Below, piece by piece: positions 1-64,000 of a stretch of DNA of 64,000 bases (its first letter is position 1; every line of letters begins with the position of its first letter). A model generated the notes under the pieces. That model searched no databases. It was not told the DNA's origin and was given only the letters and a program-made list of their open reading frames with translations. The stretch comes from Deltaproteobacteria bacterium (GTDB taxonomy: Bacteria; Myxococcota_A; Polyangia; Polyangiales; JADJMO01): contig JANYDK010000017.1 in the NCBI GenBank assembly GCA_025363655.1, positions 1-64,000 of the forward strand, written 5' to 3'. The position numbers and the translations under genes were made by a program.

Positions 1-2037
1 GCGGCCTCGCCCGCCCCCCCCCCGGCCGTCGTCGTCGTGCCCGTGCCGAGGCCGTATGCCGAGTCGGGCAACGTCACCCAAGCCGCCGTCGACGACTCCC
101 TCCCCGACGCGATTGGCGCCTTCCTCGATTGGCTCGTTCGCGAGAGTGGATTCACCGTCACCGAAGGTCATCGGGAAGGTCGCGTCCCCGTCGAGGCGCG
201 CCACGTCTGCCTTCTCTTCAAACGACTGTCGCGCTGGGACGGCGCCGACGTGACACGGCCTTACGTGCGTGCGCTCGAAGCGCGTGGACTGCCGCACGTC
301 CTCGCCTCGGGTCGTTCGTTCCATCAGCGCGAAGAGGTCATCGCCGTTCGCAACGCGCTCGCCGCCATCGAGTGGCCGGAAGACACGTTGTCCGTCTATG
401 CCACTTTGCACGGACCTTTCTTCGCGTTCGGCGACGACGTCCTGCTCGCCCATTCGGCAGTGGCGCCCCTCCGTCCGGCGCGCGCGAAAGTACGAATTCC
501 GCCGCTCGCGCCGGTCCTCGCCGAGGTCGAATCGGCGCTCGCGCTCCTCGCCGAGCTCCACCGTGCGCGCAACCACCGACCGATCGCCGACACGCTCGGG
601 AGACTGCTCGGCGCCACCCGAGCCCACGCCGGAGTGGCGATTTGGCCGACAGGTGAGCAGGCGCTCGCCAACATCGGTCGGATGTCGGATTTGGCGCGTC
701 GATTCGAGTCCAGCGGTGCAACCTCGTTTCGCGCCTTCCTCGAGTGGCTCGACGATCAAGCGGCGCGCGGCAACTCCGGTGAGGCACCGATCGTCGAAGA
801 AGGGACCGACGGCGTGCGTGTGATGACCGTGCACCGCGCCAAGGGTCTCGAATTCCCCGTCGTCGTCCTCTGCGATCCGAACGCGCCCTTGCCGAGCTCG
901 CCCTCGCGCTACGTCGATCACGCGCGTCGTCTCCTCGCTCGGCCGCTCGCCGGTTGCATCCCCCTCGAGCTCCTCGAGCATCGCGACGACGTCTTGCGTC
1001 GTGATCGTGAAGAGACGATTCGACTCGGCTACGTCGCGGCGACCCGGGCGCGCGATCTCCTGGTGGTGCCCGGCATCGGTGACACGGTGACCTCACCGAG
1101 ACCGCACGCGATGGCCGCGACGGGCAACGGATGGTTGGCGGTCCTCGAGCCGGCGTTGAGGCCGCCGCGCGATCGCCAGCGCACGCCGCTCACGCAATCG
1201 GGTTTGCCACGTTTTTGCCGTGATTCGGTCCTCGCACGTCCAGACAAAGTGAGTCGTGACGCAGAGAGCGCGGTGGCGCCGGGTGCGCACTTGCCCGAGC
1301 TCGGTGGCGCGCCGGTGGTGTGGTGGGATCCAGCAGCGCTCTCGCTCGATCGCGAGGCCGACCTCGGGCTTCGTCATCGCGCGATCCTCGAACCATCTTC
1401 GCAGTTGCCGCTCGCCAGCGCCGCGGAGGCCGATCATCGAGCGTGGCGCGCGCGGGTGACCGATGCGAGGGCGCGAGGCAGTCTCCCGAGTGAACGCATC
1501 GTCGCGGCGACGGAGCTGGAAGTGAGCGTCGACGCCAATTCCGACGCCAATGCCATTGCCGAAAGTGTGCCCATCGAGCGCGTCGAAGGAGATCGCGCTG
1601 GTCATCCGCGGGGCAAGCGCTTCGGGACGCTCTTGCATGCCATCCTCCAACACACCGAGCGAGGCGCCGACGAAGCGTCGCTCCTCGCCCTCTCGCGGGC
1701 GCACGGGCGGTGGCTCGGCGCCGATGAAGAGGAAATCGCCGTTGCCGCATTGCGAGCAGGGCGTGCGCTCCGTCATCCCCTCATGCGTCGAGCCTTCGCT
1801 GCAGCCGAGATGCGCCGTGAGGCCGACGTCACCCTTCGCCGGCCTGACGGGAGCCTGCTCGAGGGCGTCGTCGATTTGGCCTTTCGCGATCTCGATAGTT
1901 GGGTGGTGATCGACTTCAAGACCGATGTCGATTTGGAGCGTGAGCACGCGGCCTATGCAGTGCAATTGCGGGCCTATTCGGCGGCGATCGCCGCGGCGAC
2001 GGGCACCGCCGTTCGTGCCCTGCTGCTCTCGATTTGA
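1..2037 (+). CDS. AddA/UvrD-type helicase-nuclease, C-terminal part (gene cut by left edge)
   Basis: The frame is open to base 1, so the N-terminal ATPase domain lies outside the window; a GTG at 37 is only an internal codon. Visible are late SF1 helicase motifs: motif V-like VMTVHRAKGLEFPVVVL (bases ~820-870) and motif VI-like YVAATRARDLL (~1030-1062). A C-terminal RecB-type nuclease follows, with GTLLHAIL (~1625), VVIDFKTD (~1903-1926) and QLRAY. This order is that of AddA/RecB enzymes, which unwind and degrade DNA ends to start recombinational repair. The known family chemistry is Mg2+-dependent cleavage at the D-x-K site. An AddB partner would be expected nearby but is not in view. A run of ten C residues at 14-23 encodes a Pro/Ala linker. 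The gene stops at 2037 with no co-oriented neighbour closer than 181 bp. Confidence 0.85.
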   Translation, partial: AASPAPPPAVVVVPVPRPYAESGNVTQAAVDDSLPDAIGAFLDWLVRESGFTVTEGHREGRVPVEARHVCLLFKRLSRWDGADVTRPYVRALEARGLPHVLASGRSFHQREEVIAVRNALAAIEWPEDTLSVYATLHGPFFAFGDDVLLAHSAVAPLRPARAKVRIPPLAPVLAEVESALALLAELHRARNHRPIADTLGRLLGATRAHAGVAIWPTGEQALANIGRMSDLARRFESSGATSFRAFLEWLDDQAARGNSGEAPIVEEGTDGVRVMTVHRAKGLEFPVVVLCDPNAPLPSSPSRYVDHARRLLARPLAGCIPLELLEHRDDVLRRDREETIRLGYVAATRARDLLVVPGIGDTVTSPRPHAMAATGNGWLAVLEPALRPPRDRQRTPLTQSGLPRFCRDSVLARPDKVSRDAESAVAPGAHLPELGGAPVVWWDPAALSLDREADLGLRHRAILEPSSQLPLASAAEADHRAWRARVTDARARGSLPSERIVAATELEVSVDANSDANAIAESVPIERVEGDRAGHPRGKRFGTLLHAILQHTERGADEASLLALSRAHGRWLGADEEEIAVAALRAGRALRHPLMRRAFAAAEMRREADVTLRRPDGSLLEGVVDLAFRDLDSWVVIDFKTDVDLEREHAAYAVQLRAYSAAIAAATGTAVRALLLSI

Positions 2038-2086
2038 TGTCCTCCGCCGAGACCACCTCGGAACGGCAAAGCACCGAAGCAATCAC

Positions 2087-2110
2087 TTGCTCCGTTGCTC
2101 CGTTGCTCCG
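2087..2110. repeat. TTGCTCCG x3 tandem repeat
   Basis: Three perfect head-to-tail copies of the 8-mer TTGCTCCG lie in the 181-bp gap between the helicase-nuclease gene and the DNA-binding protein gene, upstream of the latter's promoter. No function is evident; slippage-type repeat. Confidence 0.85.
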
Positions 2111-2182
2111 TTCCCCAGTCGCCCCGAGTGCCAATTTGTCCCAAAGAATCGCAAACACCCCACAAGAGGAGGCGCATTGTCC

Positions 2183-2212
2183 TTGACGACAACCGCATAG
2201 TGGGCCTATTCG
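2183..2212 (+). promoter_or_regulatory. Sigma-70-like promoter of the DNA-binding protein gene, leaderless spacing
   Basis: TTGACG (2183-2188), an 18-bp spacer and TATTCG (2207-2212) lie 6 nt before the ATG at 2219. No Shine-Dalgarno can be fitted between them, so the transcript would begin at or beside the start codon. Confidence 0.55.
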
Positions 2213-2218
2213 CATATC

Positions 2219-2758
2219 ATGTCGAACTCTCTCCGCGACTCCATTGCTCAATTGGCCACCAACTTCGTGACCGAAGTGCTCGCCGCAGTTCGTGGCGCGT
2301 CCCTCGAAGATCTCGCCAGCGAGACCGGTCGCGTCGGTCGCCCGGCTGCCCGTCCCGTCGGTCGTCCGCCCGGCCGTCGTCCCGCTGCTCCTGCTGCCGC
2401 TGCCGCCGCGCCCGCCGCTGCCAAGCCCGGTCGCAAGAAGGGTGGCAAGAAGGGCCGCATTCGTCGCAGCGCTTCCGACATCGCCGGCGTCATCGAGAAG
2501 ATCGTCGGTCTGCTCCGCAGCAGCCCCGGCCTCCGCGCCGAAGAGATTCGCTCCAAGCTCGGCCTCGCCAACAACGAGATCCCGCGCCCGATTCAGCTCG
2601 CGCTCGCCGAGGGCAAGCTGAAGAAGACTGGCGAGAAGCGCGCGACGCGCTACTTCGTCGGTGGCAAAGGCGGCGCGTCCGCGGCTGGCAAGGCCGGCGC
2701 GAAGAAGGGCAAGCCCGGCCGCAAGAAGGCCGACGCGACTCTCGCTGCCGCGAGCTGA
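2219..2758 (+). CDS. Histone-like DNA-binding protein: AT-hook-like/Pro-Ala-Lys linker plus winged-helix domain
   Basis: A 179-residue basic protein. Residues ~1-38 are a short ordered N-terminus. Residues ~38-80 carry Gly-Arg-Pro repeats (GRPAARPVGRPPGRRP) resembling AT-hooks, then a Lys/Ala tail like that of histone H1. Residues ~82-150 (SASDIAGVIEKIVGLL...RAEEIRSKLGL) look like a small winged-helix 'dual action' domain. The C-terminus is again Lys/Ala/Gly-rich. Such H1-like fusions are common in myxobacteria and probably act as nucleoid-associated or regulatory proteins; a specific target cannot be read here. The ATG at 2219 fits a leaderless promoter. The gene is monocistronic by spacing (80 bp to the next ORF). 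Confidence 0.75.
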   Translation: MSNSLRDSIAQLATNFVTEVLAAVRGASLEDLASETGRVGRPAARPVGRPPGRRPAAPAAAAAAPAAAKPGRKKGGKKGRIRRSASDIAGVIEKIVGLLRSSPGLRAEEIRSKLGLANNEIPRPIQLALAEGKLKKTGEKRATRYFVGGKGGASAAGKAGAKKGKPGRKKADATLAAAS

Positions 2759-2838
2759 ACTGCGCACGAAATAGCCTAAAATGCGAGGGGGGCGACGGAT
2801 CCCCCTCGCTGCAGTCCCGTTCCGCTTACTATCGCACG

Positions 2839-3687
2839 ATGAAGGTTCGCTTCTACGGCGTGCGTGGTTCCGTACCAACGCCCGGCTCCCGGACGGTGCG
2901 TTACGGCGGCAACACCGTTTGCGTCGACGTTCGTCTGGCCGATGGCACCGTCCTCATCCTCGACGGTGGAACCGGCATTCGTGAGCTCGGCGCCGAGCTG
3001 GTGAAGCAAGAGCTACATCGCGCGCCGCTGCACGTTCTCCTGACGCACCTGCACTGGGATCACATCCTCGGGCTGCCCTTCTTCGCGCCCGTCTATCGCA
3101 AAGAGTCGGTGATTCGCATCCACCCGCTCGGCACCGATTTGCAGCAAATCGCGCTCCGTGATCGCAAGCTCTTCGACGGCGTGCACTTCCCGATTCGCGC
3201 GGCCGATCTCCCGGCGCACTTCGATTTCATCGAGAGCAGCATGGAAGACCAGCGCATCGGCTCGGCGGTGATTCGCCGCATCGCGCTCAATCATCCAGGT
3301 GGCGCGCAGGGATATCGCATCGACGACGCCGACGGCAAATCGCTCTGTTATCTCACCGACAACGAGCTCTCGCCGCCCGGCCCGGTGACGACTTCCCTCG
3401 ACGCGCTCGCGCGCTTTTCGGAGGAGGCCGATCTCGTCATCCACGACGCGCAATATCTCGACGAGGACATGCCGACCAAACATGGTTGGGGACACTCGAC
3501 CATCGACGATGTGCTGCGTTTGGGCTCGAAAGCGAGCGCGAAACACCTCGTACTCTTCCATCACGATCCCGAGCGCGACGACGACGCCCTCGACCACATC
3601 GGTCATCGCGCCAACGAATGGCTGCGAGAAAAGGGCTCGTCGACGCGCGCCTCGGTCGCCCGCGAGGGCTGGTCACTCGACCTTTGA
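2839..3687 (+). CDS. MBL-fold metallohydrolase
   Basis: A 282-residue metallo-beta-lactamase-fold protein with no signal peptide, so cytoplasmic. The N-terminus FYGVRGSVPTPG and the zinc motif HLHWDH (residues ~73-78) are diagnostic, with DGGTGIRELG before them and further ligands in NHPGGAQGY, YLTDNE and the C-terminal LFHHDPERDDD. This subgroup resembles class-II cAMP phosphodiesterase/RNase Z-like hydrolases of unknown substrate. A paralogue with the same motifs lies at 36123-36977. The ATG at 2839 is chosen because the protein family begins with this strand and because TACTAT (2827-2832) sits 6 nt upstream. The longer upstream frame is low-complexity and antisense-like. Confidence 0.85.
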   Translation: MKVRFYGVRGSVPTPGSRTVRYGGNTVCVDVRLADGTVLILDGGTGIRELGAELVKQELHRAPLHVLLTHLHWDHILGLPFFAPVYRKESVIRIHPLGTDLQQIALRDRKLFDGVHFPIRAADLPAHFDFIESSMEDQRIGSAVIRRIALNHPGGAQGYRIDDADGKSLCYLTDNELSPPGPVTTSLDALARFSEEADLVIHDAQYLDEDMPTKHGWGHSTIDDVLRLGSKASAKHLVLFHHDPERDDDALDHIGHRANEWLREKGSSTRASVAREGWSLDL

Positions 3688-3711
3688 CCGTTCGCTTCAG
3701 TTGTCTTCGAT

Positions 3712-4503
3712 TTACTTCGGATACCACTCTCGTCGACGTACTTCGCTGACCCCCTTGCCGAGCGCGGCCTCGAACTCGTCGAGGCTCGAGTCGCGGTAGT
3801 GATAGGGAAAGACCACCTTCGGCTTGAAGGCGGAGACGCAGGTCGCCGCCTCGGCCGGGGTCATCGTGTAGGGCAGATTCATGCAGACGAAGGCGACGTC
3901 GATGTTGGCGAGCGCCTTCATCTCGCCCGTGCACTCGGTGTCGCCCGAGAGATAGAAGCGCTTGTCGCCGAAGCCGAGCACGTAGCCATTGCCACGGCCC
4001 TTGTCGTGGAACAGCTTTCCTGCCTCGGGGCCGCGGACGAGGTTGTACATGGGAATCGCCTCGGCATGGATCCCAGCGACGTCTCTCTGATCGCCGTTCT
4101 TCATGACGACGATGCCGGGCAGTTGCTCGGCCACCGCCGGCGGTCCGACGATGAGGGTGTCAGGGCGACGAATCGACTCCAAGGCCGCCTTGTCGAGGTG
4201 ATCTGGATGGATGTCGGTGATGAAGACGACGTCGGCCTTGGGGAGCCCGGCGTAGTTTCCTTTGCTCCACGGGTCGAGATAGATGCTCTTGCCGCCGAAG
4301 CCGAAGAGGACGGTCGCGTGGGTGATCGGCGTCACCGTCACCTCGCCCGCGCTGGTCACGAAACGATCGGTCACTCGCTCTTCGCCCAAGGTGGGTTTCG
4401 TCGCGGCCTCTGGTTGCGTCGCGTCCTTGGTCGTCGTCTTTCCACAGCCGAGCGCCGCAAGCGTGGTCGCAAGCGCGAGGAATCTCCACGTTCCGAGCCT
4501 CAT
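3712..4503 (-). CDS. Lipoprotein with UlaG-like metallo-beta-lactamase fold
   Basis: 263 residues. An N-terminal signal ends in the lipobox LAALGC (Cys ~20), so the mature protein is predicted to be anchored to a membrane. The body carries an MBL core of the UlaG/YtnP-like type: YLDPWSKG, the metal motif DIHPDHLD (residues ~96-103), LSGDTE and the terminal VFPYHYRDS. Related cytosolic enzymes are lactonases or phosphodiesterases; the substrate of the exported form is not known. The ATG at 4503 has a good Shine-Dalgarno, GGAGGAG, on the minus strand. It is convergent with the preceding MBL gene (24 bp between stops). Confidence 0.8.
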   Translation of the reverse strand: MRLGTWRFLALATTLAALGCGKTTTKDATQPEAATKPTLGEERVTDRFVTSAGEVTVTPITHATVLFGFGGKSIYLDPWSKGNYAGLPKADVVFITDIHPDHLDKAALESIRRPDTLIVGPPAVAEQLPGIVVMKNGDQRDVAGIHAEAIPMYNLVRGPEAGKLFHDKGRGNGYVLGFGDKRFYLSGDTECTGEMKALANIDVAFVCMNLPYTMTPAEAATCVSAFKPKVVFPYHYRDSSLDEFEAALGKGVSEVRRREWYPK

Positions 4504-4619
4504 GTTCGTCTCCTCCAGGTAATGCCCACGTCCGATGATGCATAGAGAGCCGGATCGGTCTCGGTGGCAAGATGATAGCCTCCGCGCGTTCCGTCAGTTC
4601 GCCTGCCTACGAGGTCCCT

Positions 4620-5912
4620 ATGTCCTTCCGCGTATCTTCCTGGCTCGTCCTCGCCTCGGTCTCTCTCGCCCTCGTCGGCTGTCCGAAGAAGGATGACGGC
4701 GGCAAAGACAAGTCTGCTTCGTCCGACGAGAAGAAGGGCAAGAAGAAGAAAGACAGCGACGACAAGCAGAGCAAAGACGACGACAAGGCGGGAGACGACG
4801 ACGACAAGCCCAAGGGCAAGGGCGGCTCCGGCTGCAAAGTGCCCGAGACCATCGAGGCCGATTTCACCATCACCAAGGGCTGCAAGGTGAAGGTCGCCGG
4901 CAACCTCGGCGTGCGCAACGGCGCCACCCTCACCATCGAAGAGGGCGTGCGGATGTCGTTTGGTCCCAACACCTATCTGACCGCCGCCGAAGGAAAGCTC
5001 GTCGCCAAAGGGAGCGCCGACGCGCCCATCGTCTTCACCTCGGCCGACGAGTCACCGAACCCGGGCGACTGGGTCGGCATTCTCTTCGAGGGGGGCGCCA
5101 AGAGCGGCAACGTCATCGATCACGCGAAGATCGAATACGCCGGAAAGTCGGGGAACTCCGGGGAAGCGGCGATCACCCTCTACGGCGAGGTCGGCTCCGA
5201 GCGCCTCAGCATCACCAACGTCGTCTTCGAGAACAACGACTCCGCTGGCGTGAAGGTGCAAGCCACCAAATCGCGCTTCGCCAAGTTCGAAGGCAATCAG
5301 TTCAAGGGCAACAAGAAGGTGGCGATGGACGTCCCCGCGGACATCGTCGACTCGATTGGCAAGAACAAGTTCGGCGGCGAAAAGCTCCACGTGCAGGCGG
5401 GCGAAATCACCCACAGCTGCAGTTGGCCGAAGATCGACGCCGACTACGTCGTCGACGGCAACCTAACGCTCAAGGGCGACAAGGAAGCCCCGGTCCTCAC
5501 CCTCCCCGACGGTGCGACGGTGGCCTTCGCCGCCAACGCCTATCTATGGATCGGCGACGGACAGGGCGGCGGCTTGCAGGCGACGAACGTCACCTTCACC
5601 TCCGCGGCGGTGACCCCCGACGAAGGCGATTGGGTCGGTCTCCTCATCGGTGAGAAGGTGATCAAGACCAAGCTCGACGGTTGCACCATCTCCTACGCAG
5701 GGAAGGCCGGAAATTCCGGCCTCGCGGCGATTACCTTCTACGGCGACATCACCGCGAAGAAGGCGCAGGAGAAGAAGCGCGTCGAAATCACCGGGCTCTC
5801 GGTGAAGAAGAGCACCGCACCTGCGTTCTCTTCCTCCGACGCCGACTGCGGTGACTTCGCCTCCGCCGATTCGAAGAACAAGACCGACGGCGACGCGCTC
5901 TGCGCCAAGTGA
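4620..5912 (+). CDS. Lipoprotein with Lys/Asp-rich stalk and duplicated beta-helix-like domain
   Basis: 430 residues. The signal peptide ends in the lipobox ALVGC. Residues ~20-65 are an extremely charged Lys/Asp stalk. The remainder contains two related repeats, each with a segment like GDWVG(I/L)L, then YAGK(S/A)GNSG and AAIT(L/F)YG (near bases 5068-5190 and 5628-5750). This is typical of right-handed parallel beta-helix surface proteins. The ATG at 4620 gives the intact signal; an upstream ATG at 4572 would add 16 unlikely residues. TACGAG lies 6 nt before the ATG. No enzymatic residues are recognised. It may be a surface or periplasmic scaffold. Confidence 0.7.
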   Translation: MSFRVSSWLVLASVSLALVGCPKKDDGGKDKSASSDEKKGKKKKDSDDKQSKDDDKAGDDDDKPKGKGGSGCKVPETIEADFTITKGCKVKVAGNLGVRNGATLTIEEGVRMSFGPNTYLTAAEGKLVAKGSADAPIVFTSADESPNPGDWVGILFEGGAKSGNVIDHAKIEYAGKSGNSGEAAITLYGEVGSERLSITNVVFENNDSAGVKVQATKSRFAKFEGNQFKGNKKVAMDVPADIVDSIGKNKFGGEKLHVQAGEITHSCSWPKIDADYVVDGNLTLKGDKEAPVLTLPDGATVAFAANAYLWIGDGQGGGLQATNVTFTSAAVTPDEGDWVGLLIGEKVIKTKLDGCTISYAGKAGNSGLAAITFYGDITAKKAQEKKRVEITGLSVKKSTAPAFSSSDADCGDFASADSKNKTDGDALCAK

Positions 5913-5917
5913 GCTGG

Positions 5918-6625
5918 CTACTTCGCGCCTGAGTCGTATTCGGGAATGTCGACGCCCGGAAACCGGCAGGTCACCCCCACGCTCGAGTACCAGAGATCGT
6001 CGGGCGTGACGTCGGCGGTCTCGACGTCGGTGCCGACCCAACTGGCGCCTTCGCCGAGAGCATTGCGATAAACGGCCTCGATGAAGCTGCTGCAATAGAG
6101 GAGTCGCTTGTTCGGCGGCGGCGCCTTCTTGAACAGCATCTTGGCGAGCTCGCGGACGAGGCCGGGAATGTCGTAGTGATACGGCGGGTCGGCCTGGTGA
6201 AGCGCAATCGCAGCGTCGATCAGCTTCTGCCTTTCGGCGGCGTCGAGCTCCGGCAGGTACTTGATGCCGATCGGGGTGATGCGCTGATCGTAGTCGGCGA
6301 GCACTCCTTCGTAGACGCCGCCGGCGTGCCAGAGCCCGGCCTGCAAGACCTCGACGGTGGTGACGTCGAGATCGTTCATCACGTGATTTTTCCCGTCGCG
6401 GATGGTGCAGTCGTAGATCGGCGTCTTTTCGCCTTGCCAGGGGCCGCCGAGGACGACGCAGTGGGAAATCGCCGAGGCTCGCCCGGGGTGGTACTTCGCA
6501 AAGGCCATTCCCTTGCAAATGGCGTCGTCGATGGCGCGATGCTGGGTGAGGAACACCGCGGCGCCCGGGAGCACGTCGGCGCCGTCGCGATCGGCGATCG
6601 TCTGGATGAGCTCCGAGAGTTTCAT
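5918..6625 (-). CDS. YiiX/YebB-like (permuted NlpC/P60, papain-fold) cysteine hydrolase
   Basis: 235 residues without a signal peptide. The order His-first (AISHCVVLGG, residues ~51-60) then Cys-late (LLYCSSFIEAVY, ~185-196) is the circularly permuted NlpC/P60 arrangement seen in YiiX-type proteins. Known relatives are amidases or peptidases acting on peptides or lipids; the substrate here is unknown. The gene faces and nearly abuts the beta-helix lipoprotein gene (5 bp between stops). Upstream of its ATG (6625) is a three-copy 10-bp repeat at 6661-6690. Confidence 0.65.
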   Translation of the reverse strand: MKLSELIQTIADRDGADVLPGAAVFLTQHRAIDDAICKGMAFAKYHPGRASAISHCVVLGGPWQGEKTPIYDCTIRDGKNHVMNDLDVTTVEVLQAGLWHAGGVYEGVLADYDQRITPIGIKYLPELDAAERQKLIDAAIALHQADPPYHYDIPGLVRELAKMLFKKAPPPNKRLLYCSSFIEAVYRNALGEGASWVGTDVETADVTPDDLWYSSVGVTCRFPGVDIPEYDSGAK

Positions 6626-6660
6626 CGCGTCATCCTCGCAGCGCCGGAGCCCGCGTCAAC

Positions 6661-6690
6661 CATCACGACGCATCACGACGCATCACGACG
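6661..6690. repeat. CATCACGACG x3 tandem repeat
   Basis: Three perfect copies of a 10-mer lie between two divergent genes (the YiiX-like gene leftward, HPPD rightward). The 10-bp period equals about one helical turn, so copies would face the same side of the helix. Confidence 0.9.
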
Positions 6691-6746
6691 CAGCGCGCTG
6701 CGTGCACCGAGTGAACCACGCGGGGCCGCGTGCTAAGAGGCTCGCC

Positions 6747-7925
6747 ATGGCACGCGAGAACTTCGGGGTCCTCGGTTACGATTCGTACCACTTCTGCGTC
6801 GGCGATCTCGAGCGCAGCCGGCGCTTCTACACCGAGAAATTCGGCTTCACCGAGGTTGCGCGGGCGAGCCAAGAGCTCATCGATCGCACCGGACAACAGT
6901 CGATCGTCTTCGGCGCCGGCGAGGTCCGGGTCGTCGTCTCGACGCCGATGAAGGGTCACGCCAAGGCCGACGGCTGCAAGGCGGCGCGCTGGCTGAAAAA
7001 GCACCCGGCAGGGGTCATGAGCCTCTCGTTCCGAGTGCGTGACATCGAGAAGGCGTGGTCGATCCTCGAGAGCCGCGGGGCGACGATGCTCGCCGACATC
7101 AGCGAAGATCGCGACGGCGCCGGCACCTATCGGCAATTCGAAATCGCCACCCCGCTCGGCGACACCGCCTTCCGCTACGTCGAGCGCACCGGCGACTATC
7201 CGCGTTTCGCTCCTGGGTTCGACGTCACCTCGGACGAGGCGCACCCGAAGAACGTCTTCGGCATCGATTGCATCGATCACGTCACGAGCAACGTCACCAC
7301 CCTCGCGCCGCTCATCCTCTGGTATCGCGAAGTGCTCGGAATGGAGCACTTCTGGGACATCCAGTTCCACACCGTCGACGCCACCAAAGACAAACAGCGC
7401 AAGGCCGGCAGCGGGCTCAAGTCGATCGTCATGCGCGACCCGGAGTGCGGCATCAAGTTCGCGAACAACGAGCCGATGCGGCCGTTCTTCCGTGACTCGC
7501 AGATCAACGTCTTCGTCGAGGACAACAGTGGTCCCGGCGTGCAGCACATCGCCTTCAACGTGCCGAAGATCATCCCCACGGTGCAGGAGATGCGCCGTCG
7601 TGGCGTCGACTTCCTCGGCACGCCTGGCAGTTACTACGACCGACTCCCGGCGCGCCTCTCGGAGCTGAAGATCGGCAACGTCCGCGAGCCGCTCGACGAG
7701 CTGCGCGCCGAGCAGATCCTCGTCGACGGACGCGACGACAAGTACATGCTCCAAATCTTCCTCCGCGACGCCGGACAGACGTACGCCGATCCGAAGGCAG
7801 GCCCGTTCTTCTACGAGATCATCCAACGCGCGGGCGATCCCGGCTTCGGCGGCGGGAATTTCCGCGCGCTATTCGAAGCGATCGAGCGCGACCAATTCGC
7901 GCAGCGCAGCCAGCCTTACGACTGA
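6747..7925 (+). CDS. hppD: 4-hydroxyphenylpyruvate dioxygenase
   Basis: 392 residues with two vicinal-oxygen-chelate domains. HPPD converts 4-hydroxyphenylpyruvate to homogentisate in tyrosine catabolism. The Fe(II) ligands expected for the family are all present: His178 (IDHVTSN), His267 (VQHIAFNV) and Glu357 (FFYEIIQR). The C-terminal signature GFGGGNFRALFEAIE is also typical. Size is close to other bacterial and eukaryotic HPPDs. The start at 6747 matches the family N-terminus, and TAAGAG lies 7 nt upstream without a Shine-Dalgarno, suggesting a leaderless mRNA. No other tyrosine-degradation genes (homogentisate dioxygenase, fumarylacetoacetase) are adjacent. Confidence 0.97.
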   Translation: MARENFGVLGYDSYHFCVGDLERSRRFYTEKFGFTEVARASQELIDRTGQQSIVFGAGEVRVVVSTPMKGHAKADGCKAARWLKKHPAGVMSLSFRVRDIEKAWSILESRGATMLADISEDRDGAGTYRQFEIATPLGDTAFRYVERTGDYPRFAPGFDVTSDEAHPKNVFGIDCIDHVTSNVTTLAPLILWYREVLGMEHFWDIQFHTVDATKDKQRKAGSGLKSIVMRDPECGIKFANNEPMRPFFRDSQINVFVEDNSGPGVQHIAFNVPKIIPTVQEMRRRGVDFLGTPGSYYDRLPARLSELKIGNVREPLDELRAEQILVDGRDDKYMLQIFLRDAGQTYADPKAGPFFYEIIQRAGDPGFGGGNFRALFEAIERDQFAQRSQPYD

Positions 7926-7985
7926 TACGCCTGATACGACGAATGGCGCTTCTCGCGGCGGCATCGTCGGTTTAGACACCGGACG

Positions 7986-9857
7986 ATGCCTCCCGAGTCC
8001 GAGGAAGAGGAGACGACGCCCGAAGTCGAAGGCGAAGCTCCGCCTGCGCCCGCGAGTGGCAAGAAGCCGCCGGTGGTGGAAGAAGACGAGCCACCGCCCC
8101 CCGACGCGGCGACCGACATCGAGATTTCACGGCGAGCGCCTTGGTACGACGCCGGCGGCGGGATGATGACGCTCGCGTTCTGGGCGGCGAACGCGCTCCT
8201 CGTCGGCTCGCTGTTTCGTACCAAGCTGCTTCCCTTCGTCGACTATCCGCAGCACCTCGCGCTCGCGAGCATTCTCCGACGCATGCTCTCGTCGGGTGCG
8301 CCCGAGCGGCTGCTCTTCGAAACCAATCTCCTCAGCTACAACTCGCTCTTCCACATCGTCGTCGCCGCGCTCAACCTGGTCTTTCCGATTCACGTCGCCG
8401 GCAAGCTCGGCATCGCGCTCTACGTCTTTCTCACGGCCACCGCGGTGCTCACGCTGCTTCGCGCCACTGGTCGTCCGCGTGCGCGCGCCTTCCTCGTTTT
8501 GCCGGTGGTCTTCGGCTATTCCATCGCGTGGGGCTTCGTCAATTTCGGGATGGGCGTCTCGCTCCAGCTCCTCGTCTTGGCGCGCGTGCTCGAGCGTTCC
8601 GTGAATCCGCCCGACGCGCGCTCGCCCAAGTGGTGGCGCCGCCCGCTCGGCTACGACGCAGTCACCGGCGGGCTCGCGGTGCTCGGCGCCTATACCCACC
8701 TCTTGGGCACGGCGCTCCTTTACATGTTGATGTTGGTGGTGATCGTGGTGCGCGTGCAGACCGAGCAGGCGCCGCTCGGGCTTCGCATCGGCCGCGCGGT
8801 GCGCAATGGTTTGCCGCTCTTGCCGGCGATTGCCTATTGCTTCTGGGTCTATCGCCGCCAAGAAGCCGGATTCCGCAATTACGAATATGCCACCTACGAG
8901 GGCAACGACGTCTTCGCGATGACGAAAATCAAGGAGTTCGTCGGCTATTCGACGGGCCTTCGGCTCGACGAGCTCGACGGCAAGATCCTCGGCGTCGGAC
9001 TCGGTCTGCTCCTCATCTCGGCGCTCTTGCGCGACACCGACGATCGCGCGCCGCCGGCGGCGGGTTGGCTCGCGGTCGCGTCGCTCGTCGCCTATCTGGT
9101 GATTCCGCACGTCTTCTGGGCGACCAACTTCGTCTTCGAGCGCATCTCGTTTCTCATCGTCGTCACCGCGCTCGTCTGGGCGCCGCGGGCGATGCCGCGT
9201 TTCGAGCCGCCGCTGCGCTTGATGTTCCTCTCGGTCGGCGTCGCCTCGGCCGCGTGTTTCTGGAATGCGATGGGCACCATCGCCACCGAGACGGCCGATC
9301 TGGAGGCGATCCTCGACGGCGCACCGAAGGGACGTCGCGTCACCGGTCTCGTCTGGGATCCGCGGCTCGCGAGCACCAAGCAGTGGTCGGTGCTGCACAT
9401 GCCGGCCTACTACGTCGCGCAGAACGGCGGCGAGGTGGCCTTCAGCTTCACCCGCACGATGAGCCTCCCGGTCCACTACCGGAAGGAGACGATGCCGCCC
9501 GACACGCCTCCCAACTTCGAGTGGAATCCGCACGACTACCAGCCGAGCGCCCCTTACGCGAAGTACTTCGACCTGGTGCTCCTCAAGACCACCCACGACG
9601 ACGACGTCGATCCGAGGCCGTCGGTGTGGGGCCTGCACGCCGGGGAAGTCGACTTGGTCGCGCACAAAGGTCGCTGGTGGATCTTCGAAACCAAGCGGGT
9701 CAGCGAGGACGCGTTGAGCGATCCGTTCAAAGGGTTCGACATCCCGGAGTTGCCCGAATCGCCTGAATTTCCCGATCCATCGGCGAGTGACGTCGACGAC
9801 CCCTTCGCCGCGCCGCCCGTGGCCACGGGTGCGACGACCGCCGACCCGCGTCGCTGA
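7986..9857 (+). CDS. Large polytopic membrane protein, GT-C glycosyltransferase-like
   Basis: 623 residues. A Glu/Pro-rich cytoplasmic N-terminus (~1-50) is followed by about ten hydrophobic helices (~55-425) and a soluble C-terminal domain (~430-600) ending in an acidic Pro-rich tail. The loop after helix 1, FVDYPQHLALASI, places an Asp and His in the first extracytoplasmic loop. That is where GT-C glycosyltransferases keep their catalytic acid, but I see no conclusive family signature. It could be a lipid-linked sugar transferase or an uncharacterised membrane protein. The ATG at 7986 follows TAGACA by 7 nt. It sits 60 bp after hppD. Confidence 0.55.
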   Translation: MPPESEEEETTPEVEGEAPPAPASGKKPPVVEEDEPPPPDAATDIEISRRAPWYDAGGGMMTLAFWAANALLVGSLFRTKLLPFVDYPQHLALASILRRMLSSGAPERLLFETNLLSYNSLFHIVVAALNLVFPIHVAGKLGIALYVFLTATAVLTLLRATGRPRARAFLVLPVVFGYSIAWGFVNFGMGVSLQLLVLARVLERSVNPPDARSPKWWRRPLGYDAVTGGLAVLGAYTHLLGTALLYMLMLVVIVVRVQTEQAPLGLRIGRAVRNGLPLLPAIAYCFWVYRRQEAGFRNYEYATYEGNDVFAMTKIKEFVGYSTGLRLDELDGKILGVGLGLLLISALLRDTDDRAPPAAGWLAVASLVAYLVIPHVFWATNFVFERISFLIVVTALVWAPRAMPRFEPPLRLMFLSVGVASAACFWNAMGTIATETADLEAILDGAPKGRRVTGLVWDPRLASTKQWSVLHMPAYYVAQNGGEVAFSFTRTMSLPVHYRKETMPPDTPPNFEWNPHDYQPSAPYAKYFDLVLLKTTHDDDVDPRPSVWGLHAGEVDLVAHKGRWWIFETKRVSEDALSDPFKGFDIPELPESPEFPDPSASDVDDPFAAPPVATGATTADPRR

Positions 9858-9934
9858 TCAAACGGGCAACGGCATGATCCTCGTCATGGGTCTGACGGGG
9901 CAGAGGCCGCGGCGCGCGCTAGCGTGAGTGCCCC

Positions 9935-10294
9935 ATGCTCCGACACCGCTTTGGCGTACCGCTGGCTCTCCTTTTCGGGCTGATCGGCGGCTGCGCTGGA
10001 GACCTTTCTCCGTCGGCGAACACCGCCGATGTCGCCGATGCCACCGACGTGGCTGATGTCAGCGACGTGGCCGACGCCGCCGATGCTGCCCTTCACGACA
10101 CGGCGGATACGTCGCCTATCGACGCGCCTGATCCGCGCTGCCCTTCGACGCCGCCCACGGTCATGTCGACGTGCGAAGCGAGGAATCTCGAGTGCACCTA
10201 CGTCGACGCCTGTGGGAAGTCCTTCACGAGCGCCTGTCTCAGCGGTGGCGCGACGCTCTCATGGGTCGACGTGGTTCCTCGCTGCACGAAGTGA
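9935..10294 (+). CDS. Small lipoprotein with Ala/Asp/Val repeat stalk and Cys-rich C-terminus
   Basis: 119 residues. The signal ends in the lipobox LIGGC. Residues ~29-60 are an imperfect Asp-Val-Ala-Asp-Ala repeat, and residues ~70-119 hold six cysteines likely to form disulfides. The C-terminal stretch CTYVDACGK...SACLSGG resembles short domains common in myxobacterial lipoproteins. TAGCGT lies 9 nt before the ATG, with no Shine-Dalgarno. Function unknown. Confidence 0.65.
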   Translation: MLRHRFGVPLALLFGLIGGCAGDLSPSANTADVADATDVADVSDVADAADAALHDTADTSPIDAPDPRCPSTPPTVMSTCEARNLECTYVDACGKSFTSACLSGGATLSWVDVVPRCTK

Positions 10295-10327
10295 CCCCAC
10301 CGTCGTCGACCGAAGCGCACGTCGCCC

Positions 10328-11506
10328 TCAAGGCTCCGTGAACGGCGGATCGACGTAGTCGACGCGTTCGCCGCGGAACGTGCGCAGCGTCGTCACGCCA
10401 TTCCCACGCGCCTCGACGTAGTCGGGAAGCAGGGGCACCTTGCCCTTACCCCCCGGCGTGTCCACGATCAGCTTCGGCAACGCGATCCCCGTGAGCCGTC
10501 CTTGCAGCCGCTCCATGATCGCGATCCCCGCCTCGAGCGGCGTCCGCAGGTGCCCCGTTCCGCGCACCGGATCGGCTTGCAGCAAGTAGTACGGCCGCAC
10601 CCGTCGTCGCACGAGGCCGCGGAAGAGCGTCTCGAGGGTATCGGCGTCGTCGTTGATGCCACGCAGGAGCACGCTCTGGTTCATCACCGGAAACCCCGCG
10701 TCGACGAGCCGCCGCAAGGCCACGTCACTCGCCCGCGAGAGCTCCTTCGCGTGGTTGAAGTGCGTCATGATCCAAATCGGGTGGAGCTTGCGCAGCGCGC
10801 GTACCAGCTCGGGCGTCACTCGCTGCGGCATCGTCACCGGACAACGCGTCGCCAGGCGAATGGTCTCCACGCTCGGCACCGCACGCACTGCGCGGAGCAG
10901 CGCGACCAAGCGATCGGTCGCCATCACCAACGGATCGCCGCCGGAGACGATCACGTCGCGAACCTCGGGGTGCGCGCGCAAATAGGAGAGTGCCACCGCC
11001 AGCCGCTCGTTCGGCATCGCGCCGCCACCGTCACCGACCATCCGTGAGCGCGTGCAGAATCGGCAGTAGACCCCGCAGCGATCGGTCGCGAGAAGCAGCG
11101 CGCGATCGGGATAGCGCTGCACCAGCCCCGGCGCGACTTCGTGCTCCTCCTCACCGAGCGGATCACGCAGGTCGCCGTGCACCTCGATCGCCTCACGCGC
11201 CGAGGGCACGCACTGACGGCGCACCGGGCAGGTCGGATCGTGGCGATCGCAGAGCGAGAGATAGTGCGGCGTGATCGAGAGCGGGAACCCTTCGTCGATC
11301 GCCCGCCGAGCCCCCGCGCGCTCGTCGTCGCTCAAGACCAACGCCTTCTCGAGCGCCTCGAGCGAGGTGACCGCGTGCCGCATCTGCCATCGCCAGTCGG
11401 CACGTGTCGATCTCGTCGATCTCGTCGAGCCGACGTGCGACTGCCCCGAAGCCGGGACCTTCGCGGCGCCTTCCTCAGACGCGGCGAGCACGGGGAGCAT
11501 GGCCAT
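10328..11506 (-). CDS. KamA-family radical SAM aminomutase (lysine 2,3-aminomutase-like)
   Basis: About 392 residues. The radical SAM cluster motif CGVYCRFC supplies Cys144, Cys148 and Cys151 in this numbering. SGGDPL binds SAM, and both aspartates that read the lysine side chain in characterised lysine 2,3-aminomutase are kept (LLRGIND and LIVDTPGG). Known members interconvert alpha- and beta-lysine, for osmolyte or antibiotic synthesis or EF-P modification (EpmB); which role applies cannot be decided, as no EF-P or EpmA gene is adjacent. The frame is open to a GTG at 11563. ATG 11506 has GGGG-rich upstream sequence and retains the conserved DWRWQ, so it is preferred. The gene is divergent from rpmI. 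Confidence 0.85.
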   Translation of the reverse strand: MAMLPVLAASEEGAAKVPASGQSHVGSTRSTRSTRADWRWQMRHAVTSLEALEKALVLSDDERAGARRAIDEGFPLSITPHYLSLCDRHDPTCPVRRQCVPSAREAIEVHGDLRDPLGEEEHEVAPGLVQRYPDRALLLATDRCGVYCRFCTRSRMVGDGGGAMPNERLAVALSYLRAHPEVRDVIVSGGDPLVMATDRLVALLRAVRAVPSVETIRLATRCPVTMPQRVTPELVRALRKLHPIWIMTHFNHAKELSRASDVALRRLVDAGFPVMNQSVLLRGINDDADTLETLFRGLVRRRVRPYYLLQADPVRGTGHLRTPLEAGIAIMERLQGRLTGIALPKLIVDTPGGKGKVPLLPDYVEARGNGVTTLRTFRGERVDYVDPPFTEP

Positions 11507-11614
11507 GACGACCGCCCCATCCCACGCACGGCGTCCCGAGGCAAACCAGACCGATCGCCACACGCTTGCCGGCCGGGGAAATTGGCTTCATTTCTTCGTT
11601 TCTGGAGCGCGCTC

Positions 11615-11642
11615 TTGACGGAACCGCGTTCCCGACTAGAGT
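11615..11642 (+). promoter_or_regulatory. Promoter of rpmI-rplT
   Basis: TTGACG (11615-11620), a 16-bp spacer and TAGAGT (11637-11642) lie about 97 bp upstream of the rpmI start. This leaves a leader of roughly 90 nt, long enough for the L20 autoregulatory control known in other bacteria. Confidence 0.6.
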
Positions 11643-11738
11643 GCCGTCCCCCGCATCGAGCCTGGGTGGCAACCGCGCCGCACTCTCCTTTCAGAGAGCG
11701 TGGCGGACCCAGCCGAGCGGTTCGCAAAGGAACTCTCC

Positions 11739-11936
11739 ATGCCCAAGATGAAGACCAACCGCGCCGCCGCCAAGCGCTTCAAGGTGAGCGGCAAAGGCCG
11801 CGTCCGGCGCCCGAAAGGCGGCGGCAACCACGGCATGCAGGAGAAGTCGCGCAAGCGCCTTCGCCGCCTCCGCAAGAACGACATGGTCGACAAGTCGTTC
11901 CAGAAACGCATCAAATTGATGCTGCCTTACGGCTGA
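11739..11936 (+). CDS. rpmI: 50S ribosomal protein L35
   Basis: 65 residues, the normal size for L35, with the conserved start PKMKTNRAAAKRFKVSGKG and a Lys/Arg-rich body. It binds 23S rRNA in the large subunit. The ATG at 11739 is set by homology and by an AAAGGAA ribosome-binding site about 7 nt upstream; a GTG at 11700 would add 13 residues absent from the family. It is the first gene of a two-gene operon with rplT (12-bp gap). infC, usually just upstream, is not here. Confidence 0.98.
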   Translation: MPKMKTNRAAAKRFKVSGKGRVRRPKGGGNHGMQEKSRKRLRRLRKNDMVDKSFQKRIKLMLPYG

Positions 11937-11937
11937 T

Positions 11938-11944
11938 AGGAGGT
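11938..11944 (+). promoter_or_regulatory. Shine-Dalgarno of rplT
   Basis: A perfect AGGAGGT ends 4 nt before the rplT ATG at 11949. It is the strongest ribosome-binding site in the window and shows that the anti-SD is canonical here, making the absence of SD elsewhere meaningful. Confidence 0.9.
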
Positions 11945-11948
11945 CGCG

Positions 11949-12299
11949 ATGCCCAGAGTCAAACGAGGTTTCAAGGCCCGCCGTCGTCGTAACCGCATCA
12001 TGCGTCACGCGAGCGGCTTCCACAGCGCGCGCGGACGTCAGTTCGCCTCGGCCATCGAGGCCGTGCACAACGCGTGGCAGTACAGCTATGCCCACCGCCG
12101 TCTCCGGAAGCGCGACTTCCGCCGTCTCTGGATCGCCCGCATCAACGCTGCGGCGCGTCTCCTCGGCAGCACCTACTCCCGCCTCGTCCACGGCCTGAAG
12201 AAGGCCAACGTCGGCATCGACCGCAAAATCCTCGCCGACCTCGCCGTGGTCCACCCCGACACCTTCAAGGCTGTCGTCAAGACCGCCGGCATCGGCTGA
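11949..12299 (+). CDS. rplT: 50S ribosomal protein L20
   Basis: 116 residues, the standard length. The signature MPRVKRG at the start and the helical body ([40 protein letters not shown]) are those of L20, which is essential early in 50S assembly and in many bacteria represses its own rpmI-rplT mRNA. It is co-transcribed with rpmI and followed 20 bp downstream by a convincing intrinsic terminator, so the operon ends here. pheS/pheT, common downstream partners, are absent. Confidence 0.98.
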
Positions 12300-12319
12300 G
12301 TTTTCCAGCAGTCTCGCAG

Positions 12320-12358
12320 CGGGCCGAACCCACCAGGGTCTCGGCCCGTTTCGTTTTT
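12320..12358 (+). terminator. Intrinsic terminator of rpmI-rplT
   Basis: An 8-bp GC-rich stem pairs CGGGCCGA (12320-12327) with TCGGCCCG (12341-12348). The top extends by four more pairs (ACCC/GGGT) with one bulge and an ACCA loop. TTTCGTTTTTG follows immediately. It is the clearest rho-independent terminator in the window. Confidence 0.9.
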
Positions 12359-12364
12359 GTTCGC

Positions 12365-12410
12365 CACCCGCACCCGCGCCGCACCCGCGCCCGCACCCGC
12401 GCCCGCGCCC
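12365..12410. repeat. CCCGCA/CCCGCG simple repeat
   Basis: About 46 bp of imperfect hexanucleotide repeat (ACCCGC/GCCCGC) lies between the terminator and the promoter of the CcmE-like gene. It may be slippage-prone or a transcription-insulating GC block; no function is shown. Confidence 0.8.
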
Positions 12411-12447
12411 GATGCCGGCGGGCACACCAAGTGCTAACCTGCCCCCC

Positions 12448-13194
12448 ATGTCCCTGCCCTCCGATCCGCCGAACGGCGCCCGCGGCGAAGAAGACCCGCT
12501 GGAAACGCCGGAAAGCGACGACGAAGCGCCTGTCGCCCTTCCTCGCGTCGAAGCCAAAGCGAGCGGTCCGCGCAAGCTCCACAGCCTCCCCGGTTCGCTT
12601 TTGGGCGCATTTCTCGCGCTCGCCGGTTGGGCCTATCTCGGAGTGGGTAGCTTTGCCGGCAGGTTGGGCATCGCGTTGGTGGGTTTTGCCCTCGGTCAGC
12701 TCGCGGTCTACCTGGTCACGGGCGGCGAGGAACAGAAGCAGCGCAAGCTCCTCCTCCCCGTCGGGCTCATCGCTGGCACCGGCACCCTCGTGGCCGTCGT
12801 CCTCAGCTTTGCCAGCAGCACCATCTACTCGATCGGCGTCGACGAGCTCGTCGGCAACAAGGGCAAGTGGACGGGCCGCACCGTCCGCGTCGACGGCACG
12901 CTCGTGCGCGGCACCCTGAAATTCCGCGAGAAACCTTGCGAATATCAGTTCGACGCGACCAAGGGCGGACAGACCCTCCACGTCCGCTATCCCGCTTGCA
13001 TCAAGCCCGACACGCTTCGTGACGACATGCCCGATGTCGGCGTCACCGCCGAAGGAAAGCTCGAAGCCGGCGGCGAGTTCCTCGCGACCAACGTCCTCGC
13101 CAAGTGCCCGTCGAAGTACGAGATGAAGGACAAGGCCAAGCAGCAGCCGGGGGCCAACGCGATGCCTGGAGGCCCGCCCGCGCAGCTTCCCTGA
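12448..13194 (+). CDS. CcmE-like haem chaperone of the CxxxY type with extra N-terminal membrane helices
   Basis: 248 residues. Residues ~136-228 match the CcmE OB-fold: TVRVDGTLVRGTLKF, then VGVTAEGKL, GEFLATNVLAK and CPSKYEM. In classical CcmE the last motif is LAKHDENY, whose His binds haem covalently. Here it is Cys220-x-x-x-Tyr224, the CxxxY variant described for archaeal and Desulfovibrio-type Ccm systems. Residues ~101-127 form the expected membrane anchor, but two further helices (~50-90) precede it, after a charged Pro/Glu N-terminus; classical CcmE has one anchor. Two extra Cys (164, 184) are present. No other ccm gene is adjacent. ATG 12448 follows TAACCT by 7 nt; an ATG at 12412 is less likely. 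Confidence 0.75.
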   Translation: MSLPSDPPNGARGEEDPLETPESDDEAPVALPRVEAKASGPRKLHSLPGSLLGAFLALAGWAYLGVGSFAGRLGIALVGFALGQLAVYLVTGGEEQKQRKLLLPVGLIAGTGTLVAVVLSFASSTIYSIGVDELVGNKGKWTGRTVRVDGTLVRGTLKFREKPCEYQFDATKGGQTLHVRYPACIKPDTLRDDMPDVGVTAEGKLEAGGEFLATNVLAKCPSKYEMKDKAKQQPGANAMPGGPPAQLP

Positions 13195-13237
13195 TCACGG
13201 GCACGTCACGCGGAAACGCAACGTCGCGTCCCGAAGC

Positions 13238-13266
13238 TTGTCGTTATTCGACCAAACACCTAGTCT
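13238..13266 (+). promoter_or_regulatory. Promoter of zinc-ribbon membrane protein gene, near-leaderless
   Basis: TTGTCG (13238-13243), a 17-bp spacer and TAGTCT (13261-13266). The ATG at 13277 is 10 nt after the -10 element, leaving at most a few nucleotides of leader and no room for a Shine-Dalgarno. Confidence 0.6.
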
Positions 13267-13276
13267 GGCGCTTCGC

Positions 13277-13801
13277 ATGGCCGCCGCACCGATCAATTGC
13301 CCTTCCTGTGGCTTCAAGAACGCCCACGGCACCAAGCGGTGCGTCTCGTGCGGCTCGCGCATCGCCGAAATCAAGGTCGAGCGCACCAAGGCCGAGCTCC
13401 TCGAGCGGCGCTACCAGCAAGACGCCTTCTCGGTGACCTGGCTCTTCATCGCCCTCGTCGTCCAGGCGGTGCTCACGGGCGCCATCATCATGGGCCTCCC
13501 CCAAGTCGTCGGCGCACTCGATTTCGAGGGCTCGCACGGCATGATCACCTCGATCGCCATCTGGTTCATCGGCGGTCTGCTCGTGGGGCTCATCTCGCCA
13601 GGGCGCACCTTCCTCGAGCCGGTCATCGCCAGCTTCGTCGTCGCCATCCCGACGGTGCTCTTCCTCTACAAGACGGAAACCGTCTTCACGCTCCCGCCCA
13701 TCCTCTACATCGTCCTCGGCGCCATCGGCGTCATGTTCGCGCTCATCGGTAGCTACCTCGGCGAGCGCATCCAGCTCGGCCCCGCGCCGAAGACCGAATA
13801 A
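13277..13801 (+). CDS. Membrane protein with N-terminal zinc ribbon
   Basis: 174 residues. Residues 8-29 form a CPSCGF...CVSCGS zinc ribbon, likely cytoplasmic. A charged helix (~33-50) and four hydrophobic segments (~55-75, 90-110, 117-135, 142-162) follow. This zinc-ribbon plus four-helix layout is common among uncharacterised myxobacterial proteins; no enzyme motif is visible. It lies 82 bp after the CcmE-like gene with its own promoter and 24 bp before the next gene, with which it is probably co-transcribed. Confidence 0.65.
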   Translation: MAAAPINCPSCGFKNAHGTKRCVSCGSRIAEIKVERTKAELLERRYQQDAFSVTWLFIALVVQAVLTGAIIMGLPQVVGALDFEGSHGMITSIAIWFIGGLLVGLISPGRTFLEPVIASFVVAIPTVLFLYKTETVFTLPPILYIVLGAIGVMFALIGSYLGERIQLGPAPKTE

Positions 13802-13825
13802 ACCCGCTCCCGATCGCGAGACGAG

Positions 13826-14434
13826 ATGGCGAGACGAGAACGCGGCGACGGGGAGGAGGGCGACGACCGTCGTCGCAGTCGTCTCGAGAGCGTCATCCCC
13901 GACCTCATCAAGAAGGCCGTGCAAGGCGGCTACGATCGCGCGACCGGCGCGGCCGAGACGCTCAACAGCTTCATCGGCGAATCGAAGCTCCCGAAGGAGA
14001 TCGTCAACGCGATCTTCGGGCAAATCGACGAGACGAAGAACGGCCTCTTCCGCGTCGTCGCCAAGGAAGTGCGTGGTTTCCTCGAGGCCGTCGACTTCCA
14101 GCGCGAGCTGCAGAAGCTGCTGACGACGGTGTCCTTCGAGATCAAGACCGAGATCCGCTTCATCCCGAACGACAGCATGCCCGAGAAGCTCGGTCGGCCG
14201 CAGGTGAAGGCGAACATGAAGGTGAAGCGTCAGCGCGATCGCGAGAAGCCGAAGACGCCGCGCGAAGAACGCGAAGAGCGTGAGCGCGAAGAGCGCGAAG
14301 CCGACGAGCGTGAAGACGCTGCCAAGGCCGACGCCTCACCCGAAGTGCCGCCGCCGCCGCTCGAAGACGACGACTCCTCCTCGAAGGACGCGGTCGCCTC
14401 GAAGGCCGAGCCCGACGACGAAGATTTCCCCTGA
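13826..14434 (+). CDS. Conserved hypothetical cytoplasmic protein with charged C-terminal tail
   Basis: 202 residues. A basic/acidic N-terminus is followed by a predicted helical core (~20-130, e.g. LIKKAVQGGYDRATGAAETL) and a long low-complexity tail of Arg/Glu repeats, Pro and Asp/Ser. The core loosely recalls phasin- or poly(hydroxyalkanoate)-granule-like helical proteins, but I cannot assign it. It probably forms an operon with the zinc-ribbon protein gene 24 bp upstream and converges on the next gene (11 bp between stops). Confidence 0.55.
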   Translation: MARRERGDGEEGDDRRRSRLESVIPDLIKKAVQGGYDRATGAAETLNSFIGESKLPKEIVNAIFGQIDETKNGLFRVVAKEVRGFLEAVDFQRELQKLLTTVSFEIKTEIRFIPNDSMPEKLGRPQVKANMKVKRQRDREKPKTPREEREEREREEREADEREDAAKADASPEVPPPPLEDDDSSSKDAVASKAEPDDEDFP

Positions 14435-14445
14435 TTTCCGGGAAA

Positions 14446-14961
14446 CTAGAGAACTTGCAGCGCCACGACGAGGTTGCCCGTCTGGTACGGCAATGAGATC
14501 GGCAGGTGGCGCGCGCCCTTGCTGGCGGCGTATTTCGCCGACAGGAGCTGTGAGCCCGCCTTGTTCTTGATGACCAGTTGCAGCTTGGGAACCTGCGTGC
14601 CGTTCGCGTCGGCGACGGTGAGGTAGGTCATCTCCAACGTCGAGCCATCGGGCAGCGACTCGGTCGTCGCCGTGCTCAAGGCCAGCGCGAAGGGCTTGGT
14701 CGCTCCCTGCTGCACGTACGTGTCGTAGCTATTCCACGGGGACTTGCCGAGCTCCGGCCAGCCCGCGGGGACGTTCGGCTTCCCGGAAGTGGTGCCTGCG
14801 AAGAGGGAGAGCTGCACGCTCAGCGTCGGCGTCGGTGTCGGCGCGGCATTCGAGCCCACCGACGTCGCCGTCAAGGTCAGCGCCGCCGCACTCATGCAGA
14901 GCCAGCGCAGCGCCGAACGCCGCGTCGTCTCTACTTTTTCCGTCGTTTTCACCGCGCCCAT
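14446..14961 (-). CDS. Exported hypothetical protein (twin-arginine-like signal)
   Basis: 171 residues. The N-terminus has TTRRSALRWL followed by a hydrophobic stretch and SNAAP, consistent with a Tat- or Sec-type signal cleaved near residue 40. The mature part starts with a Thr/Pro repeat and is a beta-rich domain of about 115 residues without recognised motifs. TAGGGA lies 9 nt before the ATG with no Shine-Dalgarno. Function unknown. Confidence 0.55.
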   Translation of the reverse strand: MGAVKTTEKVETTRRSALRWLCMSAAALTLTATSVGSNAAPTPTPTLSVQLSLFAGTTSGKPNVPAGWPELGKSPWNSYDTYVQQGATKPFALALSTATTESLPDGSTLEMTYLTVADANGTQVPKLQLVIKNKAGSQLLSAKYAASKGARHLPISLPYQTGNLVVALQVL

Positions 14962-15051
14962 GTGACCCGCTCCCTAAGCTCCCGTGATGTCCAAGTTGGC
15001 AGCGCGAACGCCACCGTCACCCTTCGAAGGTTGCGCCGGATGGCGCGACGT

Positions 15052-15699
15052 TCACTTTTTCGTGCTCGAAGTCGGCGTGATCCAGACGACCGGTGCCGTC
15101 TCGCCCGCCGAGCTGGTCGTGTAGATGACCGAGGCGCCTTCGCCGATTTCGAGATCTTCGACTTCGGCGACGCTGGCCGGTACACCCAGCGGCACAGCCT
15201 TCGGCGCCGGCGGCTTGGTGGTCTCGGGCGCCGGCAGGTTGGTCTTGGCGGCGACCGTCTCGGCAGGGACCGACGGCGTGTTGATGGCCTGCGTGCCCGT
15301 CGAGTCTTGCGAGCGCACATAGAAGAGGAGCCCAGCCGCCGCTGCAGCGACGCTGCCGAAGACGACCCAGATGACCGTGTTCTTCTGGCGGCGGGTCTGG
15401 ACCGACGAGAGTGGAATCGCCGAGGGAGGGAGCGCCGACTGACGCTCACGCTCGATGCGGTTCATCACCAAGTCGGCGATGCCGTCGACGTTGGCCGCCG
15501 AATAGAGACGATCTGCGTCGTCGTGGACGAAGTCGAAGGTGGCCTCGAGGCCGCGCAACACGCCTGCATACGCCGTGTCGCTCGCGAGCTTCGCTTCGAC
15601 TTCGGCGACGCGCTCCGGCTCCAGCTCACCATCGAGGTAAGCCATGAGGTCGAGCTCGGCCGCGGTGGGTTCTCTCTCGCGATCGTTCGCGGCGCTCAT
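15052..15699 (-). CDS. Anti-sigma factor-like single-pass membrane protein
   Basis: 215 residues. The start overlaps the stop of the ECF sigma gene by 4 bp (ATGA), the usual sigma/anti-sigma arrangement. The N-terminus has the short helix typical of anti-sigma domains (LMAYLDGELEPERVAEVE), but the zinc-coordinating His-x3-Cys-x2-Cys is absent. One transmembrane helix lies at ~108-128, followed by a ~85-residue Pro/Ala-rich external part. It would hold the sigma factor at the inner membrane. Assignment rests on context plus the N-terminal pattern. Confidence 0.7.
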   Translation of the reverse strand: MSAANDREREPTAAELDLMAYLDGELEPERVAEVEAKLASDTAYAGVLRGLEATFDFVHDDADRLYSAANVDGIADLVMNRIERERQSALPPSAIPLSSVQTRRQKNTVIWVVFGSVAAAAAGLLFYVRSQDSTGTQAINTPSVPAETVAAKTNLPAPETTKPPAPKAVPLGVPASVAEVEDLEIGEGASVIYTTSSAGETAPVVWITPTSSTKK

Positions 15700-16589
15700 T
15701 GCTCGTTCTCCTCGGCGTAACAGTCGGCAAGTGCTTTTTGCAGCTTCTGACGGGCGTGAAAGAGGCGCGACATGATCGTGCCCTTCGACACTTGCATGGC
15801 CTCGGCCATCTCCTCGTAGGAAAGCCCTTCGACCTCGCGCATCAGAATGACCGCCTTGTGGTACGAGGGCAGCGCATCGATGGCGGTGCGCATGCGAGCG
15901 GCGAGCTCTTTACGTCGCAGCACGTCGACGGGATCGGCGCCGTCGATTTTGCTGACCCAGATCGGATCGGGTTGCTCGGGCGTGTGGCCTGGCTGCGAGA
16001 TGCGCTGACGTTCTTCCTCGAGCTCGTCGGTGTTGCGACCAGGCCGACGCACCAGATCGATCGCGAGGTTCGTGACGATGCGATAGAGCCAAGTGAAGAA
16101 GCTCGAGCTGCCCTGGAACGAAGGGAGACTCTTGTGCACGCGCAGGAAGGCGTCCTGCACGATGTCGCGCGCGTCCTGCTCGTGACGCACGAGGCCGAGC
16201 GCGATGGCGAACGCCCGACGCTGATGGCGTTCGATGAGCTGCCGAAAGGCCGCTTCATCTCCACCTTGTGCGCGTCGAACGAGTTCAAGATCCACCTCTG
16301 CTTCGCCTTCGCGAGCCGCCCGGAGAGCTCGCGACCGATTCCAGGCGGACTCCTGGCGATCGGTGCGAACCTCCACCCCTTTCGGGTCGGGGGGCGGTCG
16401 CGATGGATGCTTTTGGGTCGCAGCTGGTGCTGGTGAAAGCATTGGCTGCGCCTTTGGGTGAGACGCTGAAACCGAGTTGGTATTCACGGGCGGCGCGACA
16501 GAGCTGTCGTGCTTTTCGCCCTTCCAAGACTCGGTCTCTGCGCGCGCCTCCCCTTTGCCTTTGCCGGCGCGCGAAGCAGGGGAGGTCAT
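15696..16589 (-). CDS. ECF-type RNA polymerase sigma factor with long N-terminal extension
   Basis: 297 residues, about 100 more than usual ECFs. Region 2 is clear (DARDIVQDAFLRVHKSL, then FFTWLYRIVTNLAIDLVRR). Region 4 follows (LPSYHKAVILMREVEG...SYEEMAEAM, then KGTIMSRLFHARQKL). The first ~100 residues are Pro/Ala/Lys-rich and disordered. The ATG at 16589 is chosen because TACCCT lies 10 nt upstream on the minus strand; the frame is open to 16769 but overlaps the divergent kinase promoter region. It controls an unknown extracytoplasmic-stress regulon and is paired with the anti-sigma gene. Confidence 0.88.
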   Translation of the reverse strand: MTSPASRAGKGKGEARAETESWKGEKHDSSVAPPVNTNSVSASHPKAQPMLSPAPAATQKHPSRPPPDPKGVEVRTDRQESAWNRSRALRAAREGEAEVDLELVRRAQGGDEAAFRQLIERHQRRAFAIALGLVRHEQDARDIVQDAFLRVHKSLPSFQGSSSFFTWLYRIVTNLAIDLVRRPGRNTDELEEERQRISQPGHTPEQPDPIWVSKIDGADPVDVLRRKELAARMRTAIDALPSYHKAVILMREVEGLSYEEMAEAMQVSKGTIMSRLFHARQKLQKALADCYAEENEQ

Positions 16590-16780
16590 TGCCCGCGAGA
16601 GGGTAGCAGGAGCGGCGCCACGACGGATCACGCCCATCGTCCGACAAGCACTCACCTGCACATGAAGCGCAATTTCTCGGCTCTTCGGTGGTCTGGCCGA
16701 GCTTGGACATTCTGCATTTCGAGAACGTCCGGTGCGCTCGCGCTCACGGCGGAGACAGCGATGAGGCATGCTGCGCCGCG

Positions 16781-18574
16781 ATGCAGCTCCGCATCCGACT
16801 CACCTTGGCCCTCGGCGCGATCGGTCTGATCACGTCGCTCGCGGTCGCCGTGGCGGTGCGTGGATCGCTGGTGAAGGAAGAAGAGACGCGCTTCCAGAAT
16901 CGCGTCAACACCTCGGTCGGCGACGTGCGCCGCGCGATCGAGCGACGCGCGGCGAGCGATCAGGCCGCGCTCGAGCGTGCATGCCTGGTCGAGCCGATCG
17001 TCGAACGCGCGCTCACGGCAGCCAAAGCGCGCGACGATCTCTCGAAGCTCTCGCCTGGCGACGCCGATCTCGCGCGCCTCGAGGTGGCCGCGGCCCAAGC
17101 GCGCGCCATGGCTGCTGCGGGTGGTCCCTCGATGGCCGCGGTGCTCGGCGCCGACGAGCTGTGGATCGTCGACGATCGGGACGGCTTCGTCTTCGCCGCA
17201 CCGACCGTCGCGCGGGCCTCGATCGGTGCGCGCGATGCCGTGCGCCTTCGGCTGGCGCACGACAAAGAGGTCGCCGTACGTCTCGGCGCCTTCGCGGCCA
17301 TCGTCGCGCGTTGCCAACGTGAAGAGCGAGGCGAGCGTGTCGACGTCACCGCGCTCCGCAAGCTCGATCCGGCGTTCTTCGATCGGCTCGCCGACGAGGT
17401 CCGCGGCGTCCGCATCCTCGCCCCCGACGCCACGCCGCGTCCCGACGAAATCGTGCAGAAATTCACCCTTCCCACCGCACCGAGCCCCGACGCCGGTGCT
17501 TCGAGCGCGCCCCTCGAGCTGGCGGTCGGCATCCCGGCGACGGCCCTCGCCTCGGCGATCGCGCGCATCGATCAGGTGATCGTCGTCGCCACCTTGGTGT
17601 CGATTCTCTTCGGCGCGGCCGTCGGTTTCGCGGTCGCGAGGCGGCTCGTCTCGCCGCTCGGTCGTCTCGCGAGCGAGGCCCGCAAGGTCGCCGAAGGAAC
17701 CGCCGCACCCGTCGAGGTGCGCGGCAGCGACGAGGTCGCCGATCTGTCGATCGCCTTCAACGGCATGCTCGAGTCCCTCGAAGCGACGAGGCGTCAGCTC
17801 CACGCCGCCGAACGCGTCGCCGCCTGGCGCGAGGCCGCACGTCGCATCGCCCACGAAATCAAGAACCCGCTCGCCCCCATCCGCGCCTCGATCGAGACCT
17901 TGCGTCGCCTCCGCGGCCGCGAAGATCCGGCGTTCGACGGCTACTTCGACGAAGCGACGAAGACCGTGCTCCAAGAGGTGCGACGCGTGACGATGATCGT
18001 CGACGAGTTCTCTCGCTACGCACGCATCGCCCCGCCGCGCCCAGCCGCGGTCGATCCGGTCGAGGTGGCCAAGCACGTCGTCGGACTCTTCGCCAACGTC
18101 GCCGAAGAAGATCCGGTACGCGAAGGCGATCCGACCCCGCGCCTGTCCCTCGGCGTCTCCCCCTGCGGCACCCTCCGCGCCGATCGCGAGCAGCTCGTCC
18201 AAGTGCTCGTCAACCTCGTGAAAAATGCGCTCGAAGCGACGAGACCGAAGGACGCGAAGCCGACGGGTCACGTGCGCGTCGAGGTCGAGCCCGCGGGTCC
18301 CGAAGCGGTGCGCTTCGTCGTTCGCGATGACGGTGCCGGCGTCGAGGATGCGTTGGTTCCACGCCTCTTCGAACCCTACGCGACGGCCAAGCAAGGGGGC
18401 ACTGGGCTCGGGCTCGCCATCGCGCAACGCATCGCCGTCGAGCACGGCGGCGCGATCACCTATGCGCGCGCAGCGACGGGCGGCGCGGTGTTTCGTTTGA
18501 TTCTCCCGCGTCGCGGACCGCAGGAAGAGATCATGCCCGAGGGCGTGACTCCGCGGCCGCGGCCGTCGGTTTGA
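16781..18574 (+). CDS. Membrane sensor histidine kinase, NtrY-like
   Basis: 597 residues. A first membrane helix (~5-28) is followed by a periplasmic sensory region (~30-250), a second helix (~265-290), HAMP, then HisKA with the phosphoacceptor His358 in AHEIKNPLAPI. The HATPase domain has the N box NLVKNALEAT, G1 DDGAGVED and G2 GGTGLGLAIAQRI. The HEIKNPL motif and HAMP order resemble NtrY-type kinases that feed sigma-54 activators. No response regulator is adjacent, so it is an orphan. ATG 16781 gives the correct first membrane helix. The gene is divergent from the ECF sigma gene. Confidence 0.9.
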   Translation: MQLRIRLTLALGAIGLITSLAVAVAVRGSLVKEEETRFQNRVNTSVGDVRRAIERRAASDQAALERACLVEPIVERALTAAKARDDLSKLSPGDADLARLEVAAAQARAMAAAGGPSMAAVLGADELWIVDDRDGFVFAAPTVARASIGARDAVRLRLAHDKEVAVRLGAFAAIVARCQREERGERVDVTALRKLDPAFFDRLADEVRGVRILAPDATPRPDEIVQKFTLPTAPSPDAGASSAPLELAVGIPATALASAIARIDQVIVVATLVSILFGAAVGFAVARRLVSPLGRLASEARKVAEGTAAPVEVRGSDEVADLSIAFNGMLESLEATRRQLHAAERVAAWREAARRIAHEIKNPLAPIRASIETLRRLRGREDPAFDGYFDEATKTVLQEVRRVTMIVDEFSRYARIAPPRPAAVDPVEVAKHVVGLFANVAEEDPVREGDPTPRLSLGVSPCGTLRADREQLVQVLVNLVKNALEATRPKDAKPTGHVRVEVEPAGPEAVRFVVRDDGAGVEDALVPRLFEPYATAKQGGTGLGLAIAQRIAVEHGGAITYARAATGGAVFRLILPRRGPQEEIMPEGVTPRPRPSV

Positions 18575-18598
18575 GAAACGGGTGCTAGGGTGGGGGGG

Positions 18599-19549
18599 AT
18601 GGTGAAGTGGTGGCTGTTGGCGTTTTGCGGGGTTGCGGCGTGTGCGCGGACGGAGGGTGCGGGGGTGAGCACGGGCGCAGGCGCGAGTGCAGGCGCGAGT
18701 GCGAGCGCAGGTGCGAGTGCGAGTGCGGGCGCGAGTGCGGGCGCAAGCGCAAGCGTCGAAGATGGGCAGCAGGTCTACGCGTGGTTGGCCGATCCGAAGT
18801 CGGTGCATCCGGAAGTGGTCGACGATCTGCGATCGCGTTTCACTCCGCCGGCCGGATTTTCTCGGGTGAAATTGCGCCCCGAGTCTTTTGGCGCGTTCTT
18901 GCGGACGTTGCCTTTGGCGGCATCGGGGACGCCGGTCCTCAACTACAAAGGGGGCGTGCTGCATCCAGGTGACGACCCGAACATCGCAGCGGTCGTGGCC
19001 ATCGATGTCGGGACTGCCGATCTGCAGCAATGCGCGGACTCGGTCGTGCGCATGCACGCGGAGTGGCTCTTCTCGCACGGTCGCGACGACATCACGTATC
19101 GCGCGGCGTCCGGCACGATGATGCCATTCACGAAGTGGCTCACGGGCGAACGGCCGGTCGCGAATGGGATGTCGATCACGTGGAAGAAGACTTCGCCGCC
19201 CTCCACGCCGACGCACGCGGTCTTTCGTCAGTATCTCGACGGCGTCTTCAGCTGGGCCAACACCGTCGCCCTCTCGGTGCAGGCGAAACCCGTCGAGCTC
19301 GCCGATCTCGCGCCCGGTGATTTCGTCGTTCAAGGTGGCAACCCCGGTCACGCCGTCCTCGTTTTGGACGTCGCCGTCGCCGCCGACGGTCGCCGCGTCG
19401 TCCTCCTCGGTCAGGGCTACATGCCCGCGCAAAGCTTCCAAGTCCTTCGTCCCAACTTGGTCAGCCCATGGTTCACCGTCGAAGGCGAATCGTTGAAGAC
19501 GCCGTACTGGGATCCATTTCCCTGGACCACCCTTCGTCGGCTCTATTGA
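18599..19549 (+). CDS. DUF4846-like lipoprotein with Gly-Ala-Ser repeat stalk
   Basis: 316 residues. The signal ends near CGVAAC (lipobox-like). Residues ~22-53 are a (Gly-Ala-Ser-Ala)n linker. The rest resembles DUF4846 proteins: FGAFLRTLPL, MPFTKWLTGERP and NPGHAVLVLDVA are typical pieces. The domain is of unknown biochemical function and usually secreted. TAGGGT lies 7 nt before the ATG at 18599 with only a G-run between. It is 24 bp after the kinase gene and may also be read through from it. Confidence 0.7.
   Translation: MVKWWLLAFCGVAACARTEGAGVSTGAGASAGASASAGASASAGASAGASASVEDGQQVYAWLADPKSVHPEVVDDLRSRFTPPAGFSRVKLRPESFGAFLRTLPLAASGTPVLNYKGGVLHPGDDPNIAAVVAIDVGTADLQQCADSVVRMHAEWLFSHGRDDITYRAASGTMMPFTKWLTGERPVANGMSITWKKTSPPSTPTHAVFRQYLDGVFSWANTVALSVQAKPVELADLAPGDFVVQGGNPGHAVLVLDVAVAADGRRVVLLGQGYMPAQSFQVLRPNLVSPWFTVEGESLKTPYWDPFPWTTLRRLY
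18671..18754 (+). repeat. GCGAGTGCR-type coding repeat (Gly/Ala/Ser linker)
   Basis: About 84 bp of degenerate 6/12-bp repeats (GGCGCGAGTGC variants) encode the Ala-Gly-Ser stalk of the DUF4846-like lipoprotein. Multiples of three keep the frame, so copy number could vary without breaking the gene. Confidence 0.8.
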
Positions 19550-19564
19550 AATTCGTCGATGAAA

Positions 19565-20206
19565 TCAGGGTCCGGCGACGATCTTGGGATCGATCGGCTG
19601 GTCCTTCGTCGACGCTCCGAAGGTGATCTCGCTGCGATCGTCTCCGGCCTCGACGATGACCACGCGGCGCATGGTCGAGGCGTCGCTCGAGAGCTCGAGC
19701 TCGATGCGCTTGGTGGTCTTCGCCAGCGCCTTGTCCTTCGGCACTGCGTGAATGACGAGCAGCGTCGCGTCGCGTTTGACGAGCGTGAGGTCGTAGCGCG
19801 TCTTCAGCGAGGCGAGATCGCCGCCGAGGAGCACGAGCAAATCGGCAAGCACGCCGCCGAGTGGACCTTGATTTTTCGGTACTTTCCCGCTGCCGGCCTT
19901 CGTCTTGTAGGCGAGGCCGTCGGGGAGAATCCAATAGGTGGCGGCGTCGGGCGGCGCGAGCTCCCAGCGCAGGCGATCGGGGCGCACCAGCCAGAAGTGG
20001 CCGGTCGATTTCACCTTGCTCGCGAGGAGAGAGACGGTGCGCTCTTGCTCGAAGGGACCTTGAAGGGTCGTCAGCTTGCTCCTCGCCTTGGCGACGTCCG
20101 CGAGCGCGCCATCGAGCGCGGCGTCGGCCATGCTCGGTCTCGTCACGGTCACGCCGATGACGGCCACCGTGGAGACGGTAGAGACGAGGAACTGACGACG
20201 ATGCAT
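19565..20206 (-). CDS. LolA-like outer-membrane lipoprotein carrier
   Basis: 213 residues. A twin-Arg-like signal (MHRRQFLVS, hydrophobic core, then ADAA) exports it to the periplasm. The mature domain has the LolA sequence pattern: LQGPFEQERTVS, then GHFWLVRPDRLRWEL, with later strands in GDDRSEITFG. LolA proteins ferry lipoproteins or similar lipids from inner to outer membrane. Size is near the usual ~200 residues. It follows a beta-barrel gene by 11 bp in the same operon. It could be a dedicated carrier rather than the housekeeping LolA; no LolB is visible. Confidence 0.75.
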   Translation of the reverse strand: MHRRQFLVSTVSTVAVIGVTVTRPSMADAALDGALADVAKARSKLTTLQGPFEQERTVSLLASKVKSTGHFWLVRPDRLRWELAPPDAATYWILPDGLAYKTKAGSGKVPKNQGPLGGVLADLLVLLGGDLASLKTRYDLTLVKRDATLLVIHAVPKDKALAKTTKRIELELSSDASTMRRVVIVEAGDDRSEITFGASTKDQPIDPKIVAGP

Positions 20207-20217
20207 CTCGATCGGAG

Positions 20218-20895
20218 CTAGAGCGAGAGCATGAGGCCGAGCATGCCGGTGTACGAGACGCCGTTGCGGCTCGGTTCCGGCGTGGCTGCGCTGCCGCTCG
20301 TCTGCGCGCCGGCGAGCGAACGTTGGTAGTCGTCGTTGTGATAGCCGGTGGTCGGACGCCAGTTGAACTCGGCGGTGAGGGCGAGCGGGCCGGCGAGATC
20401 GACTTGGAAGCCGGCGCCGAGGACGAACTCGACGAAGTTGGCGTTGGCGTTGGGGAGGGCGCGCGTCGCGCAGTTCGTCGTGCCGGGGACGCAGACGCTC
20501 GCCGAATAGTCGGGGAAGCTGCCGCGGACGTAGCCCATGCCGGCGACCGCGTACGGCTTGAAGCCGCCCGGAATCGGAATTTTGAGCTTCGCGCGGAGGC
20601 CTACGGTGGTGAACGAGACGCCCGGTAGACCGTCGATGGCGACGTCGGGCGTGGCTTTGGCGAAGGTGGCGTAGGGCCCGAGCATGAGGATGGGCGGCAA
20701 GAGCGCGAGCTCGGCGTGGAGCTGCCAGGCGAAGCCAGCCTTGAAGTTGGTGTCGGAGAGCGAACGTTTCTGCACGCCGGCCTCGATGCCAGCGTCGATG
20801 AAGGACGCGGAAGCGCTGCGCTCGTCGGTCACGGTTGCGGCAGCAGCGACGAGGGCGAGCGAGCCTGCAGCGACGATCTTGGCGAGGCGATTCAT
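20218..20895 (-). CDS. Outer-membrane beta-barrel protein
   Basis: 225 residues. A signal peptide (MNRLAKIVAAGSLALVAAA...SASA) precedes alternating amphipathic strands typical of an 8-10 strand barrel (e.g. FKPYAVAGMGYVRG, LALTAEFNWRP) ending in LGLMLSL. The ATG at 20895 is preceded by GAGGAG; the frame is open to 21006, but that would mask the signal peptide. It is the first gene of an operon with the LolA-like gene. Upstream is an inverted repeat at 20959-20981. Confidence 0.75.
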   Translation of the reverse strand: MNRLAKIVAAGSLALVAAAATVTDERSASASFIDAGIEAGVQKRSLSDTNFKAGFAWQLHAELALLPPILMLGPYATFAKATPDVAIDGLPGVSFTTVGLRAKLKIPIPGGFKPYAVAGMGYVRGSFPDYSASVCVPGTTNCATRALPNANANFVEFVLGAGFQVDLAGPLALTAEFNWRPTTGYHNDDYQRSLAGAQTSGSAATPEPSRNGVSYTGMLGLMLSL

Positions 20896-20958
20896 GTGCG
20901 CTCCTCTGATGGGGACATGCTGGGGTCGTGACGGTGAGCTGGCGTCGGACGCGGAAGG

Positions 20959-20981
20959 TCGATGAAAAGATAGCTCATCGA
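20959..20981. promoter_or_regulatory. Inverted repeat TCGATGA-N9-TCATCGA in promoter of the barrel/LolA operon
   Basis: Perfect 7-bp arms (20959-20965 and 20975-20981) flank a spacer that, on the minus strand, contains GCTATCT, a -10-like sequence for the leftward barrel gene. It may be an operator overlapping a promoter. Arms of this length can occur by chance in 64 kb. Confidence 0.35.
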
Positions 20982-21020
20982 TCGACGCGTGCGCCTTCTC
21001 CGCCATTCATATTTTGTTAA

Positions 21021-22169
21021 TCAACGCTTGCCGAGATCGCGCGGGGTGCCGCAGGCGGAGCAGAGCAAAACTGCCTCACTCATCGTCGCGTTGCATTTCG
21101 GGCAATGAATTTTCGGCGAGGGAATCTTCGGCGGCTTCGGTCGCAACGGACCGACGAAGGTGCCGAGCACGCTGAGGAGGTTGGGGCTCGAAGACTCGGC
21201 GGGCACCACGTGGAACTGCGCGCTCGAATCGTCCTCCAACATCTCGACGCCGACGATGACGATCTCTGGCGACGAAGCCTCGGCCGGCGTCAGTGGGGGA
21301 CGGCGCTTCGGACGAACCATCGGCATTCCAGCGGGCGTCGCGCTCCGTCGGGGGAACTGCGAGACGCCCGGCGCGAGGTCGAGTTGGACGACCACCGCGG
21401 CGATGTTGTCGTCGGCGCCGGCCTCGAGCGCCATGTCGATGAGCAGCTTCACCGCCTCGTCGGCGCCTTTGGCGACCCGCATCACGTCGGCGATTTCGCG
21501 ATCTTCGAGGGCGTGGGTGAGCCCGTCGGAGCAGAGCAAGTAACGATCGCTCGAGGCGAAGGCGTGCGTGGCGACGGCGATGCGCAACGCTGGTTCCATG
21601 CCCAGTGCACGGGTGACCACGTTGCGGGGCAACTTGGCGGCGACGGCGTCGTCGATGTCGGGACGAAGCTCGAGGATGTCGTGGATCAGCGAGTGATCGG
21701 TGGTGAGCTGCTCGAGGCGCGCGTCGCGGAGGCGATAGGCGCGGCTGTCGCCGACGTGACCGAGGTGGAGGAGGCCGAGCTCGGGTTGGAAGTAGGCGGC
21801 GACGACCGTGCTTCCCATGCCGTGGTAGTTGTTGCGCGTCTTCGCGAGCTCGATGATTTCGCGGTTGGCAGCTTGGATGGCGCGTGAGAGACGGCGCGCG
21901 CCGGAGGCGAGGCCGAGCTCGTCGAGCGCCGGCGCACCACGCGATTCGGTCTGCGTCGACTCGAAGTAGTGCGCGACCGAGGTGGTGCCGATCGCGCTCG
22001 CGACATTGCCGGCGTTGTGACCACCCGCGCCGTCGGCCACGAGATAGAGCGCGAGGTCGGGCCGGATGAGCACCGCGTCCTCGTTGTGCTGTCGCGAACG
22101 TCCGATGTCCGTGGCGCCCGCGGCTTGGAGACGAATCGGCGACAGGACCGAACGGGGTGCCTCATGCAT
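21021..22169 (-). CDS. PP2C-type Ser/Thr protein phosphatase with C-terminal zinc ribbon
   Basis: 382 residues. The PP2C metal motifs are present: NED near the start, VADGAGGHNAG, GHVGDSRAYRLRD, LCSDGL and GADDNIAAVVV. After a Pro-rich linker (~250-345), a C-terminal zinc ribbon, CPKCN...CSACG, ends the protein; ribbon-tailed PP2Cs are seen in myxobacteria. It likely reverses Hanks-kinase signalling, for example from the kinase at 53606-55063, though no direct link is shown. The ATG at 22169 is chosen over an upstream one at 22202 because TATACT sits exactly 6 nt before it. Confidence 0.9.
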   Translation of the reverse strand: MHEAPRSVLSPIRLQAAGATDIGRSRQHNEDAVLIRPDLALYLVADGAGGHNAGNVASAIGTTSVAHYFESTQTESRGAPALDELGLASGARRLSRAIQAANREIIELAKTRNNYHGMGSTVVAAYFQPELGLLHLGHVGDSRAYRLRDARLEQLTTDHSLIHDILELRPDIDDAVAAKLPRNVVTRALGMEPALRIAVATHAFASSDRYLLCSDGLTHALEDREIADVMRVAKGADEAVKLLIDMALEAGADDNIAAVVVQLDLAPGVSQFPRRSATPAGMPMVRPKRRPPLTPAEASSPEIVIVGVEMLEDDSSAQFHVVPAESSSPNLLSVLGTFVGPLRPKPPKIPSPKIHCPKCNATMSEAVLLCSACGTPRDLGKR

Positions 22170-22175
22170 CCCGGA

Positions 22176-22181
22176 AGTATA
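22176..22181 (-). promoter_or_regulatory. Consensus-like -10 element of the PP2C gene
   Basis: TATACT on the minus strand (22181 to 22176), followed by 6 nt and the ATG at 22169. It is the best -10 match in the window and the clearest leaderless candidate. No matching -35 was found. Confidence 0.6.
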
Positions 22182-22358
22182 TGCGAGGGGCGCAATTTTC
22201 ATCGTCGCTCAACAGCGGCGTAACACTCGGTCCTCACGAGCGTCATCACCGCATGACAGTCGGCCGCCCCGGCGAGCGACGCGACTCCCTGAATTCAGCC
22301 GGATTTCGCGTCGACGACGACGTCGGACGGACGGACGAAGAATTGCAGACGTGGGTGC

Positions 22359-23315
22359 GTGCGCATCGAGGAGATCGAGGAGTTGGGGCCGCCGTCGAGC
22401 AGGACCACCACGCCCGTCGTCCTCTCTCCCTCGACGCCTCCGCCCCCGCTCGTGCGTGCAGGTCGCGTCGATGCGTCACGCGCCGATCGTGCAGCTCGCC
22501 GCGCCGGCGTCGTCGCAGCAATCGCCACGCTCGCGCTGGGTGCGCTCCTCTTCCCGCGTGACCCGACGATGAAAGGCGCGCCGCTCGGCACGCTCGACGA
22601 GAACGCGCGCGCTTCGGCTACGTTGCACGGCCAGTTCCTCGGCGACGTCGAGCTTCTCTCGGTGTGCCCCGACGAGATGGCGCTCGTCGAGCAGGGGAGC
22701 GTCCGCGTCTGCGTCGACAAATGGGAAGCGTCGGTCGTCGAGGTGATGCCGAGCGGCGGCGAAGTGCTCTTTTCGCCGTACGCGCCGCTTCCGCCGAACC
22801 GCTCGCTGAAGGCGGTGTCGCAGCCTGGCGCCGTCCCGCAAGGATATGCCTCGCGCACGCAAGCCTCGCTCGCCTGCGAGCACGCGGGAAAACGTCTCTG
22901 CAAAGGCGACGAGTGGGTCGCGGCTTGTCGTGGTCCCGAGCAGACGACGTATCCCTACGGCAACCAGGAAGATCCTCGCGCCTGCAATACGCACGGGAAA
23001 AACCCGGTCGCGCGGCTCTTCGGGGCTTCGAAGAAGAACTACAGCATCGGGCCGATGAACCATCCGTGGCTCAACACGCTCGACGGCACGGTGGCGAAGA
23101 CGGGCGAATTCGCCGCCTGCACCAACGACTACGGCGTGCACGACATGGTCGGCAATCTCCACGAGTGGACGGCGGACGAGGGCGGCACCTTCCGCGGCGG
23201 CTACTACCTCGACAACAAGACCAACGGCAAAGGCTGCGGCTACGCGACGACCGCGCACGTCGGCGCCTATCACGACTACTCGATCGGCTTCCGTTGCTGC
23301 ATGGACGCTCCCTGA
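22359..23315 (+). CDS. Formylglycine-generating-enzyme/sulfatase-modifying-factor-like protein, membrane anchored
   Basis: 318 residues. A ~45-residue cytoplasmic Pro-rich N-terminus is followed by one membrane helix (~48-66) and a C-type-lectin-like FGE-sulfatase domain (~100-318): VCVDKWEAS, GKRLCKGDEWVAACRG, YGVHDMVGNLHEWT and SIGFRCCM. The FGE family either oxidises a sulfatase Cys or, more often in such variants, binds ligands or is non-catalytic; no sulfatase gene is nearby. The start is a GTG, and the divergent PP2C gene lies 190 bp away. It may act in the same signalling setting as SUMF1-fused kinases, but that is inference. Confidence 0.8.
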   Translation: MRIEEIEELGPPSSRTTTPVVLSPSTPPPPLVRAGRVDASRADRAARRAGVVAAIATLALGALLFPRDPTMKGAPLGTLDENARASATLHGQFLGDVELLSVCPDEMALVEQGSVRVCVDKWEASVVEVMPSGGEVLFSPYAPLPPNRSLKAVSQPGAVPQGYASRTQASLACEHAGKRLCKGDEWVAACRGPEQTTYPYGNQEDPRACNTHGKNPVARLFGASKKNYSIGPMNHPWLNTLDGTVAKTGEFAACTNDYGVHDMVGNLHEWTADEGGTFRGGYYLDNKTNGKGCGYATTAHVGAYHDYSIGFRCCMDAP

Positions 23316-23372
23316 GGCACGCGCCCTGACGCGCTGGTACGATGGCCTCGAGCCCTCGCTCGTCCAATCTCC

Positions 23373-24794
23373 GTGCGCCTCTCTTTTTCGATCCTCGCGC
23401 TGACCTCGCTGATCCTCGGTGGCGCCGAAGGCTGCCATCGCAATTCGCCGCCGCCGCCTGCGCATGGCGGTGAGTGCAGCGCCAAGATCGCCGACGTCGC
23501 GCGCACCCCGTCGCCGCCGGTCGCACTGACGCCGCCCGAACGTTCGGTGATTCCCGTGCTCGTGCGCGCGTCGCTCCCCCATGCGCGCGCGCTCCTCGAA
23601 GCGCAGGCTCCGAAGCGGCTCGCCGCCGAGACCAATCACTCGATCGGCGCCGCTGGCAAGCTCACCTACACGGTCGATCGCGGCCCCTTCGCCGTCTCGC
23701 TCAAGGCCGGGGTGATCGTCGCCGAGACCGATCTCACCGTCAGCGCCTCCGTGTGCAAGGACGTCTACGCGCTCGGCTGCGTCAAATACGGCAGCTGCTC
23801 ACCGCTTTTGCACGTGGTGGCGACGTTGCCGACGCAGTTGAAGGACGACTTCTCCTTCGCGCCGTCGACGATGCGCGTCGACGTCACACGGCGCTGTCTG
23901 ATGACCGCGCTCGACATCGACGTCACCGACTTCATCGAGATCGAAGCGGACAAACAAGCTCGAAAAGTGAAGGCGAAGATCGACGCCGGGCTCCCCAAGC
24001 CGAAGGCCGAGGTCGAGCGAGCGTGGAAGAGCGCGCAGACGTCGTTGCCGATGAGCAAGGGAGCGTGCGTCTTTCTCCATCCCGCGGAGCTCACCCAAGG
24101 GCCGACGACGATCGAGCGCGCGATCGCCAGCGACCCGAAGAGCGAAGAGCAAATCGTCGCTCGCTTCGGAATCGTCGCGACGCCGGGCGTCGACGTGCCT
24201 TGTCCTCCCGATCCCCCGCCGGCGCCGCTCCCGAAGTTGGTACAAGCGCCGAAGCCGAGCGACGCGTTTGCCATCCACTTGCCGGTGCGCGTCTCCACCA
24301 AGACGCTCGAAGCTACGTGGGGAAAGACGCTCGACGGCGCCAAATTCGAGGCCGGAGCGAGCGTGACGACAGCCCCGCCCGCGCTCGTCACTCGCGCCAC
24401 CTTCCTCGAATTCGACACGCCGATCAGCGGTGAGGCGTGCGGCCGCGTCCTCCTCTCGGGCACTCCTGGCTGGGACGACACGGCCAAGCAGCTACGCTTC
24501 GACACGCTCGACGCGCTCTCCGACGAGCAGAAGCGCGTGAACGCCGCGGCACCGATGGTCGACCTCGCGCGACTCACCCAGGGCGTGCGTCCGCTACTTC
24601 TCTACAAGCCGCCGACCGACGACGTCGCCTTCGTGAAGACGCTCTCCGTCGCGACGTCACTGGTCAGCGAAAAAGATCGTGAGATCGTCCTCGCGGTGAC
24701 CAAGAGCGGCATCGAGGGCGCGCCGCTGGTCGGCCCCGACGGCGTCGAGTTGCGGTTCTTCCTCGAGGGAACGGCGGCGTTGCTCGTTCACTGA
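23373..24794 (+). CDS. Secreted DUF4403-like lipoprotein
   Basis: 473 residues from a GTG start. The signal peptide ends in GGAEGC (lipobox). The mature protein has two similar halves, each opening with the short motif 'strand-P-(V/I)-(L/R)-V' (SVIPVLVRASLPHARALL and AFAIHLPVRVSTKTLEATW), with Trp/Gly/Pro-rich ends. This is the layout of DUF4403 proteins, thought to have a lipid-binding tubular fold. TACGAT occurs about 30 bp upstream. It is 57 bp downstream of the FGE-like gene and could share its transcript. Confidence 0.55.
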   Translation: MRLSFSILALTSLILGGAEGCHRNSPPPPAHGGECSAKIADVARTPSPPVALTPPERSVIPVLVRASLPHARALLEAQAPKRLAAETNHSIGAAGKLTYTVDRGPFAVSLKAGVIVAETDLTVSASVCKDVYALGCVKYGSCSPLLHVVATLPTQLKDDFSFAPSTMRVDVTRRCLMTALDIDVTDFIEIEADKQARKVKAKIDAGLPKPKAEVERAWKSAQTSLPMSKGACVFLHPAELTQGPTTIERAIASDPKSEEQIVARFGIVATPGVDVPCPPDPPPAPLPKLVQAPKPSDAFAIHLPVRVSTKTLEATWGKTLDGAKFEAGASVTTAPPALVTRATFLEFDTPISGEACGRVLLSGTPGWDDTAKQLRFDTLDALSDEQKRVNAAAPMVDLARLTQGVRPLLLYKPPTDDVAFVKTLSVATSLVSEKDREIVLAVTKSGIEGAPLVGPDGVELRFFLEGTAALLVH

Positions 24795-24917
24795 GCGCTC
24801 GTTTTCCAGGCATTCCCGCGAATGGGGCGGTCTTTACACGTCTCTTACAAATCGTCGAAGCGACCGGCGCGTACTCCACTGCACGCAGTTTCCACCGCCC
24901 CTGCAAGGGAGTCTCCC

Positions 24918-26315
24918 ATGTCCATTCGATTCGCTCGCCACACGGCCGCCTCGGTGCTCGTTCTCGCCTCGCTCGCGTCACTCGCCTGCAAAGACGCGTC
25001 GTCGGATTCGAAAGGTGGGCCGGCGAAGGAGCCCGTCGTCGACGCGAGCGCCGAGGTCTCGACCAACACGACGAGCACGAGCACGACGAGCACGAACACG
25101 ACGAACACGAACACGACGAGCACGAACGTGGTCACGCCCTTCGTCGACAAGCTCCCGCGCCCGACGGCGACCGATCTCGCGGCGGTCGCCAAGGCGTACG
25201 GACAGCTCGGCGTCGATGTCTACGCGCAGCTCGCGGCGAAGAAGGGCCCCCTCCTCATCTCGCCCGCCAGCCTCGCGATCGCCCTGGAAATGACCGCTGG
25301 CGGCGCCAAGGGTGACACCGCCACCGAGATGGCGAAGACGCTCCACCTCGACGCGCTCTCGAAGGTCGACGTCCACGCCGCCAACGCCGCGCTCCTCGCC
25401 GATCTCACCAAGCCCGGAAGCAAAGATCTCGAGATCGACGTCGCCAATCGTCTCTTCGGTCAGAGCGGCTTCACTTTCTCGCCGGCGTTCCTCACGCTCA
25501 CCCGCGATGCCTATGGCGCGGAGCTCGCCGCCGTCGACTTCCGCGCTGGTGACAGCGCGCGCAAAGAGATCAACGAGTGGGTCGCCGCGCACACCGCGCG
25601 CAAGATCGAGAACTTGATCGCCCCTGGCGTCCTCGACGATCTGACGCGCCTCGTCCTCGCCGATGCGGTCTATTTCAAGGGCGCTTTCGCGACGCCGTTC
25701 CGACCGGAGGCGACCAAGGACGCGAGCTTCACCAACGACGACGGCCAGACGGTGAAGGTGCCGACGATGCACGCCGCCTATTCGACGCGTTACCTCGACG
25801 CCGGCGACGCCGAGCTCTTCGACATGCCGTTCGCGGGCGGCGACGCTGGTCGGCACATGACGTTCACCATCGTCCTCCCGAAGACGGCGAGCAGCCTCCC
25901 GAAAGTCGAAGGCGAGCTCGCGCAGTTGCCGACCTGGCTCGGGGCGATGTCGATGCAATCGCTCGAGGTGGCCGTGCCGCGCTTCAAGCTGAAGACCGCG
26001 CTCGATCTGGCCGATCCGCTCCAGGCGCTCGGCATGAAGACCGCCTTCGACGAGAACAAGGCCAATTTTTCCGGGATCGCCACCGTCGACAAGCTCCACA
26101 TCACGCACGTCTTGCAACAGACGTTCATGAACGTCGACGAGAACGGCACCGAGGCGGCGGCGGCGACCGCGGTGGTGATGGCCGTGAAGGGCGCGATGGT
26201 GGTGGAGAAGCCGACGCACACGCTGTCGGTCGACCGCCCCTTCATCGTCATGGTCCGTGACGCGCAGAGCGGCAGCATCCTCTTTCTCGGCCGAGTCACC
26301 GATCCCTCGAAGTAA
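24918..26315 (+). CDS. Serpin (serine protease inhibitor), lipoprotein
   Basis: 465 residues. The signal ends in SLASLAC, so the inhibitor is lipid anchored, followed by a Thr/Asn/Ser repeat stalk (~48-72). The serpin fold (~90-465) is full-length: LLISPASLAIALEMTAGGA, LVLADAVYFKGAFATPF and the hinge NVDENGTEAAAATAVVM. The last is Ala/Thr-rich, as required for loop insertion in inhibitory serpins. It ends with VDRPFIVMVRD and ILFLGRV. Bacterial serpins block host or competitor proteases. ATG 24918 has a GGGAG site; an upstream ATG at 24822 would hide the signal peptide. A trypsin-like protease is encoded 6 kb downstream. Confidence 0.93.
   Translation: MSIRFARHTAASVLVLASLASLACKDASSDSKGGPAKEPVVDASAEVSTNTTSTSTTSTNTTNTNTTSTNVVTPFVDKLPRPTATDLAAVAKAYGQLGVDVYAQLAAKKGPLLISPASLAIALEMTAGGAKGDTATEMAKTLHLDALSKVDVHAANAALLADLTKPGSKDLEIDVANRLFGQSGFTFSPAFLTLTRDAYGAELAAVDFRAGDSARKEINEWVAAHTARKIENLIAPGVLDDLTRLVLADAVYFKGAFATPFRPEATKDASFTNDDGQTVKVPTMHAAYSTRYLDAGDAELFDMPFAGGDAGRHMTFTIVLPKTASSLPKVEGELAQLPTWLGAMSMQSLEVAVPRFKLKTALDLADPLQALGMKTAFDENKANFSGIATVDKLHITHVLQQTFMNVDENGTEAAAATAVVMAVKGAMVVEKPTHTLSVDRPFIVMVRDAQSGSILFLGRVTDPSK
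25062..25127 (+). repeat. ACGAGCACGAACACG coding repeat (Thr/Ser/Asn stalk of serpin)
   Basis: About 66 bp built from ACG AGC / ACG AAC units encode the linker between lipid anchor and serpin domain. Units are codon-sized, so length changes stay in frame. Confidence 0.8.
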
Positions 26316-26377
26316 GCCAAATCGTGCGTTTTCCACGAGGTGACGGGGCGCGTGAATCTGTGCTTCCATGCTCTCCC

Positions 26378-26641
26378 ATGATGCGACGCCTTCTCGCGCC
26401 CCTCTTCGCCGCCCTCCTCTCCGTCACCTTCCTCGCCAGCCTCCCCGGTTGCCCCGAGGACAAGAGCAAGACCGACAAGGACAAGACCGACAAGTCCGAC
26501 AAGGCCGACAAGAAGAAGAAGGCCAAGGACGACGACGACGACGACAAGGCCGACAAGAAGAAGAAGGCCAAGGACGACGACGACGACGACAAGAAGAAGA
26601 AGAAGTCGAAGGACGACGATGACGACAAGGGCGGCTGGTAG
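26378..26641 (+). CDS. Small Lys/Asp-repeat lipoprotein
   Basis: 87 residues. The signal ends in LASLPGC. Everything after is low complexity, with alternating Lys and Asp blocks including two copies of ADKKKKAKDDDDDDK. Two adjacent ATGs (26378, 26381) are possible starts. A similar charged stalk is seen in the lipoprotein at 4620. The 3' end overlaps the start of the MauG-like gene by 23 bp, so translation is probably coupled. It may be a polyelectrolyte-like envelope protein; no function is assigned. Confidence 0.65.
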   Translation: MMRRLLAPLFAALLSVTFLASLPGCPEDKSKTDKDKTDKSDKADKKKKAKDDDDDDKADKKKKAKDDDDDDKKKKKSKDDDDDKGGW

Positions 26642-28721
26642 TCGCCTGCGGGCGTACGGCGCGCAGCTCGTGCTCGCGCTGTCGCTCGCGGTCGGGTGTG
26701 GCGCGGGGACGAAGAAGGCCGTTCCCACGGGCGACGGTGATCGCGCGCTCGCCCCGCTGCGTGCCTACGAAGAAGGTCGACGCGTCTCGACCGATTTCGC
26801 CCATCTGCCACCGAGCGATCGGGTGATGGGCGCCGATCCGTACGCGGTGGTGGCGCTCCCGGGTGGCCGCACGCTCGGTCTGCTTCGAGGCGACGCCGCG
26901 TTGGTCGTGCTCGACCAAGACCTCGTCGAGCGACAGCGCTTGCCGACGTTCGAGGAGCCGACGGCGCTCGCAATCGACGCCGACGGCCGCGTCTTCGTCG
27001 TCTCCGAACGCGCGAGCACGATCGCGCGCTTTCATTGGGACGAAGGGTCGAAGAGCCTGCTCGCCGACTCGCCGCTTTCGCTCGAAGGTGTGCTCGGCGC
27101 GCGTGGCATCGCCGTCGGTCCCGAAGGTGCCCTGCACGTCGTCGAAGAGCACGACGGCCGTCTCCTGACGTTCGTTCCGGTTGCGCTCGAGTACACGCGC
27201 TCCGAGAGCTTCGTCGGTCACGGTGCGCTGCGCGTGGTGCGGACCAAATCGTTCGTGGTGACGCTCGCTCTCCTCGATCACGATCTCGTGGTCCGGCACG
27301 TCGATGCCCACGGCGTCCCGCTCACGGCAGGTGAATCGCGCCTCCACACCGACGGACCCTGCTGGGGCATCGCTGCGTCGGAGGCCTCCGACGGCGTGCT
27401 CACCGTCGTCGCGGGTGGCGTCGAAGATCATCCGCTCGATCGCACCGGTGGCTTTTTCGGCTACGTCGACTCGTTCTTCTATGCGTATCGCGTCACGTCC
27501 GCCGGCGCCGAACGAACCCTCGCGCTGAACCTCTCCGAGTCGTTCGTCGTCACGCCCAAGGCGCTCGTGCTCGCGGTCGACAAAGCTGCCGACAAGATTG
27601 GCGAGAATGGCTTCGTCGCCGACGTCGTCGGGTACGGCGGCGAAAAACGCGCGCGCATTCATTTCGGCGTCGGCACGCCGAAGCTCGAGACCGCGTCGTT
27701 CCCGCCCGGAGGCACGGCGCTCCTCGTGCGTGACGATGGCGCGCTGGCGGTGGCCAATCCGTTGCTGGACGCCTTCGTGCTCGAGAAGACCGACAAGACC
27801 GAGAAGCCCGCGGCGCCTCGCGTGGTCCCCGTCGGCACGCCGCCGCGCGACGTCGAATCACGCCTCGGCGAAGCTCTCTTCTTCACTTCGCTGATGGCGC
27901 CCGACAACGTCAGCGAAGGCGCGCACAGCCGCTTCACCTGCGAGACCTGTCACTTCGAAGGCCACGTCGACGGTCGCACGCACCACACCGGACGCGGCGA
28001 GGTCCACGCCACCACCAAGCCGCTCCTCGGGCTCTTCAACAATCGGCCGCATTTCACGCGCGCGCTCGATCCCGATTTGACGACGGTCGCGCACAACGAG
28101 TTTCGCGTCGCTGGCGCGGGCAGCGGTCACGATCCTTGGTTCACCCTCACCGCGGCCGATCACGCGTGGGTGAAGAGCCTCGGCGTCACCAGCGAGACGG
28201 TCCCGCCGACGACGCTCCGTCGTTCGCTCATGAGCTTCCTCATCGACTTCACCCCGCGCCAGAACCCGGCGGTGGCTGGCCGAACCAAGCTCACGACCTC
28301 CGAGCAGCACGGCGCCGAGCTCTTCCGCGATCGTTGCGAGAGCTGTCACTCGGCGCGCCTCTCGACCGACGACGCGAGCACCCACGTCGCCTTCGAGAAG
28401 TGGGAGTCGCTCCTCTTCAGCACGTCGTCACCGCTCGTCTGGGCCAGCCCCGAGTACCAAAAGACGGGCGTCATGCCCTACGTCCACGACAAGGGCGCGC
28501 GTACGCCCTCGCTCCGCCGGCTCTTCCGCAAATATCCATATTTTACCAATGGATCGGCGAAGAGCCTCGACGACGTGCTCTTGCGCGCTCGCTTCGGCGA
28601 CGACGGCACCTTCCTGCACGCCGGTGGCGAGGGCGACGCGCAGCTCCAGCCCCTTCCGCCACTTCATGCGCTCCAAAACGACGGAAGGCGCGACTTGCGC
28701 GCCTTCCTCGAGCTCCTTTGA
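26619..28721 (+). CDS. Di-haem cytochrome c peroxidase/MauG-like lipoprotein with N-terminal beta-propeller-like domain
   Basis: 700 residues. The signal ends in SLAVGC. Residues ~60-400 have repeated strands like a six- or seven-bladed propeller (ALAIDADGRVFVVSE, GIAVGPEGALHVVEE). The C-terminal ~290 residues hold two haem-binding motifs, CETCH (441-445) and CESCH (573-577), with the second followed by a MauG/CCP-like tail (KYPYFTNGSAKSLDDVL). Family members use di-haem centres for H2O2-dependent oxidation or protein modification. The ATG at 26619 lies inside the preceding gene (23-bp overlap). The substrate is unknown. Confidence 0.85.
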   Translation: MTTRAAGSRLRAYGAQLVLALSLAVGCGAGTKKAVPTGDGDRALAPLRAYEEGRRVSTDFAHLPPSDRVMGADPYAVVALPGGRTLGLLRGDAALVVLDQDLVERQRLPTFEEPTALAIDADGRVFVVSERASTIARFHWDEGSKSLLADSPLSLEGVLGARGIAVGPEGALHVVEEHDGRLLTFVPVALEYTRSESFVGHGALRVVRTKSFVVTLALLDHDLVVRHVDAHGVPLTAGESRLHTDGPCWGIAASEASDGVLTVVAGGVEDHPLDRTGGFFGYVDSFFYAYRVTSAGAERTLALNLSESFVVTPKALVLAVDKAADKIGENGFVADVVGYGGEKRARIHFGVGTPKLETASFPPGGTALLVRDDGALAVANPLLDAFVLEKTDKTEKPAAPRVVPVGTPPRDVESRLGEALFFTSLMAPDNVSEGAHSRFTCETCHFEGHVDGRTHHTGRGEVHATTKPLLGLFNNRPHFTRALDPDLTTVAHNEFRVAGAGSGHDPWFTLTAADHAWVKSLGVTSETVPPTTLRRSLMSFLIDFTPRQNPAVAGRTKLTTSEQHGAELFRDRCESCHSARLSTDDASTHVAFEKWESLLFSTSSPLVWASPEYQKTGVMPYVHDKGARTPSLRRLFRKYPYFTNGSAKSLDDVLLRARFGDDGTFLHAGGEGDAQLQPLPPLHALQNDGRRDLRAFLELL

Positions 28722-28738
28722 GCTGTTCGTCTACGTGA

Positions 28739-29659
28739 TCAGTACGTGAACGAGGGATCGCAAGCGAAGGCCTTGCAAGCGTTCGTGCCCGACGACCACG
28801 AAGCGAGCTGATAGCCCTCGCCGCAGGCCGGCATGAACATCGGGCAGATGCCCGGCTTCACGCAGGCAGCCGGGTGCTGGCAGCGGTCTTGATCACGCAT
28901 GTACGTGCGGACCTGGCCGGCCGGGCAGGCGGCGAGCTTGAACACCGGGCAGGCGACCTGCTTCTCGGGGACGCGGACGAAGACCTGGGTCGCCGTCAGC
29001 ACCGACTCGTAGCCGCCGGGGAAGTGGCTGCCGTTGGCGATGGTGCCGGTGACGATCGCGCCGTGATCGAAGACGCGCGACGAGAGCCAGCTGACGTCGG
29101 CGAACGCGCCACCGACGCCGTCGACCGCGAGGCGGGTGAGGTCGTGCTTGGTGTTGGTGTTGAGCTCGGTGCCGATGACGTTGTTGCAGGGAGCGGTGAA
29201 ACACTCACGCACCGGCGAGCGCTCGGCGACCTTGAAGAAGGTGCCCTTCATGTCGGCGACGACGCCGGGCATGCCGCGGTAGGCGATGGTGACCATGAGC
29301 GGGCGCGTGTTGAAGCGCGTCTCGATGGGGCCGAGCTTGCCGCGGAGGACGAGCTGGTCGGCTTCGAGGACCGTCTGCTGGCCTGCGGCGTCGAGGCCGG
29401 AGAGCGAGAAGTCGAGACCAGAGACGTAGGTCTCGGCGGCGCTGCTGTCGAGATCGCGAATCCAGAACCCGCCGCAGAGCGGCGAGATGCACTTGCGCGT
29501 GTCGTGGCGAATCGAGACGAAGCTCGTTCGCCCGGTGCTGATGGCGCCTTCCGCCTCCGCAGATGATTCGTCGTTCTGCCCGTTCGCGCCGCTCTGGACT
29601 GCGCAGCCGCTACCGACGATCGACATGAACACTGCTGCAACGAAGACTTGGGTACGCAT
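28739..29659 (-). CDS. Cys-containing secreted lipoprotein (DUF6748-like)
   Basis: 306 residues. The signal ends in IVGSGC. The mature protein has a beta-rich N-terminal half (RTSFVSIRHDTRKCISPLCGGF...YVSGLDF) and a C-terminal Cys-rich part with two similar units (CPVFKLAACPAGQ and CPMFMPACGEGYQLA). The layout resembles myxobacterial DUF6748 lipoproteins; that call is tentative. The ATG at 29659 is preferred over a GTG 3 nt upstream because AAGGAGAA lies 5 nt before it. It converges on the MauG-like gene (17 bp between stops). Confidence 0.6.
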   Translation of the reverse strand: MRTQVFVAAVFMSIVGSGCAVQSGANGQNDESSAEAEGAISTGRTSFVSIRHDTRKCISPLCGGFWIRDLDSSAAETYVSGLDFSLSGLDAAGQQTVLEADQLVLRGKLGPIETRFNTRPLMVTIAYRGMPGVVADMKGTFFKVAERSPVRECFTAPCNNVIGTELNTNTKHDLTRLAVDGVGGAFADVSWLSSRVFDHGAIVTGTIANGSHFPGGYESVLTATQVFVRVPEKQVACPVFKLAACPAGQVRTYMRDQDRCQHPAACVKPGICPMFMPACGEGYQLASWSSGTNACKAFACDPSFTY

Positions 29660-29942
29660 CACGTTCTCCTTGTGTTGGCTCCGCCCGAAGCGGGCCGAAT
29701 CGACTCAGCGCCCCATGTACCACATGTAGGGTGCGTGTCTACAGGTGGTTGCGCAGAAAGGATCGCAACGTCAAAAGGGTGCCCATTCAGGGCCTTCGCT
29801 GCGGACGAAAACCCGAAAACCCGTCAGAGCCGTGACGGAAGCACTGGCAAGTCCCCGAGACTCAACGACTTCAGCCCCGGCCCAGCGAATGCACGGCGGG
29901 TCGCTGGCGGTGTCACGGCAACTTGCAACCACGGGGGGTCAC
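29660..29942. other. 283-bp intergenic region between divergent lipoprotein genes
   Basis: No coding sequence is convincing. Near the left end (29715-29732) CATGTACCACATGTAGGG forms a short imperfect dyad, and TACA-type sequences on both strands may be the two promoters. The plus-strand frame from 29745 is open but lacks any signal or codon bias before the ATG at 29943, so I treat it as leader. Confidence 0.5.
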
Positions 29943-31310
29943 ATGGAGCGGCGGTGGTGGCGAAAGCAGCTGGCCAGCCTGAGCGCCTTCGCGGCCATCG
30001 CGATGGCGGTCCTGAGCTGCCTCGGCTGCGGCGCGCGCACGCCATTGGCCGATCTCTCGGGCGAAGACGACGCCAGTGTCGATGCTCCCGAGTCGCCGGC
30101 GTCGTTCACGATCGAGATCCCTTTCGGTCGTGATCCGAACCCCGGTCACGCGGTGATGTCGATCACGCCGTCGATCCAGCAGGCCGACGTCGCGGTGGCG
30201 ATGGACACGACCGGCTCGATGACCGGGTCGATCAACAACCTCAAGAGCAACCTCTCGTCGCGGATCTTTCCCGCGCTGCGTAAGGCCATCTCGTCGGTCG
30301 GCATCGCCGTCGTCGACTACAAGGACTACCCCGAGCCGCCTTTCGGGAGCCCTGGCGACTATCCGGTGCGCATCCTCCAGACGACGACGACGGAGATCGA
30401 GAAGGCGCAGCTCGCGGTCGGTAGCTACTTCGCGGATGGCGGCAACGACGCTCCCGAGGCGCAAATTCCCGCGATGATGCACGCGCTCACGGGTCGCGAG
30501 TTGGCGTGGGCGACCGGCCGTGTCGAGGCTCGAAAGGCGGCGCCTGGTCGCTGGGGAGGCGCCGACTTCCGGCCCGGGAGCCTTCCGGTGGTGGTGCTCA
30601 TCACCGACGTCGACTGGCACGACGCGGACGACAGTCCCTACGACGACACCATCCACGCGCCGCCGGTGATGAGCGAGCTGGTGGCCGCCTTCAACGCCGT
30701 CGGTGCCAAGTTCATCGACGTCACCAACGGCGCGATGGGCTCGCCCGAGGGACAGGCCGACCAGCTCTCCGACGCGACGCACAGCAACCTTCCGCTGGCT
30801 GCCTTCGGGGCCAAGTGCGGGCGCCTCTGCTGTACCGGCGTCGGTGGTGCCGGGCGGCCAGCGACGGGGCCGATGGGCTCGTGTCGTCTCAATTTCCTCC
30901 ACCGCAACGGCGACGGCGTCAGCGACAGCATCGTCAGCGCGATCCAAGCGATCAGCGTCGGCTACCGCCTCGACGTCGTCGCCATCGCCAGCAACGATCC
31001 GGCGAACCCGGTCGGCATCGACGCCACCAAGTTCATCCGCGCCCTCCGCGCCATCGACGAGGGCGACGCTGGCGGCGGCTGCGCACGGCACGCTGCCAAG
31101 GACACCGACGGCGACGGGGTGAAGGACACGTTCCTCGACGTGGTGGTCGGTACGCGCGTCTGCTTCGAGGTGCTTGCGCGCCGCAACGACAGCGTGTCGC
31201 CGATCAAGACCGAGCAATCGTTCGACGCTTTCATCGACGTCATCGGCGTCCCAGGCTCCGTCCACCTCGATCGACGCACGGTCCGCTTCGTCGTTCCCTC
31301 CGCGCCGTGA
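29943..31310 (+). CDS. Lipoprotein with von Willebrand factor A domain
   Basis: 455 residues. The signal ends in LSCLGC. The VWA fold begins at ~75 with the MIDAS-like DTTGSMTGS, continues with IAVVDYKDYPEPPFG and VVVLITDVDWHD, and is interrupted by a Cys-rich insert (CGRLCCTGVGG...SCRLNF). A C-terminal beta domain follows, with a DTDGDGVKDT calcium-loop-like motif. Such lipoproteins are numerous in myxobacteria and bind proteins via Mg2+; the partner is unknown. The ATG at 29943 precedes the signal peptide; the frame is open to 29745. Confidence 0.8.
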   Translation: MERRWWRKQLASLSAFAAIAMAVLSCLGCGARTPLADLSGEDDASVDAPESPASFTIEIPFGRDPNPGHAVMSITPSIQQADVAVAMDTTGSMTGSINNLKSNLSSRIFPALRKAISSVGIAVVDYKDYPEPPFGSPGDYPVRILQTTTTEIEKAQLAVGSYFADGGNDAPEAQIPAMMHALTGRELAWATGRVEARKAAPGRWGGADFRPGSLPVVVLITDVDWHDADDSPYDDTIHAPPVMSELVAAFNAVGAKFIDVTNGAMGSPEGQADQLSDATHSNLPLAAFGAKCGRLCCTGVGGAGRPATGPMGSCRLNFLHRNGDGVSDSIVSAIQAISVGYRLDVVAIASNDPANPVGIDATKFIRALRAIDEGDAGGGCARHAAKDTDGDGVKDTFLDVVVGTRVCFEVLARRNDSVSPIKTEQSFDAFIDVIGVPGSVHLDRRTVRFVVPSAP

Positions 31311-31637
31311 GCGATCCCGAGCATCGGGCGGTGGATCTTTCCTCGCAAAATAGTCCAGTGATTCCGGGGTTGTGCAGGATCGATCGCAACGATCTGTCAT
31401 AGCCCGGAGACCGCAATTGTCATCGTTCCATGACGGCGTGCTTCGGCGCGAAGGTGCGACAGCTCCAGACGTTTCTCCTGCGTCCGGATCTCTTTTCGCG
31501 TGTCGGTAGAAGCACACGTCGCGCGCTCGCGGATCTTTCGCGTCGCCGCCGAATGCGCGCACTTGGATCGGAAGGTGCTGAAGGGGGCCTGACCGCTCCG
31601 GCAGACAGTGGAGCCAAACCCCAGGAGATCGATCGTC
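31311..31637. other. 327-bp intergenic region upstream of trypsin-like protease gene
   Basis: No gene is seen. It contains a short inverted repeat GTCAT-N6-ATGAC (31419-31434), the left half of which also occurs at 31396-31400. The protease has its own AGGAG site, so a leader of up to ~200 nt is possible. No terminator with a T-tract follows the VWA gene. Confidence 0.5.
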
Positions 31638-32828
31638 ATGTACCGCACCGCATCGCGCCTCACTGCAGTCGGAGTGTTCGGAATTTTCTCCTCGCTCTTC
31701 GCATGCACGGCCGCACACGGGGGCGCCGACGGAGACGAGCTCACCGAAGGCACCAAGGGAACGGCCGCGCCGATCATCGGCGGGTCGAAGGCGAGCGCGT
31801 ATCCAGAAGCGGCCCTCGTCGACATGTACAAGGGCGGGGCGCTCAACGCGTACTGCTCCGGCTCCGTCATCGCGCCGCAGGTCGTGCTCACCGCTGGCCA
31901 CTGCGTCGATGGCTTCACCAGCTGGAAAATTACCGCGCCTTACGCCACCGGCGGCAGGCAGACCGCGGTCTCTTCCGGCGGCACGACCTACGACTGGGCC
32001 GAGGGCGGCTCGGAGACGGTGAACCCCAACCACCACGACATCGGCCTCATCTTCTTGGCGACGCCGATCAATCTCGCCTCCTATCCGACGCTCGCCACCG
32101 CGGCGATCGCCGACGGCGCCAGCGTCGTCAACATCGGTCGCATCAACAATGGCTCGCTGAGCACGACCGACCTCTTCGCCGGTCCGGGCACCGCGTTCAA
32201 GAATGCGTCGAGCTCGGGCTTCCCCTACGACTACATCTCCAAGGACATCATCGAGTCGGGCGACTCGGGCGGTCCGGACATCGCGTCGGGCACGCACAAC
32301 ATCGTCGCCGTCAACTCCGGCGCCGGTGGCGGCACCCAGGTGCTCGCGCGCGTCGATCTCCTCTCGACGTGGATCCAGTCGCAAATCGCCGCGCACGGCG
32401 GTGGCGGCGGAGGCGGAGGCGGAGGCGGTGGAGGCGGCGGCGGCGGAGGCGGCGGAGGCGGCGGTGGCGGTGGTGGTGGTGGTGGTGGCGGCGGAACCTG
32501 CGCCAACCCCGAGAAGGAGCCCAACGACGCGTACACCGCGCCGAACGCGCTCAGCGGAACGCTCTGCGGAGCGCTCGGCAGCAGCAGCGATCAGGACTGG
32601 TACTCGTGGTCGGTGAGCGGCTCGGGAATCGCCTACGATCTCAAGCTGACGTCGACGACCGACGCGCAGATCGAGATGTGGAAAAACGTCAGCGGCTCGT
32701 ACTACAAGATCGCCAACACCTCTTCGACCGAGTTCAACAAGACGGCGAACGGCGCGGGCAGCTACGTGGTCGTCGTCTACAGCGCCTCGGGCGCGACCGG
32801 CAGCTACACGCTGACGCTGAAGAAGTAG
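31638..32828 (+). CDS. Trypsin-like serine protease with 33-Gly linker and PPC domain
   Basis: 396 residues, secreted; the signal ends near FACTA and could be a lipobox. The mature S1 domain begins at IIGGSKASAYPEA. The catalytic triad is complete: His88 in TAGHC, Asp134 in HHDIGLIF, Ser210 in SGDSGGP. An uninterrupted run of 33 glycines (residues 254-286) links to a PPC (bacterial pre-peptidase C-terminal) domain with DWYSWSVSG and GSYTLTLKK. The ATG at 31638 follows AGGAG. It may be processed C-terminally on secretion. The serpin gene lies 5 kb upstream. Confidence 0.93.
   Translation: MYRTASRLTAVGVFGIFSSLFACTAAHGGADGDELTEGTKGTAAPIIGGSKASAYPEAALVDMYKGGALNAYCSGSVIAPQVVLTAGHCVDGFTSWKITAPYATGGRQTAVSSGGTTYDWAEGGSETVNPNHHDIGLIFLATPINLASYPTLATAAIADGASVVNIGRINNGSLSTTDLFAGPGTAFKNASSSGFPYDYISKDIIESGDSGGPDIASGTHNIVAVNSGAGGGTQVLARVDLLSTWIQSQIAAHGGGGGGGGGGGGGGGGGGGGGGGGGGGGGGGGGTCANPEKEPNDAYTAPNALSGTLCGALGSSSDQDWYSWSVSGSGIAYDLKLTSTTDAQIEMWKNVSGSYYKIANTSSTEFNKTANGAGSYVVVVYSASGATGSYTLTLKK
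32397..32495 (+). repeat. GGN x33 poly-glycine codon tract
   Basis: 99 bp of pure glycine codons (GGC, GGA, GGT mixed) inside the protease gene. The mix of third bases includes a stretch of six consecutive GGT, suggesting recent slippage expansion at its 3' end. Confidence 0.95.
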
Positions 32829-32868
32829 CTTCGGCGACCGAGCGGAGCGAGATCGACCGACGGATTCC

Positions 32869-32913
32869 CTCGAATTCCAGGCCTTCGGGAGCAGGCCTGG
32901 TGGACGATTCGAG
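32869..32913. terminator. Nested hairpin between convergent genes, probable bidirectional terminator
   Basis: Inner arms CCAGGCCT (32877-32884) and AGGCCTGG (32893-32900) enclose an 8-nt loop. Outer arms CTCGAAT (32869-32875) and ATTCGAG (32907-32913) add 7 bp, separated by a small internal bulge. It lies in the 93-bp gap between the stops of the protease and the aminotransferase. No T-tract follows on either strand. Confidence 0.6.
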
Positions 32914-32921
32914 AGGAGGGG

Positions 32922-34142
32922 CTACGCGCGGCGGTGCAGGGAGCGCATCGCCGCGCGTAGTCGCGTGATTCCTTCGAGGAGACGCTCGCGCGGGACAGCC
33001 GAGTAACAGAGGCGCGCGTGCGTCGTGAAGTCGACGCCGAAGGCCTCGCCAGGTGCGAGCAAGACGCCGTGATCGATCGCGCTCTCGAGGAGGGTGCGGA
33101 GCGGACGGCCGTCGAGGAGCTCGGCGAAGTCGAGGAAGAGATAGGTGCCGCCCTCGGCGATGCCGAACGTCGCGCCGCTTCCTTCGAGGGCGGAGACGGT
33201 GAGGTCGCGGGCAGCGCGGTAGCGTGCGCAGGCTTCTTCCGCGAAGCGATCGCCCGACTGCAAGGCGGCAATCGCGGCCCTTTGCGAGATCACCGGCACA
33301 TTGAAGATGGTGTGGACGCCGACCTTGCGCGCCGCGCGGATGACTTCTTCTGGTGCGATGACGCAGCCGATGCGAATGCCGGCGAGCGCGTGGCTCTTCG
33401 AGAGCGAGTGCGCGGTGAGCGTGCGTTCGGCCATGCCGGGGAGCGTCGCGAAGGAGACGTGCGGCGCGTCGAAGGCGTGGTCGGCGTACGCCTCGTCGGC
33501 GATCACCCATAAATCATGCTCTTTCGCCAACCTCGCGACCGACTCGAGCTGCGCGCGCGAGAGCATCTTGCCGTCGGGGTTGTTGGGCGTGATGAGGTAG
33601 AGGAGCTTCGTGCGCGGCGTGAGCGCGGCGCGGAAGAGCTCCCCGACGTCGAGCGGCGGGTCACTGCGATCGGCGCGATCTGCGTAGAGGCGAGCGCTGA
33701 TCGGCACCTCGACGACCTTGGCCCCGCACGCCGTGAGGACCCCGTGGGCGAGCGGCCAGTAGGGCGAGGCGAGGAGCACCTCGTCGCCGGGATCGAGCAC
33801 CGCGCGCGCGGTGCAGAAGAGCGCATGCGTCGCGCCGCACCCGAGGAAGACATTGCGATCGGGATCGGCGGAGAGGCGGTGCTTGCGCAGGAGACGAGCC
33901 GCGAAGGCCTCGCGCAACGTCGAGAGGCCGACGGTCGCGCCGTAGCGATAGAGATCGGGCTCGAACGCGTGGTGATCGATCACCGCGGGAAAACGCGCTG
34001 TTTCCGGCGCCTCGACGCAGGTGTCGCCGATTTGCAGCGGGACCAAATCGCCCCCGCGCGCGGAGTGCGCATCGATGCGCGCCTGAAGCTCGGCGAAGAC
34101 TCCAGGTCGGATGGCCGTGACTGCGTTCGAGAGCGCGGGCAT
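32922..34142 (-). CDS. Class I/II PLP-dependent aminotransferase
   Basis: 406 residues, cytoplasmic. The PLP Lys is in SLSKSHALAGIRIG, with NNPDGKML and VIADEAYAD upstream and an Arg-rich C-terminal lobe. It is closest in style to aspartate/alanine or LL-diaminopimelate-type aminotransferases; the substrate cannot be fixed. It is the last gene of a four-gene leftward operon. Its ATG directly abuts the stop of the Roadblock gene (0 bp). Confidence 0.85.
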   Translation of the reverse strand: MPALSNAVTAIRPGVFAELQARIDAHSARGGDLVPLQIGDTCVEAPETARFPAVIDHHAFEPDLYRYGATVGLSTLREAFAARLLRKHRLSADPDRNVFLGCGATHALFCTARAVLDPGDEVLLASPYWPLAHGVLTACGAKVVEVPISARLYADRADRSDPPLDVGELFRAALTPRTKLLYLITPNNPDGKMLSRAQLESVARLAKEHDLWVIADEAYADHAFDAPHVSFATLPGMAERTLTAHSLSKSHALAGIRIGCVIAPEEVIRAARKVGVHTIFNVPVISQRAAIAALQSGDRFAEEACARYRAARDLTVSALEGSGATFGIAEGGTYLFLDFAELLDGRPLRTLLESAIDHGVLLAPGEAFGVDFTTHARLCYSAVPRERLLEGITRLRAAMRSLHRRA

Positions 34143-34826
34143 TCAGGTTTGTCTGCCGAAGACGTCGGGAGGGAGGTCGCCGTACCAACGATCGTCGCGA
34201 CCGCGGACCAAGGTCACTTCGACAGCGCTCCCATGGATGCCGATGCGATAGCCCACTTCTCCCCGCGCGAGACCTGCCGCGACCTTGCCGATCACCGACA
34301 CGGTCGCCCAGCCGATGTCGACCTTGATCGCCTCGGGGCGTTCGTGGTCGCCGCATCGCACCTCGAGCTCCTGCCAACGCAAGACGCCAGGCTGCGCCGA
34401 CCAGCCTGCCTCTCGATAGAGATCACGCAGCGTCACGCCGAGCGCGCGATCGGCGTGTCCTTGCGCGGCGTCGTGCGAGAGGACGGAGAGGAGTGCATAG
34501 CCCTCGGGAAGGCAGTCGATGACGAAAAGGCGGCGCGCGCCTAAGATCGTGAGACGCCGCGTGACCCCGCCGTGGAGCGGCAATTTGCTGTGGTCGATCT
34601 CGTTCACGATGATGCGGAAGTGCGCGGCGGCGACCTTGAGCTCGAAGGGATCGACCGAGTTGCCGGAGTAGTCGACGGTCTCGCCTTCGCCGTCGACGAG
34701 GACCACGCCGATGGCGCCGGGGGTCGCTTCGACGAGGCGCGCGAGGATGCGCGTGAACCCCGTCTCGTGCTCTACCCGCGCGAACGTGCGCTTCGATGCG
34801 GCCGATGCGATCACCTTCACGCTCAT
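34143..34826 (-). CDS. Roadblock/LC7-like protein
   Basis: 227 residues. The N-terminal ~105 residues (FTRILARLVEATPGAIGVVLVDGEGETVDYSG and HSKLPLHGG) fit the Roadblock/LC7 fold, which partners with small Ras-like GTPases such as MglA in myxobacteria. A second ~110-residue domain (LRDLYREAGW...) is unassigned. The start overlaps the PPIase stop by 4 bp (ATGA), and its stop touches the aminotransferase start, so the three are surely co-translated. No GTPase is adjacent. Confidence 0.65.
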   Translation of the reverse strand: MSVKVIASAASKRTFARVEHETGFTRILARLVEATPGAIGVVLVDGEGETVDYSGNSVDPFELKVAAAHFRIIVNEIDHSKLPLHGGVTRRLTILGARRLFVIDCLPEGYALLSVLSHDAAQGHADRALGVTLRDLYREAGWSAQPGVLRWQELEVRCGDHERPEAIKVDIGWATVSVIGKVAAGLARGEVGYRIGIHGSAVEVTLVRGRDDRWYGDLPPDVFGRQT

Positions 34827-35857
34827 GTGCCCGACGAGCCGCCCGCCTTGTCGTAGCCCGCCTTGTCGTAGCCTGCCTTGTCGTAGCGTGGCGTGATGAG
34901 ATCGTCGTCGGTGCCGAGGAACTCGAGCTTGACCGCGTTGCGAAGCTTCTCGAGCAGCCCCTGAAAAGTGCCACCGACGCGCGCACGCACGATTTCCGCG
35001 CCCAAAGTCGCCACTTTCTTCTCACGATTCGAATGCAGCGGTGGTGAGATGGCGACCAGACGGATGACGTGAAAGCCGAAGGGGGTCTCGATCACCTCGC
35101 TGGTGCTGCCTGGCGTCGCGAGCGCGAAGGCGCCCTTCGCGAACCCTTCGTCGACGGTGCCGCCTTGCCCCTTCTGCGCGATGCGCCCGTCCTCGACGAA
35201 CGCGGGGAGGCTCTCGGTGACGACGGTGCCGGCCGGCAAGGTCGTGCCGAAGGCGCGCGCGGCCGTGAGAAACGCCTGGACGTCGGGCGCGCTCACGACG
35301 GCAGCGCGGAGTCGCGCGCCGATCGCTGCACCCTCCGTCGTTCCCGTGCGCACGAGGGCGTGAGCGACGGTGCGTGCTTCGCCGCGCTCGAGGTCGACCC
35401 AGGTGTCGCCGATGAGCAGCGCAGCCTCGAGTTCCGCATCCGTGAATGGACCTTGGGCCCGCGCCTCGTCGTCGTACCGGCGCACGAGCGCGCGCGCGAG
35501 GCACGCCGCCATCGGGTGACGAGTGGCGACGCTGCCGAGTCCTCCCTGTTTTTCTGCTGCCTGCGCGAGGAGTGCCTCTTCGATGAGGAGCTGCACCGCC
35601 TCGCGAGGGGTGATCTTCTTCGCGCGGGCGACAGCGGCGACCTCATCGCGACGAATGCGCCTTTCGCCCACCTGCGCGAGGACGTCACCTTCGAGCTTCG
35701 CCGAGGTGGCCTCGATCGCGACCTTCTTCGTCGGGGCCGGCGAGGTACTGGAGCCCCCGCTGCACCCCGCGGGGACGAGGGCGAGCGCCAGGGCGAGGCC
35801 AGTCCGGCGACCGAGCCACCCCTGCACCCCTCTATGCCGGCCCTCCCAGCTGCGCAT
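34823..35857 (-). CDS. Peptidyl-prolyl cis-trans isomerase (parvulin/SurA-like) lipoprotein
   Basis: 344 residues. The signal ends in LVPAGC. A chaperone-like helical N-part (~40-150: VGERRIRRDEVAAVARAKK) precedes a parvulin domain (~230-300) with GGTVDEGFAKGAFAL and VIETPFGFHVIRLV. Such lipoproteins fold envelope proteins. The C-terminus carries three perfect YDKAG repeats before GGSSGT. The ATG at 35857 has AAAGAGG 5 nt upstream; the frame is open to 35920. Operon: 35877-36080, this gene, Roadblock, aminotransferase. Confidence 0.85.
   Translation of the reverse strand: MRSWEGRHRGVQGWLGRRTGLALALALVPAGCSGGSSTSPAPTKKVAIEATSAKLEGDVLAQVGERRIRRDEVAAVARAKKITPREAVQLLIEEALLAQAAEKQGGLGSVATRHPMAACLARALVRRYDDEARAQGPFTDAELEAALLIGDTWVDLERGEARTVAHALVRTGTTEGAAIGARLRAAVVSAPDVQAFLTAARAFGTTLPAGTVVTESLPAFVEDGRIAQKGQGGTVDEGFAKGAFALATPGSTSEVIETPFGFHVIRLVAISPPLHSNREKKVATLGAEIVRARVGGTFQGLLEKLRNAVKLEFLGTDDDLITPRYDKAGYDKAGYDKAGGSSGT
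34841..34885 (-). repeat. 15-bp x3 tandem repeat at 3' end of PPIase gene
   Basis: Three 15-bp units, GCCCGCCTTGTCGTA (third copy with one substitution), encode three Tyr-Asp-Lys-Ala-Gly repeats at the C-terminus of the PPIase. The repeat is recent enough to be nearly identical at DNA level. Confidence 0.95.
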
Positions 35858-35876
35858 TCGGCCTCTTTGGCGCCGA

Positions 35877-36080
35877 CTACGCCGTGCCGCGGTCGGCCCG
35901 GGCCAGGTTGCTCGTGCCACGCACCAGCGCGACGCCGACGAGCATCCAGTAGATGGCGTTGATGTCTTTATGCAAATAGACTGCGTCGAAGCCGAAGTAG
36001 AATGCGACGCCGGAGCCGGCGAGCATCAAGATGGCGACTGCGTCGAGGAGGCGCGCGCTCACGGCTTCAAGGTATATCAT
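35877..36080 (-). CDS. Small two-helix membrane protein
   Basis: 67 residues: MIYLEAVSARLLDAVAILML starts a first helix (~10-32), a short charged loop YLHKDI follows, and a second helix (~41-53) ends in a basic tail. It lies 19 bp before the PPIase start on the same strand, so it is probably the first gene of that operon. The frame is open far upstream but overlaps the MBL gene. No family is recognised. Confidence 0.5.
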   Translation of the reverse strand: MIYLEAVSARLLDAVAILMLAGSGVAFYFGFDAVYLHKDINAIYWMLVGVALVRGTSNLARADRGTA

Positions 36081-36122
36081 CGCCGGGCCGAATCGAGAGA
36101 GAACGGCGGAAGGAGCGTAGGG

Positions 36123-36977
36123 GTGGTGGCGACTATCGACGTCAGGTTCTGGGGAGTTCGCGGAAGTATCCCCACCCCAGGTCCGGCCACCGCGGAGATC
36201 GGCGGCAACACCAGCTGTGTCGAGGTGCGCGCGGGAGGTCGACTCCTCGTGTTCGACGGCGGCACCGGCCTGCGCGGACTCGGCAACTCGCTCTTGAAAG
36301 AGCTCCCGATCGAAGCGTGGATCTTCTTCAGCCACGTCCACTGGGATCACATCCAAGGCTTCCCCTTCTTCACGCCGGCGTTCATCAAGGGGAACACCAT
36401 CCATCTCTACGGAGGCCACAAGGTCTCCGGCACACTCGAAGAGACGCTCGCCGGCCAGATGGAAAACCCTAGTTTTCCCGTTCATCTCAGCGAGATGGGC
36501 GCCAAGATGCACTTCAACGATCTCTTCGAAGGCGAAGTGGTCGAGATCCCCGCGGCAACCGGTGACGGCGTCGTCCGCATCTCGAACACGCGCGGCAACC
36601 ATCCCAACGGCGTCTACGCGTATCGCGTCGATCACGGCGGCAAGTCGGTGATGTACGCGACCGACACCGAGCACTACGCGATCGTCGATCCGAAGCTGCG
36701 CAGGCTCGCGCAAGACGTCGACGTCCTCATCTACGACTCGCAGTACACGCCCGAGGAGTACGCCGGGAAGGTCGGCGGCGGGCCGAAGACGGGCTGGGGG
36801 CACTCGACGTTCGAGGCCGCGGTCGAGCTCGCGAAGGCCGCTTCTGTGAAGCAGCTCGTGCTCTACCACCACGATCCCAATCAGGACGACGCCGCGGTGC
36901 GTGAGAAAGAGCGCCGCGCCAAGGAGCTCTTCCCCAACGCGGTCGCCGCCCAAGAGGGCCTGCGCATCTCGCTCTAG
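36123..36977 (+). CDS. MBL-fold metallohydrolase (paralogue of the 2839 gene)
   Basis: 284 residues from a GTG start preceded by AAGGAG 7 nt upstream. It shares with the gene at 2839 the N-terminus RFWGVRGSIPTPGPA, the metal motif HVHWDHIQG, NTRGNHPNGVYAYR, YATDTEH and the tail LYHHDPNQDD. It is likely a cytoplasmic binuclear-zinc phosphodiesterase-like hydrolase of unknown substrate. Its TAG stop interleaves with that of apt on the opposite strand (shared CTAG), so the two converge with a 4-bp overlap. Confidence 0.88.
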   Translation: MVATIDVRFWGVRGSIPTPGPATAEIGGNTSCVEVRAGGRLLVFDGGTGLRGLGNSLLKELPIEAWIFFSHVHWDHIQGFPFFTPAFIKGNTIHLYGGHKVSGTLEETLAGQMENPSFPVHLSEMGAKMHFNDLFEGEVVEIPAATGDGVVRISNTRGNHPNGVYAYRVDHGGKSVMYATDTEHYAIVDPKLRRLAQDVDVLIYDSQYTPEEYAGKVGGGPKTGWGHSTFEAAVELAKAASVKQLVLYHHDPNQDDAAVREKERRAKELFPNAVAAQEGLRISL

Positions 36978-37510
36978 TACGAAATCAGCGAGGAAACAGG
37001 CGTCGGCATCAGCTTCTCGCGTCCGGCGAGGAAGCCGAGCTCGATGACGAAAGCATAGCGCGCGATCATGCCGCCCTGGAGGTGGACGAGCTCGGCTGCG
37101 GCGAGCGCGGTGCCGCCAGTGGCGAGAAGATCGTCGACGATGAGGACCTTGCTCCCCTCACGGATCGAACCCTTGTGCATCTCCAGCGTCGCTTCGCCGT
37201 ACTCGAGCGCGTAGTTCACGCGATCGACCGCAGCGGGAAGTTTGCCGGCCTTGCGCACGGGGACGAAGGCGCAGTTGAGTCGGGCGGCGAGCGCTCCGCC
37301 GAAGATGAAGCCACGGGCCTCGATGCCGACGATGGCGTCGAGGTGATCGGCGACGAACGCCTCGGTGAAGGCGTTGATGATCATCGAGAACGCGCGCGGG
37401 TCGGCGAGGATCGGGGTGATGTCCTTGAAGACGATTCCCTTCTTGGGAAAATCGGGAACGTCACGAACGAGGCTCTTGAGCAGGTCGGCACGATCTTGGC
37501 GAAGCGGCAT
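36974..37510 (-). CDS. apt: Adenine phosphoribosyltransferase
   Basis: 178 residues, standard for APRT. It makes AMP from adenine and PRPP. PRPP-loop VLIVDDLLATGGTA, the flexible loop around YALEYGEATLEMH, and the N-terminal VPDFPKKGIVFKDITPIL are diagnostic. The start at 37510 fits the family N-terminus; the frame is open to 37759, but that adds ~83 Arg/Ser-rich residues. On the minus strand TATCCA lies 6 nt upstream, with no Shine-Dalgarno, suggesting a leaderless mRNA. It diverges from the globin-coupled kinase. Confidence 0.97.
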   Translation of the reverse strand: MPLRQDRADLLKSLVRDVPDFPKKGIVFKDITPILADPRAFSMIINAFTEAFVADHLDAIVGIEARGFIFGGALAARLNCAFVPVRKAGKLPAAVDRVNYALEYGEATLEMHKGSIREGSKVLIVDDLLATGGTALAAAELVHLQGGMIARYAFVIELGFLAGREKLMPTPVSSLISY

Positions 37511-37673
37511 GCGAGGTGGATATCGCCGCCTCGTGGGCGCGTCACCGAAGACCTCCAGCCGGCGCGAAGTCGTCGGCGAACGAGGCGGCGCGGGATTTGC
37601 GCGTCCGCGAGCCGTTTGCGTCGAACGCCTGCGAGATCGGCTTTTCTCACGGCTTTCTCGCTTGGCGCACGGC

Positions 37674-39335
37674 ATGCTGAAGGTCGCCCGTGTCGACGCC
37701 GTTTTCGCGAGTGAGCGTGTCGTGACCCCCGACGAAGAGCACCGGGTCCACGAGCTCACGCGCTACGTGCGCTTCGCCGATCACGATCTCGCGGCGCTGC
37801 GCGCGTTCGACGTCGCCTGTGGGCCGCACTACGTCCGCATCGCCAAGGAGTTCTACGAGCGCACGCGCGAGCACGCCGAGGCGCACGCGGTCTTCACCGG
37901 CGAAGAGCAAATCGCACGCTTGCAGAGATCGCTCGTGCAATGGATGCACCGGCTCTGCACCGGCAAGCGCGACTCGCATTATTTTCGCGAGACCCAGAAA
38001 ATAGGCCACGTCCACGTCAAGGTCGGTCTGCCGCAGCGCTACGTCTTGGCGGCGATGGCGCAGATTCGGCTCTCGTTCGAAGAGGTGCTCGATCGCGAGC
38101 TGCCCGCTCAGCGCAAGGAAGTCAGCGACGCGCTCGTCAAGGCGATGAACCTCGAGCTCGCGATCATGCTCGAGTCCTATCAGGACAACCTCATCGAGCG
38201 GGTTCGTCGGGTCGATCAGCTCGAGCGCGAAGACCTCGGGCGCGCGCTCGCTCGCAGCGAGCGTCGTTACGTCAACGCCGTCGAGCTCGCTCCTTATCTC
38301 GTGGTCGGCCTCGACAGCTCGGCGCGCGTGCTCCTCTTCAATCGCCTCGCCGAGCGCATCACCGGATTCGCGCGTGACGAGATCCTCGGCCGTCCCTTCG
38401 TCGAGGTGCTCATCGCCACCGAGCTGCAGGAGCAGCAGTCGAGCGCCGTCCTCGCCGCCGTCTCCGGGCGCGAGGGGCGCAAGACGCTGGAGAGCGCGGT
38501 GCGCACCAAGGCGGGCACCGAGCGGAGCATTCGCTGGCAAATCGCCCGCGCCGACGAGGGTGACGACGAGGTGGTCGCCTTCGCCGTCGGTCGCGACACG
38601 ACCGATCAGAACGCGCTCGCCGAACGGACTCGGCAGGCCGAGAAATTGGCTGCGGTCGGCACGCTCGCCGCCGGCCTCGCGCACGAGATCCGCAATCCGC
38701 TCAACGGCGCGCAGCTCCACGTGACCTTCCTCGAGCGAGGACTGCGCCGCGGCAACGCTGATCCCGAGGCGCTAGACGCGCTCAAAGTCATCGCCTCCGA
38801 GATCAAACGTCTCTCGACTTTGGTCAACGAATTCCTCGATTTTGCTCGGCCGAAGCCGCTAGTGCGCACGCCGGTGGTGGTGCAGCGCCTCTGCGAGCAT
38901 GTCGTCGGTCTGGTGGCGGGCGAGGCGGGAGCCGCGTCGGTCACGGTCGAGTTGCAGTTGCCGCTCGCCGATCTGGTCGCCGAACTCGACGAGGACAAAA
39001 TCGGGCAGGTGCTGCTCAACCTGGCGAAGAACGGCATCGAGGCGATGAATCGCTCGGGCGGCGGCGTGCTCGTCCTCCGCGCGCGTCGTCAGCCCTTCGC
39101 CGTCGTCATCGAGATCGAAGATCACGGCCCCGGCATCGCCAACCCGAGCGAGCCGATCTTCGACGCGTTCTACACGACCAAGTCGAGCGGCACCGGGCTC
39201 GGTCTCGCCATCGTCCATCGCATCGTCACCGACCACGGCGGCACCATCAGCTTCGAGAGCAGGCCAGGTCGCACCATCTTCCGCACCACCCTCCCGCTCG
39301 ATAGCGGATCGGCCATCGTCCCCGAGAATCCCTGA
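37674..39335 (+). CDS. Globin-coupled PAS sensor histidine kinase
   Basis: 553 residues, soluble. Residues ~25-165 are a protoglobin/globin-coupled-sensor domain: YVRFADHDLAALRAF, then IGHVHVKVGLPQRYVLAAM, where His114 (HVKVGL) is the expected proximal haem ligand. A PAS domain follows (~200-320: YLVVGLDSSARVLLFN), then HisKA with His337 in AHEIRNPLNGAQ. The HATPase domain has NLAKNGIEAM, DHGPGI and GTGLGLAIVHRI. It should sense O2, NO or redox through haem. The NtrC-family regulator begins 49 bp downstream and is the probable partner. ATG 37674 gives the full globin domain. Confidence 0.88.
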   Translation: MLKVARVDAVFASERVVTPDEEHRVHELTRYVRFADHDLAALRAFDVACGPHYVRIAKEFYERTREHAEAHAVFTGEEQIARLQRSLVQWMHRLCTGKRDSHYFRETQKIGHVHVKVGLPQRYVLAAMAQIRLSFEEVLDRELPAQRKEVSDALVKAMNLELAIMLESYQDNLIERVRRVDQLEREDLGRALARSERRYVNAVELAPYLVVGLDSSARVLLFNRLAERITGFARDEILGRPFVEVLIATELQEQQSSAVLAAVSGREGRKTLESAVRTKAGTERSIRWQIARADEGDDEVVAFAVGRDTTDQNALAERTRQAEKLAAVGTLAAGLAHEIRNPLNGAQLHVTFLERGLRRGNADPEALDALKVIASEIKRLSTLVNEFLDFARPKPLVRTPVVVQRLCEHVVGLVAGEAGAASVTVELQLPLADLVAELDEDKIGQVLLNLAKNGIEAMNRSGGGVLVLRARRQPFAVVIEIEDHGPGIANPSEPIFDAFYTTKSSGTGLGLAIVHRIVTDHGGTISFESRPGRTIFRTTLPLDSGSAIVPENP

Positions 39336-39346
39336 AAATCCCTGAA
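39327..39346 (+). repeat. AATCCCTGAA x2 tandem repeat across the kinase stop codon
   Basis: A perfect 10-bp duplication. The TGA in the first copy ends the kinase gene and the second copy lies in the spacer before the NtrC gene. Confidence 0.85.
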
Positions 39347-39384
39347 ACTGCTGCGCTCGCTGCGCGCTGCTGGTGGAGTCCGTC

Positions 39385-40770
<1,386 letters not shown>

Positions 40771-40811
40771 AAAAACACGGAGCAACGAACCAAACGACGT
40801 TGGGTGTTCTG

Positions 40812-41339
40812 CTATTCGACGAGGCGCGGGAGGAGCTCGGCGAAGTTGCAGGGGCGATAGCGAATGTCGAGTTGGTAGACGAGGATTTGATCCCACGCGT
40901 CTCGGCATGCGCCGGGGGAGCCAGGGAGCGCGAAGACGTACGTGCCGTCGGAGACGCCGGCGGTGGCGCGCGATTGGATCGTCGAGACGCCGATGCTCTG
41001 GTAGCTGAGCATGCGAAAGAGCTCACCGAAGCCCGGGATTTCCTTGGCGCAGACCTCTCGCACGGCCTCGGGCGTGACGTCGCGGCCGGTGACGCCGGTG
41101 CCGCCGGTGGTGATGATCACGTCGACGTCGGGCGAGTCGATGAAGCGGCGAAGCTGCCGCACGATCATCGTTCGATCGTCGGCGACGATGACGCGCGTGG
41201 CGACGTGGTGTCCAGCAGCAGTGATGCGATCGACGAGCGTCTTGCCCGAGGCGTCGGTCTCCTCGGTGCGCGTGTCGGAGACCGTGATGACGGCGATGTT
41301 GACGGGGCGGAACGTGCGCGATTCGTCGATGCCGGGCAT
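40812..41339 (-). CDS. moaB: Molybdenum cofactor biosynthesis protein MoaB/Mog family
   Basis: 175 residues. The family adenylylates molybdopterin before Mo insertion. The signature [17 protein letters not shown] is present, along with VSDTR near the N-terminus, SRATAGV and ALPGSPGA. Length and motif set fit MoaB. TAGGGG lies 6 nt before the ATG on the minus strand, without a Shine-Dalgarno. rimO ends its transcript 52 bp upstream on the same strand, so read-through is possible. No other moa/moe genes are in view. Confidence 0.93.
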
Positions 41340-41391
41340 GAGTCACCCCTAGGGTCGCGGCCAGCCCCTAGCAACCGCACGCCGCCAGCAC

Positions 41392-42864
41392 CTACCTGCC
41401 GCTGATGTCGCCGATCACCGGAAGAACGACGCGCTTCTTCTGATCTTTGGCGATGCGCGCTGCGATTTGCGTGCGACGCGTCGCGGCTTCGGACTCGCTC
41501 TCGTCGCGCGGCAAGAGCTCTCCGGCGAGGTCGTAGTCGGCGGCCTGGGTGACGACGACGCGGCGGATTTCCCCGACCTGCACCGTCTCGGCCTCGGGCC
41601 CCTCGAGGTAGACCTGTCCGTCGATCTCCGGCGCTTGGCCTTGGTGACGCGCCATCTGCACGTATTCGTGCTCGTCGCTCACGCCTTCGACCAGCACCTC
41701 GAGCTCTTGCCCGATGAGCGCCTTGTGCTTGCGATGCGCGATCGCCTTCTGCGTCTTCATCAGCTTGCGATAACGCGCGGCGGCGGTCTTCGCTGGCACC
41801 TTGTCGTCGAAGCCGTACGAGGTGCACGTCTCTTCGTCGCTGTAGCGAAAAGCCGCCAGCCGCTCGAACTCCGCCCACTGCACGAAATCGAGCAGTTCTT
41901 GGAACTCGGCGTCGGTCTCGCCGGGGTGGCCGACGATGAACGCGGTGCGAAAGGTGAGATCGGGCACCGCCTTGCGCAGCTTCTCGACCACGCGTTTCTG
42001 ACGATCGATGCCGTGACCGCGCTTCATGCGTTTGAGCATCGCGTCGGCGGCGTGCTGCAGCGGCATGTCGACGTAGGGAAGGACGCGCGGGTGCTCGGCG
42101 AGGAGCTCGATGAGACGCGGCTGCAAGGTCTCGGGATAGAGATAGAAGAGACGTACCCAGCGCACGCCGCGCACCTCGGCGACGGCTTCGACGAGATCGA
42201 CGAGGCTCTTTCCCTTGGCCGCGCCGTCGGATTCGCCGGGGAGATCGCGCCCGTAAGAGACGGTGTCCTGCGAGATGAGGTTGATCTCGACGACGCCTTG
42301 ATCGACCAAGCGGGCGACCTCGTCACGGACGTCTTCCACCGCGCGCGAGCGCTGCTTGCCGCGGAACTGCGGGATGGTGCAGAACGAACAGGCGCGATTG
42401 CAGCCTTCGGCGATTTTCACGTACGCGAAGTGTCGACCGAGCGAGAGCTGACGTGGATCGGCCTTCGACACGACCCACGACGCGGGGTTGCCGACGAGCA
42501 TCCGATCTTTGCTGCCGCCGAGGACTTCCTTCAGCTTCAGCATGTCGCTCGAGCCGAGGAAGTGATCGACCTCGGGGAGCTCTTTTTCCAGCTCGCTCGC
42601 GTATCGTTGGGAGAGGCAACCGGCGACGACGAGCTTCTGCACCTTCCCGGCGGTGCGCAGCTCGGCCATCTCGAGGATGGTGTCGACGCTTTCTTTCTTC
42701 GCCTCGCCGATGAACCCGCAGGTGTTGACGACGACGACGTCGGCGCCATCGGCCTCGGCGACCAGCTCGAGACCAGCGGCGTCGGCGACGCCCACCATCA
42801 CTTCAGTGTCGACGCGGTTCTTCGAGCAGCCGAGGCTGACGAAGTGGATGGTCCGGTGGGCCAT
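41392..42864 (-). CDS. rimO: Ribosomal protein S12 methylthiotransferase
   Basis: 490 residues. It adds a methylthio group to a conserved Asp of ribosomal protein S12. An N-terminal MTTase domain carries the three Cys of the auxiliary cluster (CSKNRVD, NTCGFI, AGCLSQR). The radical SAM motif is CNRACSFC, in EGCNRACSFCTIPQFRGKQ. A TRAM domain ends the protein (QELEVLVEGVSDEHEY). A Glu/Arg-rich tail of ~35 residues extends beyond the TRAM. A run of eight Gs lies just upstream of the start on the plus strand (42865-42872), i.e. C8 in the leader. Confidence 0.95.
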   Translation of the reverse strand: MAHRTIHFVSLGCSKNRVDTEVMVGVADAAGLELVAEADGADVVVVNTCGFIGEAKKESVDTILEMAELRTAGKVQKLVVAGCLSQRYASELEKELPEVDHFLGSSDMLKLKEVLGGSKDRMLVGNPASWVVSKADPRQLSLGRHFAYVKIAEGCNRACSFCTIPQFRGKQRSRAVEDVRDEVARLVDQGVVEINLISQDTVSYGRDLPGESDGAAKGKSLVDLVEAVAEVRGVRWVRLFYLYPETLQPRLIELLAEHPRVLPYVDMPLQHAADAMLKRMKRGHGIDRQKRVVEKLRKAVPDLTFRTAFIVGHPGETDAEFQELLDFVQWAEFERLAAFRYSDEETCTSYGFDDKVPAKTAAARYRKLMKTQKAIAHRKHKALIGQELEVLVEGVSDEHEYVQMARHQGQAPEIDGQVYLEGPEAETVQVGEIRRVVVTQAADYDLAGELLPRDESESEAATRRTQIAARIAKDQKKRVVLPVIGDISGR

Positions 42865-42930
42865 GGGGGGGGCGAACCATGTTCGCGGACAGTCCGTCGC
42901 GCAAGCGACTCGCGAAAACGCCCGATTTCC

Positions 42931-43284
42931 TCAGATCTCTTCGCCGGCCGCAAGCACTTGATCGAGCGCGCGATAGTCGTCGGGCGTGAGATCGATGTAG
43001 CGGAGACCGACGTCGAACTTCGCAGCCGCGCCGGCTTCGAGCGTGTCGACCCACACCACCTCGGTGATGATCGTCACCGATGAACCATCCGGTAGATAGA
43101 GATCCATCTCCAGGCGCTCACCGATGGTGTGCTGCTCGTCGGCGAAGACGCGGAGACCTCCGAGGCTGACGTCGGCAACGGCGCGTAGATCTTTCTGCCA
43201 GCTCTTTCCTTGCGGACGGCAGAACATCGGCGCTTGCACGCGGCGAAAACGGCGCCGATCTCGGTCGTTCATCCCTTCCGTCAT
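42931..43284 (-). CDS. PilZ domain protein (c-di-GMP receptor)
   Basis: 117 residues, a single PilZ domain. The c-di-GMP contacts are present: Arg-rich DRRRFRRVQAP at the N-terminus (RxxxR) and DVSLGGLRV (DxSxxG). The rest is the beta-barrel VVWVDTL...FDVGLRYIDL. It likely tunes motility or exopolysaccharide in response to c-di-GMP. Two in-frame ATGs (43284, 43272) are 12 nt apart; I cannot decide. Its stop is 66 bp upstream of the rimO start. Confidence 0.85.
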   Translation of the reverse strand: MTEGMNDRDRRRFRRVQAPMFCRPQGKSWQKDLRAVADVSLGGLRVFADEQHTIGERLEMDLYLPDGSSVTIITEVVWVDTLEAGAAAKFDVGLRYIDLTPDDYRALDQVLAAGEEI

Positions 43285-43393
43285 CGTTACGTGGACAACG
43301 GCCGAGTTCAACCGAAGATAAGACGATCCGGCGCACGTCGGTGCACATATCTCACCCGTTGCGGCTCTCACGACGCCGCTCAAGAGTGGGGAA

Positions 43394-43723
43394 ATGGCGC
43401 ACGACGATGAGCAACCGAACGCAGTCACGGCCGAGCTCGTCGACGCCTCGGTCGCGTCCGGCGCGAAGAAACCGCTCGCCGAGGTGCCTCCCGAGCCTCC
43501 GGTGGTGGCCCGCTTGGTCATCGAGATTCGCTCCGACGGCACCCGCACCATCGCGCGCGGGGCGATCGAGGACACGACGCATGGTGAGAAGGTGGCGGTG
43601 CACGCCGAAGGTGCGACGCCGCTCGCGCTCATGCTCTCGCTCGCGAAGTCGATCGTGACCTTGCCCGTGCTCGCCGCGTCGACGATGCGCGCGATGCTCC
43701 CGCGCAAGGGCGACAAGAAGTGA
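43394..43723 (+). CDS. Conserved hypothetical protein
   Basis: 109 residues. An acidic Ala/Pro/Val N-terminus (~1-38) precedes a small beta domain (VARLVIEIRSDGTRTIARGAI) and a C-terminal amphipathic or membrane-touching helix (LALMLSLAKSIVTLPVLAAS) ending in a basic tail. No family is recognised. It diverges from the PilZ gene (109 bp between starts). GTGGGGAA sits just before the ATG. Confidence 0.5.
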   Translation: MAHDDEQPNAVTAELVDASVASGAKKPLAEVPPEPPVVARLVIEIRSDGTRTIARGAIEDTTHGEKVAVHAEGATPLALMLSLAKSIVTLPVLAASTMRAMLPRKGDKK

Positions 43724-43920
43724 ATTTTCGCGTGAGGGTGGGAACCTTCGACTAGGGCTCTTGTCGATGGGTGAGTACGCGATGCCGCGTGCTCGAGCCG
43801 AACGCTGGGGAGTCCTGGCTCGACCACACGTCCCTGACGTCACTCGACCCGACGACGCACGTCTGTCGCGTCGTCGAGGTGCGCCCGCGTACGGGTACGC
43901 CCGTCGCTTCGGAGGCCATC
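43724..43920 (+). other. Leader region of the FHA/AgmX-like gene
   Basis: A 197-bp non-coding stretch. It contains TAGGGC (43754 region), a possible -10, and a GCGTAC-GG-GTACGC dyad at 43887-43900 about 20 nt before the ATG. The SD GGAGG lies at ~43911. A short out-of-frame ORF from 43761 is not supported. Confidence 0.4.
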
Positions 43921-45348
43921 ATGTCCAACGCGCTCCACGACTCTGCACCGAAATCGTCGAACTCCGCGAAGCCGCGTTCTGGCGCGATGACCATGGCGAT
44001 GCGCAGCGTGCGCGTGGAGAAGGCTCCGCGCATTCTCCGCATCGGACGAATGGAGGCGGGACGGGTCGTCGAGGAGCGACTCCTCGGCAAGCGCAACGAC
44101 GTCACCGTCGGCGCCGACGCGAAGAACGCCTTCGTCCTCGGCCACGCCGGTGCGCCGAGCAGCTTCAAGCTCTTCGAGCTCACGACCGACGGCTACGCGG
44201 TGAACCTCGCGGCAGGGATGAGCGGACGCATCGCCTTGGCGACCGGCGTCGCCGACATCAAGCAGCTCCTCGCGTCGGGCCAGAAGAAGTTCCTCCTCGG
44301 CGAAGATGGTCGCGGGCGCATCGCGCTCGGTGACGTCGCCTTTCTCTTCCAGCTCGTCGACGCGCCGCCGGTGCAGCCGAAGCCGCAGCTCCCGCTCTCG
44401 GTGCGCGGCGGATTGTTCAAGCGCATCGACCTGGGCTTCACGGTGCTCGCAGCGTTCTCCTTCCTGGCGCACTTCGGCTTCGCCGGCGCGGTCAACAGCG
44501 ACTGGTTCGATCCGCAAGTCGACGACGAAGCGGAGACCGCTTCACTGGTCGAGACCGCGCGAAATCGCCCTGAAATTCCGTTGGAACAACCGAAAGCGAC
44601 GCCGGCGCCGGACGCCACGAGCAAGGACCCGGCGAAGGATCCGAAGATCGCCGCGGCGACGCCGAAGAACGACGGCAAGAAGACGAACACGAGCAACAAC
44701 GTCGCCAGCAACTCGCCCACGACCTCGACGTTGCCCTCGAAGCTCTCGTCCGATCTCACCGAAATCGGCTTCAAGGTGGTGGGCACGTTCGACACCAAAG
44801 GCCCGGCGACGAGCATCATCCTCAAGCCCGGATCGACCGCTGCGGCCGACGAGATGGACGAGATCGCGAAGAAGGCGGCGGGCATCACCACCGACGACAA
44901 GCTGAAGACGCCCGGCGGTGATCAAGGTCCGATCGGCATCGGCGAGCCGCCGAAGTGCATCGCCTGCAATCCCGGCAAGGTGCCGGCGATCCCGACCACC
45001 AAGCCGGAGGCGAACCCCGATCCTCCGGTGCCGGTGCCCATCGTCGTCAGCAATCCTCCGGTGGTCGGCGACGTGCCCGACGCTGACGGAGTCATCGCGC
45101 GCAACCGCTGGCGTTTCACCGCCTGCTACAAGCGGGCGATGGCCCTCGATCCGAGCGACGGAGGCACCATCAAGGTCACCGTCACCATCGGGGAAGGCGG
45201 CGCGGTGCTGAGCTCGGTGCCGGTGTCGACCACGGCTTCGCCTGGCCTCACGAGCTGCATCGCCTCCTCGTTCGTCTCGATGGGCTTCTCCGAGCCCACC
45301 AATGGGATGGGTAAGTTCACGGTGCCGGTCGTGCTCCGCCAGAAATGA
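43921..45348 (+). CDS. FHA-like/AgmX-PglI C-terminal domain membrane protein (TonB-like)
   Basis: 475 residues. Residues ~35-125 look like an FHA/polymer-binding beta domain (RILRIGRMEAGRVVEERLL...KNAFVLGHAG). A membrane helix follows (~160-190: LGFTVLAAFSFLAHFGFAGAV), then a long Pro/Lys/Thr linker (~200-370). The C-terminal ~95 residues (VIARNRWRFTACYKRAM, then SCIASSFVSMGF) form the AgmX/PglI domain of gliding-motility and TonB-like energy-coupling proteins. It probably reaches from the inner membrane through the periplasm. ATG 43921 has GGAGG upstream. Its stop overlaps the M23 gene start (ATGA). Confidence 0.8.
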   Translation: MSNALHDSAPKSSNSAKPRSGAMTMAMRSVRVEKAPRILRIGRMEAGRVVEERLLGKRNDVTVGADAKNAFVLGHAGAPSSFKLFELTTDGYAVNLAAGMSGRIALATGVADIKQLLASGQKKFLLGEDGRGRIALGDVAFLFQLVDAPPVQPKPQLPLSVRGGLFKRIDLGFTVLAAFSFLAHFGFAGAVNSDWFDPQVDDEAETASLVETARNRPEIPLEQPKATPAPDATSKDPAKDPKIAAATPKNDGKKTNTSNNVASNSPTTSTLPSKLSSDLTEIGFKVVGTFDTKGPATSIILKPGSTAAADEMDEIAKKAAGITTDDKLKTPGGDQGPIGIGEPPKCIACNPGKVPAIPTTKPEANPDPPVPVPIVVSNPPVVGDVPDADGVIARNRWRFTACYKRAMALDPSDGGTIKVTVTIGEGGAVLSSVPVSTTASPGLTSCIASSFVSMGFSEPTNGMGKFTVPVVLRQK

Positions 45349-46160
45349 CCAAGGGCGCCGAAGGGCGCGGGTCGAACGGCGTGATGCGAAGGTATCTCCC
45401 GGTTTTCGCGGCGCTTCTCTCTCTCTGCGGAGCTCACGGATGTTCAGGTGTCACGGAACAGACCGTGGCGCCTCCGAAGGTGGTGCACATCCCACTCGGC
45501 TGGCTCGGCATCACGAAACAGGCCAAATCGGCGCCTGCCAACGACAGCAGCGGCAGCGAGACGAGCGAGACGACGGTAGCGACGACAGAGGCCCTGGAGG
45601 TCGCAGAAGCGCCGGTAGAGGTCGCGCCGGTCGGTCCGAAGATCGTCGAGCTCGCGTCGACGACGCCGCGCTCGCAAGAGATTCGCAACGGCTTCTTCAA
45701 CCCGATCCCGGGCGGGGTCTTCGCGGGTTACGCCGGGGATACCGGCCTCGACATCGCCAGCCCGGCGCGTCCCGTCTTCGCCATCGCCAGCGGCACGCTC
45801 GACTACTCCGAGAAGGGCCACACGCTCTGGGTCGGGAAGTTCGACACGCCCAACTCGGTGCGCCTGAAGCTCGACGTGCCCATCCCGTGGAAGGGCCACC
45901 TCGTCACGCACGTGTACTACACGCACCTCTCCGCGCTGGTCGTCGAACAGCCTGAAAATGGCCCGATTCGCCATCACGTGGTCGGCGGGGAACAGCTCGG
46001 CGTCTCGGGCGTCGCCAACGGTCTGCCTCATCTCCACCTCGGCCTCCTCCTCGACGGACAGGTCGAGCAGGACTCGTGGTCGACGTTGCTCAAAGAGAAA
46101 GAGATTCGCGCGCTCCTCGGTGGCTACGTCAACGGGGAGAAGCTGCCGAAGCTCCCTTGA
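45345..46160 (+). CDS. M23 (LytM/lysostaphin-like) peptidase lipoprotein
   Basis: 271 residues. The signal ends in CGAHGC. A low-complexity Ser/Glu/Val linker (~45-100) precedes the peptidase domain: GLDIASPARPVFAIASGTL, THVYYTHLSAL and GLPHLHLGLLLDG, the last being the His-x-His metal motif. The first metal residue is Asp in a GLDI setting and the preceding His is not obvious, so it may be a weak or non-catalytic LytM protein. ATG 45345 overlaps the FHA/AgmX stop by 4 bp; ATG 45384 begins a more typical signal peptide. Likely a co-translated cell-wall/envelope pair. Confidence 0.75.
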   Translation: MTKGAEGRGSNGVMRRYLPVFAALLSLCGAHGCSGVTEQTVAPPKVVHIPLGWLGITKQAKSAPANDSSGSETSETTVATTEALEVAEAPVEVAPVGPKIVELASTTPRSQEIRNGFFNPIPGGVFAGYAGDTGLDIASPARPVFAIASGTLDYSEKGHTLWVGKFDTPNSVRLKLDVPIPWKGHLVTHVYYTHLSALVVEQPENGPIRHHVVGGEQLGVSGVANGLPHLHLGLLLDGQVEQDSWSTLLKEKEIRALLGGYVNGEKLPKLP

Positions 46161-46223
46161 GCACGCCAGCGCCTACTTTTCCGCGTGATCCCTCGCGCTC
46201 GACGCGCTCTCTTTCCTCTCGTG

Positions 46224-46253
46224 TTGACTTTGAGCATCGCATGCTCAAAGTAT
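46224..46253 (+). promoter_or_regulatory. Promoter of the NAD salvage operon
   Basis: TTGACT (46224-46229), an 18-bp spacer and AAGTAT (46248-46253). The start of pncB at 46270 would then leave a leader of ~10 nt. The spacer is almost entirely filled by the inverted repeat described separately. Confidence 0.45.
46227..46251. promoter_or_regulatory. Perfect 11-bp inverted repeat, candidate NrtR operator
   Basis: ACTTTGAGCAT (46227-46237), spacer CGC, ATGCTCAAAGT (46241-46251). It sits between the putative -35 and -10 of the pncB-pncA-nadE-nrtR operon, where repressor binding would block RNA polymerase. NrtR is encoded in the same operon. Assignment of the site to NrtR is inference. Confidence 0.6.
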
Positions 46254-46269
46254 GGATCAGAGGTCGTCG

Positions 46270-47670
46270 ATGGAATCAGCATCGCTCACGTCGCGCGAGT
46301 CGCTCGCGCTGCACACCGATCGTTATCAGCTCGCCATGCTCGCCGCCTATGCGCACGCGGGGCTCTCGGGGCGGCGGGCGGTCTTCGAGCTCTTCGTGCG
46401 TGGCCTGCCGCCGTCACGTCGCCATCTGGTCGCTGCAGGCATCGGGCGCGTCGTCGCCGCGCTCACGGCGCTCCGCTTCGACGACGCTACGCTCGAGCAC
46501 CTCGCGCGCGATCGGTTCCTCGGTCCGGCGTTGGCCAATCCTTCGGTGCGCGCCGTCTTCCGCGACTTTCGCTTCCGCGGTGACGTGTGGGCCATTCCGG
46601 AAGGGCGCGCGGCGTTCGCCGGCGAGCCGCTGGTGCGGGTCGAGGGCACGCTCGCCGAGGCGCAGTTGGTCGAGACGCTCCTCCTCTCGGCGATCAACCA
46701 CGACACGCGCATCGCCTCCAAGTGCGCACGCATCGTCGCTGCCGCCGACGGGCGCGACTGCTTCGAGTTCGGTACGCGACGCGGTCACGAGCTCGCCGCC
46801 GTCGACGCAGCACGCGCGGCCTACCTCGCGGGTTTCACCGCCACCTCCAACGAAGCAGCCGGTCTTCGCTACGGCATTCCGAGGGTCGGCACGATGGCCC
46901 ACTCGTTCATCCTCGCGCACGCCGCCGACGCCGGTGAAGAGGGCGAAGGCGCCGCATTTGCCGCATTTTGCGCTGCATTTTCCCTTCCCTGCACCTGCCT
47001 CGTCGACACCTTCGACACGGGTCGCGGCGTCGAGCTCGCAGCCGAACAGGGCGAGCGCCTCCTCGGCGTGCGCATCGACTCCGGCGATCTCCACGCGCTC
47101 GCCGTCGACGCGCGAGCGCGCTTGGATCAACGCGGCCGAGGCAGTGCGCGCATCGTCCTCTCCGACGATCTCGACGAGCATCGCATCGCGCGGCTCCTCG
47201 AGAGCGGGACGCCAGTCGACGCGTTCGGCGTCGGCACCATGGCCATCGTCACGCCCGACGCGCCGTCGCTCGGGGCCGTCTACAAGCTCGTCGCCCTCGA
47301 AGACGCGAAGGGCCAGCTCGTCGCGGTGCAGAAGCGGTCCCCTTCGAAGGCGAGCTCGTCGGGCATCAAGCAGGTGCATCGCGTCGTCGACGAGCGGGGC
47401 ATACGCGACGTCGTTTCGCTGCCCGGCGAGCCCAGCGAAGGGGAGCCGCTCCTCGAACGCATCGTCGCGAAGGGCGAGGTCATCGCCGACACCTCGGCCC
47501 TGGCTGCGCGAAAACGTTGGGAAATCGAGCGTATACTGCTCTCTCCGGAGCAACGTTCGCTCGCGCCTCGCCCAGAAGGCGCACGCTCTCCCGTCACCAA
47601 CAGCGCCGCGCTGAACGCCTTGCACGAACGGGTCGCCCGTGAAGGCCGCGCCGTGCTCAGCTCGAGGTAA
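46270..47670 (+). CDS. pncB: Nicotinate phosphoribosyltransferase
   Basis: 466 residues. It converts nicotinate and PRPP to nicotinate mononucleotide, the entry of the Preiss-Handler salvage route. Family features include LHTDRYQLAMLAAY near the N-terminus, AINHDTRIASKCARIV, RIDSGDLHALAVDARARL and IVLSDDLDEHRI. ATG 46270 is preferred over ATG 46252, which would fall inside the promoter. It is the first gene of the NAD operon, followed by pncA (11-bp gap). Confidence 0.93.
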   Translation: MESASLTSRESLALHTDRYQLAMLAAYAHAGLSGRRAVFELFVRGLPPSRRHLVAAGIGRVVAALTALRFDDATLEHLARDRFLGPALANPSVRAVFRDFRFRGDVWAIPEGRAAFAGEPLVRVEGTLAEAQLVETLLLSAINHDTRIASKCARIVAAADGRDCFEFGTRRGHELAAVDAARAAYLAGFTATSNEAAGLRYGIPRVGTMAHSFILAHAADAGEEGEGAAFAAFCAAFSLPCTCLVDTFDTGRGVELAAEQGERLLGVRIDSGDLHALAVDARARLDQRGRGSARIVLSDDLDEHRIARLLESGTPVDAFGVGTMAIVTPDAPSLGAVYKLVALEDAKGQLVAVQKRSPSKASSSGIKQVHRVVDERGIRDVVSLPGEPSEGEPLLERIVAKGEVIADTSALAARKRWEIERILLSPEQRSLAPRPEGARSPVTNSAALNALHERVAREGRAVLSSR

Positions 47671-47681
47671 GGGAGCGAGCG

Positions 47682-48374
47682 ATGCGCACCATCCTCATCG
47701 ACGTCGACACCCAACACGACTTCTGCGCGCCTGACGGAGCGCTCTTCGTGCGCGGGGCCGACGTCCTCGTCCCCTCGTTCCGAACGCTGATCGCGCGCGC
47801 CGTCGAGACCGAGAGCTTGATCGTCGGCTCGGTCGACACGCACGCCTTCGACGCTTGGGAGTTCGCCGGCGCCGCAGAGGCAGGGCCGAGCGGTGAGCGT
47901 CCCGGCTTTCCGCCACATTGCGTGAAGGGCACGCCTGGGTGGCTCAAGACCGAAGGCTCGCTCGCGCCTCGCGCCCGCTTCGTCCCCAACGTGCCGCTCA
48001 CCGACGACGAGCTCCGGGCGCTCTGCGAGAAGAACCAGCCACAGCAAATTCTCTTGGAAAAAGAGGTCTATTCGCTGTTTGCCAACCCCAATGCAGCGCG
48101 ACTCCTCGAGCGCGTCGCCGAGCGCGAATCGGTCCGCTTCGTCGTCTTCGGCGTCGCCCTCGACTACTGCGTGCGGGCGGCGACGCTCGGCCTCCTCGAT
48201 TGGCTCGCGCGTGATGGACGCGATGGACGCGAGGGCGAGGTCGTGCTCCTGGCCGAGCTCACCGCTTCGGTCGATGTCGCCGGAGGTGAGGCCGCGCTCG
48301 TCGAGTGTCGGGCCAGAGGTGCGCGCATCGGCACCCTCGACGACGCCCTCGCCGCACTCGCCTCCGTCGCGTGA
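47682..48374 (+). CDS. pncA: Nicotinamidase (isochorismatase-like hydrolase)
   Basis: 230 residues. It deamidates nicotinamide to nicotinate, the substrate of PncB encoded just upstream. The cysteine-hydrolase triad can be placed as Asp9 (DVDTQHDF), Lys127 (LEKEVYS) and Cys163 (ALDYCVRAA). Metal ligands probably include Asp52 and His54 (VDTHAF). The second metal His of classical PncA is not obvious. GGGAG precedes the ATG. It is 11 bp after pncB and 33 bp before nadE. Confidence 0.88.
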   Translation: MRTILIDVDTQHDFCAPDGALFVRGADVLVPSFRTLIARAVETESLIVGSVDTHAFDAWEFAGAAEAGPSGERPGFPPHCVKGTPGWLKTEGSLAPRARFVPNVPLTDDELRALCEKNQPQQILLEKEVYSLFANPNAARLLERVAERESVRFVVFGVALDYCVRAATLGLLDWLARDGRDGREGEVVLLAELTASVDVAGGEAALVECRARGARIGTLDDALAALASVA

Positions 48375-48407
48375 GTCCCTGTCGTCTCGGAAGAGAACGG
48401 AACAACC

Positions 48408-50075
48408 ATGAAAATCGCCCTCGCCCAGCTCGACACCACCATCGGCGATCTCGCCGGCAACTCGCGCCTGGTCCTCGATGCCTGTCACGACGCCGCGAAG
48501 CGTGGTGCCCGCGTCGTCGTTCTTCCCGAGCTGGTCGTCAGCGGGTACCCGCCGCGCGATCTCCTCAACGTGCCGTCGTTCCTCCGCGCCTGCGACGACG
48601 CGGTCGAACAAATCGTCCGTGAGCTCCCCGAGGGCATCGTCGCCATCTTCGGCGCGCCACGACGTCGAACCTCCAACGTCGGCGGTCGCGTGCTCACCGA
48701 CTCGGCGATCGCCGCGCGTCGAGGAGAGATCCTCCTCGAGGTACAAAAAGCGCTCCTTCCGACGTACGACGTCTTCGACGAGCGTCGCTATTTCGAGCCC
48801 GCGCCAGCGCACATGCCGCGTGTCCTCCGCGTCGACGAAGAGCGCATCGGCATCCTCGTCTGCGAGGACATGTGGAACGATCGCCTCTTCTGGGACGATC
48901 GTCGCATCTACGATCGCGACCCCTTCGCCGAGGCGATGGAGCAAGGAGCGACCCTCGTCGTCAACGTCAGCGCGTCGCCTTTCGCCCAGAAAAAACACGA
49001 CCTTCGTCGCAACCTCGTCACGCACGCCGCCAAGCGTTGGCACGTGCCCGTCCTCTACGCCAACGCCGTCGGCGGCAACGATGGTCTCCTCTTCGATGGT
49101 GGCAGCCTCGCGGTCGGCGCCGATGGCGCGCCGATCGCCGAGCTGCCCTTCTTCGCCGCCGCGCTCGAGGTCGTCGACACCGAGAGTCGCATGAAGGGCG
49201 TGCTCGGCGAACGCGACGAGATGGCCGTCCTCGCCGCCGCGCTCACCACCGGCGTGCGTGATTATGCACGAAAAACAGGTATGAAATCGTGGGTGCTCGG
49301 CCTCTCCGGGGGCGTCGACTCGGCGCTCGTGGCCACCCTCGGCACGCTCGCCCTCGGCAAAGACGCCGGAGCCGCCTTGGCGATGCCCAGTCGCTACTCG
49401 AGTGAGCATTCCATCGCCGACGCCAAGAAGCTCGCCGAACGTCTCGGCGTGCGTTTCCAAATCGTCCCCATCGATCCGGTCCACGTCGCCTACGAGCAGG
49501 TGCTCGCGCCGGTGCTCGCCGAGCTTCCTCCGCCCGCGGCGAACGACGTCACCTTCGAGAACGTGCAGGCGCGCGTCCGCGGTGCGACGCTGATGGCCTT
49601 CGCCAACCGAATCAACGGTCTCTTGCTCACCACCGGCAACAAGAGCGAGTGCTCGGTCGGCTACTGCACGCTCTATGGCGACATGTGCGGCGGCCTCGCG
49701 GTCATCGCCGATCTCTGGAAACACGAGGTGTATGCGCTCTGTCGCTGGCTCAACGAGCACGAGGTCGACGGCGCCATTCCCGAGTCGACGCTGATCAAAC
49801 CTCCCTCGGCCGAGCTGCGGCCCGGACAGCGCGACGATCAATCGCTGCCGCCGTACGACGTGCTCGATCCAATCCTCAAGGCGCTCGTCGAGGACGAGCT
49901 CGGCGTCGAAGAGGCGAGCGCGCGCACCGGACAACCGATCGAGCTCGTGCGCTCGATGGCGCGCAAGGTGTACCTCGCCGAATACAAGCGCAAGCAGTTC
50001 GCTCCGACGCTCAAGGTGAGCCCGCGCGCGTGGGTCGGTCGGGACTATCCGATCGCGATGGGCTTCCGGCCGTGA
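48408..50075 (+). CDS. nadE: Glutamine-dependent NAD+ synthetase
   Basis: 555 residues with two domains. The N-terminal nitrilase-type glutaminase has Glu41 (LPELVVSGYPP), Lys114 (VQKALLP) and Cys152 (LVCEDMW). The C-terminal synthetase domain has the PP-loop SGGVDS at 300-305, then TTGNKSE and YGDMCGGLAVIADLWK. It amidates nicotinate adenine dinucleotide to NAD+, the last step of the pathway. It ends in TGA overlapping the GTG start of nrtR (GTGA). nadD is not in this operon. Confidence 0.97.
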   Translation: MKIALAQLDTTIGDLAGNSRLVLDACHDAAKRGARVVVLPELVVSGYPPRDLLNVPSFLRACDDAVEQIVRELPEGIVAIFGAPRRRTSNVGGRVLTDSAIAARRGEILLEVQKALLPTYDVFDERRYFEPAPAHMPRVLRVDEERIGILVCEDMWNDRLFWDDRRIYDRDPFAEAMEQGATLVVNVSASPFAQKKHDLRRNLVTHAAKRWHVPVLYANAVGGNDGLLFDGGSLAVGADGAPIAELPFFAAALEVVDTESRMKGVLGERDEMAVLAAALTTGVRDYARKTGMKSWVLGLSGGVDSALVATLGTLALGKDAGAALAMPSRYSSEHSIADAKKLAERLGVRFQIVPIDPVHVAYEQVLAPVLAELPPPAANDVTFENVQARVRGATLMAFANRINGLLLTTGNKSECSVGYCTLYGDMCGGLAVIADLWKHEVYALCRWLNEHEVDGAIPESTLIKPPSAELRPGQRDDQSLPPYDVLDPILKALVEDELGVEEASARTGQPIELVRSMARKVYLAEYKRKQFAPTLKVSPRAWVGRDYPIAMGFRP

Positions 50076-50887
50076 CCACGCGCGCTCTTCGTCGCGTTCC
50101 GCATGGCATGAGCGAAGCGGAGATCGAGGCTTGTCAGGCGCGCTATGGCAAAGGTCCGCACGTCTGCGTCGACCTCGTGATCCTCACGCTCGTTCCGAAC
50201 GTCGGCCTCTCGCTCCTCCTCATCGAACGTGGAATCCCGCCGTGGAAAGGCCTTCACGCGCTCCCGGGCGGTTTCGTCCACCCCGACGAGACGCTCGAGG
50301 CGGCCGCGCGTCGCGAGCTCGCCGAGGAGACGGGCATCGCCGATCTCGGCGTCGCGCTCGTCGAGCAGCTTGCCACCTTCGGCGATCCGGGGCGCGATCC
50401 GCGGAGTCGCACCGTCAGCGTCGCCCACACCGCGCTCGTCCCACATCACCGTGTGTCGCACGCCAAAGGAGGGGACGACGCCGCCAGCGCCTCGTTCCAT
50501 CGCATTCTCGACGGTGCGGTCGTCGACGAGCGTGATCGACGCATCCCGCTCGCCTTCGACCACGAGGTCATCGTCCGCGTTGCAGTCGAACGTCTTCGCG
50601 CGCGTGTCACCTACACGACGGCGCCCTTCGTGCTCATGCCCGACGAGTTCACGCTCGCCGAGCTTCAGGCGGCCTACGAGGCGATTCTCGGCACGTCGCT
50701 TCATCGACGCGCCTTCCGCGAGCGCGTCGAGCGCGAAGGTTGGGTGGTGGCGACCGGAGGGACACGCACCGGCGCCCACAGGCCGGCACGCCTCTTCCGT
50801 GCTGCGACGAGAGAGCTGGTGTGGATGCGTCCCTGGCCCGAAGCCTCGAAAATTTCGGGAGCGCTGCCGACCCGCGCGCGTGGCTGA
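50072..50887 (+). CDS. nrtR: NrtR-family transcriptional regulator (Nudix domain plus winged helix)
   Basis: 271 residues from the GTG that overlaps nadE; ATG 50108 is an alternative. The complete Nudix box spans residues 67-89, with Glu73, the RE pair at 81-82 and the EE pair at 85-86, inside a NrtR-like ADP-ribose-binding domain. The C-terminal ~70 residues (FTLAELQAAYEAILG, then RRAFRERVEREGWV) form the NrtR winged helix. NrtR repressors bind ADP-ribose or related NAD metabolites and release NAD-biosynthesis promoters. Co-transcription with pncB-pncA-nadE and the inverted repeat at 46227-46251 suggest autoregulation. It abuts the convergent thiO stop. Confidence 0.88.
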   Translation: MTTRALRRVPHGMSEAEIEACQARYGKGPHVCVDLVILTLVPNVGLSLLLIERGIPPWKGLHALPGGFVHPDETLEAAARRELAEETGIADLGVALVEQLATFGDPGRDPRSRTVSVAHTALVPHHRVSHAKGGDDAASASFHRILDGAVVDERDRRIPLAFDHEVIVRVAVERLRARVTYTTAPFVLMPDEFTLAELQAAYEAILGTSLHRRAFRERVEREGWVVATGGTRTGAHRPARLFRAATRELVWMRPWPEASKISGALPTRARG

Positions 50888-52027
50888 CTAGCCTTCGGGC
50901 GAGAAGGCCGAGAGATCGCGATCGCACCGTCCGAGGGCGACGAGATCGGCGAGGAGCCGAGCTGTCTCCGGTGCCATCAAGACGCCGTTGCGATGATGTC
51001 CAGTCGCGATGAAGAGACTTGGAATCGAGGTCTTTCCCAACATCGGACGATCGCCACGGGTCGCCGGTCGGAAGCCCGACCAGGTCGCCGAGATCGGCGC
51101 CTGTGCGAGCTTGGGGAAGAGCGCCATCGAGGCACCGAGGACGTCGTGGACGCCCCCGACGGTGACCTCTTTGACGTGACCGACTTCCTCCATCGTCGAG
51201 CCGAGGAGCACGCGTCCATCGGGACGAGGCACGACGTAGCCACCGTCACCGAACACCACGCGCGTCGCGATCGGCGGGCGCGTCTCGACTTGGACGATTT
51301 GTCCGCGCACCGGATGCACACGCCGCATTCCATCGGGGAGCCCGCCGACCAGCGATGACCAACTTCCGGCAGCGACGACCACCGCGTCTCCGGCGACGAC
51401 GCCCTCTGCCGTGCGCACGCCGCGCGCCTCGCCACCGAGGAGCTCGATGCCCTGCACGAGTGTCCCCGAGCGGAAGGTCACCGAAGCCCGTGCGCAGGCT
51501 TGTTGCAAGGCGCGCAGCAGTCGTGGCGGATCGACCTGGGCTTCGTCGGGGAGCACGACCGCGCCACCTTCGTCGGGCAACGACAGCTCTGGCTCGAGGC
51601 GCCGCGCTTCGATCGCATCGACGAGCTCGACCCGTCCGCCATGCTCCACTTGCCACTCGTGCGCGGTCGCGAGCTCGCGTCGACCGGCTTCGGTGCGCGT
51701 CACGCGCATCACGCCGCAGGGATGAAATCCGGTGCCGAACCCGACCTCTTCGCGCAGACGTGCGTCGAGCTCACGATGCAGCGCACGACTGGCGAGGAGA
51801 AGACGAAAGAGCGCGCCTCCATCGCTCGGCGCTCTGCCATGGTGACCCGACTCGACCTGTGCCCCGAGGATCCCCGCCGCCGCACTCGACGCCTCTGCAC
51901 CGGGCACCGAACGTTCGAGGACGACGACGCGCGCGCGGTGCTTGGTGGCGAGATAGTAGGCGATGGTGCAGCCGACGATGCCGCCGCCGACGACGACGAC
52001 GTCACCGCGAGAACCCCGAGAATTCAT
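50888..52027 (-). CDS. thiO: Glycine oxidase ThiO-like FAD-dependent amino acid oxidase
   Basis: 379 residues. The FAD-binding Rossmann motif VVVGGGIVGCTIAYYLA lies at the N-terminus. Conserved DadA/ThiO segments include GMRRVHPVRGQIV, GYVVPRPDGRVLLGSTMEEVG and the C-terminal GHHRNGVLMAPETA. ThiO makes dehydroglycine for the thiazole ring of thiamine; other members oxidise D-amino acids. No other thi genes are near. The ATG at 52027 is 2 nt after the stop of the PEGA gene, so it is the last gene of the kinase-PEGA-thiO operon, an unusual position for ThiO. Confidence 0.82.
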   Translation of the reverse strand: MNSRGSRGDVVVVGGGIVGCTIAYYLATKHRARVVVLERSVPGAEASSAAAGILGAQVESGHHGRAPSDGGALFRLLLASRALHRELDARLREEVGFGTGFHPCGVMRVTRTEAGRRELATAHEWQVEHGGRVELVDAIEARRLEPELSLPDEGGAVVLPDEAQVDPPRLLRALQQACARASVTFRSGTLVQGIELLGGEARGVRTAEGVVAGDAVVVAAGSWSSLVGGLPDGMRRVHPVRGQIVQVETRPPIATRVVFGDGGYVVPRPDGRVLLGSTMEEVGHVKEVTVGGVHDVLGASMALFPKLAQAPISATWSGFRPATRGDRPMLGKTSIPSLFIATGHHRNGVLMAPETARLLADLVALGRCDRDLSAFSPEG

Positions 52028-52029
52028 GC

Positions 52030-53595
52030 TCAAAATGATCCCATGATGCTGAGACCGGCGAGGCCGGGGCCGAGCGTCGGCGTCACTTGCACCGTCGTCG
52101 TGCTCGCAGGCTTGTCCTTGAAGCGACTGCTCGAGGGCGCCGACACGAACGAGTAGATGCCGAGCCCGACGGCGGCGAGGCCCACTCCGGCGAGACCGAT
52201 GCTGAGATAGAAGCGGTTGTTGTTCGACTTGCGGTCGCGCTCGATTGCTTCGGCGCGCGCGGTGCAGGCTCCCGGCGACAGCTCGGTGCCAGTCGCGGGA
52301 TTCACGCTGCAGGCACCGGGGACCACCGTCGAAGCGTTCTGCTCCGCGGCGCGCGCTTCGATGTCCGACTTGTTCTTGCCGTAGGTCGAGTAGACGTAGA
52401 CGCCAGCCGCGCCGACCACGATCCCCGAGACCACGCCGATGGTGCCCCAGAGCCGGTGACTCGAGATCGAGCTCTCGTGCGCGGCGCGCGTCTCGGGCGT
52501 CGGCTCGAGGGCGACGTCGATCTGCGCGGTCGTCCCGGCGACGACTTCGAATTCGCGATCGAGCGATTCGAAGCCTGTTTTCTCGACGTGGAGATGATGG
52601 GGCCCGGGCGGCAGGGGGACCGATTTCTCTTGATCACGCGGCACGCCGTCGATGGCCACCGACACCGCCGGCTCGGCCGAGGTGATCTGCGCTTTCGCGC
52701 CGAGGGTCGCGACCGAGGCAGGATCTTCGTGCAAATCGAGCTTGGCCTCGCCGATGCCACCCGCCGAGAGCTCGAGCACCGTCGAGGCCGTCGCGTAGCC
52801 CGCGCGCTTGAGCTCGACGACGTGCTTGCCAGGCGCGATCGAGATCGACGTCGGCAACGGCGTGGTCCCCACCAGTTGACCATCGACGATGATTTGCGCC
52901 TTCGGCACCGCGGTGACGACGCGCAGCTGCGCCAGCTTCCCGGCCATCGGCGTCAGCTCGAGCGGCACCTTGGCGTTGGCCTCGCCGGCGACGGAGACCG
53001 GCTTGCGCGACGGCGCGAACCCAGCAGCGACGAGCCCGACCACGTGATCGCCGATCGACGTACGGAGCGGCGCCGGCAGCGGCCAACGTCCGACCTCGAT
53101 GCCATCGAGCTCGACGATCGCCCCCTTCAACGGATCGTCGGTGGCGCCGGGGAGCGCATCTTTCACCGTCGGAACGAGCTCGATGGTCCCGATGCGCGCG
53201 TGCGCCCTCGCCCTCATTTCCACGGCCCGTGCGTGTTGCTCGGGCTTCAGCGGATCGGGATTCGTCGCCAGCACCTCGTCGATGGCCCCTTCGGCCTGCA
53301 CGTACTGTCCGAGCGCGTCGTGCACGAGCGCGATGTTGTAGAGCACCACCAGATTTCCAGTGAGCTCGTAGGCACGGCGAAATTCGGCGAGCGCGCCCGA
53401 GTAGTCCTTCTCTTCGTAGAGCCCGATCGCCTTGTCGAAGCGCTTCTTCGCCTCGGCCTTCTCGTCGTCGGTGACCGGTCCGACGTGCGCGCCGGGATAC
53501 GCCGCAGCGATCGTCGTCGGCGCGACGCTCGCGAGGAGCACACAGCAAAGGAGAGAACGAGAGCGAGAGTTGGAACGAGCGCGCGCGGTACGCAT
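52030..53595 (-). CDS. PEGA-domain membrane/secreted protein with TPR-like N-terminus
   Basis: 521 residues. A signal peptide (LLCCVLLASVAPTTIAAA) is followed by a TPR-like segment (AKKRFDKAIGLYEEKDYSGALAEF and onward, ~30-115). Three or more PEGA-type domains come next: VPKAQIIVDGQLVGTTPLP, GKHVVELKRAGY, then VSVAIDGVPRDQEKS and PGPHHLHVEKTGF. A C-terminal membrane helix pair (~385-410 and 460-490) ends in a Gly/Ser/Leu tail. PEGA proteins are frequent partners of Hanks kinases in myxobacteria. The ATG at 53595 is 10 bp after the kinase stop. Confidence 0.8.
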   Translation of the reverse strand: MRTARARSNSRSRSLLCCVLLASVAPTTIAAAYPGAHVGPVTDDEKAEAKKRFDKAIGLYEEKDYSGALAEFRRAYELTGNLVVLYNIALVHDALGQYVQAEGAIDEVLATNPDPLKPEQHARAVEMRARAHARIGTIELVPTVKDALPGATDDPLKGAIVELDGIEVGRWPLPAPLRTSIGDHVVGLVAAGFAPSRKPVSVAGEANAKVPLELTPMAGKLAQLRVVTAVPKAQIIVDGQLVGTTPLPTSISIAPGKHVVELKRAGYATASTVLELSAGGIGEAKLDLHEDPASVATLGAKAQITSAEPAVSVAIDGVPRDQEKSVPLPPGPHHLHVEKTGFESLDREFEVVAGTTAQIDVALEPTPETRAAHESSISSHRLWGTIGVVSGIVVGAAGVYVYSTYGKNKSDIEARAAEQNASTVVPGACSVNPATGTELSPGACTARAEAIERDRKSNNNRFYLSIGLAGVGLAAVGLGIYSFVSAPSSSRFKDKPASTTTVQVTPTLGPGLAGLSIMGSF

Positions 53596-53605
53596 CGAGG
53601 CCATC

Positions 53606-55063
53606 CTAGAACGGGTTGCTCGCGAGCCCACTCGGCAGCGGTTTGACGACGGTCGGCGGAGGCTTTGCCGTGCTCGTCGACGCCGTGACGCCAGCCGTGA
53701 CGCTCGCCTTCACCGACGGAGGCGGCACCGTATTCGTCGCCGTCGCGACCACGGTGCTCGCAGCGCTGACCGACGTTTGCGTCGAGGGTTGGGTGGAGCC
53801 CTCGATCGACACGGCCGCGGACGCGACCGACGTCGTCGTGGAGCTCGTCGTGACGGTGGAGGCGGCGACGGAACCGACGCTCGAGGTGGCCGACGGTAGC
53901 GGAGGATCCGGGCGATCGCTCTGCTTGTTCGAGAGGAGAAAAATTCCGCCGCCGATCGCCGCCATCGCCAAAAATGCAGCGATGTAGAGCCCGCGACTGG
54001 CGGGCTTGCTCGGCGCCTCTGCGGTGATCTCGGCTTGACTGAGCGCAGTGGTGAGCTCGGTGCGCGCGAGCGGATCTCCCTGCTGCGTCGACGTCGCCGC
54101 GACCACGTCGTGCTTCGGCGCCGGCGCGTCGGCCGAACGAGGCGCCGAGCTGAGGTGCGTCTTCGCAAGGGCATCGGGTGCGTCGCCTCTCGTCGCCAAC
54201 GCAGCACGGAGCGCCTCTGCCGATTGCAGACGCCGCTCACGATCGGCCGTCATCGCCTGGGCGACGACGCGCGCGAGCCAATCGGGGATCTCGGCGCGGA
54301 GCTCGCGCACCGGCGTCGGTTTGCCTTCGTGGATGAGTACGATGAGGTGCGGCATCGACGCTGCCTCGAAGGGCCGACGCCCGGTGAGCGCTTCGTAGAG
54401 AATGACCCCCAGCGCATAGACGTCGGCGCGCGCGTCGAGATCTTTGGCGCCGCGCACCTGCTCGGGCGGCATGTAGAACGGGGTGCCGAGCGCCATGCCC
54501 TCCTGCGTCTTCGCCTCGCCCTCGATCCCGAGGAGCGCGTCGTCGAACTTGGAGATGCCGAAATCGAGCACCTTCACGAAATCGCCCGATTTTCCGTCTC
54601 GCGGCGGGCAGAGATAGACGTTCTCGGGTTTGAGATCGCGATGGACGATGCCGCGCTGGTGGGCGACGGCGAGCGCAGCGCAGAGCTGATCGGCGACGTC
54701 GAGGAGCGCCTCGATTGCGAGCGGCTCGCGCGCGATGCGAGCGGCGAGCGACTCTCCCTCGAGCAGCTCCATCACCAGGTACGGCTCGCCCGACGGGAGC
54801 TCGCCGGCGTCGAAGGTCTCGACGATGTGCGGATCGCCGAGCGTGCCGGCGACGCTCGCTTCGCGGAGGAACCGCTGCACCACCTGCGGATGCTTCGCGC
54901 GAACGTCGGCGTGCAGGAGCTTGAGCGCGCGCCGATGCTTGGTCAGCTCGTGCTGCACCTCGTAGACGGCGCCCATGCCTCCCGCACCGAGGAGCCGCAA
55001 CACCCGGAATTTCCCTCCGACGAGGGATCCTTCCGGCAGTGTCGACGACGGCCCTTCGGTCAC
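53606..55063 (-). CDS. Hanks-type Ser/Thr protein kinase, single-pass membrane protein
   Basis: 485 residues from a GTG. The kinase domain (~18-280) is intact: glycine loop GAGGMGAVYE, Lys in RRALKLL, catalytic HRDLKPEN, DFGISK, and GTPFYMPPEQVRG for the activation end. A Pro/Ala/Ser linker leads to one membrane helix (~355-375, RGLYIAAFLAMAAIGGGIFLL) and a long external Ser/Thr/Pro/Val tail. TAGTCT lies 6 nt before the GTG. It heads the operon with the PEGA protein and ThiO. A PP2C phosphatase at 21021 could be a counterpart. Confidence 0.93.
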   Translation of the reverse strand: MTEGPSSTLPEGSLVGGKFRVLRLLGAGGMGAVYEVQHELTKHRRALKLLHADVRAKHPQVVQRFLREASVAGTLGDPHIVETFDAGELPSGEPYLVMELLEGESLAARIAREPLAIEALLDVADQLCAALAVAHQRGIVHRDLKPENVYLCPPRDGKSGDFVKVLDFGISKFDDALLGIEGEAKTQEGMALGTPFYMPPEQVRGAKDLDARADVYALGVILYEALTGRRPFEAASMPHLIVLIHEGKPTPVRELRAEIPDWLARVVAQAMTADRERRLQSAEALRAALATRGDAPDALAKTHLSSAPRSADAPAPKHDVVAATSTQQGDPLARTELTTALSQAEITAEAPSKPASRGLYIAAFLAMAAIGGGIFLLSNKQSDRPDPPLPSATSSVGSVAASTVTTSSTTTSVASAAVSIEGSTQPSTQTSVSAASTVVATATNTVPPPSVKASVTAGVTASTSTAKPPPTVVKPLPSGLASNPF

Positions 55064-55091
55064 GACTCGAGACTACCAAGTCTTCGCGGAA

Positions 55092-56945
55092 TCAGGGCCC
55101 GCAGAGCACGTCGCGGGCGATGGTAATCCCCTTTGCGGCAGCGGTCGGGTCGGCGACGACCACGCTGAAGCTGCTCGGGTAGACGTTGATGTCGCCGTGC
55201 GCGCTGCTGCTCCAACCGGACAGCGAGGAGCTGGTGCTTCCGAGCATCGACCCGTGCGTCGGGGCGACGACGGTCACCGTGTTGTTGGTCGTCGAGTCGC
55301 TGGCGAACGCGCCGAAGCTGGTCATGAAATCGAGGTTGCGCGTGGTCGCGGTGCAGCCGACGTAGACGTAGAGGCCCGTTCCCGGACCACCCGCAGCCCA
55401 CGACAGTGCGGCCCGGAGGAAGACCGCGGCGCCCGCCGTCGAGGAGTGAGTGACCGGGTCTTGCTCGGTGATGATGATGCGCCCGGTGATCGCCTTCGAC
55501 CAGGTGTCCTTCGTGGCGAGGAGCGTGTCGTAGACGGTGCTCGAGGGGCAGAACCCGCCCTCGCCGAAGACGATGAGGTTGTACTTGGCGAAGTCGGCCG
55601 CGGTCATCGACTTCCACATCGCTTCGGTCGCCACGGTCACGGTGCCGGCCGGGAGATACGGCTTCTCGGAAGTGTCGAGCGGTCCGTACTGGAGGATGTT
55701 GTAGGGACCGCTGCTGCACTTCGGCGCCGTGAGGCACTTGCCGCCGCCGCAGATGCCCGTCGTGCAGACCTTGCCGCAAGCGCCGCAGTTGTTCGGATCG
55801 TTGGCGGTGTCGAGGCAGGAGGTGCCGCAGGCCGTGAAACCGCCGCCGCACGCGGTCGCACAGCCGCCGCCGCTGCAGACGCTCGGCGAGGTGCAGGCGC
55901 GACCGCAGAAGCCGCAGTTGCCGCCGTCGCTCTTCAGATCTTTGCAGACGCCGCTGCAGTCGGAGAGGCCGCCGCTGCAGGCGCAGGTGCCGCTGTTGCA
56001 GTACTGGCCGGCGCCGCACTTCTTGCCGCACGCCCCGCAGTTCTGCGAGTCGAACGAGAGGTACTTGCAGACGCCGCCGCAGTCGCTGCCGGTGGTGCCG
56101 CAGTCGAGGACGCAGCTTCCGCCCGTGCAGACCTTGCTCGCGGCGGTGTCGCACGCAGTGCCGCACTTGCCACAGTTGGCGTCATCGCTCGAGAGATCGA
56201 CGCACGCGGTGCCGCACAACGTCTCGCTCGACGAGCTGCACTCGCACTTGCCGGCGGTGCAAGTGGTGCTGAACGATGGCGTGCAGGCCGCGCCACACTT
56301 ACCGCAGTTGCTCTCGTCGGAGGTGAGGTCGACGCACTTGCCGCCGCAGGGGGTGGTCGTGCCCATGCACTCGCACTTGCTGGCCTTGCACTCGAATCCG
56401 GTGGCGCAGGCGGCGCCGCACTTGCCGCAGTTCCGCGAGTCGCTCGCGAGATCGACGCAGGTGTCGCCGCTGCACGTCGTCTTCTTGCTGCAATCGAGCT
56501 TGCAGAGGGCGTCGACGCAGAGCTTGTCGACGCCGCTCGGATCCTTGCCGCAGGCGGTGTCGCAGTCGCCGCAGTGGGCAGGGTCGGCGAGGAGATCGAC
56601 GCAGGTGCCGCCGCAGGAGACCTTGCCGCCTGTGCACGAGGCGGTGCACTTGCCGTCGACGCAGCTCGCGCCGGTCGGACAGGCTGCGCCGCACTTGCCG
56701 CAGTTCGACTTGTCGTTGGCGAGGTCGACGCAGGTGCCGCTGCAGGAGATCTTGCCGAACGCGCACGGGCTCGTGTCGCCGGGCGCGGTGTCGACGCCGC
56801 CACCGCCGGTGTCGACCGAAACGTTGCTGTCGACGCTGGCGTCGTCGCCTCCACTCGTGAGATCGGCCGAGGTCGCGCAGCCGAGGCTGGCGGAGGCGGC
56901 GACGGCGATGAAGGCGGCGAGACGGAGCGAAGCGAAGGAAGCCAT
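55092..56945 (-). CDS. Lipoprotein with eight Cys-rich repeats and C-terminal beta domain
   Basis: 617 residues. The signal ends in ASASLGC. Residues ~60-415 contain eight imperfect repeats built on CxGxCVDLxxDxxNCGxCGxxC (cores include SNCGKCG, AHCGDCD, QNCGACG, GNCGFCG, NNCGACG). The C-terminal ~210 residues (YNILQYGPLDTSEK, MWKSMTAADFAKYNLIVFGEGG) are a beta-rich domain that may be a modified glutamine-amidotransferase-like or ThuA-like fold. Such modular Cys-rich proteins are a myxobacterial hallmark and likely form disulfide rods on the cell surface. 28 bp separate it from the kinase gene start region. Confidence 0.8.
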   Translation of the reverse strand: MASFASLRLAAFIAVAASASLGCATSADLTSGGDDASVDSNVSVDTGGGGVDTAPGDTSPCAFGKISCSGTCVDLANDKSNCGKCGAACPTGASCVDGKCTASCTGGKVSCGGTCVDLLADPAHCGDCDTACGKDPSGVDKLCVDALCKLDCSKKTTCSGDTCVDLASDSRNCGKCGAACATGFECKASKCECMGTTTPCGGKCVDLTSDESNCGKCGAACTPSFSTTCTAGKCECSSSSETLCGTACVDLSSDDANCGKCGTACDTAASKVCTGGSCVLDCGTTGSDCGGVCKYLSFDSQNCGACGKKCGAGQYCNSGTCACSGGLSDCSGVCKDLKSDGGNCGFCGRACTSPSVCSGGGCATACGGGFTACGTSCLDTANDPNNCGACGKVCTTGICGGGKCLTAPKCSSGPYNILQYGPLDTSEKPYLPAGTVTVATEAMWKSMTAADFAKYNLIVFGEGGFCPSSTVYDTLLATKDTWSKAITGRIIITEQDPVTHSSTAGAAVFLRAALSWAAGGPGTGLYVYVGCTATTRNLDFMTSFGAFASDSTTNNTVTVVAPTHGSMLGSTSSSLSGWSSSAHGDINVYPSSFSVVVADPTAAAKGITIARDVLCGP

Positions 56946-57145
56946 GTCGAAGTACCTCTCGGCGAAAGACGCAGTCGGTGCGCGAGAGATCCCGAGCGGC
57001 GCGATGTGGCCGACGGCGACTCCCCTGAATCACGGCGCAAGACTCGCCGTTCGTTGAGCGAAAGCATTCGCCGAGGTCAAAGCGGCGTCCACCCGCAAGT
57101 GGGAGAAGAGCCTACATTTCCGTCCGGGCTGACGGTGGCGCTCAG

Positions 57146-58327
57146 CTACTCGAACTGGAAAATGCGAGGAATTCCAGCGATTTGGCCATCGGGGTTGCGA
57201 ACCCGGATGTCGACCAATCCCGCTTGCTCCACTTTAGGCGTGACGACCTCGATGGTCTGCGCGTCGATGAAGTTGACCGCGCGCACGAGCTGACCGGCGA
57301 CCTCGACCTGCGTCCGCGGGCCGAAATTCTTGCCGAGGATCGTGAGGGTCTCGCCGCCCTTGAGAGCGCCGCGTTTGGGCACCACCGATTCGATGATCGG
57401 CGCGGGGACGGGATCGTAGCGGAAGACCTGTTTGACGACGCCCGTCTGGCCATCGCAGTTGGTGACGACGACGTCGACGAGGCCAGAGTCGTTGCGGGCC
57501 GGCGTGACGATTTCGAGCATGCCCGGCTCGACGAAGGTCGTGGTCCACGGTCGGGTGCCGCCGATGGTGACGATGCTGCGCGGCGTGAAGTTGGCGCCGG
57601 TGATACGGACCTTGGTGCCGCCGACGACGCCGCCCGTCTTCGGCGTGACCGCGGCCACGGTCGGTGCCGGCACTGCGTCGTAGCGGAAGGCGTTGGGGAG
57701 GGCGGCGACGCGCGTGTCGGGGTTCATCACGAGGACGTCGGCGAACACGCTGCCCTTGCCCGGAGGGGTGATGACGCGGAGCGAGGAGTTCGATTCGAAC
57801 TTGGTCGCGGCGTCACGACCGCCGACGCGAGCGACGGTGAAAGGCTGAAAATTACGGCCATAGACCGTGAGCGTGGTGCCGCCGGTGACGGGCCCGTTGT
57901 TCGGTTCGATCGACTCGAGCGAGATCGCCGGACGCGACTCGGTGGGTGCGGACATCGGCGGCGGCGGCGCGACCGAGGGGCGCTTCTCGCGGACGAGCGG
58001 GAGCTTGCTGCTGCTCACCGATGTGGGCGCGTCGTCGCTGCGTGCAGTCACTCGGATGAGGACCTCGCCGCGGACCTTGCCTTCGAGGATCGATTCGGGG
58101 ACCGCCCAGATGGTCATCCGCGCGATGCCGGGGAGCGGCGCGCAGACCGCCACGAACGGACCGCCGTCGACCGAGACCTCGACCTCGTGGGCGATGGCGC
58201 CTTCGCTCGTCCAACGAATTTCGACGCGGTCGCCCGGATGGACGTCGCCCGGCTTCGGCGTCTCGAGGCGGAGCGCAGCCGTCGTCACAGTCTCGGCGTC
58301 ACGGCGACTCGACGGTTGGTGACTCAT
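57146..58327 (-). CDS. Triple IPT/TIG-domain protein
   Basis: 393 residues, no signal peptide found. The N-terminal ~120 residues are an Ig-like or fibronectin-like domain (VEVSVDGGPFVAVCAPLPG). A Pro-rich linker follows, then three IPT/TIG repeats with the consensus 'P-x-x-G-x-x-x-G-G-T-x-(V/L)-x-(I/V)-x-G-x-N-F' (IEPNNGPVTGGTTLTVYGRNF; VTPKTGGVVGGTKVRITGANF; VVPKRGALKGGETLTILGKNF). The absence of a signal suggests cytoplasmic or unconventional export. TAGAGA is 8 nt before the ATG. Function may be carbohydrate or protein binding. Confidence 0.8.
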   Translation of the reverse strand: MSHQPSSRRDAETVTTAALRLETPKPGDVHPGDRVEIRWTSEGAIAHEVEVSVDGGPFVAVCAPLPGIARMTIWAVPESILEGKVRGEVLIRVTARSDDAPTSVSSSKLPLVREKRPSVAPPPPMSAPTESRPAISLESIEPNNGPVTGGTTLTVYGRNFQPFTVARVGGRDAATKFESNSSLRVITPPGKGSVFADVLVMNPDTRVAALPNAFRYDAVPAPTVAAVTPKTGGVVGGTKVRITGANFTPRSIVTIGGTRPWTTTFVEPGMLEIVTPARNDSGLVDVVVTNCDGQTGVVKQVFRYDPVPAPIIESVVPKRGALKGGETLTILGKNFGPRTQVEVAGQLVRAVNFIDAQTIEVVTPKVEQAGLVDIRVRNPDGQIAGIPRIFQFE

Positions 58328-58389
58328 CGTGAAGCTCTCTAGTGTGCACCGAGGTACGGGGGCGCGTCCATCGCCTCGAAAATCGAGGC

Positions 58390-59097
58390 CTAATCTGCCG
58401 ATGGCACCAGCGTTTGGGCGTCGGTGACGACGAGGTCGACGGGGACGTCGTGGCCGGCGACGGGAATTTCGATGAGCACCTGGAAGTCGAAGCAGACACC
58501 GACTTTTCGCGCTTGGTGACCGGCGAGGTAAGCGTCGTAATAGCCGGCGCCGAAGCCGAGGCGGTGCCCGCGTTGATCGAAGCCGAGGCCGGGGACGACG
58601 ATGACGTCGAGGACGTCGCGTTCGGCGAGCCGCGTGCTGATCGGCTCTGGGAAACCACGACCGCGCTCTTCGAATGCCGACTCGAGGGTCTCGTCAGGGG
58701 CGAGGTCGACCCAGCGAAACGACATCGTCGGTTGCGGCGGGAGCTGTCCCTCGGCGAGTTGGCGCGGGTCGAAGTCCACTTCGTCGATCACGGGATAGGC
58801 CACGCGGAGGCCACGTGCGCGGGCGTCGGCGTCGAGGCCGCTCGTGCTCACTTCGCCTTTGCGATCGATCGATCGGAAGAGCGCGATGCTCTTCACGTCG
58901 GCGTAAATCTCTTCTGCGGACAGGCGCGCGCGGATCGCTTCAGAGCGCACCAGACGTGCTGCCGAGGGCGTCGCCGCGCGGACGCGCTGCAGTGATTTTC
59001 GGAGCTCGGCCTTGGCGCGGCGCGCGAGCTCTTCGACCACGCCGTGGGCGAATGTGGGCTTGTCGTTCTTCGCCGTCACGTCACGACCGTGTGCCAT
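58390..59097 (-). CDS. 5-formyltetrahydrofolate cyclo-ligase
   Basis: 235 residues. It converts 5-formyl-THF to 5,10-methenyl-THF using ATP. The C-terminal signature GFGAGYYDAYL and PGLGFDQRGHRLG are typical of the family, as are Lys/Arg-rich helices near the N-terminus (AKAELRKSLQRVR). The ATG at 59097 begins MAHGRDV; the frame is open to 59265, but that part is antisense to the patatin gene. It diverges from the patatin gene with overlapping 5' ends, so the two promoters must be interleaved. Confidence 0.88.
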   Translation of the reverse strand: MAHGRDVTAKNDKPTFAHGVVEELARRAKAELRKSLQRVRAATPSAARLVRSEAIRARLSAEEIYADVKSIALFRSIDRKGEVSTSGLDADARARGLRVAYPVIDEVDFDPRQLAEGQLPPQPTMSFRWVDLAPDETLESAFEERGRGFPEPISTRLAERDVLDVIVVPGLGFDQRGHRLGFGAGYYDAYLAGHQARKVGVCFDFQVLIEIPVAGHDVPVDLVVTDAQTLVPSAD

Positions 59098-60055
59098 ACT
59101 CCTCCACATCGTCACGCACAATTCTCCCAAGCTCCGCTCTCCCCGCATCGCTTTCGTCGGCTCCGGCGGCGCCGCGCGAGGCATCGCCCACCTCGGCGTC
59201 CTCAAAGCGTGTGAAGAGCTCGGCATCCAGTTCGACACCTTCGTCGGCGCGTCCGCAGGCGCCATCGTCGGTGCGCTCTACGCGCAAGGCGTCTCGCTCG
59301 ACCGCTTGCTCGATGGTTATCGATTGCCCTGGCGTCGCAAATACGACGACGCCATCCGCATCCACGCCTCGAATTTCTTCGGCGCACCGCGCCTGGAAGA
59401 CTTTCTCCGCCCCGGCTACCTGCTGAGCGGCGCCTTCAACATCGACAAACTCGAGCGCACGTTGCGGGGTCACCTTCCGCGCAACGACTTCCGCAAAGTC
59501 GACGCCACGGTGCTCGTGACCGCGGTCGATGTCGACGGTCGTGGTCGTGTCGTCTTCGGCAAAGGCTACGACGAGCGCACCCCCATCTCCCAAGCCGTCG
59601 CGGCCAGCTGCTGCATCCCCGGGCTCTTTCGCCCGTACAAAATCGGCGATCGTTACCACCTCGACGGCGAGCTCGTGCGCACCCTCTCCGCCGATCTCGC
59701 GGTCGAACAAGGCGTCGACGTCGTCATCGTCTCCAACATTTACCGTCAGGCCACCACCAAGGCCGGTGAACGCAGTATCGCCGAGAGCGGCGCCCTCTCC
59801 GTTCTCACGCAATCCCTCAACATCGTCCTCTCGGAAAAAGAACGCCGCGGCCTCGACCTCTACGCCCGCACGTATCCGAAGGTCACGTTCATCAACATCT
59901 CCCCCGACATCGGTCGATTCGGCTACCTCAACCGCTACAACGCCCGCGGCCTCGTGATGCGCGGATATCGAGAGGCGCTGAGAGAGTTGGCGGCGGCGAA
60001 AGATCGGGGAGTGTTCGAACCGCGTGCGGACTTGAAGTTGGTCAGCGGCGGATAG
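59054..60055 (+). CDS. Patatin-like phospholipase
   Basis: About 333 residues. The oxyanion motif GSGGAARGIAHLGVL, the nucleophile elbow GASAG and the catalytic Asp in DGELVRT mark a Ser/Asp acyl hydrolase of the RssA/patatin type. The start is uncertain: GTG 59054 and TTG 59060 overlap the 5-FCL 5' end. A -10-like CATACT at 59095 would only serve an ATC at 59108. I list the GTG. Function is probably lipid acyl hydrolysis; no membrane segments are visible. Confidence 0.82.
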   Translation: MGLSFFAVTSRPCAILLHIVTHNSPKLRSPRIAFVGSGGAARGIAHLGVLKACEELGIQFDTFVGASAGAIVGALYAQGVSLDRLLDGYRLPWRRKYDDAIRIHASNFFGAPRLEDFLRPGYLLSGAFNIDKLERTLRGHLPRNDFRKVDATVLVTAVDVDGRGRVVFGKGYDERTPISQAVAASCCIPGLFRPYKIGDRYHLDGELVRTLSADLAVEQGVDVVIVSNIYRQATTKAGERSIAESGALSVLTQSLNIVLSEKERRGLDLYARTYPKVTFINISPDIGRFGYLNRYNARGLVMRGYREALRELAAAKDRGVFEPRADLKLVSGG

Positions 60056-60085
60056 CGCCCGCGCCTGCGCGCTATGCTCTCTGCC

Positions 60086-60442
60086 ATGCCCCGTCTCCGT
60101 AACCTCGTCCTCACCGTCTCCGTCGCCGTCGCTACCATCATCGGCTGCGCTGGCAGCAACAAAGGAAAAAGCGGCGGCGCCGTCACCGCCGGTCCTGCCG
60201 GGGGAACGCCCGCTGCGTGGTGCGAGATGTACTGCCAGAAGGTCGCTCAGTGCTGGAAGGACATGCCGAGCGACAATCCCAACAAGGCACCCGAGCAAGT
60301 GCTCGCCGACTGCCGTGCGCAGAACAATGGATGTCAGGTCGCGCAGACGATGGACATGATGTGTTGTTCGACCCAAGCCGACTGCGCGAACTTCGTCGGC
60401 TGCGCGTACAGCTCGAAGAACCAGCCGATGGCGTGTCAGTGA
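60086..60442 (+). CDS. Small Cys-rich lipoprotein
   Basis: 118 residues. The signal ends in TIIGC. A Gly/Lys linker is followed by eight or more cysteines in WCEMYCQKVAQCW, DCRAQNNGCQ, MMCCSTQADC and GCAYSS, suggesting a compact disulfide-rich domain. ATG 60086 follows TATGCT by 7 nt; another ATG at 60074 lies inside that element. 30 bp after the patatin gene. Confidence 0.65.
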   Translation: MPRLRNLVLTVSVAVATIIGCAGSNKGKSGGAVTAGPAGGTPAAWCEMYCQKVAQCWKDMPSDNPNKAPEQVLADCRAQNNGCQVAQTMDMMCCSTQADCANFVGCAYSSKNQPMACQ

Positions 60443-60594
60443 CCCTGCGTCGCGGGCTCCCCCGCTCGCGTTGATGGCGCGACAAAACAAGCCCTTTGCG
60501 CGACGTTCGTTCGCATGCGAACTATGTCGCGATGCGGCATCTCGGCGTGGTTCTTGATGCTGGGGTCGGCACGGACCAATGTGCCGGAAGACCC
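60443..60594 (+). other. 152-bp region upstream of second KamA gene
   Basis: Contains a GCGGG-CTCC-CCCGC hairpin just after the lipoprotein stop (60452-60468) and, further on, a GTTCGCATGCGAAC palindrome (listed separately). No gene fits other than an N-terminal extension of KamA from ATG 60532. Confidence 0.5.
60509..60522. promoter_or_regulatory. 14-bp perfect palindrome GTTCGCATGCGAAC, candidate operator of kamA2
   Basis: It lies between TTGCGC (60496-60501) and AACTAT (60520-60525), which are spaced 18 bp apart and could be a promoter. AACTAT ends 6 nt before the ATG at 60532. A 7-bp-arm palindrome is not rare by chance, so the position is the main argument. Confidence 0.4.
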
Positions 60595-62019
60595 ATGTCG
60601 AACACGGCCCTACCCGTCCTCCAAACCCAACCGAACGCCGCTCCGCAAGGGGCGAGCGATGAGCTCAAACACCTGAAGCCGCCGGTCGATCCGGCGAAGC
60701 TGAAGCACCGCGATCTGCTCGGTGGCACTTTCTGGCAGAAAATTCCGGCCTATCGTGAGATCAGCGAGGCGACGTTCCTCGATCACTCGTGGCAGAGCAA
60801 GCACTCGATCATCAACCCGGAGAAGCTGCTCGACGCCGTGCGCGGCCTCGTGAGTGACGAGTTCATCGCCGACGCCAAGGTCGGATTCTCGCGTGCGCCG
60901 ATGAGCGTGCGGGTCTCGCCGTATCTCTTGTCGCTCATCGACTGGACCGATCCGTACCACGATCCGCTGCGCATCCAGTTCATCCCCGTCGGCTCGCGGC
61001 TCCTGCCCGATCACCCGAAGCTGGGTCTCGATTCGCTCCACGAGCAGGCCGACGCGCCGGTGCCGGGGCTGACGCATCGTTATCCCGACAAGGCGCTCTT
61101 TCTCCCGCTCGACACCTGTCCCGTCTATTGCCGTTTCTGCACGCGCAGCTATGCGGTCGGCGTCGACACCGAAGAGGTCGAGAAGGTGCAGTTGAAGGCC
61201 AAGCCCGAGCGTTGGCAGCGCGCGTTCCGCTACATCAGTGAGCGGCCCGAGCTCGAGGACATCGTCGTCAGCGGCGGTGATGCGTACAACCTACGGGCGA
61301 CGCAAATCACCGAGATCGGCGAGGCGCTCCTGGCGCTCCCGAACGTGCGTCGCATTCGCTTCGCCACCAAAGGGCCGGCGGTCATGCCGCAGAAGGTCCT
61401 CACCGATCACGCCTGGGCCGACGCGCTCACGGCGGTCGTCGAGAAGGGGCGCAAGCTGCACAAGGAAGTGGTGCTGCACACCCACTTCAACAACCCCAAC
61501 GAGATCACCGCCATCACCGAAGCAGCGATGAACAAGCTGCACGAGCGCGGAATCTACGTGCGCAACCAGTCGGTGCTGCAGAAGGGCGTGAACGACACCG
61601 TCGAGACGATGCGCCTGCTCATCAAGCGCCTCGGCCACGTCAACGTGCATCCATACTATGTTTATGTTCACGACCTGGTGCAGGGCGTGGAAGACCTCCG
61701 CACCACGCTCGACACCGGCCTCATGCTCGAGAAGCACGTGCGCGGCTCGACGGCCGGCTTCAACACGCCGACCTTCGTCGTCGATGCTCCGGGCGGTGGC
61801 GGCAAGCGCGATGCGCACTCGTTCGAGCACTACGATCGCGACAATGGCATCAGCGTCTTCACCAGCCCGGCGGTGAAGGACGACCAGTACTACATCTATT
61901 ACGATCCGCTTCACCTCCTCCCGAGCGACGCCGCGCGTGAGCGTTGGAAGAACCCGACCGAGATCGAGAAGATGATCGACACCGCGATCGCCAAGGCGCG
62001 CGGGCAAGTCCGTCCCTGA
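60595..62019 (+). CDS. KamA-family radical SAM aminomutase (second copy)
   Basis: 474 residues. The radical SAM motif CPVYCRFC gives Cys175, Cys179 and Cys182. SGGDAYNL replaces the usual SGGDPL. The lysine-reading aspartates of characterised lysine 2,3-aminomutase are conserved (QKGVND, VVDAPGGGGK). It is longer than the copy at 10328 because of an N-terminal region and a C-terminal YYIYYDPLHLLPSDA domain. Start 60595 has a weak GGAAG site; ATG 60532 in the same frame fits a leaderless promoter. No acetyltransferase (ablB) or EF-P gene is adjacent. Confidence 0.85.
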   Translation: MSNTALPVLQTQPNAAPQGASDELKHLKPPVDPAKLKHRDLLGGTFWQKIPAYREISEATFLDHSWQSKHSIINPEKLLDAVRGLVSDEFIADAKVGFSRAPMSVRVSPYLLSLIDWTDPYHDPLRIQFIPVGSRLLPDHPKLGLDSLHEQADAPVPGLTHRYPDKALFLPLDTCPVYCRFCTRSYAVGVDTEEVEKVQLKAKPERWQRAFRYISERPELEDIVVSGGDAYNLRATQITEIGEALLALPNVRRIRFATKGPAVMPQKVLTDHAWADALTAVVEKGRKLHKEVVLHTHFNNPNEITAITEAAMNKLHERGIYVRNQSVLQKGVNDTVETMRLLIKRLGHVNVHPYYVYVHDLVQGVEDLRTTLDTGLMLEKHVRGSTAGFNTPTFVVDAPGGGGKRDAHSFEHYDRDNGISVFTSPAVKDDQYYIYYDPLHLLPSDAARERWKNPTEIEKMIDTAIAKARGQVRP

Positions 62020-62080
62020 GCTCCGCGAGGTCCGCTGGCTCGGCCCACCTCACGTTCTCCACGTAAATGAGGCGTCAAAA

Positions 62081-62150
62081 CCTCCCAATGTGATTGGCCC
62101 CGAGGGCATCGAAGGGCAGGCTCGTACGTCTGTTCGATCACACTGGGAGG
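62081..62150 (+). promoter_or_regulatory. Inverted repeat able to sequester the ribosome-binding site at 62145
   Basis: CCTCCCAATGTGAT (62081-62094) pairs with ATCACACTGGGAGG (62137-62150) over 13 of 14 positions, leaving one A/C mismatch and a 42-nt loop. A wobble and a G-C pair can extend it. The right arm ends with GGGAGG, the Shine-Dalgarno of the lipoprotein gene at 62157. The hairpin forms in mRNA only if transcription starts upstream of 62081, which I could not show. Confidence 0.5.
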
Positions 62151-62156
62151 TTCCTC

Positions 62157-62513
62157 ATGCGTCGATGGCTGCTTCGAGGGTTCGCGCTGACGTTCGCGCT
62201 GTCGGTGCTCGGTTGGCACGTCGTCACCTCGGCGGGATGTGAAAAGCAGCAGCCGGCGCCGTATCTACCCGTGCGGATGATGATGCCGCCGGCGGCGAGC
62301 GAGGCCGGGACGGGGGCCACGGGGGCGACGCCGCAAGGTGCTGCGCCATCGCTCAACCAAGCGAAGGCCATCGAGTCGGCGCCGAAGAAGCCGTGCAAGC
62401 CGGCTTACTTTCCTGCGACCAAAGCGGCTCCCGTGTTCCACGACGACGAGGTGCCGTGCGTCGACGAGGCTCCCCTCGGACAAGGGCCGGCCAAGCCAGG
62501 AAACGCGAAGTGA
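62157..62513 (+). CDS. Lipoprotein of unknown function
   Basis: 118 residues. The signal has a double-Arg start (MRRWLLRGF) and ends in TSAGC. The rest is Pro/Ala/Gly-rich with two cysteines (CKPAYFP and VPCVDEAP) that could form one disulfide. GGGAGG lies 6 nt before the ATG at 62157 and may be occluded by the hairpin at 62081-62150. Its TGA overlaps the next ATG (TGATG), so translation of the desaturase-like gene is coupled to it. Confidence 0.65.
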   Translation: MRRWLLRGFALTFALSVLGWHVVTSAGCEKQQPAPYLPVRMMMPPAASEAGTGATGATPQGAAPSLNQAKAIESAPKKPCKPAYFPATKAAPVFHDDEVPCVDEAPLGQGPAKPGNAK

Positions 62514-63442
62514 TGTGGACGCGGCTCCTCGACGCGCTCGCGAGCCTGGCGCTCCTCGTGGCCGTCTTCGTGCCCCTCGAGCGTGCGTTTCCAGCCCGGA
62601 AAACCCAGCCGATCGCGCGTCGTGAGCTGACCTTGGACGGCGCCTTCTTCTTCGGCCAATACCTGCTTTGGAACCTCGTCGCGTTGACGCTGCTCGTCTT
62701 CGCCGACGGCACGCTTCGTCATCACGGACCGTCGTCGTTCCAAGCCTGGGTCGCCTCGACGCCGTGGTGGGCGCAAGGCCTCGCCGCCGTGCTCCTCGGC
62801 GACATGCTCGTCTATTGGTTCCATCGCGCGTGCCACTCGTGGGAGCCGCTCTGGCGCATCCATTCGGTGCATCACTCTTCGGAGAGCCTCGATTTCGTCG
62901 CCGCGCATCGCGAGCATCCGATCGATGGAATTTGCACGCAGCTGGCGGCCAATCTTCCGGCGTTCATGATGGGCGTCTCGCTGCAGTCGCTCGCCGGCTT
63001 CATCGCCTTTCGCGGGATGTGGGCGATCTTCGTCCACTCCAACGTGCGCCTCCCGCTCGGCCCGTTGCGCTGGATTTTCGGCGCGCCCGAGCTCCATCAC
63101 TGGCATCACGCGAAGAACTTCAGGGGCCACAACTACGCCAACATCGCGCCGTGGATCGATCTCCTCTTCGGGACGCACCACTGCCCCGAAGGCGAAGAGA
63201 CGTATGCGCTGGGGCTCGAAGAGAAGCTCCCCGAAGGGTACTTCGCGAAGCTGGCGCACCCGTTCAAGCCGGCAATCGCCTGGATTTTCCGTGCTCCCGC
63301 GGCTCAGCGGCAGCTCGCCGGATCTGCCAGCTTGCACGAGCCGCCCCCGCACTTCGCGCCGTCGGCTGCGGGGGCGACGCAGGTGCCGGCGAACGTTCCG
63401 GTGGCTGTTTTGCAGGTCGATCCACCACTGCAGACTTTGTAA
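62513..63442 (+). CDS. Sterol desaturase/fatty acid hydroxylase superfamily membrane protein
   Basis: 309 residues. Membrane helices near ~5-25, 40-62 and 82-110 carry the di-iron histidine clusters of the family: [14 protein letters not shown], then HHWHH after a further membrane segment. It likely hydroxylates or desaturates a lipid in the inner membrane. The family-like part ends near residue 262 (KPAIAWIF). The last ~45 residues read through DNA that encodes, on the opposite strand, a Cys-rich peptide, so this C-terminus is probably acquired. ATG 62513 overlaps the lipoprotein stop. Confidence 0.85.
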
Positions 63443-63450
63443 TCGGTGCC
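63304..63450 (-). pseudogene. Remnant of a Cys-rich myxobacterial lipoprotein gene, antisense to desaturase 3' end
   Basis: On the minus strand ~46 codons read [15 protein letters not shown], then [19 protein letters not shown] and ADPASC before a TGA at 63304. This is the six-Cys, Gly-spaced pattern of tails found in myxobacterial secreted proteins. No start, signal peptide or earlier domain exists upstream, where the FAD oxidase gene begins. It therefore looks like the 3' end of a lost gene, joined tail-to-tail with the desaturase gene. An unrelated coincidence cannot be excluded. Confidence 0.5.
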
Positions 63451-63510
63451 GACGAGCCCGGACCAATCACCGCTGGATCGCCCCCGACCATCGTGCAAGC
63501 GTTCGCCTCC

Positions 63511-64000
63511 ATGGACCAGGTTCGTCATCTCATCGTCGGCGCCGGCATCAGCGGCCTCGCCACCGCGGCTTTTCTCGCAGATCGCGACTACTTGGTCCTC
63601 GAGGCCGACGGCGAGATTGGCGGCTACTGCAAGACGATAAGGCGGTCGGGCTTCACCTGGGATTACTCGGGACACTTCTTCCACTTCAAGCACGCGGACA
63701 TCGAGGCGTGGCTCCGCGAGCGCATGCCCGGGCAGAACATCCGCACCATCGAGAAGAAGTCGTTCATCTCCTTCGGCGGCAAGACCATCGACTTCCCGTT
63801 CCAGAAGAACATCCACCAGCTCCCGCAGGCCGACTTCATAGACTGTCTATACGATCTCTATTTCGCGCGGACGCCGGGCGCGCGGAAAGAGCCGCTGCCG
63901 GAGACGAACTTCAAAGAGATGCTCTATGCGCGCTTCGGACAGGGCATCGCCGAGCGCTTTCTCATTCCTTACAACGAGAAGCTCTACGCCTGCGATCTCG
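63511..64000 (+). CDS. FAD-dependent amine oxidase/UDP-galactopyranose mutase-like protein (gene cut by right edge)
   Basis: The first 163 codons are in view. The dinucleotide-binding motif [19 protein letters not shown] begins at residue ~7, with GGYCKTI next, as in UDP-galactopyranose mutase and protoporphyrinogen-oxidase-like flavoproteins. DYSGHFFHF and [10 protein letters not shown] recall the UGM-like group, which acts on nucleotide sugars. ATG 63511 lies 68 bp after the desaturase stop. The product and substrate cannot be settled without the rest. Confidence 0.8.

Follow-up and report, generated by a model that had tools for sequence, protein, structure and literature searches.

A cysteine-type CcmE with predicted additional N-terminal helices and a CcmF-CcmH fusion in a genome of the Polyangiales

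A gene for a CcmE-like haem chaperone in which cysteine takes the place of the haem-binding histidine lies within a 64 000-nucleotide stretch of a draft genome of the Polyangiales (assembly GCA_025363655.1, contig JANYDK010000017.1, positions 1 to 64 000; hereafter the window). The gene stands alone and its product is preceded by hydrophobic segments, from which the initial annotation proposed an atypical cytochrome c maturation route of the kind that lacks CcmH. The locus therefore raises the question of whether its product is a genuine CcmE and, if so, what kind of Ccm system it serves. Features of the window that bear on this question are collected in Table 1.

Table 1. Features of the ccmE locus and of associated genes in the window
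Feature	Position	Strand	Basis and remarks
ccmE (cysteine-type, System I*)	12448..13194	+	ORF, translation, Pfam PF03100; 248 aa from the ATG at 12448, 260 aa from the alternative in-frame ATG at 12412
Two extra hydrophobic helices (predicted), residues 51-64 and 69-90	12598..12717	+	Hydropathy; AlphaFold, low confidence
Canonical CcmE membrane anchor helix, residues 99-122	12742..12813	+	Aligns with the single TM helix of relatives; AlphaFold model
Periplasmic OB-fold haem-chaperone domain	12826..13125	+	Pfam residues 127-226; model; Foldseek to 8ce8_E, 1sr3 and 2kct
CPSKY haem-binding motif	13105..13119	+	Cys220 codon 13105-13107, Tyr224 codon 13117-13119; sequence and E. coli alignment
Zinc-ribbon membrane protein, next gene	13238..13801	+	Pairs with ccmE in all four same-family genomes
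Di-haem c-type protein (CETCH, CESCH)	26619..28721	+	Distantly MauG/MbnH-like; extra N-terminal region

The ccmE gene and its N-terminal extension

The Pfam CcmE model matched residues 127-226 of the product at 62.9 bits (E = 3.8e-17) against a cut-off of 24.6, which puts the match far beyond chance. Alignment to PDB sequences with phmmer paired VLAKCPSKYE of the window protein with VLAKHDENYT of Escherichia coli CcmE (1sr3, 8ce8), setting Cys220 and Tyr224 opposite H130 and Y134. This alignment places Cys220 at the haem-binding position, as the initial annotation had read it, and Tyr224, four residues further on, at the conserved tyrosine. The OB-fold recognized at the same time was recovered in an AlphaFold model (72 relatives in the alignment) with a pLDDT of about 97. 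The best PDB match of the model by Foldseek was 8ce8_E, the CcmE of a CcmABCDE complex, and comparison with D. vulgaris CcmE (2kct) gave an rmsd of 2.3 at 31 % identity. An N-terminal anchor is likewise present, and the predicted topology would put the OB domain that follows it in the periplasm. We conclude that the gene product is a genuine, cysteine-type (System I*) CcmE. By analogy with its homologues it would carry haem covalently on Cys220 and deliver it to CcmF. A covalent role for the equivalent cysteine has been demonstrated experimentally in M. acetivorans (C120) and D. desulfuricans (C127) (PMC9084895; PMC3601427). A report on D. vulgaris CcmE describes non-covalent haem binding at that cysteine (PMC3884852), and a thioether bond in the window CcmE thus cannot be assumed.

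The additional membrane helices described at the outset are indeed predicted in the reading frame, which encodes three hydrophobic helices and not one. Hydropathy analysis of 202 CcmE sequences found hydrophobic segments ahead of the usual anchor in the window protein only, and the CcmEs of four genomes of the same family have one TM helix each. A search of the retrieved loci for homologues of residues 1-97 found none (best E 0.12), and Pfam gave a sub-threshold match to an ECF transporter only. Compared with the same four genomes (L038-L041), in which ccmE and the zinc-ribbon gene point away from the gene at 13826, the pair is inverted in place in the window with respect to the neighbouring genes (13826, 14446 and those for an anti-sigma and a sigma factor), so that a breakpoint lies close to the extended 5′ end. 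One might guess that this inversion was the source of the N-terminal extension. The two predicted helices appear to have been acquired by this genome alone, possibly in connection with the local inversion of the ccmE pair. If translated, they would keep the N-terminus on the inner side of the membrane and the OB domain on the outer side, since the number of helices is odd and positive residues lie on the inner side, a combination that should keep the topology unchanged.

It is possible, if rather unlikely, that the extra helices do not form part of the protein at all, either because translation starts later or because foreign sequence was joined on at an assembly repeat. Their occurrence in a single CcmE is consistent with such an artefact, as are a 45-bp CACCCG/CCCGCACCCGCG tandem repeat directly 5′ of the extended frame (12365-12411), the lack of an obvious Shine-Dalgarno sequence before ccmE, the moderate pLDDT of only about 55-70 for helices 1 and 2, and a codon-position GC bias that is weaker in the extension (0.75/0.52/0.74) than in the core (0.65/0.46/0.88). 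Against this, the extension has an open frame in which GC is lower at the second codon position than at the other two, a pattern typical of coding DNA; the helices are flanked by positive residues (PRK, KQRK) where the cytoplasmic side is expected; and no in-frame ATG occurs between 12448 and the CcmE core. G+C-rich or low-complexity repeats may act as assembly break points. A further short G+C-rich repeat is present at 18680-18750 of the window, and another contig of the genome, C125, starts in a low-complexity repeat coding for Gly, Ala and Asp.

Two other genes of the window deserve mention. The pairing of the zinc-ribbon gene with ccmE suggests that its product may be tied to haem handling. 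The di-haem c-type protein, previously proposed as a protein in need of a maturation system, does contain both of its CXXCH motifs and probably depends on the Ccm system for maturation; its NCBIfam matches to MauG/MbnH were weak and under the curated cut-offs (E = 2.6e-5 and 1.6e-4). A tandem repeat array with a period of 45 lies directly upstream of this gene (26459-26626).

Ccm genes elsewhere in the genome and the CcmF-CcmH fusion

The genome containing the window (G000) is a 9.0 Mb draft of 150 contigs and is 96 % complete. A profile search of this assembly returned no second CcmE above the cut-off, the classical HxxxY type included, leaving the CxxxY protein as the sole CcmE. The isolation of ccmE noted earlier applies to its neighbourhood and not to the genome, where CcmB, CcmC and CcmF were found on contigs C111, C125 and C107, as is expected for System I. 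CcmF occupies a frame of 968 aa and presents the WGGHWAWDPVEN signature; the histidine in this signature (WGGHWAWD) was examined as a possible novelty and discarded, since either type shows free variation at this position (Y, F, A, W). Two ABC ATPases, at 126 and 116 bits, fell slightly short of the CcmA cut-off of 131.6, and neither adjoins ccmB. Searches for CcmG gave general redoxin-like matches only (best 63.8 bits, cut-off 123). System II in place of Ccm was rejected, with no ResB/CcsB above the cut-off in this genome. A third Cytochrom_C_asm match, on contig C113, adjoins a HemA-like frame and was read as HemX-like. The ccm genes of this genome are thus dispersed, not missing, with the assignments of ccmA and ccmG uncertain.

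The solitary position of the window ccmE, together with helices seen in no other CcmE, might be taken to indicate a stray paralogue that has left any ccm operon for a new function, for instance in storing or sensing haem. We consider this very unlikely: the genome has retained CcmB, CcmC and CcmF and has no other CcmE, CcmB and CcmC stand equally apart from other ccm genes, the protein preserves its haem motif, and over the core it shares 70 % identity with the nearest relative.

Examination of the CcmF frame revealed a CcmF_C domain at residues 442-771 followed by a CcmH domain at residues 831-931 (PF03918, 50-52 bits, over the Pfam cut-off). In the fused domain the LRCxxC motif is replaced by CxCx2Cx7CxC, with five cysteines, each conserved in no fewer than 27 of 28 fused CcmH domains. 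The model of a related variant CcmH comprised three short helices and a TM helix, and matched P. aeruginosa CcmH (2hl7) with a probability of 1.00, although the E-value was no better than 0.06. Across a sample of 56 genomes of the order, G000 included, 53 had a CcmH match, and in at least 44 of these the best match fell on a frame of 800 aa or more, indicative of the fusion. CcmF-CcmH fusions were also present in acidobacterial loci (L236, L241 and L247). We came across no account of a naturally fused CcmF-CcmH in the literature searched, which is not proof of absence. In many genomes the fusion is followed by a zinc-ribbon protein that, by our own reading, resembles the start of CcmI; one gene in this position (L058:18079-18729) ends in a zinc ribbon, like the neighbour of ccmE in the window.

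A stripped-down System I* in which CcmF acts alone, as in archaea and Desulfovibrio, could be expected from the CxxxY CcmE that is a hallmark of CcmH-less systems, and cysteine-type Myxococcota with no CcmH match do exist (e.g. G191, G234 and G059), but this reading, hinted at by the initial annotation, is contradicted for the present genome by the CcmH domain in frame on CcmF, by the wide sharing of the fusion in the order and by the structural match of the variant CcmH to 2hl7, and we regard it as extremely improbable. Nor does a missing CcmH mark the variant as had been supposed. Absence of CcmH belonged to the original 2006 definition of System I*, from which this genome departs, and was dropped by Stevens 2011; approximately one-third of bacteria with a CxxxY CcmE possess CcmH, and its absence is not characteristic of System I* (PMC3601427).

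Distribution of cysteine-type CcmE and its association with CcmH type

CcmE was present in 55 of the 56 genomes sampled from the order, and all 51 of the CcmEs that were read carried CPSKY or CPSRY. A motif search of named genomes, using a pattern itself biased towards CPSKY, returned loci labelled Polyangiaceae, Labilithrix, Sandaracinaceae and other Myxococcota, followed by non-myxococcal loci from Acidobacteria, Chloroflexi, Gemmatimonadota, Latescibacterota, Zixibacteria and KSB1. Cysteine-type CcmE is therefore standard across this order of myxobacteria, and the surprise first expressed at finding it there was misplaced. The headline observation is known biology, as CPSKY is the commonest motif of System I* CcmE and delta-proteobacteria had already been given as the main holders of the cysteine type (Stevens 2011; PMC3601427).

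Reading of CcmE from 126 Myxococcota genomes, which were not a random draw, identified 35 of the histidine type and 91 of the cysteine type, and CcmH was also read for 87 of these genomes. A classical LRCxxCQ CcmH accompanied CcmE in all histidine-type genomes (35/35). Of the cysteine-type genomes with a CcmH read, 51/52 were without the classical form and instead displayed five-Cys, SPxCPG or APCCW motifs, or motifs that we left unclassified. The exception, G155, had both kinds of CcmH. Its CcmE motif is CPSKF, and the classical ccmH is located beside a proteobacterial-looking ccmF on a separate 13-kb contig (L354), possibly the result of contamination or transfer. A further genome (G200) combined a classical CcmH with a weak CcmE match. 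Histidine- and cysteine-type CcmE are parted by one branch of the tree with 100/100 support, so that the association counts as approximately one event. Outside the phylum, three cysteine-type genomes (G265, G271 and G274) carried an LYCPVC, and hence CXXC, CcmH. Given the single branch, the non-random choice of genomes and these three exceptions, the association is no strong evidence for co-evolution, and we rejected it as proof thereof.

The non-classical forms of CcmH were diverse. Separate CcmH proteins with a vicinal, APCCWNQT-like motif occurred in cysteine-type loci L073, L074, L076, L082, L090, L094, L298 and L305, and G004 carried such a CcmH in addition to a match on a CcmF-length frame. 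A third form, SP[FY]CPG..L..C.S, which contains one of the two classical cysteines, was seen in other families of Myxococcota (L285-L297, L299-L304, L312 and L315-L324).

Proposed haem transfer and comparison with known systems

In sum, these results indicate with high probability that the window encodes a membrane-anchored, periplasmic cysteine-type CcmE that functions within a dispersed System I*, in which CcmH is present as a CcmF-CcmH fusion. In such a system, CcmC would hand haem to CcmE, where it would be held at Cys220 with Tyr224 as the likely axial ligand. CcmA and CcmB would drive haem release, CcmE would pass the haem to the WWD site of CcmF, and CcmF would join it to CXXCH apocytochromes, aided by the CcmH domain of the same polypeptide. 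The sequence of these transfers, the part played by the five-cysteine CcmH domain and the identity of the ABC ATPase that serves as CcmA are our inferences.

How haem is released from its thioether bond to the cysteine of System I* CcmE is a puzzle that has been raised previously (PMC3601427). The order offers a cysteine chaperone together with a single-chain CcmF-CcmH synthase, and the release question can accordingly be posed to a compact pair of proteins. A doubtful but conceivable answer is that cysteine-type CcmE and the cysteine-rich CcmH form one co-adapted thiol module, whereby the CcmF-tethered domain would help to break the haem-cysteine bond and would replace the LRCxxC relay; were this true, the fusion and the association between CcmE residue and CcmH type would be its genomic signature. 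The window CcmE itself adds little, given that cysteine-type CcmE of this group is already in the literature. The variant features are the CcmF-CcmH fusion, its cysteine motif and the private predicted N-terminal helices.

Comparison with characterized systems sets these features in context. The window protein shares its OB-fold, the substitution of cysteine for histidine and the CPSKY motif with the System I* CcmEs of D. desulfuricans, D. vulgaris and M. acetivorans, and differs from them by its two additional predicted N-terminal helices; at the level of the pathway, a CcmH domain is present here, whereas D. desulfuricans and archaea are without CcmH. With E. coli CcmE, a System I protein of the HxxxY type, it has in common the fold, the membrane-anchored layout and the position of the haem residue, but it contains cysteine in place of histidine and three predicted helices instead of one, and its ccm genes lie outside a single operon. 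The CcmF-borne domain, which matches PF03918, is comparable to CcmH of P. aeruginosa (2hl7) and to the N-terminal CcmH domain of E. coli (2kw0), yet it is covalently fused to CcmF and displays CxCx2Cx7CxC (27/28 fused domains) rather than LRCxxC. Haem-ligation partners are also united in one chain in CcsBA and in E. coli CcmH, which corresponds to CcmH plus CcmI (PMC10663686; PMC3601427), whereas the fused pair described here is CcmF and CcmH.
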